The position numbers and the translations under genes are program-made. The notes under the pieces were generated by a model, which saw nothing but the letters and a program-made list of their open reading frames with translations, was not told where the DNA came from and ran no database searches. A stretch of DNA of 64,000 nucleotides from Paramacrobiotus metropolitanus (taxonomy: Eukaryota; Tardigrada; Eutardigrada; Parachela; Macrobiotidae), in assembly GCF_019649055.1 (NCBI RefSeq), contig NW_026570358.1, positions 124,001 through 188,000 on the forward strand, given 5' to 3'. Shown one piece after another: positions 1 to 64,000 of this stretch. Position 1 is the stretch's first letter. Every line of letters starts with the position of its first letter.

Positions 1-1096
1 GCGTTCAATTGTCTTGAAGAACGCCGATAAAAAGTTGATGTAATTATGTACGGTCTCCGGCATCTTCTGCTCATCGACTGCTACCGGAAGTTAATGAGAG
101 TAGATTATAAATGGATCTTTTCCGAGATTTGCAGGTTTGATGGCCCAAGTTTGACATGTGCGCGACTGCGCGTGTTTCCCGCGTTTTTTTCTAGAGACGC
201 ATAATTTATGCACATAGACATAGCGCGTTGCTCGCTGTTGCGGCCGGTTAACTGAAATTACACTGATTATTTGGTTGTACGCAACTACCGCTATCTGTGC
301 TTAACCAACCAAGAAAGTATACCGGTATGCGATAACACTACGTGAAATTCTAAACGTTATCCAAAACCAAAATATCCATTTTCTTTTCAGTTAAAATATA
401 TTGTTAAATAATGGTAGTATTTTATAATCGCCAATCCAAAACGTTTTTCAAAAAACGCAGAAGAAAGTGCTGTCCCTTTTAATTCACAAAGCTTTCGACA
501 CAGGAAATGCAGTGCTATACCTTGCTGTAAGCGAAGGCCTTCAGGCAACGTTATATGGCCCTCGAGTTGCGGATACATAGAAGTATTGCAAATTATCAGC
601 TGGTATTAATAATTATTATACAACGTTTCGGCAAAAAACGTTGGGCTTCTTCAATGAATTCTCGGTTTTGGCAAGTAAATCACAAGTAATGCGTGTTAAT
701 AACTTCATAACGGATTCCTTACTGTATGCCATGCGTTGTTAATAAGCACCGCATTGACAATATGATTCATGAAACTACAATTCATGAAACGCACTGCTAT
801 AATTACGCGAATCGGAAAACTGTGGTGTCTTTGGATTACGTAGCAATAATTTGGTACGTGTACAGTACACTGTGCAGTACATTGTTTTAAACCAGAAAAA
901 TTGCTCTCATATCAGCAACTTGGCTGTACATACGTGTTTCTTTTTGCAAAGGATAGCTAATTAAAACTTTTTTATACAAAAGTTCGTTTCAGTTTTTGAC
1001 GGTTTAATATCAGATTATCCAGCTGTTTGTGTGCAAGATTTTCCTTTTTTAGCATTAGTTTTCAGATACCCAGCTAGTTATCGGATTAGTAGCAAA
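1..1096. other. noncoding flank upstream of the lectin gene
   Basis: AT-rich sequence with no open frame that reads like protein; the short open frames here lack conserved patterns and splice context. It probably holds the 5' flank of the lectin gene that begins at 1097. No repeat family or RNA gene was recognised. Confidence 0.5.
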
Positions 1097-1848
1097 ATGG
1101 CAAGCCCAGGATTTTTTGTTGTGATGGTTTTACTCCTATTCGTCTCAATGGTACGGCAAAAAGTTAGACTAAAGTCTTTTACATTGCACAACGAAGAATT
1201 TGACGATAGCTTTGTGATTTGCGTGTTTTCTTTTAAAATTTTACTTGTTTTTGCCATTTTCGTCATCACAAATACAATAGTACCACAGGTATTCTAACAG
1301 GTATTTTAATATTACCGTGCGTAATATTAACAACTTAACAACAATTCTGTCCAGGTTTTGCAAGCTTTTGGAGAGAAATTAGAGGAACTTACGGCGGACG
1401 AGAAGAGGCGATTGAAAAGCGTTATATTGAGGGAAGGACAGACACACGTCATATCATGTCCTGATGGCGAAGCACTGCGTATAAAAACCGCACAATATCG
1501 CATTACTGATCCGAAAGTCTGCGGAAAAGGGATTTCAACATGTCGCAACTCCTGCCCCGGATCCTTTCAAACGGAAACTTTAGCGCAGAAATGTGATTTT
1601 AAATCCGATTGTCGCCTGGAAGCCCGCAAAGGAAGAGATCAGTGTGCTTCCGGCCATGAGGAACCGTTAGCTCTTCTATATACCTGCAACAGTAAGTAAA
1701 TATTTTGTTCCATTTGCCGAAGTGATTGTGTGCAGAAGTAGTTCCAAGATTTATTTGCACGTCCTTCGATTACGCTGGATTAATCACAGTGCACTTGCAG
1801 ATCGGAGACAGATTGGGGAACAACGCAAGCCAGATGTTCATTACATGA
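1097..1848 (+). CDS. secreted SUEL-type (rhamnose-binding-like) lectin
   Basis: Three-exon model: 1097-1150, 1355-1691, 1736-1848, phases matching. Exon 1 encodes an N-terminal hydrophobic signal peptide (MASPGFFVVMVLLLFVSM). Exon 2 carries the lectin domain: ISCPDGEALRIKTAQYR, then CGKG, CRNSC, KCDFKSDCRLEA, and a terminal LLYTC. This fits the SUEL/Gal_Lectin plan of a sugar-binding fold held by several disulfides (pattern CPxGxxIxIxxAxYGR...C...YxC). The protein is likely secreted or extracellular and may bind carbohydrate; the usual YGR is YRI here, so sugar specificity is open. The last intron (44 bases, GTAAGT...TGCAG) is short; if it is not removed the protein stops at 1699 after the domain, otherwise a 36-residue tail follows. 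The start was chosen because it gives a signal peptide and an in-phase GTACGG donor. Confidence 0.65.
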
Positions 1849-2225
1849 GTGTACTGCAAAGTGGCATATGTAATTTTAGAAAAGTACTGAAATTCTGCAA
1901 TTTTTAAGTTGCTGTGTGCATGGATGTTTTAAACAGGAGTTTGTGCGATTAAATACTTGTTGAGTCTGTGACCGCTTCAAGCAGATTGTCTTTTCTGAAT
2001 CTACCTATCTCAAAAACGTGATAGCTTTCACTGTACTGTAAAGGCGGTATTATTACCGTTGTACAATACCGTAGTTTTCCATGCAGTTATAATAAGTTAT
2101 GCACTAACTGATAACACTGTAAAACGCGCAGTTGGAAACTTGAACAATACACAGACAGACAATTCGAGTAAGAATTCTTCCGAAAAGGCCTGTGAACTTT
2201 CTGCTAATATCATAAAATTTAGTTT
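1849..2225. other. 3' intergenic gap between convergent genes
   Basis: Short AT-rich gap between the end of the lectin gene and the end of the convergent chemoreceptor gene. No coding or repeat signal was seen; it should hold both 3' ends. Confidence 0.5.
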
Positions 2226-3662
2226 TTAATGCTGCCAACCACCGAAGTTTCGTGCCAGAATATCCACGGTGCTGGATAGATTTGCGATTTCTTTGTGGAA
2301 GATCTTTTGGACTTCCAGTTTGTCGCTTTCCCCGAAACCTTTGTCCCGGATATCCCACATCAGTATGACATATGTCAAGACTACGCTGACCATCTGCAAT
2401 GTTCGAAAACGTCACTCGAACCGTATTATCGTATGATACATACAAGAATGCAATTACTTACTGTGGCAATGAAACTTCGGTTAACATTCACAATTCCCAG
2501 CAGAGAAAACGCTACGCAGTTGTTCGTCAGTCGATGCAAATGGATAGTAAAGCGCCTGCAGCTTGTGACTTCCATAGTTGTGCTTGCTTGCAGGAGCTTC
2601 TGAAGAATTTTCTGCAGTTTCCCAGCCTAAGACGAAACTCACACTTACATAATTATCTGAATGTTAAAAGAATCTTAAGAGAACAAAACATTAGCAGCAT
2701 AGTACCGTACGTACCTGTTCTGTTACGTAAAGACAGACGCAAGTGCGATAACTAACTACAACCGCTTCCTGAAGTATCCCTACGTAGTAAGTTGTGGGCA
2801 AAACAGTTTGTATGCTGGCCAGTTGCATAGCAGTCAACATCTCATACAAATATAACATCAACAAAATTGGAGATACAAGACTACTGTATTTGTCAACCAA
2901 ATCGGACAAGATCGAATGCTGTGTGCACAATATCAGCATTTCAGCATGTGCTGCAGTCTGTCTGTGCTCGGCTTCTTGCGCTAATTTGTTCAACCGGCTG
3001 AAATGATGGCCCAAACAGAGCCCTGTCAAAATCAACAGCAGGTCCGTCACTAGCCGGGCAGCGTGGCTGATGGCGTAGCTCGCTTGAACGATTACAGTAA
3101 AAATTATGCTGGTTAATTTTGGAAGGTAGATTCCGGCTGTCATTAGTATGCGATCACTTAATTGGTTTTCGATGTTGGATCTTGTGGTGTTGACAGTCTC
3201 GGCAATGATGTAACCACTTTGCATGACAACGAGCGCTATGAGCATTTTTCGAAAAAGCTTTGTGGAGTACTGGGAGAATTCTGCATCCAGCCTTCGTATG
3301 ACAAATCTCCACTGTCTCACAGTGACTCTTAAATACAGTGCTCCAACAGTGTGGGTAATTAGTTCCTGCAAGGTCACTGCCACGTTAACAAGGCCCTCGG
3401 TAGTAGCGACGAGGGACGATCCATTGGTAACAATATTCAAAACCCCTCCAAAGATTACAACTATGGCCACCTCGAATGTCGTTAGCCAGAGTAACCATAC
3501 AGTGTACAAGGTCCGCAAAGCATAGTGCAGTAGAACTGCGCCGCGATTTTTTCGGGAGGCGTCGCATTTCTCCACATACTCATACCCGGCTAGTTCAAGC
3601 ACCCAGAACCACGGCCGCAAAATACGTTCTATGGTTACGTTGTCTTGTTTCACTGCTCCCAT
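2226..3662 (-). CDS. gustatory-receptor-like 7TM chemoreceptor (copy 1)
   Basis: Exons on the minus strand: 2715-3662, 2462-2626, 2226-2393, all phase 0, giving 426 residues, the usual Gr length. About seven hydrophobic segments are visible. The last exon holds VVLTYVILMWDI, matching the TM7 signature TYxxxxxQF of the insect gustatory receptor family (7tm_7), with D in place of Q. Exon 2 (55 codons, ending NRSFIAT) aligns with the second copy at 15.9-17.4 kb (DRGFIAT), and both genes share intron positions and phase. Insect Grs are inverted-topology ligand-gated cation channels for tastants; the same role here is inference. The first ATG with a family-like N terminus (MGAVKQDN) was taken; a longer upstream open frame has only non-ATG starts. 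The tail after TM7 is about 45 residues, longer than in insect Grs. Confidence 0.75.
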
Positions 3663-6600
3663 CGCGCATGTCACTACTTGCAGTATTGTTAGAAGATGCA
3701 CTAAAGACAAATTTTCGTCAAAATCGTAAAACAGCAATGAAAGCGTATCAGGGAATGACAGAAAACTCGTCGGGAAAGTTTGGCTGTCCTTATATTTTCC
3801 GGTGCATCAGTGGTCAATCAACAAAACCTATTTGCGTTTCAGGCATGTGACAATATTTATTACTGCGCTCGAGGCACCTTCCTTTGGGTTTTGTCAGTCC
3901 CTTAATCAGAATGATGTATTCCCTAAATGGTTCAGAGTGTACAGTACCTGCATTGTAGGTACACAAGTTCAATTAAGTTTGTATTCTCGCACAGTACGTA
4001 AATCAGAGAAAGCCGGTACTGTGGCAGAGTTAGCAAACCCCGGAAGGAGGCCTTCGTCGAGGGGGTGGGATATCTTCTTCTCCCCACCGACTTGTAATTT
4101 CAAATGCTGGGAGCATTTGTAACTGCCTTTTCCGTGAGTCGTTTTGTTGGCCGAAAGATCCGTGAGTAAGTTGGTGGGGAACCTCAATTTACGGCTTTTC
4201 TGAAACAACTCTTGAACCTGGCGGCAGTAAACGCAGCAGCCGCTTTAGAAGCACGTGAGCGGGTCCTGTGCTGATGAGCAACACTAAGGGTTTTGATTGT
4301 TTTTAACGTCTTGAATTTGCTTGAAATTTAACGTTTTTTAACGTTTTAACGTCTTGAAATTTAACGTTTTTAACGTGTTGAATTTGCTTCCTTTGTGTGT
4401 GTGCAGTGTGCAGCAGCGTCGGCATATTGCTTTGTAAGGTAACTATTGCCGAGTAAAACCATAAGAGATCGCCATTATCCACAGAATACCGGGGATGTGG
4501 AAAATCTTTGTTTGCCGGATTTTACTGAAGCGAGCCAAATATCCTGTGCATGCATGCAGCTGTAACAGTATATATTTGTACTTTGTATAAGCTGTTAAAC
4601 CAGTCGAGAAAACGTACTGCAATAGTACCGCTTGCTGGCTTAAACAATTTTACTGTGAAATACGAAAGTGTTTTCGAGCCGAACCTGAAATACAACGAAA
4701 AAGTGCAGTAATTTGTTAACTCAATTACAGAAGGTCGCAAAAAATGGCACCCACTCGTATCTCCAGCTCGAAGAACCAAAGGGAAAGTCAGAGAAAATAA
4801 ACATTTGCGGAAAATTCTCAAGAGACTCTAGTCCGAAAAAATACGCACTGTAGAAGAAACTGCACAATGTTATTGGTGGCGAAGCAGGATGGCTGAGATT
4901 TCCTAAGCCTCTGTACGGCAGTCCCTATTATATGCAGTTGCTGTGTGATGCCATTGCACGCACCAGTTAATACAGTCACGCGAGCTGTTTGCAATCGAGT
5001 AGGTTTTACTTTTACTTTTTTGTTTACTTCAGCACTTCACTTTAGCAATGTTCCAATTCAAGTGTATTGCTTGCCAACGGTAAAATCTTTGAAGGAATGA
5101 AATTACAAATAATTGTATTTTTAGTTTCGGAAACGCATTTCTAAATTGTTAATCATAATCTTGTTGCTTTTGGAGCACGTACGTAATTAAATTCCATTTG
5201 AAATAATATGCTAGCCATATACGCAGGCCAACGACTACTAATTTTGCTGGTTTGAGTTCTGAGAATTGAGCTTTAGTGATACCATTACTAAATCCGAAAG
5301 GATAAGGCACCGGCATCTCCGTATTTTCATATTTTATTTAAAATCAAGCTTCTAATTTGATTCAGTACTAGCAGCGAAGCATACAGACAGACATCGATAC
5401 AGACATAGACGATTTATCGCTTATGGTTATGAATGAAAAATTCATTACCACAAAGAAAGTCTGTAACAAATTTTAACAAAAGTATAAAATTTTACTTCAA
5501 GACATACGAATATTAAAAATTCCGGCATGCTGTGGAATTTTTAGAAAAAATTGCATTCAATTATAACAGTCACTCTGCAGGACTGAAATTTAGCTAGCAC
5601 AATTAGTAGTGCAACTATAACCAGTGATTCCAGGAGGAAAAAGTACTGGAGAGGCGTTACCAGTTACTCGTATGGGCCCTGATATGGCTATGAAACTCCA
5701 CAGTTCTACTGCATAGCATCAAAACGACTCGAATCCAATTAACCGCAACAATCCTCCCGTCAAAAGAAGCCGCTTGGCTCAATCTGTAAAATAATCCGCA
5801 TCCCGTTAATGACCACAGCCAGCAGGAGTAATCTGCAAATTGCTGCGGTAGCCCTGCTGTGCATCCATTACTGTTTTCACACATATCTACATTCCCTTTC
5901 TTCTACTGTATTTGCGAGGATGGAGTGACTGCAGGGACAGGATATCCACCGCTGGTACAAAGTGCACTTCAGCGCGGATATGTCCATCGACAAGTCCATA
6001 CAGTTGCCGAGGACAGCCCCCGGCGGTCAGGCTTAATTATTCTCCCCCTTCAATCAGCGGCCGGGCAACCGCTGCTGCAGCAATTACTGCCCAATGAAAG
6101 ACAGCATTACGGTATATACCGAGTACATGGGACGCGCTGGCGTGTTAATGGATTTCACATTATTCACATTAATCCCGGCGTTTCAATGGAACGATAGGCA
6201 AATCTGCCGGATCAATCGTATTAGGGTCACGTAGGAAGGAATTCAAACAGGTCGTCTTTGTTGCGCGTAAAACTGTGTACATACAACGGAAGAAAAGAAA
6301 ATACGCACTTCGTTAACCGAATTATTGTGTACAGAGTATATACAGTGCACGATGTTTGAAACAAGAACAAATAATTAAGTTACCGCCGACTTAAATAAAC
6401 TTAGCAAAGTGCCGGTAAGGCATTTGTTGCGTGTGATACGAGTTTGAGTTTACAGTGCAGATAGATTTCGGTATTTGCATTTCATTAAAATATAGTATAT
6501 TCACTTACTTAGTTTCCACTTTTGTAAATTTATCGTGAACGATTCTTGCATAATGTTTATTGCGCAAATAAGGACATGCATGTACAATATATCTGTACAC

Positions 6601-7238
6601 ATCCATGATCCATTCGAATCAAAATATCTCATCGCGATTACGTCCACTTTATCTGCCGTAAATATTTAATCAGCTTATCACAATGCATTACCATTCGCAG
6701 AACACCCTGTTTGACCTAACGTGCCACTCCAAACTCGTCTACCAGTCATGTTTACCGAATTACCATCCTATGCAAAATTTTCCCGGCGACAAACTTGCAA
6801 GCGCCTCTCCACCGTTCTTTGCTGCACATCCTCTGTTTTAATGCTTTTTAAGGGAAGTAGTCGAAGAAATTAACGATTGATCGGGCTCGTTGCCGGCTTG
6901 ATTGCCGTAAGTGAGTTATCATAGTAGACAAGCATCAAGCCATCAAATCAGCAGCAGCAGACCGTTCATGTCAGAAAGGACGCTAATCCCCGTTTGAATG
7001 CCGGGCACAGCCCCCGTTATTATTGACTTCCCTCTCCTCTGCACTCCACCACATAACCAGCGAACAAGAGAGAGGGACGAAAGAGTGCCGTGTTCGCATG
7101 TGCACGGATAACCGTCTCTCACACAACTTCATTTGTTGTATTTGTCCAGCGCCGATGCATCAGCCGATAAAAGATGTTCACTCTGTGATAAACATTTACC
7201 CACTATCTTACTAATATTTACATGAGCATTGCGACACC
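3663..7238. other. long noncoding interval
   Basis: About 3.6 kb without a convincing gene. It contains a short cluster of TTTAACGTTT-type repeats near 4.3 kb and moderately GC-rich stretches near 5.65-6.2 kb and 6.75-7.2 kb whose open frames have no protein-like pattern. It lies between divergent genes (chemoreceptor leftwards, frizzled-related protein rightwards), so both promoters should be inside. No RNA gene recognised. Confidence 0.5.
4300..4391. repeat. imperfect AT-rich tandem repeat
   Basis: Five occurrences of TTTAACGT-type units interleaved with CTTGAAATTTAACG and TTGAATTTGCTT, each repeated twice. It looks like locally duplicated low-complexity DNA; no terminal repeats or target duplication were seen. 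Confidence 0.6.
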
Positions 7239-10200
7239 ATGGACGCTGTAATAATTCCCTTTTTATTTCTCCTGCATTGCCATGGTCTGGAGGGGAAAAA
7301 GTACAGTCAACCGGCGGCGTCGGTCATCGAAGCGGAATTATTCCCCGAATCGCACTATTATCAGGCGGATTCCTCGCGTCTTCCCACACAGCAGAAATGT
7401 GTGGAAATCCCGCAGAATATGAGTTTATGTTATGGGATCGGCTACCAGCAGATGCTGCTGCCCAATCTCCTGGAGCACGAGACCCTGGCGGAAGCTACGG
7501 AGCAGTCGGCATCCTGGCTGCCGTTGGCCAACATCAAATGTCACCAGCATACGCAGTTGTTTTTATGCTCCCTTTTGCTCCCATCTGTCCCATTCAGCAT
7601 CCCGCTGTGCAGCCGGATGTGTCCATGCCGGCGGACCAGGCGTTGCCGCCGTTTTTAACCGCCGGACCGACGATCTATCCTTGCCGGTCACTGTGTGAAT
7701 CGGTCAAGTCCAGCTGCCAAGGGGTCATGAACAAACACGGCTTTCCGTGGCCAGATATTCTGGAATGTGGACGTTTCCCGCTGGATAACGATATGTGCAT
7801 TGCGCCCAATGCCAATGCCCAAGTGGCCACCACACCATCGCCGACGCCTCCGCCGACGATGGGGAGTACAAAGGCTGGCCGGCAGAAACACCGGAAACCG
7901 GTCGATATGCATCATGTTGCTCCAACAGGCAAGTTCAGCGCACATAATTTACGTATAAACTCATTATAAAAATCATTAATATTGAAATTTAGGCTAAAGT
8001 CGGTTTAATTTAGTGCTAGCATTATCGGTTCCTCAAAGTTTGCATTTTATCACCTTCTAAAATACTGCAGAATCCCCCTGCACTACTAAATTACTAATAC
8101 GTTTGCTTTTGGCAAACATATTCTAAACCGCAAAGTAAACGTTCAAAATAGGCGTAAGTCTTTCACCAAAAACACTACCATAGGCGGGGAAATTATTCCA
8201 CAAGTGGCAAATCAAAGCTGGCGTGCATTTTGTGCTATTTTCTGATACTACACATAATACACATCTGATACTTCATAATACTACACAATAACAAAAATGT
8301 ACTAATTTTATTCTGATTGTGCCGCAGAAGTTATTGTTTTCCCTTATTTTGACAAACCGTTGTTGCAACCGCACATTCCTGTATGGGGAAAGATTTCGTA
8401 CTGCAGTACATAGGTGTTTGTATGGTACTGTACATACAAGATTTTCACATAAATTGTTTCCCATGTTCTTAATCCCGCGAAATTTACAATCTGAATTTAT
8501 CTGGCCAAAGTTTAACAATTATGGTTAAAGCAGAGGATTAATTATAACGTCCGCAAGAGACTATTGTAAGTAAAAGAGGAACATTTATGGAGTTGTTTTG
8601 TTCGGTGTACTGCGGAACCGTAAACCTCCGACACGGCACTGCACATTTTATTGTTATGGTAGTTGTCAAAGTTAACGAGCGGCACGGCGTACGATGGCTT
8701 AATTGGTTGCAGCCACCGCCGGCACTAATCGGCGCTTACAGTGGGCAATTTATTATTTATTACGGCTGCCAGCCGGGCTCCATTCCCTATTCAGCTTCCC
8801 AGACTCCAGCTCTGCATTACTTAATAAACTCATGGCTCATGCACTAAAATAACAGCGCCGCGCGCGCTGCAGTCCATTTTCACCGTACCGACCAAAACAT
8901 TCCCATAAAACCAGATTGTTTATGTATGCGTATGTCTTTTTGCAGCGGCCATACCACGAAAGCCGACGCCGGCCAGCAGTCCCTTGCCATCATCAACTGA
9001 CTCCTGTGATGCCTGTCAGGCGGTTGTCTTACCCAAGGAGCTGGATGCCGCTTACTGCCGGGCGCAATTCGGTAAGCGCGGTGATTTATATATCCGTATA
9101 TATAAACACCGGCACATTCCTGATTGAGGAAAAGGGATATCGCTTTGTTGTGTTTTACCCATTTCCTGATCAAGCAGCAATATGTATCGGATTTCCTCAT
9201 TCTTTTCAATGCCGGCTTAAGGCAGACGGGCCTATTCTCACTAGGGAAATGGGGCGACGTGACCGGGCCAGCAGATGAGGGAATTTCGTGCTGTTATGCG
9301 GGGCTTAAATTAGCCCACTTTGTAGAGTAAAAGAGAGGCTGTAACGGTCACGCCCGTCACGGAGAATGGAGAAAATTGAAACCACTTTGCTCGACTAGAG
9401 TGCCGCTCTCCAAAATACACAGCGGCCAAGTTGGCCAAAGTGTGAAGTATTTTGAAGTGGATAGTAGTACGAAAGTTTAGACATAAATTATCGAAAATCT
9501 CGTGTTTGCAGATTTAAAAAAAACCTACACATTAAAATTACAGATATTTTTATTTCTTCTCACAGACCGAGTGGTAATGAGCACGTTTATGATAAAACCA
9601 GACGGAACAAATAAAGAAGAAGCGCTTAAGCAGTTATGTTGAAAGGTCTTCCTTCGCTTTAATTATACAACCTTATCACGATTAATACAATCTTTAATCA
9701 CAAAGAAAGTCATGACTGCTATTTTAAGTGCATTGCGCTTATAAAGTACCTTGAAGAAAAATTTTAACGGTGACATAGGGTGCCTGTGCTTGCATTTCTT
9801 GGTACTTTGACGGCTATTGTCTAATAAAACGTTTTTTCCTTGAAGATTCTGTGCAAAATACCTTGAAGATTCTGTATATACCTTGCATAAAATACCTTGA
9901 AGATGCTGTGCAAGATCTAGAATTTTCTTAATATAATTTTGGATATTTTACTTCTGACTTCTGAGACGATACCAATATTCGCATTATTGTTCATTTTTCA
10001 GTATCCAAAATTCGATTCCGTCGGCAAACTCGTCGCGGCGCTTATCTAGCGCGCCGACCGCGCATCCTCCGCTTAACAGATCCGTCCCCGGATTTCAACC
10101 GCACCGCATCGGAAGAAAGCCTGAATGCGGAAAAGAGTTTGGAATTCCTGTTCGATCCGAGCATCTTCAACGCCAACTGCCGCGTGACATGTGCCGGTAA

Positions 10201-10459
10201 AGTGGAGCCGCGCAGTCAAATGTATCTCGTGTTCGGCCGAATGGTCAAAGAGCCGGCATTATCCACCAAAAAGTCCCGCTTCCCGCAAGTGCTAATGGAG
10301 CGCATAATGCCCTGGTTTACCGGGCCACTCAACCGTGATTTCCGGCAGGCGGAAAAGCGATTACAGAACTTGAAGTGTAACGGACGCACTGATAATGCTA
10401 ACACTGTACGAAAAGGCAACCGGAATAAGAAGAGGAAGGGCGCGGTCAATAACATTTAA
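7239..10459 (+). CDS. secreted frizzled-related protein
   Basis: Exons 7239-7928, 8946-9071, 10002-10459; about 424 residues once the frame break is allowed for. The order is signal peptide (residues 1-17), frizzled cysteine-rich domain (MSLCYGIGYQQMLLPNLL, then FLCS, APIC, YPCRSLCESVKSSC, HGFPWPDILECGRFPLDND), a Ser/Thr/Pro linker, then a netrin-like domain starting SCDACQAVVLPKEL and ending in a basic tail. These are the parts of sFRPs, which bind Wnt ligands outside the cell. Between APIC and YPCRSLC the loop is about 25 residues longer than usual. Frame changes inside CSL-FAPIC at the T run 7573-7576; one more T restores both the frame and the conserved motif, so a consensus error is as likely as a broken gene. 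Intron 1 uses a GC donor (ACAG/GCAAGT). The two introns are about 1 kb each, long for this window. Confidence 0.85.
9839..9916. repeat. short tandem repeat in sFRP intron 2
   Basis: Three to four imperfect copies of a roughly 23-base unit around CCTTGAAGATTCTGTGCA. It lies inside the second intron of the frizzled-related gene. Simple local duplication; no function inferred. Confidence 0.6.
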
Positions 10460-12117
10460 AGATTTGGTCTAAACTGAAATGTTGCGGCTGAGCAGGCGCT
10501 TCTTGTAGTCGAACGGTATCGTTTGTACATAAATCTTTTATAATGTTTCGATTCAGATTATGCGTATTTTGCTGGCTGGTGCAGAGCACTTTGAAAATGC
10601 GACGTCAGTTTACACACTGGCATTTGCGTACCTCTGAAAAGGGAAACATTTATTACTAATTTCGAATCTAATGAAAAAGCTAGTAATTGGCGCTACAAGT
10701 CTGCAACCTAGAGCAAAGACAGTAATTAAATTTTAATAAATGCGACGCGGCAATTTTGTACAGTAAAATACGTACGTAATTTTCTTTGAGGTAAGTATAA
10801 AATGGTCAAGACATGCGGACTTGGCGTTACATTTTTATTTCTTCTTACGGAAATGTAACAACATGCAACACTTTTGTAAAGAGACGTTCAGTTAAAGGAC
10901 TTGCTTCATCTCAAACAAACATTAAGGAGAAACAAGGATATGAAGATGGATGGTGGATAATAAGTAGATGCATCAAGGAAATTAGAAAAGACTATATACC
11001 TGTATAATGCATGTGACGGCACTATGGCCGAGATACGTATAACAAACTAAAAACCCAATAGGATAGGGTTCGCACATTGCTGCTTTAAGTTTTCTGCAAT
11101 TTTCTTCACAAAATCACAGAATCGGTTTTTAATCATGCGGTATAAAGCCGTTTCCGATATTAATACGATCAAAATGGCAGCAGCTCCATAACCGTTAGAG
11201 ACTACCCTATCGAATTTCCTCATGGAACTGGTTGGCCGTGCTGAAATTAACGCTGTTTTTCATTTTAATTCTCTTGTGCGACGCAGTTAGTATATCTTAC
11301 TGACATTAATTTTATTTTGCACGGTGAACTCCCTGCTTCGTTTCCGGTTACTTGATGAATGTGGCCGGTATCAATTTTCTCCTTCTATATCTCAACTGTT
11401 AGACTTTTCAGCACGATCGTCGCCGCAAACTGTGCAGAAGATTTAATACAAAAGGAAAGGTTTGACTAATATTTAACCAAAACAAAGACATGTGCCACTA
11501 CCTAGACCTCCTGGTTAGAACATAGCACCTCCATTGCGTATAACCCCGTATAATTACGTGTACGTACATATGACATACGTTTCACCTTGGACGCACTTGA
11601 AGGCAGTTTACTTTTATTCGAATCTTTTTAATTAAAAACTGGTTCTACGAACCAATGTCATTATGGCTGCTTCCTTGTAATAAACGGCGACCAAGATAAT
11701 CACTCGCGTTACAGGGCCGGAGCAAGCGGAAATGGAACTTTCTCAAAATTTGCGCTAACCATCTTACGTGATTATAGCGTTACGAAACTGCAAGGATCGT
11801 CGGCGGCGCCGCGGCAGACATGTAGATGAACAACTGATTAGGCTTAGCTAGTTCCCCAACGGTCGTAATAAGAGATCCTAATTTGGCCCAAAATGATTAG
11901 GAAATATTTCTGTCTGGTTCAAATTTGGCTGATTAATTCAGTGCATTAATATAACATCGATGTGGCGATGTCGAATACCGTTAGCTGTAGCCAAATAGAT
12001 ATATAGAAAGGCATCAATAGCCCAGTCGATCACATTAATTTTGCATTTGCTTTAGAGACTAATCGTAAAAGTCTTAACTGGTAGTTGTTATTTACCATCG
12101 CGTTCACGGATCATAAA
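10460..12117. other. noncoding interval
   Basis: AT-rich DNA between the frizzled-related gene and the GPCR pair. No supported exon, repeat family or RNA was found. It should contain the 3' end of the former and the promoter of the latter. Confidence 0.5.
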
Positions 12118-13274
12118 ATGATGCAGAGTAATTTTAGCACAAACTTTTCTTTTTCATTAGCTTTTTTGCAAAATCGCACGGCTGATGTACAGATAGATAC
12201 GAGCGGGAGTGACCTTTCCTATTTCGAATGGAACCTGTCAGCGATTTTCAAATGTGCGGTATTTATTCTGACATTAGTTCTCAACGCAACCGTCTTGATA
12301 GCCTTTGTCACGCACCGCGAACTGCGTACGCCATTTAACGTATATTTAATAAATTTGGTCGGCATCAACATATTGTTTACCGGAATCGCCCTGCCATTCG
12401 GTACGATCTACGCCGGGCAACCAGACTGGGATCCCGGCTGGACCGGCTGCAACATCTACATCTACATATTATACCCGTTAGGTTCGTGGCAGTTGTGGTC
12501 GCAGGCGCTGATTAATGATTACTATCAACCGCGTCTGGGCTGTTTTCCATCCACTGTCCTATCGTCGAATTCACAGTTACCGGCTCGCGATTACTCTTTG
12601 TGTTAGCGTATGGCTGATTGTCCATATTGTCGGTATTTCCTTCATCGCAGTCGATGCTGCATGGTACCGAAGACCCGGTGCAATGTATTGTGCGCTAAAC
12701 GAAGACGCTCAACCAGTCACTGCTCGTGCTTATGAGATTTTTATGATCGATTTGACATTAGTTATTATCTGGACCGCCTATCCATTACTCTTTTACAAAT
12801 TATGGAAACGATTTAGAAGAAAAAGCATAGTTTCGAGCAGCCAGATGACGGATACAACGGTTTCAAAGTCGGAGCACGGAGGAAGGTCAGCGATGGGGAA
12901 TGAACCGAACCCGAACAGTGTTCATTTCACGGCAAATCCCGCAGAGATTTCCGTAAAAGATTGTGATCAAGGGTACGACTGGTTTAAGTACAAACAAATC
13001 CGGTGTCTCGGACGCAACCAAGCATCGTGGGAGGAACTCCAAACCTTTGCTAGTGCTATCTGTGCTGACCATTAGCGCCTCCATCTTTTATACGCCGTTC
13101 TTCGCGGTTTTCTTTGTTTCCGCGTGGATAACAACTGTCCCGTCAGTGATGTGGTTTAAAATTGGAGCTTGGTTGTACGAAATGCAGCCCTTGCTGAACC
13201 CGGTCTTCTTGGTAATTGACATTGACAATTTATGGGCAGCCGTTTTCAGGATGCCCATACCTCGAAAACCTTAG
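12118..13274 (+). pseudogene. broken class A-like GPCR, tandem copy of the 14.3 kb gene
   Basis: Three successive reading frames together match the intact neighbour downstream: N terminus and TM1-3 from 12118, then a frame starting within TM3 (ITINRVWAVFHPLSYR) and a third from the end of loop 3 (RNSKPLLVLSVLTISAS, ending PIPRKP). The first break is a 7-base insertion in CTGATTAATGATTACTATC, a near-tandem repeat of GATTA that interrupts the ALITINR motif. The second is a net +1 change between about 12950 and 13020, perhaps an extra A in GTAAAAG. Both add bases, unlike the single-base losses seen in other genes of this window, so a true pseudogene is favoured; polymorphism or assembly error remains possible. 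As in the partner, the DRY site reads INR. Confidence 0.7.
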
Positions 13275-14320
13275 CGATGATGTAATTTCATTAGAAAAAT
13301 AGTTTGTTGGTTGTAATAATCACGGGAGTAGTGCACACGTCTGTGCCGGCATTGGCATCGTCAAATTCGTGTTTACGGATTTGATCCGCCTGATATCATC
13401 CTGATAGTTTATGCCGGAATACCACTATTTTTCCCCATATGCATGCAAGTTTTCATGTTTGCTGGTGTGATTTGCAGATGTACGGTAAGCATTTAAATCT
13501 GTGACATACGAGATTACCCGCTTGTTTTGCTTGTTACGTTATATAACAACTGCGTGTTTTAGTTTGTGTACGATAGAACGAAACCATTCAATCATCAACA
13601 CAGTTTGTAAATCACGGCAGAAGAGTGGCGTGGTAACCAACGTGTTACCTTTAATGGAACATGCGGACCAGAAACATCACTATAAATGCTTGTAGCGTAG
13701 TTATCAATAAGACGATTCCCCAGATATGATTGTATAAACTAGAAAGTATTTTTGCTTTAAAGTTATTTGACCGAAAACGAACGCAGTCGAATGCAGACGT
13801 CATCTAAATTTAAAACACATTAGCGTCCTTAGAGAACACACCTTCGGATTCTCCACCTCGGTTGAAGGATTCGTGTGGGCTGTTATTCAGGTGTTAACTC
13901 TGATGGTGCATTAACAAAATCAAGGTTTTGGAAAGCAGGCCTAGCTACAGAAATTAGAAAATATGCAGTGATCGTTAGTAGCAATACCTTCCTTTTCCTG
14001 CAATTAAAACCCCTTAATGATTTAAGGTGCACGAGGCGTAATAGCATACTGCTTCCGTCGTGCGTTTAAACGGATACAATAACTGGCTCGGCTACGCTCT
14101 AAGGGCTTTACGCTTGCTCCTTGTTTTTAAAGGAGAAAAATTCTTGATTGCTTTATTTAAACTGACGGCCATAGAAATATTTGTGGTACTACAGTGCTGT
14201 GCAAAATTACAGTCCGCAACATTCCATCATCGCTATACTTATTGTGCACATACCGAGCCGGATCGAGCTAGTTGTAATTACTTCTGTTCTTCCTGGGTAC
14301 TTTGCCGTCATATAATTTTC
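13275..14320. other. spacer between tandem GPCR copies
   Basis: Roughly 1 kb without a supported gene. The open frame of the downstream GPCR runs upstream to about 14060 but this extension lacks an ATG and protein-like pattern. It should include the promoter of that gene. Confidence 0.5.
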
Positions 14321-15388
14321 ATGAAGTATGAAATGATTACCTTTAGTAATAACACGAATACCTCCAATTTCAATTTCACCTGGCTTAACGGAATTCCCAA
14401 GAATAGTCCAACACAACCGGAAAACGGTTTAGCTGCTTTCTCTTGGAGCGTGTCGGCGATCGCAAAACTGATAGTATTTTCTGTGAGTCTGCTTCTCAAT
14501 TTAACGGTTTTCCTGACACTCGTGATTTATCGACATCTCCGCAGTCCTTTCACCATTTATTTAATAAACAACGTGGGTATTAATGTTCTGTTTGCGGTAA
14601 TCGATGCGCCGTACGGCGTGATTAACGTTGGCATACCGCAGCGGTATCCGGGAACCGTTGGATGTGCAGTATACATGTACATGTCGTATGCTTTGACCCC
14701 GTATCACATGTGGTCGCAAGCGCTGATCACGATCAACCGCCTATGGGCCGTTGGCTTTCCTTTCTCATACCGGACACACCATACGTATGCAACTGCCATT
14801 GGGATCTGTGCACTGGTTTGTTTGGTCACTAACGCGGTGGGTATATCGTTTATCGCCGCCGATACGACATGGTATCGACAACGCCGACGCTGTGCAGTGA
14901 ATGCTGGGGCGCAACCAATCACCGCGCGCGCTTTTGAAGTAGTGATGATTGATTTGACGCTTGTAATTATCTGGACAGCCTATCCGTTAGTCTTCTATCA
15001 CTTGTGGAAACGCTTGCAAAACCGAAATCGGCTTGCTGGATCGAATAATACCGCTAATATGATGAACATGGGCGTCAGGGCCAATCAGCGAAATGCCGGA
15101 GACGGGTTAGTCGCACAGCAGCCCGACAGAGGGCTCGTGCAGCGTCGGGAGATGTCCAAATCTTTACTAGTTTTGTCCTTGTTGACGGTTAGCTCGTCCA
15201 TTTGTTATACTCCGGGGTGTGTGGCTTTTCTGGTGCATTCGTGGGGCATCGGTGCACCTTCGCCCATGTGGTACGCCATCGGCAACTGGCTGTTCATATT
15301 GCAGCCTTTAGCGGACCCGATTCTGTTAATTGTTGGGTTAAATGACCTACGTCGCACTTTGCTAGCCAAGATCTGGTATTCTCACTAA
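14321..15388 (+). CDS. divergent class A (rhodopsin-like) GPCR, single exon
   Basis: 355 residues from the ATG at 14321 (a second ATG at 14333 is equally possible). Two N-glycosylation sites precede TM1. Seven hydrophobic segments are clear: TM1 near LLLNLTVFLTLVIY, TM3 ending LITINRLWAV, TM5 DLTLVIIWTAYPLVFY, TM6 SLLVLSLLTVSSSICYTP, TM7 near LQPLADPILLIVG. The class A DRY motif is INR and NPxxY is DPILL, so G-protein coupling may differ or work by other contacts. A conserved Cys before TM3 (VGCAVYMY) and one in loop 2 (RRRCAV) fit the usual disulfide. Ligand unknown. A broken tandem copy lies directly upstream, showing recent local duplication. I do not recognise a vertebrate or insect orthologue; a lineage-specific expansion is inferred. 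Confidence 0.8.
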   Translation: MKYEMITFSNNTNTSNFNFTWLNGIPKNSPTQPENGLAAFSWSVSAIAKLIVFSVSLLLNLTVFLTLVIYRHLRSPFTIYLINNVGINVLFAVIDAPYGVINVGIPQRYPGTVGCAVYMYMSYALTPYHMWSQALITINRLWAVGFPFSYRTHHTYATAIGICALVCLVTNAVGISFIAADTTWYRQRRRCAVNAGAQPITARAFEVVMIDLTLVIIWTAYPLVFYHLWKRLQNRNRLAGSNNTANMMNMGVRANQRNAGDGLVAQQPDRGLVQRREMSKSLLVLSLLTVSSSICYTPGCVAFLVHSWGIGAPSPMWYAIGNWLFILQPLADPILLIVGLNDLRRTLLAKIWYSH

Positions 15389-15901
15389 AAGGTACGCAGT
15401 ACTGCACCAATTAAAAGTGTGAGTCTGTAGCGCTACAAGCATTCGGGTTGAATATGTTTTACTAAGAACATTTGCGATCTGTATTTTCAAAATCTGTTAG
15501 AATAGTGTTGTGTAACATGTGTTCTTAAAACAAACTTTTCTCATTGAAAAACTTTTCACCTTTTATACCCTGTGAGTGCGTGACTGAATTGAACTGATTT
15601 ACGCATAACCAAGATAGTTCCAACAATAAAACATACAATCGAAACGAGAGCGACAGAGTATTGTGATTATAAAAGTTAATTATGCTTGCACTTCGCGACG
15701 AACAATTTGATGGGCGCAAATACATGTTTAGCCAATTATTTCGGCGAACAAGAATTGACATATAGGGACAATGAAGTGTGCGTACAGCGTAGTTGAAAAT
15801 GCGAATGATGCGATAACGTACACATAAAGCGGAAGCACGGTTATATCCGTATACGCGTAATACAGAATCAGACTACTCGCATTAATCTACGTACTTCTTA
15901 G
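15389..15901. other. gap between convergent genes
   Basis: About 0.5 kb between the 3' end of the GPCR and the 3' end of the minus-strand chemoreceptor. No coding or repeat pattern seen. Confidence 0.5.
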
Positions 15902-17367
15902 TCAGGAAGGGATAGTATAATTACGATGCGCAAAATAATTCTTCAGGGAATTCTGCAGGAGTGCGCCAAGCTGGAGCTGCTTCTTGGCACTGAACTCGCC
16001 ATCATCCATTTGCCACATGATCAACAAGTACGTCAAAACCACACCAACAAGCTAAAACGCAGAAAAGTTGAGATCATACCCCAGTAGCGGAAGAATTATA
16101 TATATGTAGACATGCTCTTTCAGTGACCCTTACGAGTGCACCGAGATGTTTCAGTGTTTCCGCTTACCGTGGCGATGAATCCACGATCCACCACGACAAT
16201 CTTAGCCAATGACATGCCGATATTGTTAGTTTTTAATCGGTTAATATGGGTCGTGAGGCGGTTACATTGACCGGTGCTCAGTTCTGTTTCTGCTATCAGC
16301 ACGTCTTCCAACACCGGAATAACTTCCTTTGCCTGAAATTAGGATAATATTTCGAAATGCTGCAGTACTCGTATACTTGCATACTGCGGGTTGGCTGGTG
16401 AAGCTTTTACCTTTTCATTTGCATAGATAAATGTCAGTGTGCGTGACGTAACATCAACAATCAATTGCGCTAAGTAAGCGTATGCGAAAAAGTTATTTGC
16501 CATAATATGCTGCTTTTTGTAGGACAGCAATCCCAAAACATCGGAGCCGTAGCGCATCACGGTCGTAAACGAGAGAATGCTATCCAGCCGGCAAAACTGC
16601 TTCTCCAGTTCCACGTGTCGGTGCATGAGGCTGTCGACTACGGCAAACAATGTTTTCCCTTTCGCATTACAGGTGCCTTCAATTTCCGATACAATGCCTT
16701 TAAAGGTCAATCCCAAAATTAAGCATACAGTGATGACGAACGAATGCATGATCTTTTCCGCAAAAATGATTAACAGTTTACAGACAAGGGCAAACGCCGA
16801 AAATACATCGATTGCGTGCATTCCCCATGAGTGCTTTACACAGTGACTGAAGTTGCAGAGAAGATTCCGGTAGACGTTGAACTCACTGAACGGAAACTGC
16901 GAGAACAACTGCACTGCAGTGGACACGCTGATAAAGAGGTTGTAGATCGTTAGTGCAGTCATTAGGGCCACAATCGCTTGCTTGTTCCGTTTAGTTACAA
17001 ACGGTTTGCTGAAGACAATGAACCGATCCACGAACGAGACAAGCTTGTTGAAAACAAAAGCCAAATAAAATGTGCTGGATGCCAGAGCCAACTGACCTTG
17101 CACAATTGCAGCAAAATAAAGATAGTCTTCCGTAGAACTGGTGGCACGACGTAGTGTTTTGTTGAAGTAAAAGCCGGCAACAACCAGAACATTCGCCAAC
17201 AGCCAAGCGCTCCATAATTTTAAGCACCACTGACTTATTAATCTCCAAGTGATATGTTTTTCTTTACTGCTTGCTCTGTGAAAATTGCCAAAGCCGCTAA
17301 AATGTAGGATGGTTATCCATGGAATAAAAACGTTTTCCAAATCAATGCCGGTGTGGTGTGAAAACAT
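15902..17367 (-). CDS. gustatory-receptor-like 7TM chemoreceptor (copy 2)
   Basis: Exons 16411-17367, 16168-16332, 15902-16051 on the minus strand; 423 residues, all introns phase 0. The last exon contains VVLTYLLIMWQMDD, a good match to the gustatory receptor TM7 signature TYxxxxxQF. About seven membrane segments precede it, with a long loop around residues 230-265 (EIEGTCNAKGKTLFAV) before TM6. Exon 2 is exactly 55 codons as in the copy at 2.2-3.7 kb, and the shared pattern NRL...N...SL..IV.V.R.FIAT shows common descent. Phase-0 introns close to the C terminus are known as ancestral in arthropod Gr genes, which supports the family call. Likely a sensory cation channel for chemical cues; ligand unknown. 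Confidence 0.8.
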
Positions 17368-18388
17368 AATTCAGTGCTTTCTAAAGGATGTATTGTAATT
17401 ATGAAAAGCAGCTAGGGCTTGTGACACGGTGCTGCAAGAATTCGCTGAAAAAGTAGTTTTATCAATTTTATGCTCAGGAACGAGATGTAGTTCACGAGAC
17501 TGTATGTACTAAGTACTAACCAGATCATCCAGAAGTATTGTGTAATTTGTACACAGAAACAAAGTAGGCTCTCCCTTTCCGCTCTTTAAGCTGTATTTGT
17601 ACAGTAACGCATCACATGCAGTGTGCAGTGCCTCCACACTATTACTGGATCATCCTTAAATATTTACCCTTTCATCGGAATATCGCGGAGTATGCACTCG
17701 CCATACATCTAAACAATTCTCTGAGAGTCTGAGTACAGCCAGTATAGCCATCGCAGAAAATGACACCACTGCCAAATTAAAGGTCTCGGAATACATAATT
17801 AGAATACGAAGAGCCAAAATACGATAATTGTGATTAATATGCAATTTATTAGCCATGTTAATAAAAATTCTCAAAAACAACTTTGTGGTAGAGCGCTAGC
17901 ACCGGTAGATAATACAAACAAGCGCCGCAAAAAATGATAAAAACTAAAAACGGCCGTAAGCCCGTAACATCAAAACGGTACAAAATTCATGTTGCGGCAC
18001 ATACTACATTCTATTGCTGATGACTGCGCGCAAACTGGAAAAAGCGCGTTTGATTATTGCTAAAGCGTACGCCGGATAATTATTATTCTGATGTTTTATT
18101 ATTTCTCTGTTTTCTTCATAAGTCACCACGATCTTACTCACACGATCTCGTACATTGCTTCTTTAAACGTCTTCAGTTTTGAGTTGGCTGGACAGCGCTC
18201 GTTCTATGCGGCGATGCGCCTTGAAAGACAATAGCAGATTAATTTTCTTTAAACATTATTTCGAGACTGCATGGAAAGTTGAACACGTTTTGCACATGGA
18301 AGCAATGGAACACGACGAATGGTGAGCCATAATTCTATAATAATCCATGTATATATGGATGTAGTGCATCCATCAGCTGTGATGGGCT
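17368..18388. other. noncoding interval
   Basis: About 1 kb upstream of the second chemoreceptor and downstream of the guanylate cyclase, both on the minus strand. AT-rich, no supported exon or repeat. Confidence 0.5.
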
Positions 18389-21300
18389 TCAGAGAACGTT
18401 CACGGCCACGCCCGTCGTATCAATAGCCTCTTTAAATGTAATCCAGAATGTCTTCACCATACCTTTGCCCTAAGTGACACCATGAGATTTCAGACCAGAA
18501 AAATTTGGTCTCAGTAACAACAAAACTGATCCATACCTTAACAGGAATCTCGCCTCGTGGTTCACATTTCAATTTGTTTGAGCAGTCCAGTAAATCTCGG
18601 GATGAATCGCTGGATTGAATACGGCAAGCTGTTAGAGAATATTGATTAGACAACATAGTAACAGGATTCCCAAAGTAAAGGGGCGCCGCTTACGCATGGA
18701 TGTCGAGGTCATCCGCGATGCCATATTGACCGTATCGCCAAATCTACAATGATACATTAATTATTACAACTGTAGCTTTGCAACTGCCTTGCCGTCGCTC
18801 GATTTACAAACAGTATCTCTTCATGCGCAATCCAACTAATCCGGCGGCCACTTGACCTAGCACACAGAACATTGTCCTGACCATATCAACACACGACTTG
18901 ATGACATAATATGTCATCAGTACACTATACAGATATACCCATGTACCAGAATGAAACCCGATTTGCAGTTGCAAGGTGTGAGAAGCAAATGTATCGGTCA
19001 ACGTTCGAGATAAAGCCGCGCAGCAAAGAACACCAATTTCCTCCGCATGGTTCTTCTCGCTGCGTACTGGTAAACCGCTGGCTAACTGCAATAAGCGTTT
19101 AAAAAGAGTGTTACGTTCAACTTACGCAAAGCTTCGAGTGTCAGCGTCATCATATTTATGACTAGAAGTACGAGTTGCTATCATCTGAAAAATGTGAAAG
19201 AATTTTTACCATGTAACTATCAGCGATGGTTTCCACTTTATATACATCGTATTCGTTGATGAGGCGATCAAAAAGCGTGAAGAACTCATTGAGCAAGGCG
19301 ACACAATCAAGAGGCGACAAATCAGCTATGATCTGTCCAAACTGGTTAATACACGTAAACGCTATGGTAGCGCACTGGAAGATTTCTGGTTCTGTGCTTT
19401 CACCACGAATCAAGGCATCTACCACCGACCTGCAACGATATTGCCGTCTGAATATCCTTCATAAATGATACTGTATACAAGAGAAACGTACGAAGGTAGC
19501 ATATTCCTTAGTAAATCTTCCGACCGCTTCTTCTCGGCTCGAAGATTCTGCGTCCTCTCGGCAACTTGGTCCTCCAGATCTTCCGCATAATTGCTTAATT
19601 TCTTCAGAATAAAGTCTACAAAATTCCCTCCTTTTAACCGGAAATGCCTCTTAAACACTTCTTGAACTTGTGAAATTTTTGGTCGATCCGATGGAGATTC
19701 CGCCCAGCATTTTTGCATCAGGGAAATGATCTCCGGTCGGAAGGTGGATGCGTCTTCGGTCTCTCGCACAACCGGTCGGCACGGCACTTGTGCGCCGTGC
19801 TGGACAGATTCTATTACTTTCGCAGCAAACAGTCCGCCACTATCCGTGTCTTGCAGATCAAACGGGCGTGTAGCAAAAATAACTTCATGGATTATTATCC
19901 CGAAAGCGTACACATCGGATTCTTGTGTGAGCAAAGCACCAGCCGAGCGCAGAACTTCGGGAGCGGTCCAAAGCAATCGGTTGAACAAATGCTGATTAAG
20001 GGATTCCTTAACGTCCGTGGTCTGCTGCGATGGCCAGCCAAAGTCAGTTAATTTTATCGTTAACTGGTTGGTGACCATACAGTTCGGGCTTTTTAACGAC
20101 CGGTGAGCTTTAACGCTTGAAGCGTGAATGTAAGAAAGACCCTGGGAATCATATGCCGAGGTTACCGGCAAACTTCGCACAAATTAGTTTTCATTCAAAC
20201 CACTGACCTGGACAATATCAGTGAGGAAAGCGATTTTTAGCAGACTATCGAGAAATGATGTCCTGTAGTTGATGAGCTGATTTACGGACCCTTTTTGAAA
20301 ATGTTCGGTTACGATGGCGAGCTCACTCTTCTCTAGTATCACGCCAATGAAATTTGCTATATTGGAGTGCTTGATCGATTTGCGCTGAAAAATGAAAATG
20401 ACTGAGCCTATTTGATATTCCCAAAAGTATCTGTAAAGACCGTATGGCTGTAAGAGAAACCACGAACCTGGTTGGTGCATCTTATAAAGTCTGCCCATGA
20501 GCGTTGAGCTGATGTAAAAGCTGGACCGTCGATTACCCGGCACCATACCTTATTGTCGCGATACAAGCACACTTTGTGGCACGTTTCGTTTCCTTTCGCG
20601 GAGTACGAGATCTTGCAAGAAAATCAAATCTTGCGCTAATATTGTGGGTCATTATGAGACTTGCAGTGCTACAGTTAGCATGGAAGCGATTAAAGCAGCA
20701 GAAGAAGGAACCTTACTCGTGGCATGTCCGACGACATAGTTTTCATTGAAAACTGCCTTTTGACCTCCGTGGCAGGTATCAGCCAGTCAACACTATGCAG
20801 CCGCTGATATCTGAAATGTTGTTCAAAGGTTTTAGAATTTATGAAACGATCGCCATTTTGTCACGTTATTTGTCTGCTTGCCGTTTCAGCCGAAGAAATC
20901 CAGCAAGTGCTAACAGCAAAACCACCGAACACGACGAACACAAAGTCACAGCGGCAATGAGTAGAAGATTGGATCCTGTGAATTCACGACTATTACGTTT
21001 CTGTACGAAACAATTTGCCAGAAGCAGTGGTGCAGTTGGTAAACTTATCCAGAGCACCACTGAATCCTATGGCAGTTTACCGATTAGGCACTTTCGATCC
21101 TCGCCGGTATAGCCACACTTTGGACGATTCCGTGGAAGTGTCCCATTCAGTGGCCAGCTGTCATTCATAATTTTGAACAAACGCCCCGCACTTCTGTTCA
21201 GCTTCAGAAACACCTACGATTTACAAATAACGTAATACTGCTTTTAACCAGCTGGTTCGCTGTTTAGCCGATAAACACCCGATTCCTGCGCTGCTGTTTC

Positions 21301-23745
21301 CGCTAATTGCTCATCACATAACCACCTGGAAGTCTTCGCTTTCGTCCACGATGCCTTTTATCCCGTACTCATTGTCTAAGTCGCCGTTGGCGTTGATGCG
21401 GTATCTGCCCAGTTCCGTATCGTAAGTGCGGTTCCACATGGCTCTTCTCAAGTCGGTACCGAGGATCGGGTTAACGCGATTCAGAAAATTGTCACTGACC
21501 AGCGTCTGTCACGAATCAGGATACATGTATTTAATGACCACAATATGCTTTAGAAGTTAAATTGCAACAGTAAAATGCGTTTCAAAAACTACCTGCGCCA
21601 AAACTTGGATCCCAAGATAGTAACTGCTGGCATACATCGTGACCTTGAGTTAGTGCAAAACAACATGATTGTAAAAATAGGTTCATACATAACAACATGA
21701 CTATAATAAGTAGAGCAACCAATCGGTCAATACCGGTGATAGACTAAGCTTTATTGCACCGCAGGAGAAAAAGCAATCAATGGTAACGTCGTACGCGTTG
21801 ATATTATTTCATGTACACGACGTACCTCTTCATCCCAGTCATATTTCAAACCATACGATTCCAATGTTCGGTTCTTAATTCTCTCATTTAAATTATTAGC
21901 TGCCGGATTTTTATTCGTTGGACAGGACACAAACAGCAGGTAGCGGTAAATAATGCGAACAATCTGATGCGGAAAAATTAGAATGCGTAATTTAAATAAT
22001 TTAGGATAAGAGGCGATCCCAATAGTAATTCAGGCAATTTACTTCGTCATCTGGGTCGCCAAACCTCCATGTCGCTCTCCCGATAAACGGTGACGCAAAA
22101 GGAAGCACAGCAACGAACGCCTGTCAATAATAAATCTGTCAATATTCCGGCAATAATGCCGTGCAGACCATTAGATTAAAATTTAGTATCGAGAGTGGCA
22201 TAGCAATTATTGTACTAGAAAAGTACTTGCATATTCTCCGTTGGCAAATCCTAATCGGTGAGCAGCAAGCTAAAAAAATTGATTTTCCTGCGTTTATTGA
22301 AGCTATATGTTGGTGCTTAGGTATTATAATGCTTGGCTTTTGTTAAATACTCGTACATACCAGAAGTTTGCGTAATCGAGAAGCGTGTGTGCTGATGAAG
22401 AAAACTGCAACAACAAACCGTCGCTTAAAAACACTTTGACGGTGATGGAAATTTCCTGGTATACAACCTTCAAAAAAATGCTGCAAAGTAAGGAGGGAGT
22501 TCATACGGGAAATATAAATGGACAACAGTTCATCAAGCCAAGATGCTTCCTTAAGTAAAAACCGGATGCCGGGTTCCCGGTACAATGCTGGCCGATAGGC
22601 ATACACTTTCCAATAATCACTTCAGTAAAAATCTTAGCATTGTAAAGTTTGAAGTATTGCTTACTGCGGCTTTTCGCCGATGCTTCCAAGAGGTATCTCC
22701 GGTAATCGGGATTGATTTTAAAGTTGTACTTCAGAAGAGTCATTGAAAACGGGGCTCTGATGAGAACTGTCGGTAAAAGTTTGCAAATCAGGAGAAAAGT
22801 GGCGAATTCTGTGGCGCCATCGTCGCAGATCATAGCAACGTTGGTCCAGTTGTAATAAAGAAACAGGCCGATAACCGAATCTATTAGGCCTTGTTGTTGA
22901 TACGGAGCCAAACGGAAAAGTGTCGAAAATCGGATTTTATTGTCCATAACACTATCCGTACCACCGCTGGTAGCGTAAAAAAACAAGCAACAAGATTATT
23001 TTAATTCGCTTTGGGAGCAACCTTCTTCGGCGTTATCGATGTCAGGATAAGTCAACATCAATTTATTACGCTGACGTATGAGAATGTTTGGCTATGTATT
23101 GCACCTGCGGCTGCATTCAGTTACTTACGATGTTATAACGGGAACATTCCATTCTGAAAAAAAGGTACCATACGTTATCGAATTATTGAATATTAGGAAA
23201 ACTTAATGAAAGATCCTCTGGACGAAGATGTCAGAAAGTTTCACCTCGTCCGATATCTCCCAGCTGTGTTACGGGGTCACTGCAAGCTGAAAATAACGTA
23301 TGGCTTATAAGATGCAACATTTATCAAATATTATAAAACTAAATACCATGAATAAGATAAACAGCCGATCTACAGTTAATGAACAGTTTAGTTCAGTTCA
23401 CAGTCTACGTAGTTACTTTACCTGGTGCCAGCAAGACAAAAAGATCCTTGTCCGACCGTTTCCAAGGTTTAGTGAAAAATAATTGGACGCATATGGAATG
23501 ACATCCACCACTACGTCTGCACATGTTTTAAGATTGGTCTTATTCCAGCTGATTAGCGTAAAGGTTAAATTAAGCCTGCGATATTGCATATTCATATCCT
23601 CCACGGCTAAATCGATGGGAGCGCCTACATAGTCAAGGCTGGACGGAAGAGAAGTGGCAGATTGTTGGGACAAGAGAAGGACATTGCGTTGCAAAGATGG
23701 AGCGAAAGAAATTAAAAGAATTAGCGAAATAGCTATCAAGGCCAT
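18389..23745 (-). CDS. receptor guanylate cyclase (natriuretic peptide receptor type)
   Basis: Twenty-one minus-strand exons: 23422-23745, 23245-23286, 23129-23153, 22665-22966, 22361-22455, 22043-22120, 21826-21963, 21593-21643, 21326-21505, 21081-21213, 20882-20975, 20717-20810, 20468-20611, 20208-20384, 19492-20141, 19210-19429, 18947-19085, 18808-18856, 18694-18743, 18537-18628, 18389-18469. About 1052 residues. Order: signal peptide, ANF ligand-binding region, one TM (NLLLIAAVTLCSSCSVVLLL), kinase-homology domain (HRSLKSPNC in place of HRD, DFGW kept), dimerisation coiled coil (EDQVAERTQNLRAEKKR), class III cyclase. Family role: peptide-triggered GTP to cGMP conversion. The cyclase keeps YKVETIADSYM, RYCLFGD and VNMASRM, but the first metal Asp (SDIVGFT) is Cys (TCINQFG). 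Exon 1 needs one extra T at the run 23475-23479 to continue into FVLLAPACSDPV. Exon 3 is 25 bases; intron 11 has a GC donor. Confidence 0.88.
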
Positions 23746-24608
23746 AGTAGTGTCGACAAAAAACAAGAGATGTAGAAAAATAGTGCACCTGTAACCAGTT
23801 TGATCTTGTTTTGAAGTGAAACAACAAACCCTTTAATATGATGCACCACTTGCGCGTCATCTTGATTCAGAAAACGATAGATTTTCGATGGCATGTTTAA
23901 CTTGATCACATCCACTGGTGGCATTCAACGTTCCCGATCAAGATGGTCTCATGTATGTACATTTCGAATGTACATGAAAATGGCTTAACGCACCGAGCAC
24001 AAATTATTGACAACGCAAAAGGCATTCTAGATGCACTTATAATACTGTGCGCACTGGAAAATGACGTCGAGGTCCATTTAAAAACTGCAGCAATAAACAA
24101 TCCCGGGACAGATCAATTATGAATTACATATTACAAGAGCTTTTAATGGTGCTGCGGAAAGCTAGTGCGGTTTAAGTGGGGCAGTGGAAATATTAATTAA
24201 AAGCACGTGATTGTAACGACCTGTAAAGTAATGGTCAGCAGTGTTTTATTAAAGCAAACGATCTGGACAAGGAGAATCCCGAAACGGGTTTCCTTAAATT
24301 TTAGCACAACCATAGTGATGCGATAAAGTTAGGTCTCATCTGTCTCTTTATATTGTGATGGCAAAGCTTCAAGAAAGCATACTATACAGCCCAAAATAAA
24401 AGCATTCTACAATCTGCAACCCAAAATCGAATAATTTTGCATCTGAATCAAGGCTTGGCTCACCGTGAAGTTTTCACAAGTCAAAGTGTTAGTTGGTCAG
24501 TTAAACTGTAACCTTGCAGCACCCACTAAATTAAATTGGGTTAGATTCTGTTTCATAAGAATGCACTTCCTTGTTATGCGAGGCAGTAGTTGCTTCCGAC
24601 ACTTTAAT
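23746..24608. other. noncoding interval 5' of the guanylate cyclase
   Basis: Upstream flank of the cyclase gene and downstream flank of the next minus-strand gene. Two short minus-strand open frames (23736-23924 and 23906-24100) were inspected; they lack a recognisable domain and I do not call them exons. Confidence 0.45.
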
Positions 24609-25187
24609 TCACACAACCGGCTTCCGTTCCGCCAGTCTAACATGCACACTTCTGACAGCATTGACATTTACCGGCACCTTGCGTCTTCGACTTCCTACCA
24701 ACGCAAACCCCACCGCACGGCTGTTAGTGTTTGCCACCTTCCCGCGGCACAAACCGGCATCCGTACACAACTTGGGCGCCGTCGTGGACGAGACAAGCTC
24801 CACGGCGGAATTGGCCGCTGCACTCAAGGTCACGCCCGTTCCCACAGCAAAAATCTGCGCCTGACTGTTCCCGTTGACCGCCGCTGCTGTTGGTTACGCT
24901 GCTTTCGGTGCGGGTTATTTCACCGGATTCCGCATCGCCATTGGTGTTGGTATTGGCGGATGCCTGTACGGAAGTACTGGCTGGGTGTTTGATGGAGCTG
25001 GCGGAACCGTAGGTGGAGCCGAAAATGGAGAAACCGCCCGTCCCGTTGGCAGTGTTCTGTGACTGGCCGCTGTTCTGGAATATGTATTGATTGTTTGCAT
25101 TGTTTAAAGTGGAAGCGCTCTGAGCGTTGAGGAATACGGTGCCGTCCGATGTCGATCCGGAACCATCTGCTGCGCTATGTGCTCCAC
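24609..25187 (-). CDS. C-terminal part of a Ser/Thr/Asn/Gly-rich protein, unknown
   Basis: Not recognised. The minus strand opens at an acceptor (TTTTCCAG at 25188) in phase 1 and encodes a low-complexity stretch rich in S, T, N, G and Q (for example QNSGQSQNTANGTGGFSIFG and SVQASANTNTNGD). Protein-like sequence then continues in another frame (SQAQIFAVGTGVTLSAAANS to a basic end, VRLAERKPVV, stop at 24609). Adding one G at the GG near 24880 joins the two with uniform composition; an intron is unlikely because the gap would be under 40 bases. The composition suggests an extracellular or structural protein, but no signal peptide was found because the upstream exon was not located. The plus strand is also open over 24571-24864; the minus reading is preferred because it continues further. 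Confidence 0.4.
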
Positions 25188-26572
25188 CTGGAAAATCGTA
25201 AGCCGGTTACTGTGTATCTCTCGTACGTACTTCAGCCGCTTTAATTACAGCTATATCATCATTCTTGGTTTAAATTACTGTTGATCATAGCATAAGTTAT
25301 GCCAACAAGATATGATACATTATTGTCCGGGAGCACGAATAAGCAGTGACAAAGTGTTTCGCTTTTAATGTCACGTAATTTATGTAACGACTAACGAGCA
25401 AGTGCATAATATAAAATTTGGTACATGAAAGTGTATACAGTATCTACAATCTTGTAATTTAGTGCACCGTGCCATTGTTATTGCTCTGCTGTGTTGCAAC
25501 ATTTTTTTGCATTTATTTCCTCGTCAGTGGATTGCAAGTTTTAATTGGCACATATTGATGTGAATGCTGAATGTAACCATGAATTTATCAATTACCAGAA
25601 GATGCTATGGAAGTCCGGACATTTTCGTTTAATGATTTCAAACCATTTTTTTATTATAATTAGCAAAAAAATATGGCTGCTCCAGTCAACAACTGAACAA
25701 AGATTTCCATATTTTGCATGTTCAAAACCTGCGTTAAAGAACCCAAGATCTGCTATAAATAACCGGTATAAATAAACCAGAAAAATATAGCGATTCGCCA
25801 AAGAATTTCCCTAAAATACGTGGTTTATTTGCACCTTATCACAGCACCGACCATGTCTGGACACCCATCTGGTAGATCAACAGGAACGGGGATCACATTT
25901 TTGAGGAATTAAATTGTTTATGCCAACTGGTCATGCTACACAAAATAGCTCGATAGGATTATTTAACGCAATACTCGTACTGATGTTGTAAGAATAATTG
26001 TGTTAGGTAGGCAAAGAGAAGTGTTTTTGTTATAAATTTGTTTTAGTACTCAGATTGTATTTAAGTGCGACGGTAACTGTTATTAAAGTGCTCAGAACAA
26101 ATTACAGCTATCAAATACAACCATGCTTCAGCTTTCGATCAAAAAAAGAAATGCTTTAAAGCACCGATTTCAGAACTGTTTGGAGCCAGTGATCATTCTA
26201 CTCATACATAAAACGCATTGCTACGCTTAATATGCGTAATGTATTTCATACGCATTTGGACTGACGACCACAATATGTTTACACACGTCCTTTTGTAGGT
26301 CAAATTTTGCGCATCTTGTATTGTTCACAACAGAACGTTATTTACTGTATTCACCCCAGTTTTTTAAAACACTGATATCGCTACATAGAATATCTATATG
26401 ACAGGAAAGCTTTTTAGTAATGCGTAGTTGCGTAGAAATTACGGTCTAAGAGCACATAGTTAAGGCATTAGTATTGCGTTGATCGATCTCACTTATAAAA
26501 GTTATAATATGATTTAGTTACTGTAAGCCTGTAACCAATTATTCGTATATATATTGTTGCATATCTTTGCAG
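25188..26572. other. noncoding interval
   Basis: AT-rich. It should hold the missing 5' exon of the minus-strand Ser/Thr-rich gene, but no candidate with a signal peptide and a phase-1 donor could be supported. Confidence 0.4.
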
Positions 26573-26737
26573 CAGTTTCAAAAGTCTCTGGCGCCCGTAC
26601 GGATGGTAGTCACCGGACTGGACGGTGCCGACCTTAATTTCTTTCCAGTTAAGCTAGTTCCAGATAGATTTGGTAATGCTCTGCTGTTAAACCAACAAGT
26701 TGTTGTCTGCAATATACCTAATCATCAATCTGCGTAA
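26573..26737 (+). CDS. possible orphan terminal exon, unknown
   Basis: After a good acceptor (ATATCTTTGCAG) the plus strand is open for 54 codons to TAA and reads like folded protein (MVVTGLDGADLNFFPVKLVP). GC content and codon choice stand out from the AT-rich flanks. No upstream exon was found, and the minus strand is also open across part of it (VGTVQSGDYHPYGRQ), so the strand is uncertain. No family recognised. Confidence 0.25.
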   Translation, partial: QFQKSLAPVRMVVTGLDGADLNFFPVKLVPDRFGNALLLNQQVVVCNIPNHQSA

Positions 26738-27050
26738 ATACGAGTATAAGCAATAATAATAAGCCAAAAGTTTCAAGCAACGATTCAAACAGTATATGTA
26801 CAAACTACAGACTACAGAGTGTATCATTCTGTGTACTTAACCTTAATAATTACTGGTACACCACCACGAGTGTGCGCAGGCAGTGCTGATTGATTCTATC
26901 ATTTCTATGCATAGATGGACGAAGCATACCTATCAGTCCGCAAACCAGTATAACAATGACGCTGCTTCGCCAATCTTTGTGGGGAAATACGGAGATTTAT
27001 TTTTATTGTATTTACATGTATTTTCGTTCAAGTTTCGTGTTGCCTATACT
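26738..27050. other. 5' flank of the adhesion GPCR
   Basis: Short AT-rich stretch before the start codon at 27051. The open frame extends upstream to 26883, but the later ATG gives a clean signal peptide, so the upstream part is treated as leader. Confidence 0.45.
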
Positions 27051-30000
27051 ATGGACGCTATTCGTCCATTTTTAATACTGGCTATACTAATATGCCAATA
27101 CTGGTCAGCGGAATGCTCACCCTTGTCAACAACAACAGCGGACAGAAACCACCGAACAACAAATCGATCATTACCCCACCTGTACAGCAATCCAAATATG
27201 CGGTCTGACGTCGACGTATGCATCGCCGAAATGCAGGACGAATGGACATGCTCGTGCAGCTCATCCGAATCCAACTGTTGTTGCTGTTGGGCTATGGTGA
27301 TCGATGAATACGATCTGCACAGTGAGGACGGCATGACATCACAACAGTTTCTCAACGCCGCACTGGACTTTCATAATCGACAAAACTGTCGTCCGCTGCA
27401 AGCAGGACTATCGGACAACGAAATCCAGTTTTACCAAGAACATATTCAAGCTTTTTTTACAGTACCGTCAGCATCTGCCCAAGTAGCTATCGATTCCAAT
27501 CCACTTCTGCCAAATCAGTTTTGGAGCGGTGTTATGGAAACAATGGTCCGCTCCCGGTCCCGCTGGTCAGAATCCCGCATCAGCGATTTAACAGTAAAAC
27601 AAACGACCATGTTTGTGCACCAGGTTGTCGAGAAACAACGGTGTGACATTTTAGCGGCAGACGGAATAGCCTCTTTTCCTGTGTACAAAGCCATTAATAA
27701 TTTACCGAACAACATATCGGTAATTGCTAATGATTGTGGTCTTTTGTCAAAGGAGGATTCCGTCTGTGTTAGAGTAGATGAGACCGCTCTGGAGGAAATG
27801 TGCCGCCAAGATACAACTTTGTCCTCATGGTACTGGATACAGATCCTCAGTCCAAAATATCTCGACCACACAAGCTTTGCTGCAAACATACAAATCGACG
27901 CCGTAGACATTGAATCCATCATTCGAATTGTTCGAGTGTTCGGCTGGGTCGTTGGCCTGTTATCCCCTTTTGCCAATTTTACTGGCATTTCCAATGAATA
28001 TTTCTTAACAGCCGAGTTTTCACCTTTTGCACCGGTGGGTTGTCAATTAGGCTAAGCGATTCCATGTTTAGCTTAAAAGTGGTTTTGCTGATGTTTTGCA
28101 GGTCAAGGACAAATCTGACGCTAGCCATTTCATGTGCATCATGTTGCCGCGGGGCGAAAGTCACTGGAGTGATCGACACTGTCAGCAACCGGCAGACATA
28201 GATGCTCAGAACCGGGTCACATGTCGCTGTCGAAACTTTGGAATGCTGACGTTTATCGAAGCACGCATCAGCACAACAACAACACTGTCTTCGACAACAG
28301 GGAGTTTCAGTACTCTGCTGGAGGATGCAACCACCACTGTTATTACAGAGGCATCCAGCTCACCAAACTGGGAAGGAGCTACCAACGCCACAACAACCAC
28401 AACAGAAGCGCAATCTATAGCATCAGATTTCTCAACAACAGTTCTTTCGCTCGAGACAGACATGGATACGACTAGTTCCAACACAACCGCTGCCCTTTCT
28501 TTAACACCGTATACAAGTGGCCCCTCGAGCACGAATCTCCCAGCTAATGTCACTGGACTATCGTTAGATAATGCAACAGAAGCAGACTTGACAGCTTTGA
28601 CTGCAACAGATATCGCAACAACGGATTTTTCAACTGGGATAGACGATGATACGACCATTTCCGATACAACCGCAACAGTTGTTTCAACGACCGATACAAC
28701 TATTCCATCAGACACAAATTTTGCAGTCACTGAAACCGAACCGCCGCTAGGTAATATAACAGAACCGGAATCCACAACTTTAACCACAACAGATTTCGGA
28801 ACAACTGACCTCTCGCCTAATATCGACACTGCCGCCACGGTTCCCAATACCACCGTAACATTTTCTTCCACGCTGTCTACAAACGATGATCTGAGCACTG
28901 ATTCCGCAGCTACCGTCACCGGAACCCCAGATTTCTTTGATTTTGGAACAAATAGTACCGACACTTTCTATCAGACGGATTCGCTGACAGAGACCACGGT
29001 CTCTATTATACACCTTAACCTCACCAGCGAATTTACCGCAGTACACCTAACTGAAAGTGTTAACACCACGGTTTCCGTATTCAACAGCCCTCCAAGCACG
29101 ACACCGCTCCCCGACAATCCATCCGACATCCTGGATTATTACGCTAACACTACCAACATCCAGAATCCGGAAGATTGGAGTCGAGCTTTGAATGCCACTT
29201 TAGACGCAGTTAACACTTTATCGCAGGGCTCTCAAATGAGGTTTCACGATGTGGAAAGGTCTATCGAGATCGTGAACACTTATGTGCAAAGACGGCGCAG
29301 CAGCAACAGCAACAGTTCCGAGAACTGTCAACGACCTTCCATAGCACCGGAAATACATTTTAATGCAACTTCGGAAACACTTACTTGTTCGCTAATTGAA
29401 GATGACTTTCGGATCGATGCCGCTCATGCCGTGGTTAAAATTTGTGACCGATTACTTCATTCCAAAAACAGCCCTCCGGATTCTGTTCAGAGCGGAAATG
29501 ATGCCGCTGTGCTGCTTTTGGACACGTTGGAAAATCTGTATCTAACGATGCCACCAAGTGAACACCCGTTGGAAATTAATTTCGGAAAAATATCCTTGTG
29601 CTTAAATATATTCAAAGTGAATTCTACCAGCAACTTTCAATCGATTTCTGAAAAGCTGAAAACAGTGGCAACCGTCCATCCTGTTGGGTCAAATCAAATA
29701 AAAAGTGCCGATTTCTCTCGCCGAACTACCAACAGCACTTTTACTTCGCTTCTGCAGCTAAACGATGCCGTGCTGCAGAAGGAATTTGAGACTCTTGGTA
29801 AGTTGCTGAGGTCAGATAAAAAGATTGCAGTCATGACTGAATTAAACCTATAGCTCCAATGGTTTTTAGTCGCACCCATTCCACCGAGTGAGAACCGAAT
29901 TTTCGCCTTTCAGTTGTTGGCGCTACCGAATCCTTCTTTTGCAAGATTCAAACATCCGTCTGAAATGCCGGTGCGCAACGGCCGACGAAGTGGATTGGTG

Positions 30001-32051
30001 CTAGTTTCGGCGTCTATGCGAAACGTCAGCGGGCCGTACAAGGACATGGTAACAATTACGCACAAAGCGGACAGTCTTTTTCAGGTAGCTTTACTTTTTG
30101 AGACTCTTTAGTACTCTAGATGCAATGTGGGAATGTCGCCAGAATGCTTATAATTTGGAAAGCTTCTAGGGTCGTTTAACTGGTCGGAGTGCACATCACT
30201 GTGTATTTCTGGATTACTCGGTTGAAGGTGAAGAGACTACTTCCATGTGGTCGACTGAAGGCTGCCATCTTATGCGGAAGAGTGCAACATGGAGCGAAGG
30301 GACAACCGCTGAATGTGTATGCGATCATCTTACCCCGTTTACCATGCTTCTTGATTTGTGTGGTAGTCTCCTCAGCGAGGACGATGCGGATGACGAGCCT
30401 ATGTATTTAACCCTGGAACCGGCGATTGTAACCCTGTGCAGTTTAATTGTGTCAATTATATGTTGCTTCTTCATTGCTTGCCATCTACTGTAAGTGAGCC
30501 GCTTCAATTCGAAGTAACTGCGAGAGGTATTTAGCGAGATATTTCTTCGATAGATGGGCCGTATGGAATAACGTCATTGGATTCACTCCCAGAAAATTCA
30601 CTCGACTAAATTTTGTAGTCGGCATTTGTCTGGCCCATATGTCGTTTCTCTTGAGCCATACCGCAATGGAACGTGACGACGAAATTGGCTGCTTATTAGT
30701 GGCGATTGTATCGCACTGGCTTATGCTGGTGGTGTTTGCCTGGATGGGAATTGAAGGGTACTGGATGATCTTGCCAGTGTTTAAATTTTGGACGGCAATA
30801 TACGAGAACACACGGGTGCCCGGTGATACATATGGAGGCGTTCGGTGGAAGGTGTGGTGCATTGCTTGGTGTAAGCTGTCTAAAGGTCGGGACTCGGTTC
30901 CGTCTCCTTCGGTGCACTTTAATCGTTTTCTGGTTTGTAGTGCTTCCATTTTCTTTTCCGTTCTTCGGGATCCTCAGTCACATCCCATTCGAGGCTATGA
31001 AGCAAGCGTTTGATGGCCATGCTTATGCAGTGGAAGAACGATGGTTAGTGTATCCTAAATCCGTACAATTCCGAGGCAAAAATTGCAACAGTTATAAATG
31101 ACCTACGATCTGCAACTTGCAGTCATCTAATTAGAACAATATACTTGCCGGGAACCTATGATAATCAAAGTTCGTATCTTATATAGTATGTTTTATTATT
31201 TAATACCTAAGGGTATCTTCAAGTGTAGGTGTTGGCTTGATCATGAGCACACCGCTTTCGTGGCTTGGACCTTCCTTGGACCGGTTACCATAATTTGTGT
31301 CAGCAACATTGTGCTGTACATTTTGTACTTGCGTCGTAAGTTCATTGCTTTTATGTACGAATGTTTCCCGGTATAAAGCCTCTTAAGTATAAATAAGTAA
31401 TGTTGATCATTAATTTGCAGATACTTTACAAAATGAGAAAGAACTGCAGCCCTCACGAAGAGATGGACCTAAGCGGTTTAAGATAATCAGTCTGATATGT
31501 ACCAGCGGATTACTTGGTGGCACGTGGCTTTTGGGATACTTCCTGCTTTTCGTATGCGATATGAGCGACAACGTCAAAATGGCTCTGGGATGCGTGTACA
31601 TCGTACTGAGTGCTGCACAAGGAGTTTTCATTGTGGTGGTGCACCTCAGGGAAATGAACGTACGAAGCACGGCTGGACTTGCCAAGAAACGTTTACGTAT
31701 CTTCCGAAGAGGTACATTATAGTAGCTACTGATACTTCGTATGGATACACTTCGTCCCATATTTTTCAAGTGTTTACTATTCAGTTATCCTTGTTGATTC
31801 CTGCGTCGCGAAATGCACATGATTTCTTTTTAGGACAAAATAAAACAAGGGACTCGATCGCCGTACGATATTGGAGAGAGTTGACAACAACACCTGCCGT
31901 GTCCGGCGGACCTGGTCGATGGGCAGGTGCATTGGTTTTAACGGATGACAATACGAATGTCTCGTCCAGCATAAATGACGAAACATCCGAAGACACAACT
32001 TCCGAAGCTCTGACGATTTCGCGTATTGTTGAGGGAATTTCTGACGCTTAA
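27051..32051 (+). CDS. adhesion-family GPCR with two GPS-like modules
   Basis: Nine exons: 27051-28034, 28102-29797, 29870-30084, 30170-30489, 30554-30815, 30886-31043, 31229-31335, 31421-31711, 31834-32051; 1416 residues, all phases agreeing. Order: signal peptide (MDAIRPFLILAILICQ); Cys-rich N terminus; a GAIN-like region ending near residues 340-385 in a first GPS-like motif (CIMLPRGESHWSDRHC, then TCRCRNFGMLTF); a Ser/Thr-rich mucin stalk of roughly 270 residues; a second GAIN-like region; the canonical GPS (WSTEGCHLM, then ECVCDHLTPFTML); seven TMs (TM6 near GGTWLLGYF, TM7 near SAAQGVFIVV); a Thr/Ser-rich cytoplasmic tail. Adhesion GPCRs self-cleave at HL/T and signal through a tethered agonist; the second motif keeps HLT, the first has NFG. 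The donor of exon 5 was chosen among several in-phase options. Ligand unknown. Confidence 0.88.
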
Positions 32052-32454
32052 CGATACATTGCCACAAGAAAACCGAAAATCACTAATTTACCCCAAAATC
32101 GCCAATTTTACGATGCAGCGATTTTTATGCACTCTGCACATGGAAGCATGATACAATATGTTACACTTTATTCTTTTGAGAGTCGTTTTAGTCAATATCT
32201 GGAATTTTTCGGCAATGTTTTATTTTTTCACTGCTTCGCTTACGTACAGTTCAGTTGCCTAAGCAAAGGTAATCAAGAAATCTACAGTAATAATTTGATT
32301 GCATCCGAATTCAGCTACACCAGCTAATAACCTGCATAGTAGCTAATAACTGTGTCATTTTGGTGTAAATTAAAACAGGACTATGATTTGTAAAATAAAT
32401 TAATATAATTTCCCAGCTCTGTCTCTGGATTGCTGAATGAGCTTCCACATTTGT
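32052..32454. other. gap between convergent genes
   Basis: About 0.4 kb of AT-rich sequence between two 3' ends. AATAAA-like strings occur on the plus strand near 32390, consistent with a polyadenylation region. Nothing else seen. Confidence 0.45.
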
Positions 32455-35400
32455 CTATCTTAACCAGGCGGCAAGGACTGCGAGCAAAAAGAGCACACTG
32501 GACCCGTAGACACCTGAAAAGTGGAACTATACATAACTTTGTGGTACAAGCAGTTACGTGGTAGCTGGTAACCTGCCCAAATCACTTACGATTTCCGTGA
32601 TTTCCGTCGCATTTTAATGCCTCTCCCGTCCATTTTCCTTCGGCTGAGCATACCAGAGTTGTACTGCCAGATATCTGAGAAATAGTATCGTTTCGGCAGG
32701 CTAACTGTACACTCTCGCCGCTGATAAATGAGGAGTTGGATGCGATGACCACCGATTCATCCAGGGCAGGGTAGCCGCAACTGGTTACTACTCGTAGACA
32801 AACGTAAACCCGTATGAGAAAGTAGCAGCATAAGATGCGATCGTGTACATTGTAAATAACGCTGCAGTGTTTAAATTACCAACGGTGATGGAGGTGTTGA
32901 AGTCCTCTTCCACAATTGTCATGAACGTCTTTGTCGTTTGACCCATACGCAACAAGCCGGTAGCCGCGACATCGAACATGCACTCTGCATTTGCACCGCA
33001 GAGATTTTCTGCTTCCCGTTTGAGCGTTGCGTTTTCAATTTCGGGTGCAGCAAATAACGGGCGAAATAAAACGTCGTTGACGGACTCGTACGTCTCCGGC
33101 ACTTGGTACTGGAACAGTGATTCGGCTTTCTGTATCCGCCCTGCAAGTTTAAATTGATTATGCTGAATAGTAAGGGTAGTAAAGAATTTGGTAAAGTCGT
33201 AGATGCTTTGCATATGCAGTACATGATTCTCCAAATGTGAAAATCTCTTCGGCGGTAGGAGTTTGAGGAATCGCCACAGTCTGGCCGCGAGGTATAAGGT
33301 CGTCCGCTGTATCGTCATTCCAGCGGCCGAGTAACCCAGCGCTTTGTGCGTTTTTGTAGGTGCTCGGCAAGGAAACTTGGAACTGAACGACCAAGTCAAC
33401 TTCCTCGATCTCCACTAGAATTCCCAGTGCCAACTGAGCACTGACTTTTTTAAGCGCGGACGTATTCAGGCGATCCAGGTGTATTATGGAATCTAGACGG
33501 TTACGGCAATGATATAGGTAGGTACTTTATTTTGATACACTTTAGCTCACCTACACTTGTTGAAATTTTACGTACCGTCTAGAATAATCAGCGTCGAAAC
33601 AGCATCCAGATCAATGTTTTCGCGGTTTAAGTACAAGTTCAGTCCTTCTCCTCGCGAACTGATACTAGCCTGAATGGTCGTGTTGCCAACGCGAAGCGCT
33701 AAACCTGACCACACTGTGGCCATTAATTCTGCTCCTACAGGAAAGCATTTTAATACCATGATCGCAGGATAGAAGACTGCCGGCTTCCAGGTTTGTTCAG
33801 TTACCTTGTTCGGATTTCGCTTTGGCTGTGCGACCTTGCACGGTTATCACGTTAGGGATCTCCAACAAAACGTATTCGCCCAATCCGTTGAAAGTGTAGC
33901 GGAAGCCATCGTAGGTCTGAATGTGCGGATCTCCGAAACCGACGGCTACAGACAAAACAAGCAATTGCCTTAATACTGCTCGCGGTATAACTGAAAATCT
34001 CGTTTCACGCGTGACTCAAGCGACTAGAAAATGCCACGTACCACTAAGCTTACACCACAACTTACTCTTACCAGAAGTTACCACTCGTGCCAACTCTAAT
34101 GAGTGAAGCAAAAAATGTATATAGGAATCCCGGCACTTGGAAAAACTGTCACTTCTGTCGCTCGATATTTAAATTCTTTTGACCGGTTTTGCCATATACG
34201 TAATATTTAGGTTATTCGTATCAGGATGACAAGTAGTGTTATTACCTGGTCGTGGCGGCTCATAGCATCGTGATGAACCACCTTTCCTGACATCTCGGAA
34301 CAAACGGCAGCTATCGCTATTCCAGTTGGCGTTGTTGCAACACTTTTTCAGCGGAAGTCTATCCGTAATAGCCTCCTCCAGCCTCTGCGCCATCCAGACT
34401 AAACCGGAACTAACGTCATCGACCTCCCGATCTTGGACAAGCAGCTTCACCCGCCCGCCGCCCGGGTGCATGTTAGCCAGAATGAGGTTAGCATTGTCAG
34501 CATAACAACACTGCTGCTGATACTTCCGCGATACAGTGGGGGCCACAACGCATAGAACGGAGGCCGGGTTCTCGGCACAAAAACTAGTGGGCCACAAAGT
34601 ACTATCCGCTGTTTGAATACGGTTACAGGCGCTGATGCTGGTTAGGGGGTTCTCTACGGAAAACCGGGCACGGTCCAAGCGAGCCTGGTTGGCATTCGCT
34701 GGGCACGCTGGGAAGTCAGCGCAATCCGAAGAGTTGTATCTGCAAAAAGAGCACAAACGCTACCATTTCTACCCAAATCGACATAACTTCTTAAACACAT
34801 TGTTACTGACAATTAAAGGGATCTAATTTTTTATGGAAACAAGTATACCCTATCAGGTCGTATGGCGACCTTTACCTCAACGTCCACCGTTCGGCATCCG
34901 CCCAGCATCGACAAAAATCAGTATCAGCTGTACATTTCAGAATGGAGTCAATCAGTACATGGCGTTCAGGAAACCCTGACAAATATTTGCTCCATTGATC
35001 TTGGCTGAGTAGTGTTTGGGAACCTTTGTAAAAAGTCAGTGCCTGAAGTGCACGTCGGCCAAACAGCGGCTGCAGTGGTCGGCGAACGGTATAAGATAGG
35101 ATCATTCCATATTCAGTGTGTTCATAATCATCATTGTTCCGACTGGACTGCTGGGGCAGTCGTTGAAGAAAATCTATATCGAACATCGGCGTCCAGAGGG
35201 ATACCGGAAGCGACTGGTTCCCATGCGTAATGCCGGTGCTGTTCACCAGCGCGTTACGAACAGTGTCTTTCATAATACGAAGAGATCCTCGCAAAAAGAT
35301 GTAACGTTCGTTCGGGAACTCTGGCTGAAAGAGGTTGATGGACGTTTTCAGTGTGATGTCCATTCGGCCCGTATTGATGACTGATGGGACAAGGGGAATC

Positions 35401-37435
35401 ACCATAGTGCGGACATGCTGCGTTACATCAGAACCACTGCAATTAATCAGTCGTTTGATTGCAGAATGAAGGACCGCCAGAGTTCATTGTTTCTGTATAT
35501 GTTTCTGGACGAATTTGGCTAACATAATTCATATATCTGGCAGTAAAGGCCGCTTATCAGGTCAAGTAAACCGTTAATTCCAAATTTTATGTGTTCCCTT
35601 ATCGCATTAATTTATTCTCATCAAATCATTGGCTTATCTTTAGACATGTACCTTAGATACCATCCCACCAAATCAACCGCAACCTTGGAGTTGTTTTTTA
35701 GAACTACTAAATCGGCATCAATATCGTACGGATTCCACTGAAATCGCAACTTTACTTCCGGCAGCGACTCCCATAAATGCTGGTCGATAAGCCTGGCAGA
35801 GTACGTTGTCGAATCTGCATGTATTATAGTATAATTATTTCAGATTACTATGTTATGGCACTTATGGCCGCCCGGTACATATTTGCTTAACAGGTTTCAG
35901 CGGTGCGATCGACATAAAAGCAAGTGATATTAATTCTCTGAACACTAAATACTAACATAGAAACGGAAGATAGGTAGCTGTAAGCAGAAGCCTGCAGTTT
36001 TTTCTTACCAAATGTATACGTGGATGCATAAGGAAAGGTCATCCCATTGTCCACCGAGATGCGTAGAGCCACTACGCCGATCTCACCCGGTGTGGGAGCC
36101 ACACACCGCACGGATGTCGGACCATGTTGCTGGCCGGGAAGGCGATCACCGCCAAATTGACAAATAATTTGATTGATGGGTGTGCCAGCATCAAAGCACA
36201 CTCCGCTGACGATGACTTCGTTGCCACCCAGAACGGAACCGTATTTTGGACTAACGGAAATCGCATGGCTGTCTATAGAAGGTGACAAAACAATCAACAC
36301 TTTTTGCCAACTCATGCCAGCGCATTCGCCGTTGCCTTACTGGATGGATCGCTGCAGTCCACGCCGGTGATGGTGTTGGCATCGAGCCGAAAAATCCAGC
36401 GGCCCGGGACGCCGGTATTGGATTCCGTCACAACCTTTCCCAAGTTTGCTGTTCCGGAGCCGTTGAGTTCTTTGTAATACAGGCCATCGAATCGATTAAA
36501 GCCAGCTAGAAATTAGCCAGATTTGAGTGGCTTCTTGCTGATATGGCAACCAATAGTTGGGTACCCATCGGTAGGAAAAAGGGATTTTCAAACGTTGTTT
36601 TTACCAATCGCGTATTTGTCGTTATGCGAGATCCACTCAAGTTTGTCATAGTTGAAAATTGAAAAGGAATAGCGTCCATCGGTTGCCAGTATGATTTGGA
36701 ACGTATTGGCTGGATATTCCTAGATATAGCGGTTGTCATTCATGTAATGGAGAAAGGTTGTTATCACTTACCGGAGGACATCTCGTACTAAATCGAACGA
36801 CACGGGAAAACGTAAGGATAAACGCCCACTGCGCACGGAACGATCGGAAACTTGCGTCGTACTCTCTGCAAAACGTTTTGATGAGCTAAATCTTGAAGTG
36901 TAATCTGCTCGTACGTTATTGGCGTTTGTATTACTCTCTACCGTATTTGATTTGACAATGCTAGAAGCAGATCTGAATTCTGGTTGGCTATTTCGCGATA
37001 GAAGACGTTGTTGTTTAAATCGCCTCCTGGAAGAGTGTTGCAGTCGTGGCGAGGATCAATGTCGGACCAGAATGCGGACAGCAGCGAACTGTCGTTCATG
37101 GGAAAACTGGTCGGTGTGAACGCTGTAAAGGGCTGATTAAAGCTGATGTAGCCATTCGTTCCTAACTACAACCACAGTCAACCTTTGATTTTGCTGTAGA
37201 ACATTAAATTTTCCTCTTGAAAAATCCGCTAAAATGTGCATCTGCCTACGTATAACTGGCTGTAGCTGTGCTCCAAAAAGACAAACGGATGAGAAATGGC
37301 AAGTCCCAGGGAAATGTCATCGGCTTTCTCTAGGAGACGGTCACCAACGGCCGTGCCGTACGGCTGTAATGGAGCAGCATGAGAATATGTAAGAGCTATA
37401 AGCAATACGTATAAGGCGTATATGGAGATCGCCAT
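32455..37435 (-). CDS. Mesh-like NIDO-IPT-AMOP-VWD-sushi protein
   Basis: Fifteen minus-strand exons: 37250-37435, 36942-37165, 36772-36865, 36605-36719, 36341-36505, 36009-36272, 35652-35814, 34876-35436, 34246-34739, 33805-33945, 33576-33734, 33223-33492, 32880-33140, 32590-32790, 32455-32513; 1118 residues. Order: signal peptide; NIDO domain ([38 protein letters not shown]); IPT/TIG domain ([17 protein letters not shown]); AMOP region ([34 protein letters not shown]); VWD ([33 protein letters not shown]); sushi domain ([12 protein letters not shown] to KWTGEALKC). This is the domain set of insect Mesh, a smooth septate junction protein of gut and Malpighian tubules; an epithelial adhesion role is inferred. 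After the sushi domain only [18 protein letters not shown] remains before the stop, so there is no cytoplasmic tail; see findings. No frame breaks. Confidence 0.88.
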
Positions 37436-38313
37436 TTTTGAATCTACTTGAAACTGATTTATGAAAATAATAGACTAACTGGCCGAGCAATGTTTTTAAG
37501 GTGCGATAAGGATAGCGTCTGCCGCAGTATAGTGACTGATTCATGCCTGCTTATCAAATTAACAAAAGGCAAAAACAGTTGTACCGATAATGTCTGCATG
37601 AAGAGTTACAAAGCTTTCGGGTGTAAGACGTTAATATGCATGCTCCAGATATACTGTAACATCTTTCGCACAATGCTGAGATTTGAACGCGAAATCAGCT
37701 CTGACTCAGGGACAGTATTAGATAACAACTTCCGTATACCTGCAATTGTTCTCCACGATAAGCGTTTTGACTTTGCCAGTATTGTACCCAATTGTTATTA
37801 ACTTACTACAGAGTCTGTATTATTATTTTACCAGTTAAATATCTTGCAGAGGTGACTCATTTTCGACTTCGCGATATGATGAGGGCAATTACATGTAATA
37901 CGATTGCTTCGACTGACGTTAGTAACTTACCATTAGTACTATTAAAGTTGTTACCGAACATTTTACATTTATTTATAAATAATGGCAAAAAGCAGTTTTT
38001 ATAAATGCCGTGCTGACCTTACGGTGAAAAAAGCCCCCTAAACATACGCAAACTCAATATACGGTCGTCGTGAAAGGTTGGTTTTTGTGTTTGTATCGGT
38101 AGTGCCGTAATCTCACGATGTTCAATTTATAGCAGGCAATTGCATGGCCAATATAGCCGACAAAGAAGGGTAATACTAATGAATACTAATGAACAACCCG
38201 GAGGTCAAAAAAGACGTACGCCGTAAATTTGTCTCACCCAGTTTTTTTTATATCCGACCAGCGATTACCCCGACTAATAAATCTGTGCAGAAAACGGGGA
38301 AAATTCGGGTGTG

Positions 38314-38336
38314 CAAAATTTTAATTTAAAATTTTG
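38314..38336. repeat. AT-rich near-perfect palindrome
   Basis: CAAAATTTTAA and TTAAAATTTTG face each other across one base, giving 11-base arms. It could extrude as a hairpin or be the core of an old inverted-repeat element; no flanking duplication was recognised. Confidence 0.6.
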
Positions 38337-41300
38337 GGCCGGATACATGGTCGGCGTACGAATGGAGCCGGGCATTTTGGTCAGTATATGCAGCGGGGGT
38401 TCATAGTTCGATTTAGTTATGTGCATCCGCATAAAGTAAAAAAAAACTCCGTGGACACACACCACTATTAAGCGAACGTTTATTTCGCCCTCTGGCAGAC
38501 GCCTTAGTCGGATAACAATGTGCGTTTAGCTGTAATATGCATATTACATGTATGTTCTACGTAGTTTTTTTTGGATGAAAACAAGCAACGTTTTCATAAT
38601 GGATATAATAGAACGGAGAATAAAACGATAGTATTAATTTTTTTGTACATATACAAAATATCAGTTTTCGCCTTTATCGGAGTATGACTGTATTGTAACT
38701 GTTGTGTCTGTATTGTACGTACATCCGTTAACCTCGATAATCCAGCTTGATGAGTGTCTTGGGTAATTACACTAACCACAGAAATACAATACCCTATTTA
38801 AAAAACATATACAGAAATACAGACGTACAGAATTATATATACAAAAAAACCGATATGCAATTCCTAATTTGATTTTTACTGCATTTTCTAAGGCTCTAAG
38901 GTGCACGTACTTAACGATGCGAAATCGAACAGTTTTTCACAATTACATATTATTACATCGCAGATATAGTACCATGTACGGTCTTTTTTTGCGGTTTATG
39001 AATGCTAGCTACAATAATCAAGCCGGGTTTAGTTTATTCGCATCGCACACGTACAGATATATGATGACGAACAAGGTAATATTATATCGTTCAAAGTTGA
39101 CCATTTTGGCTTATGCTGTCGTTGTTATTACTAGCACGTCATGTTGCTCCTGTGCATCGTTATCGGTAAAAGTACAGTAAAAGAATAAACTCTTTTTTTG
39201 TAGGAATGTTTTATTTGTGTACATAATTAGCTCATGCGCCACTACTACTTGTACTAATCATGTCCAAGATATAAAGTGACTTTTTGTTTATATAGTCCCG
39301 GCGGGTGAATGATTAGTTGCATCGTGATCAATATCCGCCGGTACGTACACGTGACCTATCCGTTGTCAACAAAACATTAATCTGTTCGGTGCAGGTACAT
39401 GAACTCACATCTCGCGGAAATCATGCAACAAACCCAACAAAGTACGCGGAAAGATTGTTCGAGCTTGTGATACCACTCAGTACAACACTGCAATTAATAC
39501 ATTCGGAATTGTGACAACACAACAGTACTGTAGGTACAACAAGTAGGTAAAAGTACGAACACCCGCTTGATAGAAAAGTGCCGGTATTTCAATACCAACA
39601 GCAGCACATACGCCTCTGTAATCCGTACGTGTTGCTAATGTGAATGGAACAGCCGCAGCGACCGCCGGCACGGTTTGCAAGCAACACCAGCATAAAGAAT
39701 GTGCCGATCGATAATGTGCGGTATCAATGCATATACATTTTGTTTAATATGGTCGAGTGAGAGAGCGATTTGTTTGACTCAGCATACACTGCTCATAGTA
39801 CCAGAAAGCCTGCGTGGAACCTACGGAGAGACGCATTAACGAGTCGGAAAAATTATATTGATGCAGTTTTCGAGTTAAAGATGTCAACGCATTACCGTCG
39901 CGATGTTCAAGTGGAATTGTGTAATAAAGCGGAACGTTGGTGTAAATTCTCGTTAATCCATTTTTATCTGTCATGTTTCTCGAACAGCGGAGAAAACATC
40001 TTCGCACAACATCGGAAAACGCGCGAGGTTTGTTTGGGTTCCAAGGTCAGTATGACATTGCCAAGCAATCAGCGTTGCGCTGTGAGTCATCGGCAGTGTG
40101 TACGCGTGGAGCGCCCGGTGCGTGTGGGGATATCTTTATCGAGTGCGCACTGCCGCGCTACGGCTGCACCGCGCCAACAGCACCCGGCATCGGCTGGGCC
40201 CACACAGCCGGATCTTCCAGTTTGTTGACATCGAGCATGTGATGCATGGGTAATAACATAAGTATTCCAACACGCGCTGTGTCCTTGCCAGGTCAATGTC
40301 AGGGACATTGCTATACAGCTGTACTGTACACAGTATACGAGTGCGCGCATTACAGCTGTATCGGCATTTCCTATACGCGTTGCACACAGTAGTGCGGCGG
40401 CAATAATAGAATGTATGTGCTCAGCTTCCTTGTGCTGCTGCTGTTGCTGCATATGGCCCATTTGGAGTTTTGGCTCGCTTAGTTTTCTGTACAGGTTCTG
40501 GCACGTGAGCTGCGAGTGTTTTTTTTCGGCTAGTTTGACGAGTGCTGGTCCGAGTCATGTTCATGTGAATTTTGGTAAACACCACAATGTTTGACTGCAC
40601 ATTTCAACCTTGTACTGATTCCCGTGTTGCTGCGTGACTGTGTGTTATTTCCGACCGTACGTGCGCTACTTTTGTTTTTGTTTTATTATTAATCTTGGCA
40701 GTTTAATTAGTTTACTGAAAGAATAATTATACCGCAGCATATCTCTGAGCATTTCCGCTTCAGCATATTTTCCCGAATCAATGACAGCAGGCAGATAGCC
40801 AACGCATGTGTGGACGACGTGATAGTGATTTAGCAAATATTTTGTACCGGATGCCTTGAAGTACGATGTATTTAAATAATTATTTCGGAATTGTACTTAT
40901 TGTACGTTCTTTATTGAAATGCCTCTACAAAAATGGGATGGCCAATATTTTGTACGGAAAATGTACAGAAAATTTTACGTGGATTTTTCTCCAGTTGTTA
41001 AGAGATTGTTTTGGTAAATACCCAATTGATTCATACGCATTATGTTGATGTTGTGTTGGCGGGCGATCGATGGACGACGACCTGGTGATGATAATTTCTG
41101 CTGTACGTGGCGGATGTTGTCTTGTACGCGTGTTTGCATGTGGCCATATTGAAATTTACCCAAGCGCCCGCGGACAATGAACCACCTATCGGTCCAATTT
41201 GCTTAAACCATTCATTTCCGTTCAGTTCAGCCAGTACATACCAATCTCATTTCCGTCCTAAAAATGGTTCCTTGTCCAAAGGAAAAAAAACCTCGGATGG

Positions 41301-42231
41301 AATGACACGTCTCTTTCGGATCAGCGCGGCTCGCTTCGACTACATCCTCCTCGATCAGCTGCACATCGCGATCGCTATGCTATGCCGATTGCATCATCGC
41401 ATGTTGTGGTTGTATGTGCGCTTCCAATATATCGCTCTATCTGTTCTCGTGTTGCATGTGTGTGTATATATGCGGAGATTACACGGCACAGCTGCGTTGT
41501 GTTGTCGTTCTCTCATGTGGGGAAAGCGTTTTTTGCTGACATCAAGATGGCGGATGGACGTGGCGTTTTTTCTCCTGTGCTCACCCACGGAGATTTCGCG
41601 ATACATCCCGATTATGATTTCCCCGAAAATTATTCTCTCCACCACCACCATCTCAGGGAATTCATTTTGTTACAGGAATAACTGCTTCCGATGACGTCAT
41701 TCGCCAGTGCCAGCGTGTGACTGGGGTATTATGTGTGCTTCATGGAAATGTAAGTTCATCCAATCCCTGCCTGCCGTTTCCCTTTCTGTCTAACGCGCGT
41801 CATTTCCCGTTTAAGTGGATATTATACGTGCGTGTGCACCGCGGATATTTTTAATTTACATTACAAGTACACGATACGAGATTAATCCAACATTAATTTG
41901 ATAACGTGGTGCTGTACAAAGATCAAGTGTAGTCATTATTTTATGAATGGATTTTATCTACATTACATTCTTGTGATTTGTAGTGTAAACACTATGTTGC
42001 AGCGTATGGGGCGGTCTGCCGTGGACAGTGGTGACTCTGGGTTTTACCGAAATCCCATCGGTTGCAGTCTCGCTTACCAGCTATGCGGTTTACACAGCGA
42101 CAAATGAAATGTTGTAAATGCATTGTCTGGTATGTGAAACTCCATCGAAAGAACTTCGCGCTGGCGATCAGTCGGGGGAGGCAGCGGATGACTGTCTTCG
42201 ACAGGGCAACGGTGAACTGACACAGTGCTCT

Positions 42232-42330
42232 CACGTGACATGCGCTGATTGGTGCTTACTGCGCTGCATTGGCGGAGCGTCATCTGCAAGGAGTGGATGG
42301 CATTCTATAAAAACGCCACTGCTCGCTGGT
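42232..42330 (+). promoter_or_regulatory. putative core promoter with E-box, inverted CCAAT and TATA
   Basis: In order: an E-box/M-box TCACGTGACATG (42231-42242), an inverted CCAAT (GATTGG, 42247-42252), a TATA box (TATAAAAA, 42306-42313) and a strong splice donor (CTG/GTGAGT at 42329). Spacing suits a polymerase II promoter, but the donor is only about 15 bases past the TATA box, so the start site or donor use is uncertain. The controlled gene is not identified. Confidence 0.35.
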
Positions 42331-42830
42331 GAGTGCCGCCATTTCTTGTCGTTTTTGTACCCTTCCGTTTTTTAAACTGTGAGGTTTACACTTTAAGTGG
42401 TCTTATACAATACTGTGCCTCATACAGTCAATAATTTATTCAAATGCCATTGTCATAAATGTTTATACCTTGGAGGAGATTTCAACACGGACACCATGTG
42501 GTCGGATGTGACGTGCCGTGTCCGCAGCGGAACCGGGTGTGATGGAATGTTTCTTGGAGCGGATGGTTATCGATCGCGCGCGCGGTACATATAACAGGTA
42601 ATGCTGAATCATAACCGACGCTTGTGTCGCGCTGGAGGGCCTTTTCTATTTTCCGCTCGTTAGGTCCGCTAATAAGGAAGCACCGCTTAATGGCTCACTG
42701 TGGTGTGTTGAAATAGACGTGCTGGATGTTTGACGTGATTTGTTTAATCCGTGATCTGTGGAGGACGACAGTTTAAGAAGGGAAAGTGCACCGCGGTGCA
42801 GCATGGCAGTGTAGCTAGCTGGTTGTGGGC

Positions 42831-42838
42831 TATATAAG
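42831..42838 (+). promoter_or_regulatory. second TATA-box-like element
   Basis: TATATAAG within GC-richer DNA (GGGCTATATAAGTAC). A start site about 30 bases downstream would fall near 42.86 kb. It may be an alternative promoter to the one at 42.3 kb. Sequence match only. Confidence 0.3.
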
Positions 42839-44175
42839 TACAACTACTAGTCATGTCTGCCGTGCAGCTCGTGGTGGTCAGTCGTCCTGGTGTCCAGTAT
42901 GATTATCTGTGTTGGGTTCGGTGCGCCTGTGTTTGTTTATCGGTTCCGCCGGGAAGGGGAGCGGTGTACAGGTAGCTCGCCATGATTGGCTCATGTTTCT
43001 GGGAATGCCGCTCACGCTGCACTTAGTCGAATATTCGTCAGCTGATGTGAGTCATCTATTGTATATTTTCAATGAAAAAGGGAACTGCTTGTGCTTGTTC
43101 TTCCATGAACGTTGCGATCGATAACTGCCTCCCCGATGACGATGGGGATTGGTGAGTAATCTGTCGATAGCTTAACATTAACAAGAAACTCCAATTAATC
43201 TTTGTCATCCCAAGTGTTCGGCTAATGGGTATAATTGTAGCGTCGATTTGAAACAACACATCTATTACTACTGAGTTACGGTTAACCCTATCATCCTAAT
43301 ACGTTTGTTTGCCAAGAAAGGACGCTGATTAAACGTTACGCGCACGCAATGAAAGGTGGGATCTTGTCGATTGAAGGAAAAGCGACGGGAAGTTCTTTAC
43401 ATTCGGCAGCACAAGCGAAGATTGATATCCGTCTAGTGCGGAAGTAACAGCTGTTCATTGGAACATTTTTGTAGTGATGTATATAGTCTTGGGTAAAAGA
43501 GACAACATGATCTCGCGAACCGGACATACTCAAATATCTATCGTTACACATTGGCTCGGCTAGCCTCGGCATGTTTTGAATAGATGCCTAAAGTACTTCT
43601 TTTACTGGTTGGTCTAATAAAAGCATTGCAGTGCTGTGCCCACTTATCGAAGGCAGACTGGACTCGGATTCTGCTGCAGCACAAAATAATGTAGTCGGAA
43701 TGCATTAATGGCTTGCCCAAGTTCGACTACCGTGTTGCATTAACACTTACGTGTTGCATTAACATTCGCATCTTAAGTTCATGATGTATCAGATTTGATT
43801 AATCGTAAGACGTACTTTATCGCTGAGAATTATGGAATTTCATAATTCAAATTTCTCGAAGTGTATGTACATAATCTGTTTTTTACTGTACAGTGTACAG
43901 ACTGCACTTCCGTACATGTACTTCATGTTGTATAAATTACTACCATTATAGCCAATCATGCGATGCTACATAAAGATTAACATTTCGCGATCTTTGCACC
44001 AAAAAAGCAGTTCGTCAGCGAAGGTGGTAAAATGCAGACCGATGTCCAAAACAAACATAAATATCATGCTGTAATAAAGCACGGTTTTTGGTGAAACAAG
44101 CTATCAGTACCAGCCTCAACGTAAAACTGAGCCACTTGAGCATACTTAAACTTGTACATCCACAGGAGTTCAGTT

Positions 44176-45198
44176 TCACAGACGCAGCCACGACCTCATG
44201 CTCCCCCAGATATTCGTTCTAAAGCATCCCACGACGATCATCCTCATGGTGGGAATTTTCAGAGTATAGACAATGGGATTGATGAGGCTATTTCCGTAGA
44301 ACAAATACAAAGAGACGGTATACCATCGCAGCAACGAAAACGTATTCCCGTAAACCAACATGACCAAGCTGATAAGCGCACAAGGGAAATTCACAGCCAG
44401 GAAAACTGCGCATAACAGCATCATTGTTGTCCCTTGCTTGGTGGTTCGTCTATGGCTTTGTCGGTTCGTTCCACTTTTCTCTTTCTCATCCTTTACTTGG
44501 TGGGATTCTTCGAGGGCCATTACGATACGTTTCCTCCGCTGTCTTAACGTCATATAAACCAGCACATATATAATGACAACGACAACAGAAGGCAGTATGT
44601 TTTCTGTTAAAATCGCCAAGTCACCTAACCACTGTATTTGAAAGAACTCAGTCATGCACTGCCCCATAGGTGACAAACGCTGACCAGTAAAAAGATCCAC
44701 AAACTGGATAGTACCGTAAAAACCAATGTTAACGACCCAGGTCAATACGATCTTCTGGATAACGTATCGTCCACTTTCTTCGGCGGCAAACTGTGCGCCG
44801 TGTGTAACCATTTTGTAGCGATGGCGAGCAATGAGCATCACGGTTGTTGCGGTCTCCGCAGAACATATCCAGTCGATGATCTTACATACGCGACAGAAGG
44901 CAAAAGGAGCTGGCCAGCATCCCAACAAATCCAGTGTAAGGCGAGTCGGCATGGAAAAGCTCCCGAGCAAAAGGTCACAAAAAGCGAGGTTTATGAAATA
45001 GAAATGTTGAGGAGTTTGAAGCTCTTTTCGCCGAATGAAGGTTAAAATGACGAAAACATTACACACTGCAGTAAGAATAGATTGCGGTATGCCAATTATT
45101 GCAATTACAATGATTTCGGGTTTAGCGAAGTAAAACACTGGATGGCTACAATACGCCGCATCAGAAACATTTGGATAATCAGTCCCATTCGTATCCAT
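44176..45198 (-). CDS. class A (rhodopsin-like) GPCR, single exon
   Basis: 340 residues from the first ATG (MDTNGTDYPNVSDAAYC); the frame extends upstream only with a GTG start. N-glycosylation sites (NGT, NVS) lie in the short N terminus. TM1 follows EIIVIAIIGIPQ; TM2 contains NLAFCDLLLGS with the conserved Asp; TM3 ends LIARHRYKMV (HRY in place of DRY); loop 3 is long and basic (RQRRKRIVMALEESHQ); TM6 lacks CWxP and reads AVFLAVNFPCALIS; TM7 ends NSLINPIVYTLK, a good NPxxY. TM2-TM3 resemble amine-receptor-like class A members, but the TM3 ligand Asp is not evident, so no ligand is assigned. It probably signals through G proteins. Unlike the 12-15 kb pair it keeps most class A landmarks and is not a close relative. 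Confidence 0.82.
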   Translation of the reverse strand: MDTNGTDYPNVSDAAYCSHPVFYFAKPEIIVIAIIGIPQSILTAVCNVFVILTFIRRKELQTPQHFYFINLAFCDLLLGSFSMPTRLTLDLLGCWPAPFAFCRVCKIIDWICSAETATTVMLIARHRYKMVTHGAQFAAEESGRYVIQKIVLTWVVNIGFYGTIQFVDLFTGQRLSPMGQCMTEFFQIQWLGDLAILTENILPSVVVVIIYVLVYMTLRQRRKRIVMALEESHQVKDEKEKSGTNRQSHRRTTKQGTTMMLLCAVFLAVNFPCALISLVMLVYGNTFSLLRWYTVSLYLFYGNSLINPIVYTLKIPTMRMIVVGCFRTNIWGSMRSWLRL

Positions 45199-47130
45199 AT
45201 TAAGAGCATCAGAAATAGATTTTCTACCAATTTTCACGTTCAATACGGGCACTGGTTAAAATAACAGTCAGGATTACAATGGACGACAAGTCGTACAAGG
45301 ATTACAAGGATACGTTATACAACCTATTAGCAGAAGAGGCGCTTAAAGTTTCATCCGGTTAACGGAAGAAAAAACATCTTCACATCATGTCGTTTTGCGG
45401 CTATCTCAACCGTTACTTGCATTATTGCATTATCCACCTAAACAGTAAGGCACCATTTAAAAAGGAATAGGATACGACCACCGAAGTGCTACAGTTAAGC
45501 TCACAGATAAAGTGGAGGCACTGAGAGAAAGGATCTGACTGGATATTCTGGATCTGACTGACGCAGTGGGACGGTTTTAGCAAGTAGCATCTAGAGAAAT
45601 GAGACATTAAGCCAGCTTTTGTAGCGTTGTAATCGCCAGGATCATGGTACTATTTGTGTTGTTTGACGGGAGTTGGAATATGCAAAAAGCTTCATTTCTC
45701 AGAGACGTCAGACATTTGTATTTGGTATTACACATCCAAGGTGCCATCAGAACCGGGATTACCTATGTACGTAGTTGACTTAGCTGACAACGCAGTTGGT
45801 ATCATTGTTGAACGAAGGTTGCGCTGGTTCGGCATTGTAAAGTACGAGGTGCTAATAGTTGACTGCTTTGGGCTTCTGGGACACCTGACGTTTATCGGAG
45901 GATTGTAGAACCGTAATGAATCTGTAATAAAAGTACCTCCGCCAGATTCTCGCATCGATTTTCCTGTAATACACTACAGTGACTACACTGCACAGTGTGC
46001 ACACTTTCAAACGTTAATAGCCGTTTTGTGACGTACTCGTATAACTATGGTTAAGGCAGTACATTTAGTTACTGTATATCAGGAAATAAATCAGACACGT
46101 CTGAATCGACTCCTGCTAAAACAGTTCTACAGGTGCAGAATAATATCTTTAACGTTAAATATAGAAGTATAATTAATTGTGTATTAGGCACTTACGTTAT
46201 TTACGTCGTTACGACCGTCACTTACGTTACGTTACGTACAAAGGACGCTCCAAAAGTAAGTTTCCCTATTTTGTATCTCCCGGCTTGAAAGCTTTTAGTT
46301 CTTATGAACTATATTTTTAGAAACGTCCTTCATTAACGAAACAAAATAAAATATAACTCTACCTAATTACAGTCAAATGGAGAAGAACTGCCGAGAAAGC
46401 CGTTCAAGGTTTCGACACTTTGCCACGGGTTTTACCCTGACAGTTTTTGTAATTTTTCTGTCTTCTTGCTCACTTTTCGGAAAGCACCAAATACCATCAG
46501 ATAAGGAATTCTTTTCTGTCTAGCGCTAATAAGTCCGGCTGCACATATGCGAGATTTGTAGAATCGTATTTGAGTACTCGTACTGTAATTAAGTACTGAC
46601 TGGCTAATGGCTACCGCTCCTACGGTTTTCAAGTTTATTATTGATTTTTTCAAGAAGGTTAGCCAAAACAAAATCCATAGCAGGCGGGTAGAACCGTGCT
46701 GGTCAATAGGGTCAGTTGCCAGTCATAGCTTTTTCGTTTCATAACGACAACAAGGTCACGACAAGTTTCGATGCCTTGATATTTCCTGCAAAACAAAAAA
46801 ACAATTGTTAAGGCCATGGATCCCATGTTTCGTTGTTCGGATTACTGCTTCCATGACTCATGGCAGAAAGTGGCTGAGTCCGGGACAGGTACTTGGCAAA
46901 TGCACTTGGTTAGTTAGTTTAATAATTAAAAATCCTATTAATTAATTAAATTTCGTTCGTTGCAAATTCACAATCATTACCGGTACGAGTACGTCCGCAG
47001 GAGTACGTACATTGTATTTTGCCCAGACACGACAAAACTGCGATATGCACACGGACGAAAGATCGTGCGTTCCCAGTTTCCCGGGTGGTGTTTCCACTCC
47101 AGGAGCGTTTAATCCTTGTTTAAGTTTAAT
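45199..47130. other. noncoding interval
   Basis: Promoter side of the minus-strand GPCR, then AT-rich DNA with TTACGTTACG-type low complexity near 46.2 kb. A stretch at 46.23-46.33 kb (GGACGCTCCAAAAGTAAG) recalls the ends of mariner elements, but no partner end or transposase was found. Confidence 0.45.
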
Positions 47131-47138
47131 CCGTGAAT

Positions 47139-47678
47139 CAGTGATGGGTTACTGAGTAGACAGTAAGTAAGGGAAAGCTACTCAGTAAACAGTAGCCTAA
47201 TATTAAGGATTCAGTAACCAGTAACGTTTTGGACCTGAAGTAACAGTAACAGTAAGTAAGCGTTTGCGGCAGCGAAAAAGTAACAGTAAAGTAATTCAAA
47301 AGTATTGCAACAGTAACAGGAGAGTGCGCTAAGCAATTCTGAGCGATTAAAGAAAAGCGATTAAAAAGGTGTTCCAGAGAAACTTCTTGATCGCTCGAGT
47401 TTTTAATCGGTCTGCTACCAACCGATTAAAGAAATTCGCGAATTTCGTTAATCGGACGTTTCTTCATCGGTAGTGATTAAAAACTGCCACTGGGAGGTGG
47501 CTTGGAATCTACCAATAGTACCGTTCTGAGTCTGAGTTCTGAGTCAAGCCGCTTCTGGTAATTCGTAAAACTCTTAATCGCTCAAGTTTTTAATCGCTTT
47601 CTTTAATCGCTTTCGGTGCTTAGCGCACTCCCCTGTAAGAGTAAGGAAGAGGTCCAAAAACTCAGTAACCCATCACTG
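47139..47678. mobile_element. hAT-type MITE with 8-base target duplication
   Basis: The element begins CAGTGATGGGTTACTGAGT and ends with its exact reverse complement ACTCAGTAACCCATCACTG, giving 19-base terminal inverted repeats. Immediately outside lie identical 8-base copies CCGTGAAT (47131-47138 and 47679-47686), the target duplication length of hAT transposases; a CA(G)TG-type end is also typical of hAT. Inside, subterminal GTGCGCTAAGCA and GCGATTAAAG motifs are repeated in inverted order, and AGTAACAGTAAC low complexity follows the left end. No transposase frame is present, so it is a nonautonomous element of 540 bases. Perfect ends and duplication suggest a fairly recent insertion. Confidence 0.85.
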
Positions 47679-47686
47679 CCGTGAAT

Positions 47687-48013
47687 GGTGTCGACTCAGA
47701 CTCGACTGTCCATTAAACTGCTGAAATCTACGGCGACGGGCGGTCACGTGCTGCGGCCAGCGCGCTGAGTGCTGAGTCTTCTCGCTGGCTCAGTGCTCAC
47801 CGTTAAATTGTTCAGTTCAGCTTCATTGTCGCTGCTGAGTGCTCACTACAGAAGTGTGGCAAACGAAGTCATTGAAGTGGTTTGTTAATTTTTCTCGACA
47901 TTTCGATTGCAAAGTATGTTTTTCTTGATATCTCTTTTGTTTTGGTAATTTGTCGGCTAGTAGTACTTTGTAAAGAGCTTTCTGTATGACACTGGAACAA
48001 AATTTAAAGCGCA
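47687..48013. other. gap before the coiled-coil ORF
   Basis: About 0.33 kb with GC-rich start (CGGTCACGTGCTGCGGCC near 47739, containing a CACGTG E-box). It may be the promoter of the gene beginning at 48014. Confidence 0.4.
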
Positions 48014-48538
48014 ATGGATCAGCACGACATAATACCGGACGCTGCCATGGAGGGGAAGTTCAGTACCATGGAAGAGCAGCTCCAGCAAGAAAGGAAAATC
48101 TTTGTGGAGAAGGTCAACGAAATTATGGGTAAGCCAGCATTATGGGTACTGGGTAGGAATATACTGTGAGCCATATTTTCCAGCTCATCCCTCGGAATAA
48201 TAGGATGACCTGTAAATTTGTTGAAATTTCTATGTGATGATTTAGAAAGTTGCACGAAAAATTTTCTGGCAAATTGTCACGGAATGATGCTGATGAATCA
48301 CTACACGATAACGAAAAATCATTTAAAATTAAAAATAATTGGAATTACTTATTGCGATATTTCTGCAGATCAGTGCCAGCGTATTGTGTGGAATTTGTGC
48401 AAGCAGTACGAGAATGTGCTTTATCGTAAAAGTGGCACAGAGGAAGAGCTGATTTTTGGCGAAAACACGGATGGCGAGGATAAGACCGAATCAGGTGAGG
48501 CCGTGTGCAAAACCAAATCTTCCTTAACAATGCTTTGA
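48014..48538 (+). CDS. small coiled-coil protein, unknown
   Basis: Exons 48014-48128 and 48369-48538 joined in phase 1, or with a further donor at 48494. The start lies in GCGCAATGG. The protein begins MDQHDIIPDAAMEGKFSTME and continues as a charged helix-rich segment (EEQLQQERKIFVEKVNEIMD, then QRIVWNLCKQYENVLYRKSG) and an acidic end (GENTDGEDKTES). It looks cytoplasmic or nuclear; no domain recognised. Reading to the TGA at 48538 gives about 94 residues; using the GTGAGG donor at 48495 and the acceptor at 48677 gives a different short tail. The next ORF starts 140 bases after the stop, directly behind that acceptor, so the two may share a transcript. Confidence 0.5.
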
Positions 48539-48677
48539 TAAAGGCGACGCGCAGGGTGCACTTTGCGGCTCTTCTGAGATATTAAGGACGCCGAGTACGA
48601 AATTGTAAATAAACTAAATTTAAATGAATTTCAATTTCCAATAATAATAATGAAATTTTTCGATTTATCTGTGCCAG

Positions 48678-49412
48678 ATGTCGTCTACTACGGTGCAAGC
48701 TGTGCTCCATGTGTATGTTTGCGTTGTAGAGCAACCTGATAATCCTCCAGTACCACTTATGCCGGAAACTCCGAAGGTTATTTCTTTCTCTGGATTTCAG
48801 TGGACTGTGAATCCTACCTCCTCCAAGTGGAATTCCGATAATGCGTTTGTGGATGAGCACGGCAAACTCCATCTGCGCTTGAGCAAGGAGGATGACGGTT
48901 GGCAAGGAGCTTTATTGACCAGCGTTTCAAAGTTTGGCTTCGGTCGCTACCAGTTTCACGTGGACGCGCGTTTGGACAAACTGGATCCCAACGTCACCTT
49001 CGCCATGTACAGCCAGCCCGAACACTCTCCGGACAGTGTGGCGATAAAGTTCGCGAAATGGGGATACGGAGACGCAGAGCAGGTGAGCTACGGGATGAGC
49101 AACCGCTTCGTTAACGAGCCGTTCCTGCGGACCGCGACATCGGTTGGGCATCGCTTCAAGCTCAACGGACCCAATACAACGCATTCCTTCTATCGAAAAC
49201 GCAACAGTGTACTCTTTCGATCGCAGCACGGGCATGAGAACAACAACAACAGATATGAGATATTCAACTGGAATTGTGAACTGCCGAAGGAGATCGACCA
49301 GCAAGACGAATATGCGCCCGTGACACTGGGACTCTCGCTGTACGATGGTCGCCCGCCGACTGATGGCCAGGAAGTGGAAATTGTGATCACTTCGTTTATT
49401 TTTCATCCGTAA
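48678..49412 (+). CDS. GH16-like beta-sandwich protein lacking the catalytic motif
   Basis: 244 residues, no intron inside the domain. The pattern SGFQWTV, W.SDNAFVDEHGKLHLRLSK, SKFGFGRYQFHVDARLDKLD, FAKWG, HSFYRK, FRSQHGH and DGRPPTDGQEVEIVITSF matches, from memory, a family of mainly bacterial glycoside hydrolase 16-like proteins. In those the catalytic strand reads EIDIEFARWG, with two Glu acting as nucleophile and acid/base. Here it reads SVAIKFAKWG, so both Glu and the Asp between them are gone and hydrolase activity is not expected; a carbohydrate-binding or structural role is possible. The N terminus has only a weak hydrophobic stretch (VQAVLHVYVCVV), so secretion is uncertain. The ATG sits right after a splice acceptor (GTGCCAG). 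Lack of introns and family distribution suggest old horizontal transfer (inference). Confidence 0.75.
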   Translation: MSSTTVQAVLHVYVCVVEQPDNPPVPLMPETPKVISFSGFQWTVNPTSSKWNSDNAFVDEHGKLHLRLSKEDDGWQGALLTSVSKFGFGRYQFHVDARLDKLDPNVTFAMYSQPEHSPDSVAIKFAKWGYGDAEQVSYGMSNRFVNEPFLRTATSVGHRFKLNGPNTTHSFYRKRNSVLFRSQHGHENNNNRYEIFNWNCELPKEIDQQDEYAPVTLGLSLYDGRPPTDGQEVEIVITSFIFHP

Positions 49413-52400
49413 CTGTACATTCTTGGCGAATACCGCGAAGTAATCAGCTGTATGGATTATGTTATGTTGTTTTGGTTTTATGGATGGAATTTTGAATTGT
49501 AATAACACTTTTCTTTTGTAGATAGGTCATTGAACTGCGCGAAACTGATGGGAGTGCGAGAGCTTGTGTGCATTTTCCATAGCTGAACTGGCATCGAGCA
49601 CTTCATATTTTGTTCTTAGTTCTTACTATTGATCGCTTCGGTGTTGTGTGCCGTTTAAAGCTTTGTGGAATGGTGTTGCATTTTTAAAGATAGAGTTCCA
49701 AACAATCGGTGTTTTGCCGTTTTGCAAACTTGAAGTACGATTTTACTGTAAGTAGCTTACTGAGAAACAGCAGCAGCTTTCATTACTCATCAATCAGATA
49801 AAAGCGGCGGCTGACGAGCAAGCACTCCTTGTGTGTGCTGCCGTGAGTGCCGACGCTGTGCCGTCATCCAGCTGGAGTTTTACGTACGTACGTTGTGACC
49901 AAAAATGGTGCTTAATCTTACGTACCGCGCCTCATTTAACCGTTACTATTGCCGCAACGTCATGCTCTAGCCGGGTGACGACACTCACGATAACAAGAAC
50001 TGGGATTCCTTTCCTTGGGCAAGAACATGGATTCCTTGCCCAGGGCCCCAGGCCATTGACAACCCCTTATATAACAGCAAAAGAAGTATGATTCCGTCAA
50101 GTTGTTGTTACTTCTTTATTTTTTGGACTTCGTGCATGAATTCTATTTCTAGTTATTTTGCTTTGGCGGAATCTGTACACCTAAATATGCACACCTAAAT
50201 CTGTACACCTAGGCGGAATCTGTACACCTAAATCTTTGGACGGAAGGTAACCCGTACGGGAGAATAATTTAGGGAATAATTTGCTGGATGGCTTTCACTT
50301 TTGCTGTTCTGGGAGAAGCGTTATATGATTTGTTGTGCGTGCCCGTTTGAGTCGGTAGCGCATTGGGGACTGCACTTGTTTTTTGCTTTATAATCAGTAG
50401 TTTAGTCAGCAGTTCAGCTACTGGTTGAACTAACGCGTTGCCATTTCCAGACGTAAGTTAAATACTCTAGTACAAGTATTCCTTTTGAACGATTTTCCCA
50501 AAAAAATCTTTTTAATTCTCCATCTTTCTGTAGTTTTCCTTTATTGCGATGCAGAAATGACTTTATTCGCAGGAATAGGAACTACTCGCGGATGCAGAAG
50601 ACTTCGAAGCGCGGATTAGGCATCTGCAGATCTAGCGTGACCTTTTCAAAACGGAGTGAACACAGTGAGCAATGTTAATGGGTGTGCAGTTTGCTGGAAA
50701 CCTGCAGCGTGGTGTAGACAAAAGCGTAAACAACAAAGCGATTAGTTTGAAAAAAAATTTAAACGGCGGAGCAACGCATACCTTAAACTAATATGAAAAT
50801 CACTGAGCTAGAATTATTTATGATAAAGCTGTCCAGGACAGCTTCGGAACCCCAGGATACATGGCAGGCTCGTAAATTAAAAAGCGACTTACCTGATATA
50901 ACTGCACGCTTCTCTCGCTGCCTTTGCGTATGGAGGGAGGCAAAACATCCGACACCATGGGATATGCGCATGACGGTATCAGCTACATCGTTGTTTTATG
51001 GGAAAATCCGCCTGTCGCCCACACGCGTGTATCTGCTGTTGTCCTGGATCACTGGATGCGCACTGGCTTTCCGAGTGGATCTTGCTGCTCATTATGTTGG
51101 TCAAAAGAGCCAATAATTGATGGATACTTGGTGTCGTACAATTAAAGGTCGTCACCTGAACCGCAGTGAACTGCGTGATTTAATAATCGATCTTGCTACT
51201 TTTCAGCTGAACGCGCAAACTTACGTTCCAGACTACCGGCACTGAATGTGTTACCGGCACGTTTCAGCATCTTGCATTTATCCTTCTGCCTGGTTTAGTT
51301 TTTTACTCGATTTACGCTTTCCGCCAAAAGTGGTGAACATGCTATAAAATTTTGTTTTAAAAAATATTTAAAATTAAATGGTAATGCAGGTTTCTGGTAT
51401 TTTGTTTAGAGCAATAGTCAATTTTGTGAATTTCGTAACACAGTCCCTTATGAACACCAATGTTTTTGGCTTTTTGCGACGTGTGATCCGTTCATAAATG
51501 ACTAGTACATCCTGTCCCATTGAACCCAACCATTGGTTTGTCTACACAGGAGACGCGCACTGACTCCATTTGAACCGATGAGACCAGCAGTTTTTTAAGC
51601 GGCCCAAGTCAAGCGTTTAATAGATCCAGTCTCTAATGTGCAAACTATCAGTCTTCTCTCCTCCTGTATAGAAGTACATGCACAACGCCGGGTGCGCGCG
51701 CGTATACGGGCCAGCGACACTTCCGGTTTCCGTGCATTTTGCTGTGTATCCTGCACTTAAATAGTTGTGCGACTCATCGCGCAGCAGGACGCCAACCCCG
51801 GCCCAGTGCTCGTACAAACTACAGATCACGCAGGAAAACTGTCATAGAGTTCCTTCCTTTTTGAAGTAGGTGTGCTGGTGGAGAATTGGCGCAAATTAAA
51901 CTATCTCATCATGGCCGCGTGTCGAGTGCGCACCGGAGCGTTGTTATCATTTACAACTTTTGCCGCTCTTGCAGCCGATCAATTGCGGAATATCATGTGT
52001 TGACGGAGATATGCACAGGCAATTGACCATTTGCCGGGATCCACTGCACTGCCATATTGTGCTTGAGTATGGCCGGATTATTGCCGAAAAAATCCCATTT
52101 GCGGTCATTCCTCAAGTGCTCTGATTCTTTTCTCTTCCAGTAAGTTAAAGCAACACCTTACTGCAATATAAAATATGAACACCGAAAACTGGGTTACAGC
52201 ATGATTACAATAATAAAAATTATACCCTATCGCATATGACTATCGAACTGCCGGTTATGAAATGATAGTTTCTAACTATTCTCAAATTATTGTTTTATTG
52301 TGAGAGCTGCTCCTTACAGAATACTATACGTTTACAAGAAAGATATTATTAGGCGTACTATGTACGAAACTATATTATCTCTCATATATCTTGATAAAGT

Positions 52401-53259
52401 TAGGTTTTCCTTGTACTGTTTACAAGTTGTTTGTGGTTTGGCTCAATCAGCACGCAAAAAGTAAAGCAAATATAATTTTCCGTAACATGGAGATACTTTT
52501 CTATTTAATTTTAGCGACCAATTTACCAGGCTTCGCCACAGTTTACACTTGGCTATTTTAAAGAACAGAACAATCAAATTACGCCTTGAAAAGGTTAGGT
52601 AACCAACAAGTAAAAACTCGCTAATAATTAGCGGAAGTTATTTTTTGCGGGAGACTTTTTGTTACATTTAACCGGTTAGCACATTTCTTCTCTACAGTTT
52701 CTCAGTTTCGCGAAAGACAAAAGCGCCTTTTGTGAATCGCGTGATAGACATTTATTGAACAACAAAAAAGTTTGGTATCAAATTAACGAAGCCAATAAAA
52801 CTCTTTTTTTACAGCAGTAAAAGTAATTTGACTCGCTAACGGAAAAACCTTGGTGATTTCCGTTAATTCCAGGCCTCCGCCGAACTAATATTATCGCATC
52901 GATTTTTCACCGTAGAGCTTTTTGCAAAAATTTAATGTCCTGGCACATAAACGTCAATGGTGAATAATTACACGCTTCAATCATCACGTGTGTAGCCAAA
53001 TGGCACTACAGTTCCTTGTTACCGCGTCGTCGAGAGGGGATAGCGCGGGAACGCATTCCCACGGCCGGGACAGCCGTGTGAATTTTTCATAAGCGCGTTT
53101 GAAATTAAATTATCCCTCCACCGGCAGGTGCCATCTCTCTTAATCAAACGTTGACTACCCGTAGCTGTTTGCACTTTTGCCTTATCATGCCATCCATTCA
53201 CCGCGCGGCATATATGGAAGCGACAAATTATTGGATAATAATTTGACATTAGCTGGCAA
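49413..53259. other. long noncoding interval
   Basis: About 3.8 kb without a supported gene between the GH16-like ORF and the P2X gene. It includes the 3' flank of the former, a short tandem repeat at 50.17-50.23 kb, an imperfect inverted repeat near 50.0 kb (CCTTGGGCAAG facing CTTGCCCAGGG), and AT-rich DNA from 52.1 kb onward. Open frames near 50.8 and 51.7 kb show no protein-like conservation. Confidence 0.5.
50165..50234. repeat. short tandem repeat AATCTGTACACCTA
   Basis: Four close copies of a 14-base unit (one reads AATATGCACACCTA), with GGCGGAATCTGTACACCTA occurring twice. Local duplication in noncoding DNA. Confidence 0.65.
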
Positions 53260-56200
53260 ATGTATTCCTATAGTACCTTAAAGAATACTTTTTACTGGTG
53301 CGACTACAGATACGAGACGCCGCGCTTAGTCACCGTCCGGAGCGCCCGGATCGGGATTATCTACCGTGTGGTCCAAGCCTGTATAATTTCTTATTTGATT
53401 GGGTAAGGCATTATAATACTTACGTGTATAAATTTCCACCTTACATTTCGCTTTCTCAGCAGTATTTTCTTTGATTGCGTAAGGACGTAGTCCCTGTACA
53501 CTCCTTGGGATTAATTGCTTTTCCGGCGCTTTGTAACCCTTGTGTTGATAAGGTCAAATTGACCACTGGGGAATTTATCGTCTTGGTGCGCTCTATTGAG
53601 CCTGCACAGCACCACTGTTGCTGTGCGTTGATGCGCACAGGTTTAATCGGGGTTTTCTTCTCCTGCAGATACGTATTTGTATACACCAAAAGCTATCAGG
53701 AATTCGATTTGGCCGAGAGCAGTGTCGTATCGAAGATCAAGGGCTTAATGTATGCACGGGGATTAGAAGGGCGGAAAGAAATTTGGGACAGTATTGATTT
53801 TGTTGTTCCGGCACAGGTTAGTGGATGCGCACATTTCATCGCGCTGCTAATGGCTACATGATTGACTTTGAAGGCTCATTGCATAATGTACTCGGGAGTG
53901 TATTAATGGACGCATGAGCATTCATTGCGTTTTTTTATGCGACGTACTACTTTGACTAAACTCATTAATGGGATCAATTGACGTAACGCCCACGCTTAAA
54001 ATATTTGGAGCAGTAATTTCAAGCCCTCGATATTTATTTATATTTGTTATGCGCTTAATATTTTATTAAAAATGATTATAAAATCGCACGTGCTTGCAAA
54101 AAACTTGCGTAATATACCATCTCAGATTTACTCTTTTGGCGTTTGTTTACATATTATTACTACTAGGGTTGATTTAATGAAATTTTATTAGGAAATGTTT
54201 TTTTATTTTCAGGAAAGTGATGCTTTTTTTATTGCTACAAGTATGGTGCTCACCGTGAATCAGAGTCAGGAAGCATGTCCAGAGGTACGGATATTGTAGA
54301 CGATTTAAACTAGAAGTATAATATGATATTAGTGTTCATCTACAGTTTGATGCGAAAGACCTTTAACTTTGATGTACGAGATAGCTATTGCTGTATTACA
54401 TTACATTCAAATTGTATTTGTTTATATAATAAAAAGCAATATTATTTTGCAAATGCCGGATACGATCAGCCTCGCGATCTCACTAATAATCCATTTACAT
54501 TTACTATTACATTAATTAATGAATAGTACGATCGAGTACCCGTAGTATCGTATAGTGCTCGTATTACGTTGCAGTACTAGTTACATCGACTTATCTTTTC
54601 CGTCAGTATTTGTATGCAGCAATTATTGAGTGAATACTATATTATGCGGATTTTGTTATGGTGTCCATTGGCAGGATCCTAACGTATCGCGAAAGGGTGT
54701 CTGGTGCGAGACGGACGCCGACTGTACACCGGGTCAGCCCACTCCCGGTGGGAATGGTCGAAAAACGGGACGTTGCGTCAACTGGGACAAGGAGATTAAG
54801 ACGTGCGAAGTGAACGCCTGGTGTCCGACGGAAACGGACAAAACACCCAAGTTAGTTAGTTAACATGGGGGTACATACGGATTACGATACTGTATCCGTA
54901 TTCGGCGCTTTATTGCCCATTAATCTTCCCGCCGACGACCATATGCGGCGAATGTAACAAGAGTTCATCAGCCTTTATCGCAGCATGAGAAGCGCGAAAG
55001 GAACACTTCGGTCGGTCCATTAGTGGTCGTAAACGCGACACTTTCTGTGCTTGACATTCAGGGTGAAATATATCCCCGAAGAGTGTCGGGAGGAAATTAT
55101 GCGTAAAATGCCGGGTTTTGATGACGTGATTAAGAGGGTTATTTTTTTGCTGGGAATGTTTTTACTCACGTAACTTCCGCTTGTAGGAAACCTATCCTGC
55201 ATGGACTGGACAGTGTGACGGTGCTGGTGAAGAATCATATTGCCTTTCCCAAGTTCGGTATTAAAAGGTGAGTCAGATGCTTGACGAATGTTTGGCAAAT
55301 AGTGGCTTGGCACTTCCGTTGCTTAGAGAAATCCAGCTCTTTTGTGAGTCAGCTGAACATTTATTTGAGCAGTTTATGTTCAGAAGAATTAAAAGCTGAA
55401 AGATTTGCGGAATGCAAATAAACGCAAAAAATCTATTAAACTGTTCCGCATCATTGGTGACCTGTATCCGATTCAACGATCACTTATCACCGGAGATTTT
55501 GTTAGAAGTGTCGAGATTTATCGATTCGTCTCACTTTCCTTTAATATAAACGAATCGTTCGTACCTATGGCAAAATGTTGGATAGTAACGGTTTTTCGTT
55601 ATTTAATATCAGGACCGATATTGTTTTACTGAAAGTAGGTGAGTGTAGGTCCTAATGCAGTCAAAACAGTAATGTGGGCGTGTGCCGGCTGTTAAACATT
55701 TGGCAGTATTATTGCATATTGGAGCAAATTATTTTTCATGTTTCGCCAGTACAGCTGTCGCTGTCAGTGAACTCCTTGCTTCAGTCTGACGTTTACAAGA
55801 TCAATTTCATTTATTCAACATTCTGCAGGCTGCTCTGAACTATTTTCAACTGTCATAACACAAGAGGAAACATGGGTGTCTACTCTGATGTACCAGCTTT
55901 ACACAGCCGCCACCGGGCGCAGTAATTATTTCTCCGGCCGACGGAATGCACACGCTGATATGTCTTTTATTACAGGCGAAATATTTTGGATTCCATCAAC
56001 CAAACATACTTGCAGTCGTGCCGGTATAATCGCGACACGGACCCGCTGTGTCCCATCTTCAACGTTAAGGATATGATCATGTATGCCGATGAGGATGTGC
56101 AGGAGATCTCGACGCGGGTAAGGAGAAGCGGAGAAAAAAATCGCCCAGCAATATGTTAGTTGTTCCGCTCCACTTGGGCACAGCCACGTCGTGCAAAAAA

Positions 56201-57714
56201 GCATCTGGTTGGAATTATTTTTACTCATTTATACTACGTGTTTGTGGCATGAATAAATCAAAACCCGACGTCGGTGGCTCATTAGACACGTTCTACATGA
56301 CCAGTGAACTGGCCGGGTGTGTTGTGGTAGTAATCTAATCCCCTGTCTGTCATGACGCGGCCGTTTGGAGTGTACGCGGACATCGAGTGGCGATATAAAC
56401 AGTTCACTAGGAGGTTATGTCACATCAAATAAAATCAGTTTTTTAACACAATATTCTATCGCCCGGCCCTGCATAATTTTGTATAATTAAAAAACTTTGT
56501 CTAGACGGTTACATCACAAAGATATTTGCAGTGTTACCTGTTACATATGTAAGCGTCTGATATTGCAAAATACAAGAATTTCGCTCGGCTAATCATTTAC
56601 ATACTAGTACTGTAATTACTTATTTTTTTCAGGGTGGTATACTTGGTTTCACAATATCATGGAACTGCAATTTCGATTTTGATCAAGAACAATGCATTCC
56701 GGTTTATTCGTTCCGCCGTCTGGATGATAAAAATGCCAAGATTGCCAAAGGATGGAATTTTCGGTGGGACATTATTATCAAAATGAAAATTACTGTATTG
56801 CCAACGTTTACTATACATAATACATTAATGACATACATACAGTATATTATTACTCCGATCATTGAATTCAATCTACTCCCGCGTAGACCCACTAATAAGC
56901 ATTGGTACTATCGTCAGGGTCCTACTGACATGGTCCACTGATATGGTTCTACAGCATGGCGCTTTCGTTTTACAGGACAGCGCATTATTATTACGACTAT
57001 AACGGCACTACGCGTAGAGATCTCGTGAAGCTGTGGGGCATTCGCTTTGTGTTTAATGTCAACGGTCGTGCAGGGAAATTTTCGCCGGTGAACTTTTTGT
57101 TAAATCTTGGATCTGGGATCGGACTGTTAGGAATTGTAAGTATAAAATCCCTGCAATAATTAATATAATCATAGGACTTCACAATGCTTGTATAAATACT
57201 TAAATACGAATCATGTGCGCATGCTTACAGGCATCCGTAGTATGCGAATTCGTCCTGCTCAATTGTGTGCGATCTAACGACGATCTACTGGAACAAAAAT
57301 TCACCAACCTGGAGCAAATCAAGGTCGTAGAAAACTTTTATACAATGAAATATAAAATTTAAGGTTTAGTACGAAAACAGCATCTGATTTACGAGTGACA
57401 GGAAAACTGATACGATTACCAGATTTTACTACATAGTACATATCTACAACTAATAATAAGAAGGCCGGAGGACTATCGATTAATAAATTTTGCAAATTTC
57501 GTAGCAGACAGTACGACGCCAATCCGCCGTGAATCTCAGTTCTTTAAATCTCCGCCAACTGGACGGATCGAACAATGCCAGCTCGGCCCGACTGGATCGA
57601 CTGGTCGACCGCGACTACCTTTCAGTTACCTCTAATCACATATACGCCAATACGGACTACAGCGCCACCCTTCCGCGTCGCCATCCTCCCATTGCCAATG
57701 CGGACGAGATATGA
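53260..57714 (+). CDS. P2X ATP-gated cation channel
   Basis: Ten exons: 53260-53402, 53669-53816, 54213-54284, 54675-54850, 55187-55267, 55976-56117, 56633-56763, 56976-57135, 57231-57323, 57508-57714; 450 residues, every phase consistent. N-terminal YETPR is the conserved TxK/R site; TM1 is IIYRVVQACIISYLIGYVFV. The ectodomain keeps the ATP lysines (VVSKIKG), NFR (GWNFRTAHYYY) and LVKLWGIRF, and ten Cys in P2X spacing: CPE, WCETDADC, RCVNWD, TCEVNAWC, SCRYN, LCPIF, NCNFD, QCIPVY. TM2 runs NFLLNLGSGIGLLGIASVVCEFVLL. P2X receptors are trimeric channels opened by extracellular ATP. The YxxxK motif normally after TM2 is absent (NCVRSNDDLLEQK), so trafficking or desensitisation may differ. A P2X receptor has been described from the tardigrade Hypsibius dujardini; whether this is its orthologue needs alignment. 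Confidence 0.92.
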
Positions 57715-58720
57715 AATGCACAAATATTCCACCGCCTTGTAGTTCAGAGCTTCTCTATGTACACTTGTCGCTTTCCTCATAAGCCTATTATAACTTTGTT
57801 ATATACAATACATAATGAAATAACTATTACAGCATTTGTAACTTTAATTAGCGTGCCATTTGTTACGGCCTCGGTAAAGGTCATTCGGGGAATGGTTTAT
57901 CCCAGTGATGTAGTCTTTCGTTAAGTGACGGCCTCTTTAGAAAGAAACGTACTAGTAAAGAGGTTGACGCGCGAGATTGCTGATTAACCGATGGTGCGCT
58001 GTGAATAAAATTGCCATTTTATTGAAAATTCTAACTGCAGTATGCTCTTTGCTTTCATTTGTACAGAGTACAACACCGTGCGACGTGAGTATCGAAAATT
58101 TCCATTAATAATTTAAAATGTTTTAAATGTATGTGGACCCATCGCCATTGTTATACCATGATGTTGCCGCGTGGAGTAAAGAAGCCAAAGACGGGCTAAA
58201 GCTAAAAAGCTAAAGATGTGCTATAGGCGAAGTGGATTTATGCTCATTTCAGTAAACATTGTATCAATCGTCAACTTCTGTATTGATAGTTTCCTATTTT
58301 TTTCTATTCTGCTTCAGCACTCCATCAGATATTAAATGTATCGGTGGACCGGCTATGCGACTTCTGGCATGGAAGGAACAATTGCCGGTGCATACTCCAC
58401 GGCCCCCTTAACCGGCAGTTACGATTTTTTATCAACTTTCACGAATCAAGAAGAATGACAGACACGAACTCGCTCTCTTTTCAGTTTTCACTCCCATTTG
58501 AAGGATTTTTCATTCATTGTCAGTACTTACTATATTTTTGAATTTTCGACTTCCCGCTTTCCCGTGACACAGTTTGATTTTGGTAGCGTCTTTGCATCTC
58601 GTGGTTTGTTAATTTCTCTTGATTTCATACTAGCATAAGAGGCGCCTTGACCCGCTTATCAGGTACTCTGTCCGTGCCTAGCTGTCTAGCTTGCCTTGTG
58701 ACTCAACTAAACCGTACAGG
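57715..58720. other. intergenic, promoter side of the kelch gene
   Basis: About 1 kb between two plus-strand genes. Pyrimidine-rich stretches near 58.5-58.6 kb precede the kelch start codon. No supported exon or repeat. Confidence 0.5.
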
Positions 58721-61230
58721 ATGTCGGAGTCTTCTGCAGATCGCCCTGCTTATGATTGTCCCGTTAGCGCTGTGGAGGTCCTGCGCGGACTGCATGATCT
58801 GCAGTCGACGGGAACCCTCTGCGACGTTGTTCTTAAAGGAAGCGAAGGATACGCGGCGGGCATTCCCTGTCATCGCAATATCCTGATTGTGCACAGCGCT
58901 TTCTTTCGGGCAGCGTTTACTGGAGCGGACTGGAAAGAGTCATCGCAGAAAGTCTTCCCGCTGCACCACATCGACACCCAGACGCTGAAGGAGTAAGTAG
59001 CGTTGTGCCGATCTGTTCAAGCATTGTAGTATTGGCGTGCGGTGGCAACTTGACAGTCCAGATTTAGATTACCGTTTCTTGTATCGTACATGTACCTGTA
59101 AACCAAATTAGAAGATTCCACCTCGATAGTACTGCTTCGCTCATGCTATGACGCTTTTTATTTGGCTGTTTTTTCGTGTTTTCATTGACATTGTGACCGT
59201 TCTTGTTTCGCTTTGCAGGCTGGTGGAGTATGCCTACACCCTGGAGATCAGTCTTAACGGTGACAACGTGGCGCCTGTCTTGATTGCGGCGCAGTTTCTG
59301 CAGATGACTCCAGTGGCCAGATTGTGCTGGGAGTACGTGGAGAAGCACATGTGTCTGTCCAACTGTTTGGCCGTTTACGCTCTGGCATCTCAACATCACA
59401 ATCCCCGTCTGGCTTACACGGCATTGGACTTGGTTCATTCTAACTTCCCACGCTTCGCACAGAGCCAAGAATTTCTACAGATGAACGAGCAACAGGTGCA
59501 GTCTGATTTTATTCAGCGATAGTTTGTGGCAGCTACAGAACAAATGTCTAAACTGAATAGTTTGAACAATGAATATTGAACAATCGGATTCAGGGCAGTA
59601 TACAGTTTTGGAGATATTTACGTGCGCTCTTCTAAAAATTATAAACAGATTCCAAAAGCAATCCTCTACACTACTTGGCTTGCGCTGTGTTTGGTAATCA
59701 TATGTGGCAGTAGTGGAATTATTATGGAATTATATCCAACGGTAAATTGCACGGATTTCATGGGTTCATGAATTTACCTATCTGCAGCTGATTGCTCTCA
59801 TCGCATCGGATGAAGTGGAGGTCTTCTGTGAGGATGAGGTGTGGGAGGCGGTGCTGCGTTGGTTGGAGTACGACCGTCCCGGCCGACTGGAGCACGTGCC
59901 CGCCGTCCTGCAGATGGTCCGCGCTGCTTTTCTCAGCGATCAGAGTTGTCTGGCATACTCGGAAGTACTCGCCAGTGCAATGCCGCCGTGCCAGTCTGCC
60001 ATGGCCGCCAAAGAATTACCAATCGAGGAAATTGAGAACTTTAGACCACGCCCTTCGTACGGTAAGGGCATTTTTCTGTTAATCAGTTTCGTACGATCTG
60101 GTGTTTTGCCAGACAGTTTAGACATTGTCGAGTGATTTTCATTTTCGAGTGGTTTTCATTGTGGTTCATAATTCATTTTGTGTTTATAATAATACGTCGG
60201 TACAGTACAAATTTTGGAAAAGAATAAAAAGTTGGTTGCTGGTTAAGGTGCACAGGAAGTGGTCCTTTGCGTGGGCGGGGGCGGTGGCACTACGGTGGAA
60301 GTCTTCAGCCCATCCATTCCGGCCGTGTGGTGCTTCAGCGACCTGCCAATTTCCGCCCAAAGCTGCCGCGCAGTGCAGCTGGACGCCTGTACCGTTATGG
60401 TTGCCCACTTTAATGGCTGCAACACCCTCAGGCGGGACTGTCGCTACATGGGCCCACTTGGCGAGTGGTGCAAGGTGGCCCCAGTGCTGACACGGCGCCG
60501 AGATGAAGGCCTTGCCGCTCTGAGTGGTCGCATTTACGCGGCCGGTGGCTTTAGTCATGGCTACGAAAGCGACCCACTGACGTCCGTGGAAGCCTACAAT
60601 CCGGAAAGCAATGCTTGAGCGCAGTCGCGCCGCTCCCTGTTGGTCTGGCCGGCTTGGCGATGGTGGCATGTGATGGTCGATTGTTTGTGTTTGGCGGCAA
60701 GAGTGCGGAGGGCCTTGGCAGTTATGCTTTCTCCTACGATCCCGCAGCCGATACGTGGACCAGACTGCACGACATGCCGACCACACGCTTCTATAATTGC
60801 GCTGCTTGCGTGGCTCCCAACGGGTTGATCTTTGTTCTGGGTACGGAGCATAGCCAGTAGGGCAATATTTCATGTTGAATTGCTAAACTACAGTATTTCT
60901 AGTGGAAATAATTGTTTAGGCGGAGGATATGATCATTATGGTACTAAACGGCACGCGCGCGTGGATGCGTACGACCGCGCCACCGATCAGTGGGTGAGAA
61001 AAGGTAAGTGTGATTTCATTGTTGATTGAAGAACTGCCTCTCGTTGCATGCCGGTGGTTTTGCACGTAAACTGTGCAGTGCGCTGTATGTTTACAGCTGA
61101 TCTGTCCGTTTGTCGCCTTTCTCCTGGTTTTGCATGTCTCAATGGAAATTTGTACGTTATTGGTGGAGACCTACAACGCAAGAAAAATTGTGGCAGCATC
61201 GAGGTTTATAATGAAGAAACCGACAGCTAG
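58721..61230 (+). CDS. BTB-BACK-kelch protein (KLHL type)
   Basis: Exons 58721-58992, 59219-59495, 59788-60061, 60248-60840, 60920-61003, 61097-61230. Order: BTB domain (TGTLCDVVLKGSEGY, IPCHRNILIVHSAFFRAAF), BACK domain (WEYVEKHMCLSNCLAVYALA, VFCEDEVWEAVLRWLEYD), then about six kelch repeats (RIYAAGGFSHGYESDPLTSV, RLFVFGGKSA, NLYVIGGDL). Such proteins usually act as substrate receptors for cullin-3 ubiquitin ligases; the target is unknown. Two defects are visible. In exon 4, near 60617, TTGAGC replaces the expected TTGGAGC, costing one G and the Trp of YNPESNAW; one added base restores NAWSAVAPLP. At 61228 the final repeat reads IEVYNEETDS then TAG where a Trp codon (TGG) is expected; the frame stays open beyond, with kelch-like ALHECRLPNANYRP, to a TGA at 61306. 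So it is either damaged or carries sequence errors. About 544 residues to the TAG, 570 to the TGA. Confidence 0.82.
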
Positions 61231-61838
61231 GCCCTGCACGAGTGCCGACTACCAAATGCTAATTATAGACCGTTTGGCTGTGTCGTAATGAAGTTGAAAC
61301 GCGGGTGAATGAGCAAGTGTCAGATAACACCGTAACGGGTGCCGCATTTGAGTGAACTCGTTCGAATAATGTTCAGATTTGCCTGTGTGAAATTCCCTTG
61401 TAAAGACTTCGTGATGTGTATGAGGTACAGTATAGTAAACAACCTGGAACTTTTGCGGCAGGTTCATTGAACCGTGACAGGTTCTTATATGCGGTATACG
61501 ACTAGAATCAGTCGTAGCATATATGAAACTGTAGTTTCGGTTTTTGGTCTTCGATATCCGTGTGTAAACAAAAGTAATTTTTGGCGCCCGTACAGTACGG
61601 AAGGGTCCGGCCGGTTGAAGGAAGCGGTGGGGCCTAACAGTCACGTGACATGAGTCATCTGACATGAGTCGAGTAACGATGCGTGAAACTTGTAGATGGC
61701 GTTGTTAGCTCCGCATCTTTTTTAGTTTACATTATGTGCTTCTACATTATGAGGAGCACACTGCATCGGTTTCATCGGTTCTTGGAGAAGAAAAACGGAA
61801 CTGTAGTATCCAAACAAACGTAATCCAGTATGCTCCTG

Positions 61839-61870
61839 CAATGTGCTCCTACATCTGTAGGAGCACATTG
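61839..61870. repeat. perfect 32-base palindrome
   Basis: CAATGTGCTCCTACA and TGTAGGAGCACATTG are exact reverse complements separated by TC. A related, partial GAGGAGCACAC occurs about 90 bases upstream. It could form a strong hairpin or be a residual inverted-repeat end. Confidence 0.8.
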
Positions 61871-62293
61871 TACGAGGCATCATAAGGCGGTAGGAATATT
61901 AAGTGCTGAATAGAGAATTTAATAATATAGTAAATTATATTAAAGGTGATATGTCTGACGGAAAGTGATAATGAAGAAAGGGTGAATGTTGAAATAGGGT
62001 GAAGATAGTGGGGAGTTTTGCTATAGTTCGGTTTAAACGTATTCGACTTTCTGGTTGTTCGTATCTGAGTGTTTAATGAAGTGTTACAGGAAGTGGAGTG
62101 TGTTGCGGGTTAAGGGTTGTGGTGGTAGATAATGATGGATTATTGTGGAAAATTTAAGAAATTTCGAGAAGTTGATTGCTTAATGGAGCAGGCTATTATG
62201 TTTTGCTCTGATAGTCTTGGATGTGTAGAAAGAGGTGGTTTGTATATGGGAAGTAGATTGGGACGTACATTAGAAGGTTGTTCAAGAAAATGT

Positions 62294-63146
62294 TTAGTTT
62301 AACTGGTTTGTTGACTGGATTTTTTGAGTTCGGTGGGTACATAAGAAGTTGAGGAATGTTGTGTTTGAGTTATTATGGAGTGGACGAAGTATATAGTATA
62401 TACAGTGAACAAAATGTTTTTCTTGTTGTTGTTTTTTGGTGGCCAGTATGGATTTGTGGAAGCGTACTGATTCAGGTTGCTGTGTTCTATGGAAACGTAT
62501 CCTTGCAAAGCACTGGTCGTTATCCTGGCACAAAGCCAACTTTGCAGGAAGTTCTGGTCCGCCTTTCTGGGGAAATGCATTCTGCAGCAGATAGACTCCT
62601 GCGTTAAAGAGTCCTTGCTCCAAATCCGCTTGTTGTCAGATTGTTGATATTCTGACGGAGCACGACTAACTCACCGAATCGGTGTACAACGTCATTCTGA
62701 CCATCTGTTGGCTATAATACGAGGTGCCACCCGACTTTCGATCAGTTGCTCTACATTTTTCTTTTCGGTTTCGAACAACCGCCTTCTTTCTGGCGAATGT
62801 TGGGCCATCGCCTCCGTGAGCTCAGGGTTATGGTCTTCTAAAGCTGGCAGGTGAATGGCCTCCATCATGTCATCTTTAGGGGGACCACTGCTTGGCAGTT
62901 ACTTTCTAAAGTTGTAGCGATATTTTTCTTAGTGGGAATTGAATTCCGTCGGCATATGCGTAAAGCGCCAGCTTTTTCGCAGAATACCTTCACTGAGGCA
63001 GAGGGGAATGTGTGTGTCTTAGGCATTTTGCTATTGTCGCCAGGATTTATAAAGACTTGATGTGTTCGCTCGCTCCATTGCTCCCTCTCTCTCAAAAGCT
63101 CCGTGTACGATTCATATCTATTTCCCATTTTAAGTTTTGATGCCAC
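62294..63146 (-). other. possible degenerate coding relic, unknown family
   Basis: Minus-strand frames in series read like one decayed protein: MGNRYESYTELLREREQWSE down to ESNCQAVVPLK, then in another frame MMEAIHLPALEDHNPELTEA and ETEKKNVEQLIESRVAPRI, then QNAFPQKGGPELPAKLALC further left. Charged helix-rich composition is unlike the flanks. No family was recognised and the frames do not join without changes, so this is only a suggestion of an old gene or element. Confidence 0.25.
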
Positions 63147-63182
63147 AACGGCTGAGGGTTGTGAAAACTATTATCAGAAAAT

Positions 63183-63670
63183 TTACGGTTTACCGGTTTA
63201 CGGTTTACCGGTTTATTTGACAACGGTTTACCGTAACCGCTTACCGTTACCGTTTCCGTAACGGGTTACCGTTACCGTTACCGTAACGGGTTACCGTTAT
63301 TTACCGTTACCGTAAGGGGTTACCGTTACCATAACGGGTTACCGTTACCGTTACCGTAACGGGTTACTGTTACCGTAACGGGTTACCGTTACCGTAACGG
63401 GTTACCGTTACCGTTACCGTAACGGGTTACCGTAACGGTTTACCGTTACCGTAACGGGTTACCGTTACCGTCACGGGTTACCGTTACCGTCACGGGTTTC
63501 CGTTACCGTAACGGGTTACCGTTACCGTCACGGGTTTCCGTTACCGTAACGGGTTACCGTTACCGTAACGGGTTACCGTTATTTACCGTTACCGTAACGG
63601 GTTACCGTTACCGTAACGGGTTACCGTAACCGCACCGGTTTACCGTAACCGGTTACCGTTACCATAACGA
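63183..63670. repeat. satellite array of GGTTACCGTTACCGTAACG-type units
   Basis: About 490 bases of tandem units, mostly 19 bases (GGTTACCGTTACCGTAACG), with variants of one extra GTTACC and a few TTATTTACC insertions. Each unit contains GTTAC and its complement GTAAC around one or two bases, so the array is an unbroken series of small inverted repeats. The last units drift toward ACCGGTTTACCG. Confidence 0.9.
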
Positions 63671-64000
63671 ATCCGTAAAGATTATCAATGCCAATAAAAC
63701 CGAAGGCGGAGCCGAAGGCGACGCCGAGCTGCAGCGCGAGCGAGCGCAGCGAAGCGAGCGGAGCAGCAAGTGAGACAAAAGGACATTGTACTTCCCTTTC
63801 TCTGAAACCCCGTTTTTCACATTTTTGTTTTTGGTTTACATTTGGCTTTTGAATTTGACTTGATTGAGACTTAGGAAAACGTTAACAAATAAAGGCAAAA
63901 ATATAGCAACAGAGCTTCAGGGATGAAAAACCTTATGGGCTCAATGCGAACGGTCCAATACCTATTACAGACACTCGTATTCACCGAAGGTGAATTGAGA
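63671..64000. other. window end after the satellite
   Basis: A short GC-rich, repetitive purine block (GCGAGCGAGCGCAGCGAAGC at about 63736) follows the satellite, then ordinary AT-rich sequence. No gene supported; the satellite may sit inside or beside a larger repeat that runs past the window. Confidence 0.4.

What the first reader, a model, noticed from the sequence alone, without database searches (positions are those of the whole stretch)
27051..32051. Adhesion GPCR with two GPS-like modules separated by a mucin stalk
The sequence shows a C..W..C..C.C pattern (CIMLPRGESHWSDRHC, TCRCRNFGMLTF) about 600 residues upstream of the canonical GPS (ECVCDHLTPF). Adhesion GPCRs normally carry one GAIN-GPS directly before TM1. 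The first module has NFG where cleavage needs HLT/S, so it may be a fossil copy that folds but does not cleave, placed at the far end of a Ser/Thr-rich rod. This would be an unusual ectodomain plan.
Basis: partly seen in the sequence, partly recalled or inferred. Interest (0 to 1): 0.72.

Follow-up and report, generated by a model that had tools for sequence, protein, structure and literature searches.

The report
Receptor with spare, uncleavable GPS module
A tardigrade-like animal carries two related adhesion receptors that have, besides the usual self-cutting site next to the membrane, a second look-alike of that site at the far tip which has lost the three residues needed for cutting but is otherwise well kept.

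Summary
Window 27051-32051 (+) reads as one 9-exon gene for a 1416-residue adhesion GPCR: N-terminal signal-like stretch, Cys-rich module ending in a GPS-like motif (C340, W350, C355, C369, C371), 283-residue Ser/Thr stalk, GPS with HLT, seven TM segments. A paralogue on contig C11 repeats this order with the same exon phases; its first module is 35% identical, keeps all 16 module cysteines, and its stalk has 76 residues. The first motif is related to GPS motifs: a profile of the two copies puts true GPS exons in 11 of the top 12 places among 5786 scored reading frames, and 0 of 200 column shuffles match it, even with Cys and Trp fixed. The hits at the top are sister receptors of one family; the receptors' own second GPS ranks low. 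Both copies lack three residues where HLT sits, so the known cleavage chemistry cannot work there. Not shown: that the ~280 residues before the motif have the GAIN fold (no profile signal; AlphaFold2 without relatives unusable). The module was found only in these two genes; no second GPS was found in the fetched stretches of 14 sister genes. 'Fossil' is the wrong word. Best reading: a non-cleaving adhesive head on a stalk.

The parts
27051..27125 (+). start codon and signal-peptide-like N terminus (aa 1 to about 25)
   Evidence: read from the sequence; aligned with the N terminus of the C11 paralogue; no signal-peptide predictor was run
27201..28034 (+). exon 1 part of the first module (aa 51-328): C57, C67, C69, C76-C79, C113, C198, C229, C239, C251; fold unknown
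   Evidence: 33% identity to the C11 paralogue by search, 35% over the aligned module, all Cys kept; no PDB match up to E 10; Pfam gives only Spt46 under its cut-off, in the window copy alone
28035..28101 (+). intron 1, phase 0, 11 codons before the first Cys of the first GPS-like motif
28135..28254 (+). first GPS-like motif, C340-F379, without the HLT triplet
   Evidence: profile rank and shuffle tests; alignment
28270..29118 (+). Ser/Thr-rich stalk, 283 aa, 42% S+T, no Cys, 9 N-X-S/T sites
29119..30084 (+). region of the membrane-proximal GAIN domain before the GPS (aa 668-965), interrupted by intron 29798-29869
   Evidence: homologous in 14 sister genes plus the C11 paralogue; family profile reaches solved ADGRF1 chains, best stretch at the GPS end
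30170..30361 (+). canonical GPS with HLT (aa 966-1029); predicted cut between L1019 and T1020, T1020 codon at 30332-30334
   Evidence: Pfam GPS E 3.3e-8
30410..31711 (+). seven-transmembrane region (exons 4 to 8)
   Evidence: Pfam 7tm_2 E 4.2e-13; seven hydrophobic segments after merging overlaps
31834..32051 (+). last exon, cytoplasmic tail and stop codon

Best explanation
The gene encodes a stalked adhesion GPCR of a family expanded in this genome. The membrane-proximal GPS (HLT, then PFTMLLDL) is the working one: it should self-cleave and keep the tethered agonist. The distal module ends in a GPS relative that keeps four Cys, the Trp and an F-x-M-L stretch but lacks the catalytic triplet, so it stays in one piece. 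It most likely serves as a disulfide-locked binding head held away from the cell by a glycosylated stalk; pull on it would be passed down the stalk to the proximal GAIN, which releases the agonist. Shown: gene model, order, conservation in a paralogue, GPS relation of the first motif, missing triplet. Inferred: self-cleavage at the second site, disulfides, glycosylation, head function, force transmission.
For: Gene model and paralogue with same order and phases; 7tm_2 and GPS; rank and shuffle tests; local profile comparison with the family GAIN-GPS picks the GPS stretch alone, P 0.0012, probability 19%; three-residue gap over HLT in both copies; phase-0 intron 11 and 16 codons before the first motif, compared with a phase-0 AG exactly 10 codons before the first Cys in 16 of 29 GPS rows and 7 codons in 3 more; all 16 module Cys conserved; H-X-S/T chemistry and GAIN layout from passages of PMC13062082.
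Against: Pfam's GPS model misses the first motif. A profile of 23 canonical GPS gives only E 0.081 (C11 copy) and E 4.3 (window copy). The top hits of the rank test are sister receptors of one family, so not independent, and the two receptors' own second GPS rank only 119 and 292. Profile comparison of the first module with the pair's own second part: best match is at the GPS, but with probability 0.2% and E 0.31. The module body gives no signal against the family GAIN regions: 52 of 100 shuffles score as high in local mode, 7 of 100 in global mode. A PDB search with the first motif gives one poor hit, ornithodorin, E 0.039 with best stretch 3.3, and no GPCR. The intron distances are not identical, and phase-0 AG sites are common. 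No transcript, protein or ligand data.
Confidence: 0.7

Rival explanations
1. Only the GPS strands were copied: a GPS-like end was joined to a different, Cys-rich extracellular fold, so the module is not a GAIN domain, though it may still be a non-cleaving head.
For: No profile signal for the body; 12 module cysteines outside the GPS motif, none of which corresponds to an invariant Cys in the body of 8 aligned family GAIN regions; no PDB match.
Against: In solved receptors the agonist strand after the cut is a strand of the GAIN sandwich (passage of PMC13062082); that the whole GPS motif is the end of GAIN is recalled; so it is hard to see it fold alone. The unreliable single-sequence model shows helices first and strands later. 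Pfam gave no GAIN-domain match for any of 8 family GAIN regions either, so a miss says little.
Confidence: 0.35
2. The C..W..C..C.C pattern is convergence in a Cys-rich ectodomain and has nothing to do with GPS.
For: Weak scores in the reverse profile search, Pfam miss, only a non-GPCR hit in the PDB, low rank of the own second GPS.
Against: Rank test, and shuffles that keep every Cys and Trp in place fall short, 0 of 200; the C-to-W spacing equals that of the sister GPS motifs; phase-0 intron shortly upstream.
Confidence: 0.13
3. Exons 1-2 belong to another gene and were joined by the reader.
For: None found; no transcripts were available.
Against: Exon 2 is one open frame across motif 1, stalk and second GAIN start; the C11 paralogue has the same join.
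Confidence: 0.03

Closest known systems
Adhesion GPCRs (class B2), e.g. ADGRF1, ADGRL, ADGRG
   Same: 7tm_2 and GPS with HLT next to TM1; profile reaches solved chains of these receptors
   Different: a second GPS-like motif without the triplet far from the membrane
Cleavage-resistant GAIN domains (ADGRB2, ADGRB3)
   Same: GPS region kept without self-cleavage (passages of PMC13062082)
   Different: there it is the GPS of the receptor itself and the triplet is substituted (RLS in B3) or intact (B2), not missing
Sister receptors of this genome (contigs C6, C14, C60, C168, C42)
   Same: GAIN region, GPS and 7TM are homologous; phase-0 AG at the same distance before the GPS in most rows
   Different: no second GPS found in the fetched stretches of 14 genes; the N-terminal frames of two of them have no Pfam match

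Membership tests
Adhesion GPCR | 7tm_2 domain with seven TM segments | tested here: met
   E 4.2e-13, 2 of 2 paralogues match; seven hydrophobic segments after the GPS in both once overlaps are merged
Adhesion GPCR | GPS motif before TM1 with H-X-S/T | tested here: met
   Pfam GPS E 3.3e-8, HLT at 1018-1020
Adhesion GPCR | GAIN fold before TM1 | tested here: inconclusive
   family profile reaches solved ADGRF1 chains at 1.8e-10, best stretch over the GPS; no GAIN-domain match in Pfam for 8 of 8
Adhesion GPCR | self-cleavage into two fragments | not testable with these tools
   needs protein
GPS motif (first module) | match to Pfam PF01825 | tested here: not met
   no hit up to E 10; not among the 39 places
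GPS motif (first module) | homology to canonical GPS | tested here: met
   rank and shuffle tests; weak in the reverse direction
GPS motif (first module) | four Cys and Trp in order | tested here: met
   alignment
GPS motif (first module) | H-X-S/T at the cut | tested here: not met
   three-residue gap in both copies
GAIN domain (first module) | helical subdomain A and beta subdomain B | tested here: inconclusive
   AlphaFold2 on exon 1 alone, pLDDT 34; control on part of the second GAIN region, pLDDT 45; profile test negative

The most novel reading that the evidence does not exclude
A whole GAIN-GPS unit was duplicated into this receptor; the distal copy lost the catalytic triplet by a clean three-residue deletion, was kept as a permanently locked GAIN with its agonist-like strand buried, and became the adhesive head of a stalk, giving a two-GAIN receptor with one active and one locked switch.
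Probability: 0.4. Interest if true: 0.6.

Novelty: new variant of a known kind. Interest (0 to 1): 0.42.

Why it matters
If the first module is a GAIN domain, nature has separated the structural role of GAIN-GPS from its cutting role in one molecule, which would give a direct test of what the GAIN fold does apart from cleavage and agonist release. It would also show that a GPS can be kept far from the membrane.

Tried and rejected
Profile comparison of the first-module body with the family GAIN regions: no signal; with the pair's own second part: weak, GPS only. PDB search with the first module: nothing up to E 10; with the motif alone: ornithodorin only, rejected as a poor Cys-driven match. 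The Pfam Spt46 match of the window copy (E 7e-4, under its cut-off) is absent in the paralogue and rejected. AlphaFold2 on exon 1 and on the exon-2 GAIN part was too poor to search folds with, so no fold search was made. A first gene model had the acceptor of exon 5 at 30527; the paralogue moved it to 30554. A possible TM segment at aa 287-308 is not flagged in the paralogue's first module (the paralogue has one at 538-560, in its GAIN region) and was dropped. Papers: in searches I saw listings, and passages of PMC12716839, PMC13197933, PMC13062082, PMC4302439, PMC2246102, PMC6422961 and PMC5548486; none of what I saw reports two GAIN or two GPS units in one receptor. Subscription papers are not held, so this is no proof. 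Rows dropped: for the canonical GPS profile 6 of 29 rows (two first-module rows, L030, L031, two L024 pieces); for the GAIN alignment loci L022 and L025 (the GPS frame of L025 is identical to that of L014); A3 used 8 of the 16 sequences.

Full report
Source and gene. The window is G000:C138:124001-188000 of a 169.8 Mb genome in 533 contigs. The size fits the 170 Mbp reported for the tardigrade Paramacrobiotus metropolitanus (passage of PMC11191345); the species was not tested further. Nine exons join to one 1416-residue frame. Pfam finds 7tm_2 (E 4.2e-13) and one GPS (E 3.3e-8), the membrane-proximal one; seven hydrophobic segments follow it once overlapping ones are merged.

The paralogue. 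A search of the genome with aa 1-385 (E up to 10) finds only the window gene and C11 (33% identity, E 1.3e-34, plus the motif at E 5.3e-9); the reverse search with exon 1 of the C11 gene finds the same two places, and one with the C11 motif adds only C78 at E 0.19 (not followed). These searches score only the best candidates. The C11 gene reads in nine exons with the same phases and the same order: signal-like stretch, first module, Ser/Thr stretch (76 aa against 283), GAIN region, HLT GPS, 7TM. The first modules share 35% identity and the GAIN-GPS-7TM parts 54%. All 16 cysteines of the first module after the signal-like stretch are kept.

Is the first motif a GPS? A profile of the two first motifs was run without filters over 6724 distinct reading frames from the window and the fetched loci; 5786 non-self frames got a score. 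Canonical GPS exons stand at ranks 1-5, 7-12, 14 and below (23 of 23 scored; the weakest at rank 2710; Mann-Whitney p 5.6e-15). The top ones are sister receptors of one family and not independent; the GPS of other adhesion GPCRs stand at 25, 30, 51, 65, 1070 and 2710, and the pair's own second GPS at 119 (C11) and 292 (window). The mean score on the 23 canonical GPS is 9.88 bits; 200 column shuffles give mean -0.73 (max 4.67), and 200 shuffles with Cys and Trp columns fixed give mean 1.33 (max 7.45); none reaches 9.88. In the other direction a profile of the 23 canonical GPS is weak: E 0.081 for C11 and 4.3 for the window. Iterated search takes both in, but those rows then shape the profile. 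Pfam's GPS model gives nothing, and a PDB search with the motif gives only ornithodorin, poorly.

What it lacks. In the iterated alignment of 29 rows both first motifs have a gap of three residues between CxC and the Phe of the agonist strand: CHCRK---FGML and CRCRN---FGML against CxCDHLTPFSLL. Whether HLT or LTP is gone is a matter of alignment; either way the scissile bond and the nucleophile are missing. The known chemistry needs His as base and Thr or Ser as nucleophile (passage of PMC13062082). The C-to-W spacing of the first motif equals that of the C6-type sister receptors (10 residues), whereas the window's own second GPS carries an insertion there. With the ranks above, the first motif looks closer to the sister type than to its own neighbour; a tree was not made.

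Intron position. A phase-0 AG lies exactly 10 codons before the first GPS Cys in 16 of 29 GPS rows and 7 codons before it in 3 rows (L001, L002, L006). The printed list for L020 was cut before that point. The other 7 rows outside the two first motifs show no such site at 7 or 10 codons in the printed list; one of them (L021, 8960-9586) has lost the first Cys. In the gene models the intron before the first motif is phase 0 and lies 11 (window) and 16 (C11) codons upstream, so near but not identical. These are sites read from DNA; phase-0 AG occurs by chance too. A GTA donor follows the previous exon in 17 of 18 rows.

The body of the first module. Its fold is open. Profile comparison with the GAIN region of 16 family members: observed 13.46, 52 of 100 shuffles as high or higher (local), 7 of 100 (global). 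AlphaFold2 on exon 1 alone gave pLDDT 34, helices first and strands later; the control, the first part of the second GAIN region, gave 45, so single-sequence prediction cannot decide. Pfam gave no GAIN-domain match for any of 8 family members (that Pfam holds such a model is recalled), so its silence on the first module carries little weight.

Family. The GAIN-GPS-7TM part has relatives on C6 (a cluster between 2.78 and 2.96 Mb), C14, C60, C168, C42, C3 and C10. In the 14 sister genes whose three GAIN-GPS pieces were read, no second GPS of the same gene was found at E 0.01 in the fetched stretches of about 10 kb. Two stretches, L021 and L024, also hold the GPS of a neighbouring receptor; each of those is followed by its own 7TM match. 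In the 4.5 kb fetched for the C3 and C10 members the best other GPS hit has E 0.39. Two sister N-terminal frames gave no Pfam match up to E 1. Fetched stretches may not reach every gene start.

Mechanism. The second GPS should cut and carry the agonist; the first should not. A conserved, Cys-rich, uncleavable unit at the tip of a stalk whose length varies between paralogues (283 against 76) fits a binding head better than a switch. This step is inference.

Novelty. Five searches of open-licence papers (listings) and passages from a review, a structure paper and repertoire papers showed no receptor with two GAIN or two GPS units; one search for tardigrade adhesion GPCRs gave one unrelated paper. 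Rated a new variant of a known kind.

Noticed in passing
G000:C6 about 2783000-2960000 (loci L014-L024): A cluster of adhesion GPCR genes with very similar GPS exons (most read CTCDHLTPFSLLLTLCG), a local expansion of one receptor family; the GPS frames of L014 (C6) and L025 (C14) are identical.
   Followed up: partly
window 32585-36336, minus strand: Neighbouring, convergent gene or genes: frames with Sushi, MUC4-type C8-3, VWD, AMOP and IPT/TIG domains, a mucin-4-like set.
   Followed up: partly
window 12085-12603 (+) and 44179-45255 (-): Rhodopsin-type GPCR frames (7tm_1 E 1.5e-9 and 1.4e-30); the second is a single long open frame and, by chance it seems, ranks sixth in the GPS profile test.
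   Followed up: no
window 19422-20183 and 22504-22995, minus strand: A kinase-domain frame (E 1.2e-24) and an ANF_receptor frame under its cut-off (E 8.9e-5), perhaps one receptor gene.
   Followed up: no
G000:C3:3239001-3243500 (L032) and G000:C10:1302501-1307000 (L033): More distant sister receptors with GPS ending CACDHLTNIG; a C10 frame before the GPS is rich in Thr/Ser.
   Followed up: partly
window 27909-27974 (aa 287-308): Hydrophobic stretch in the first module of the window gene that is not flagged in the paralogue's first module.
   Followed up: no
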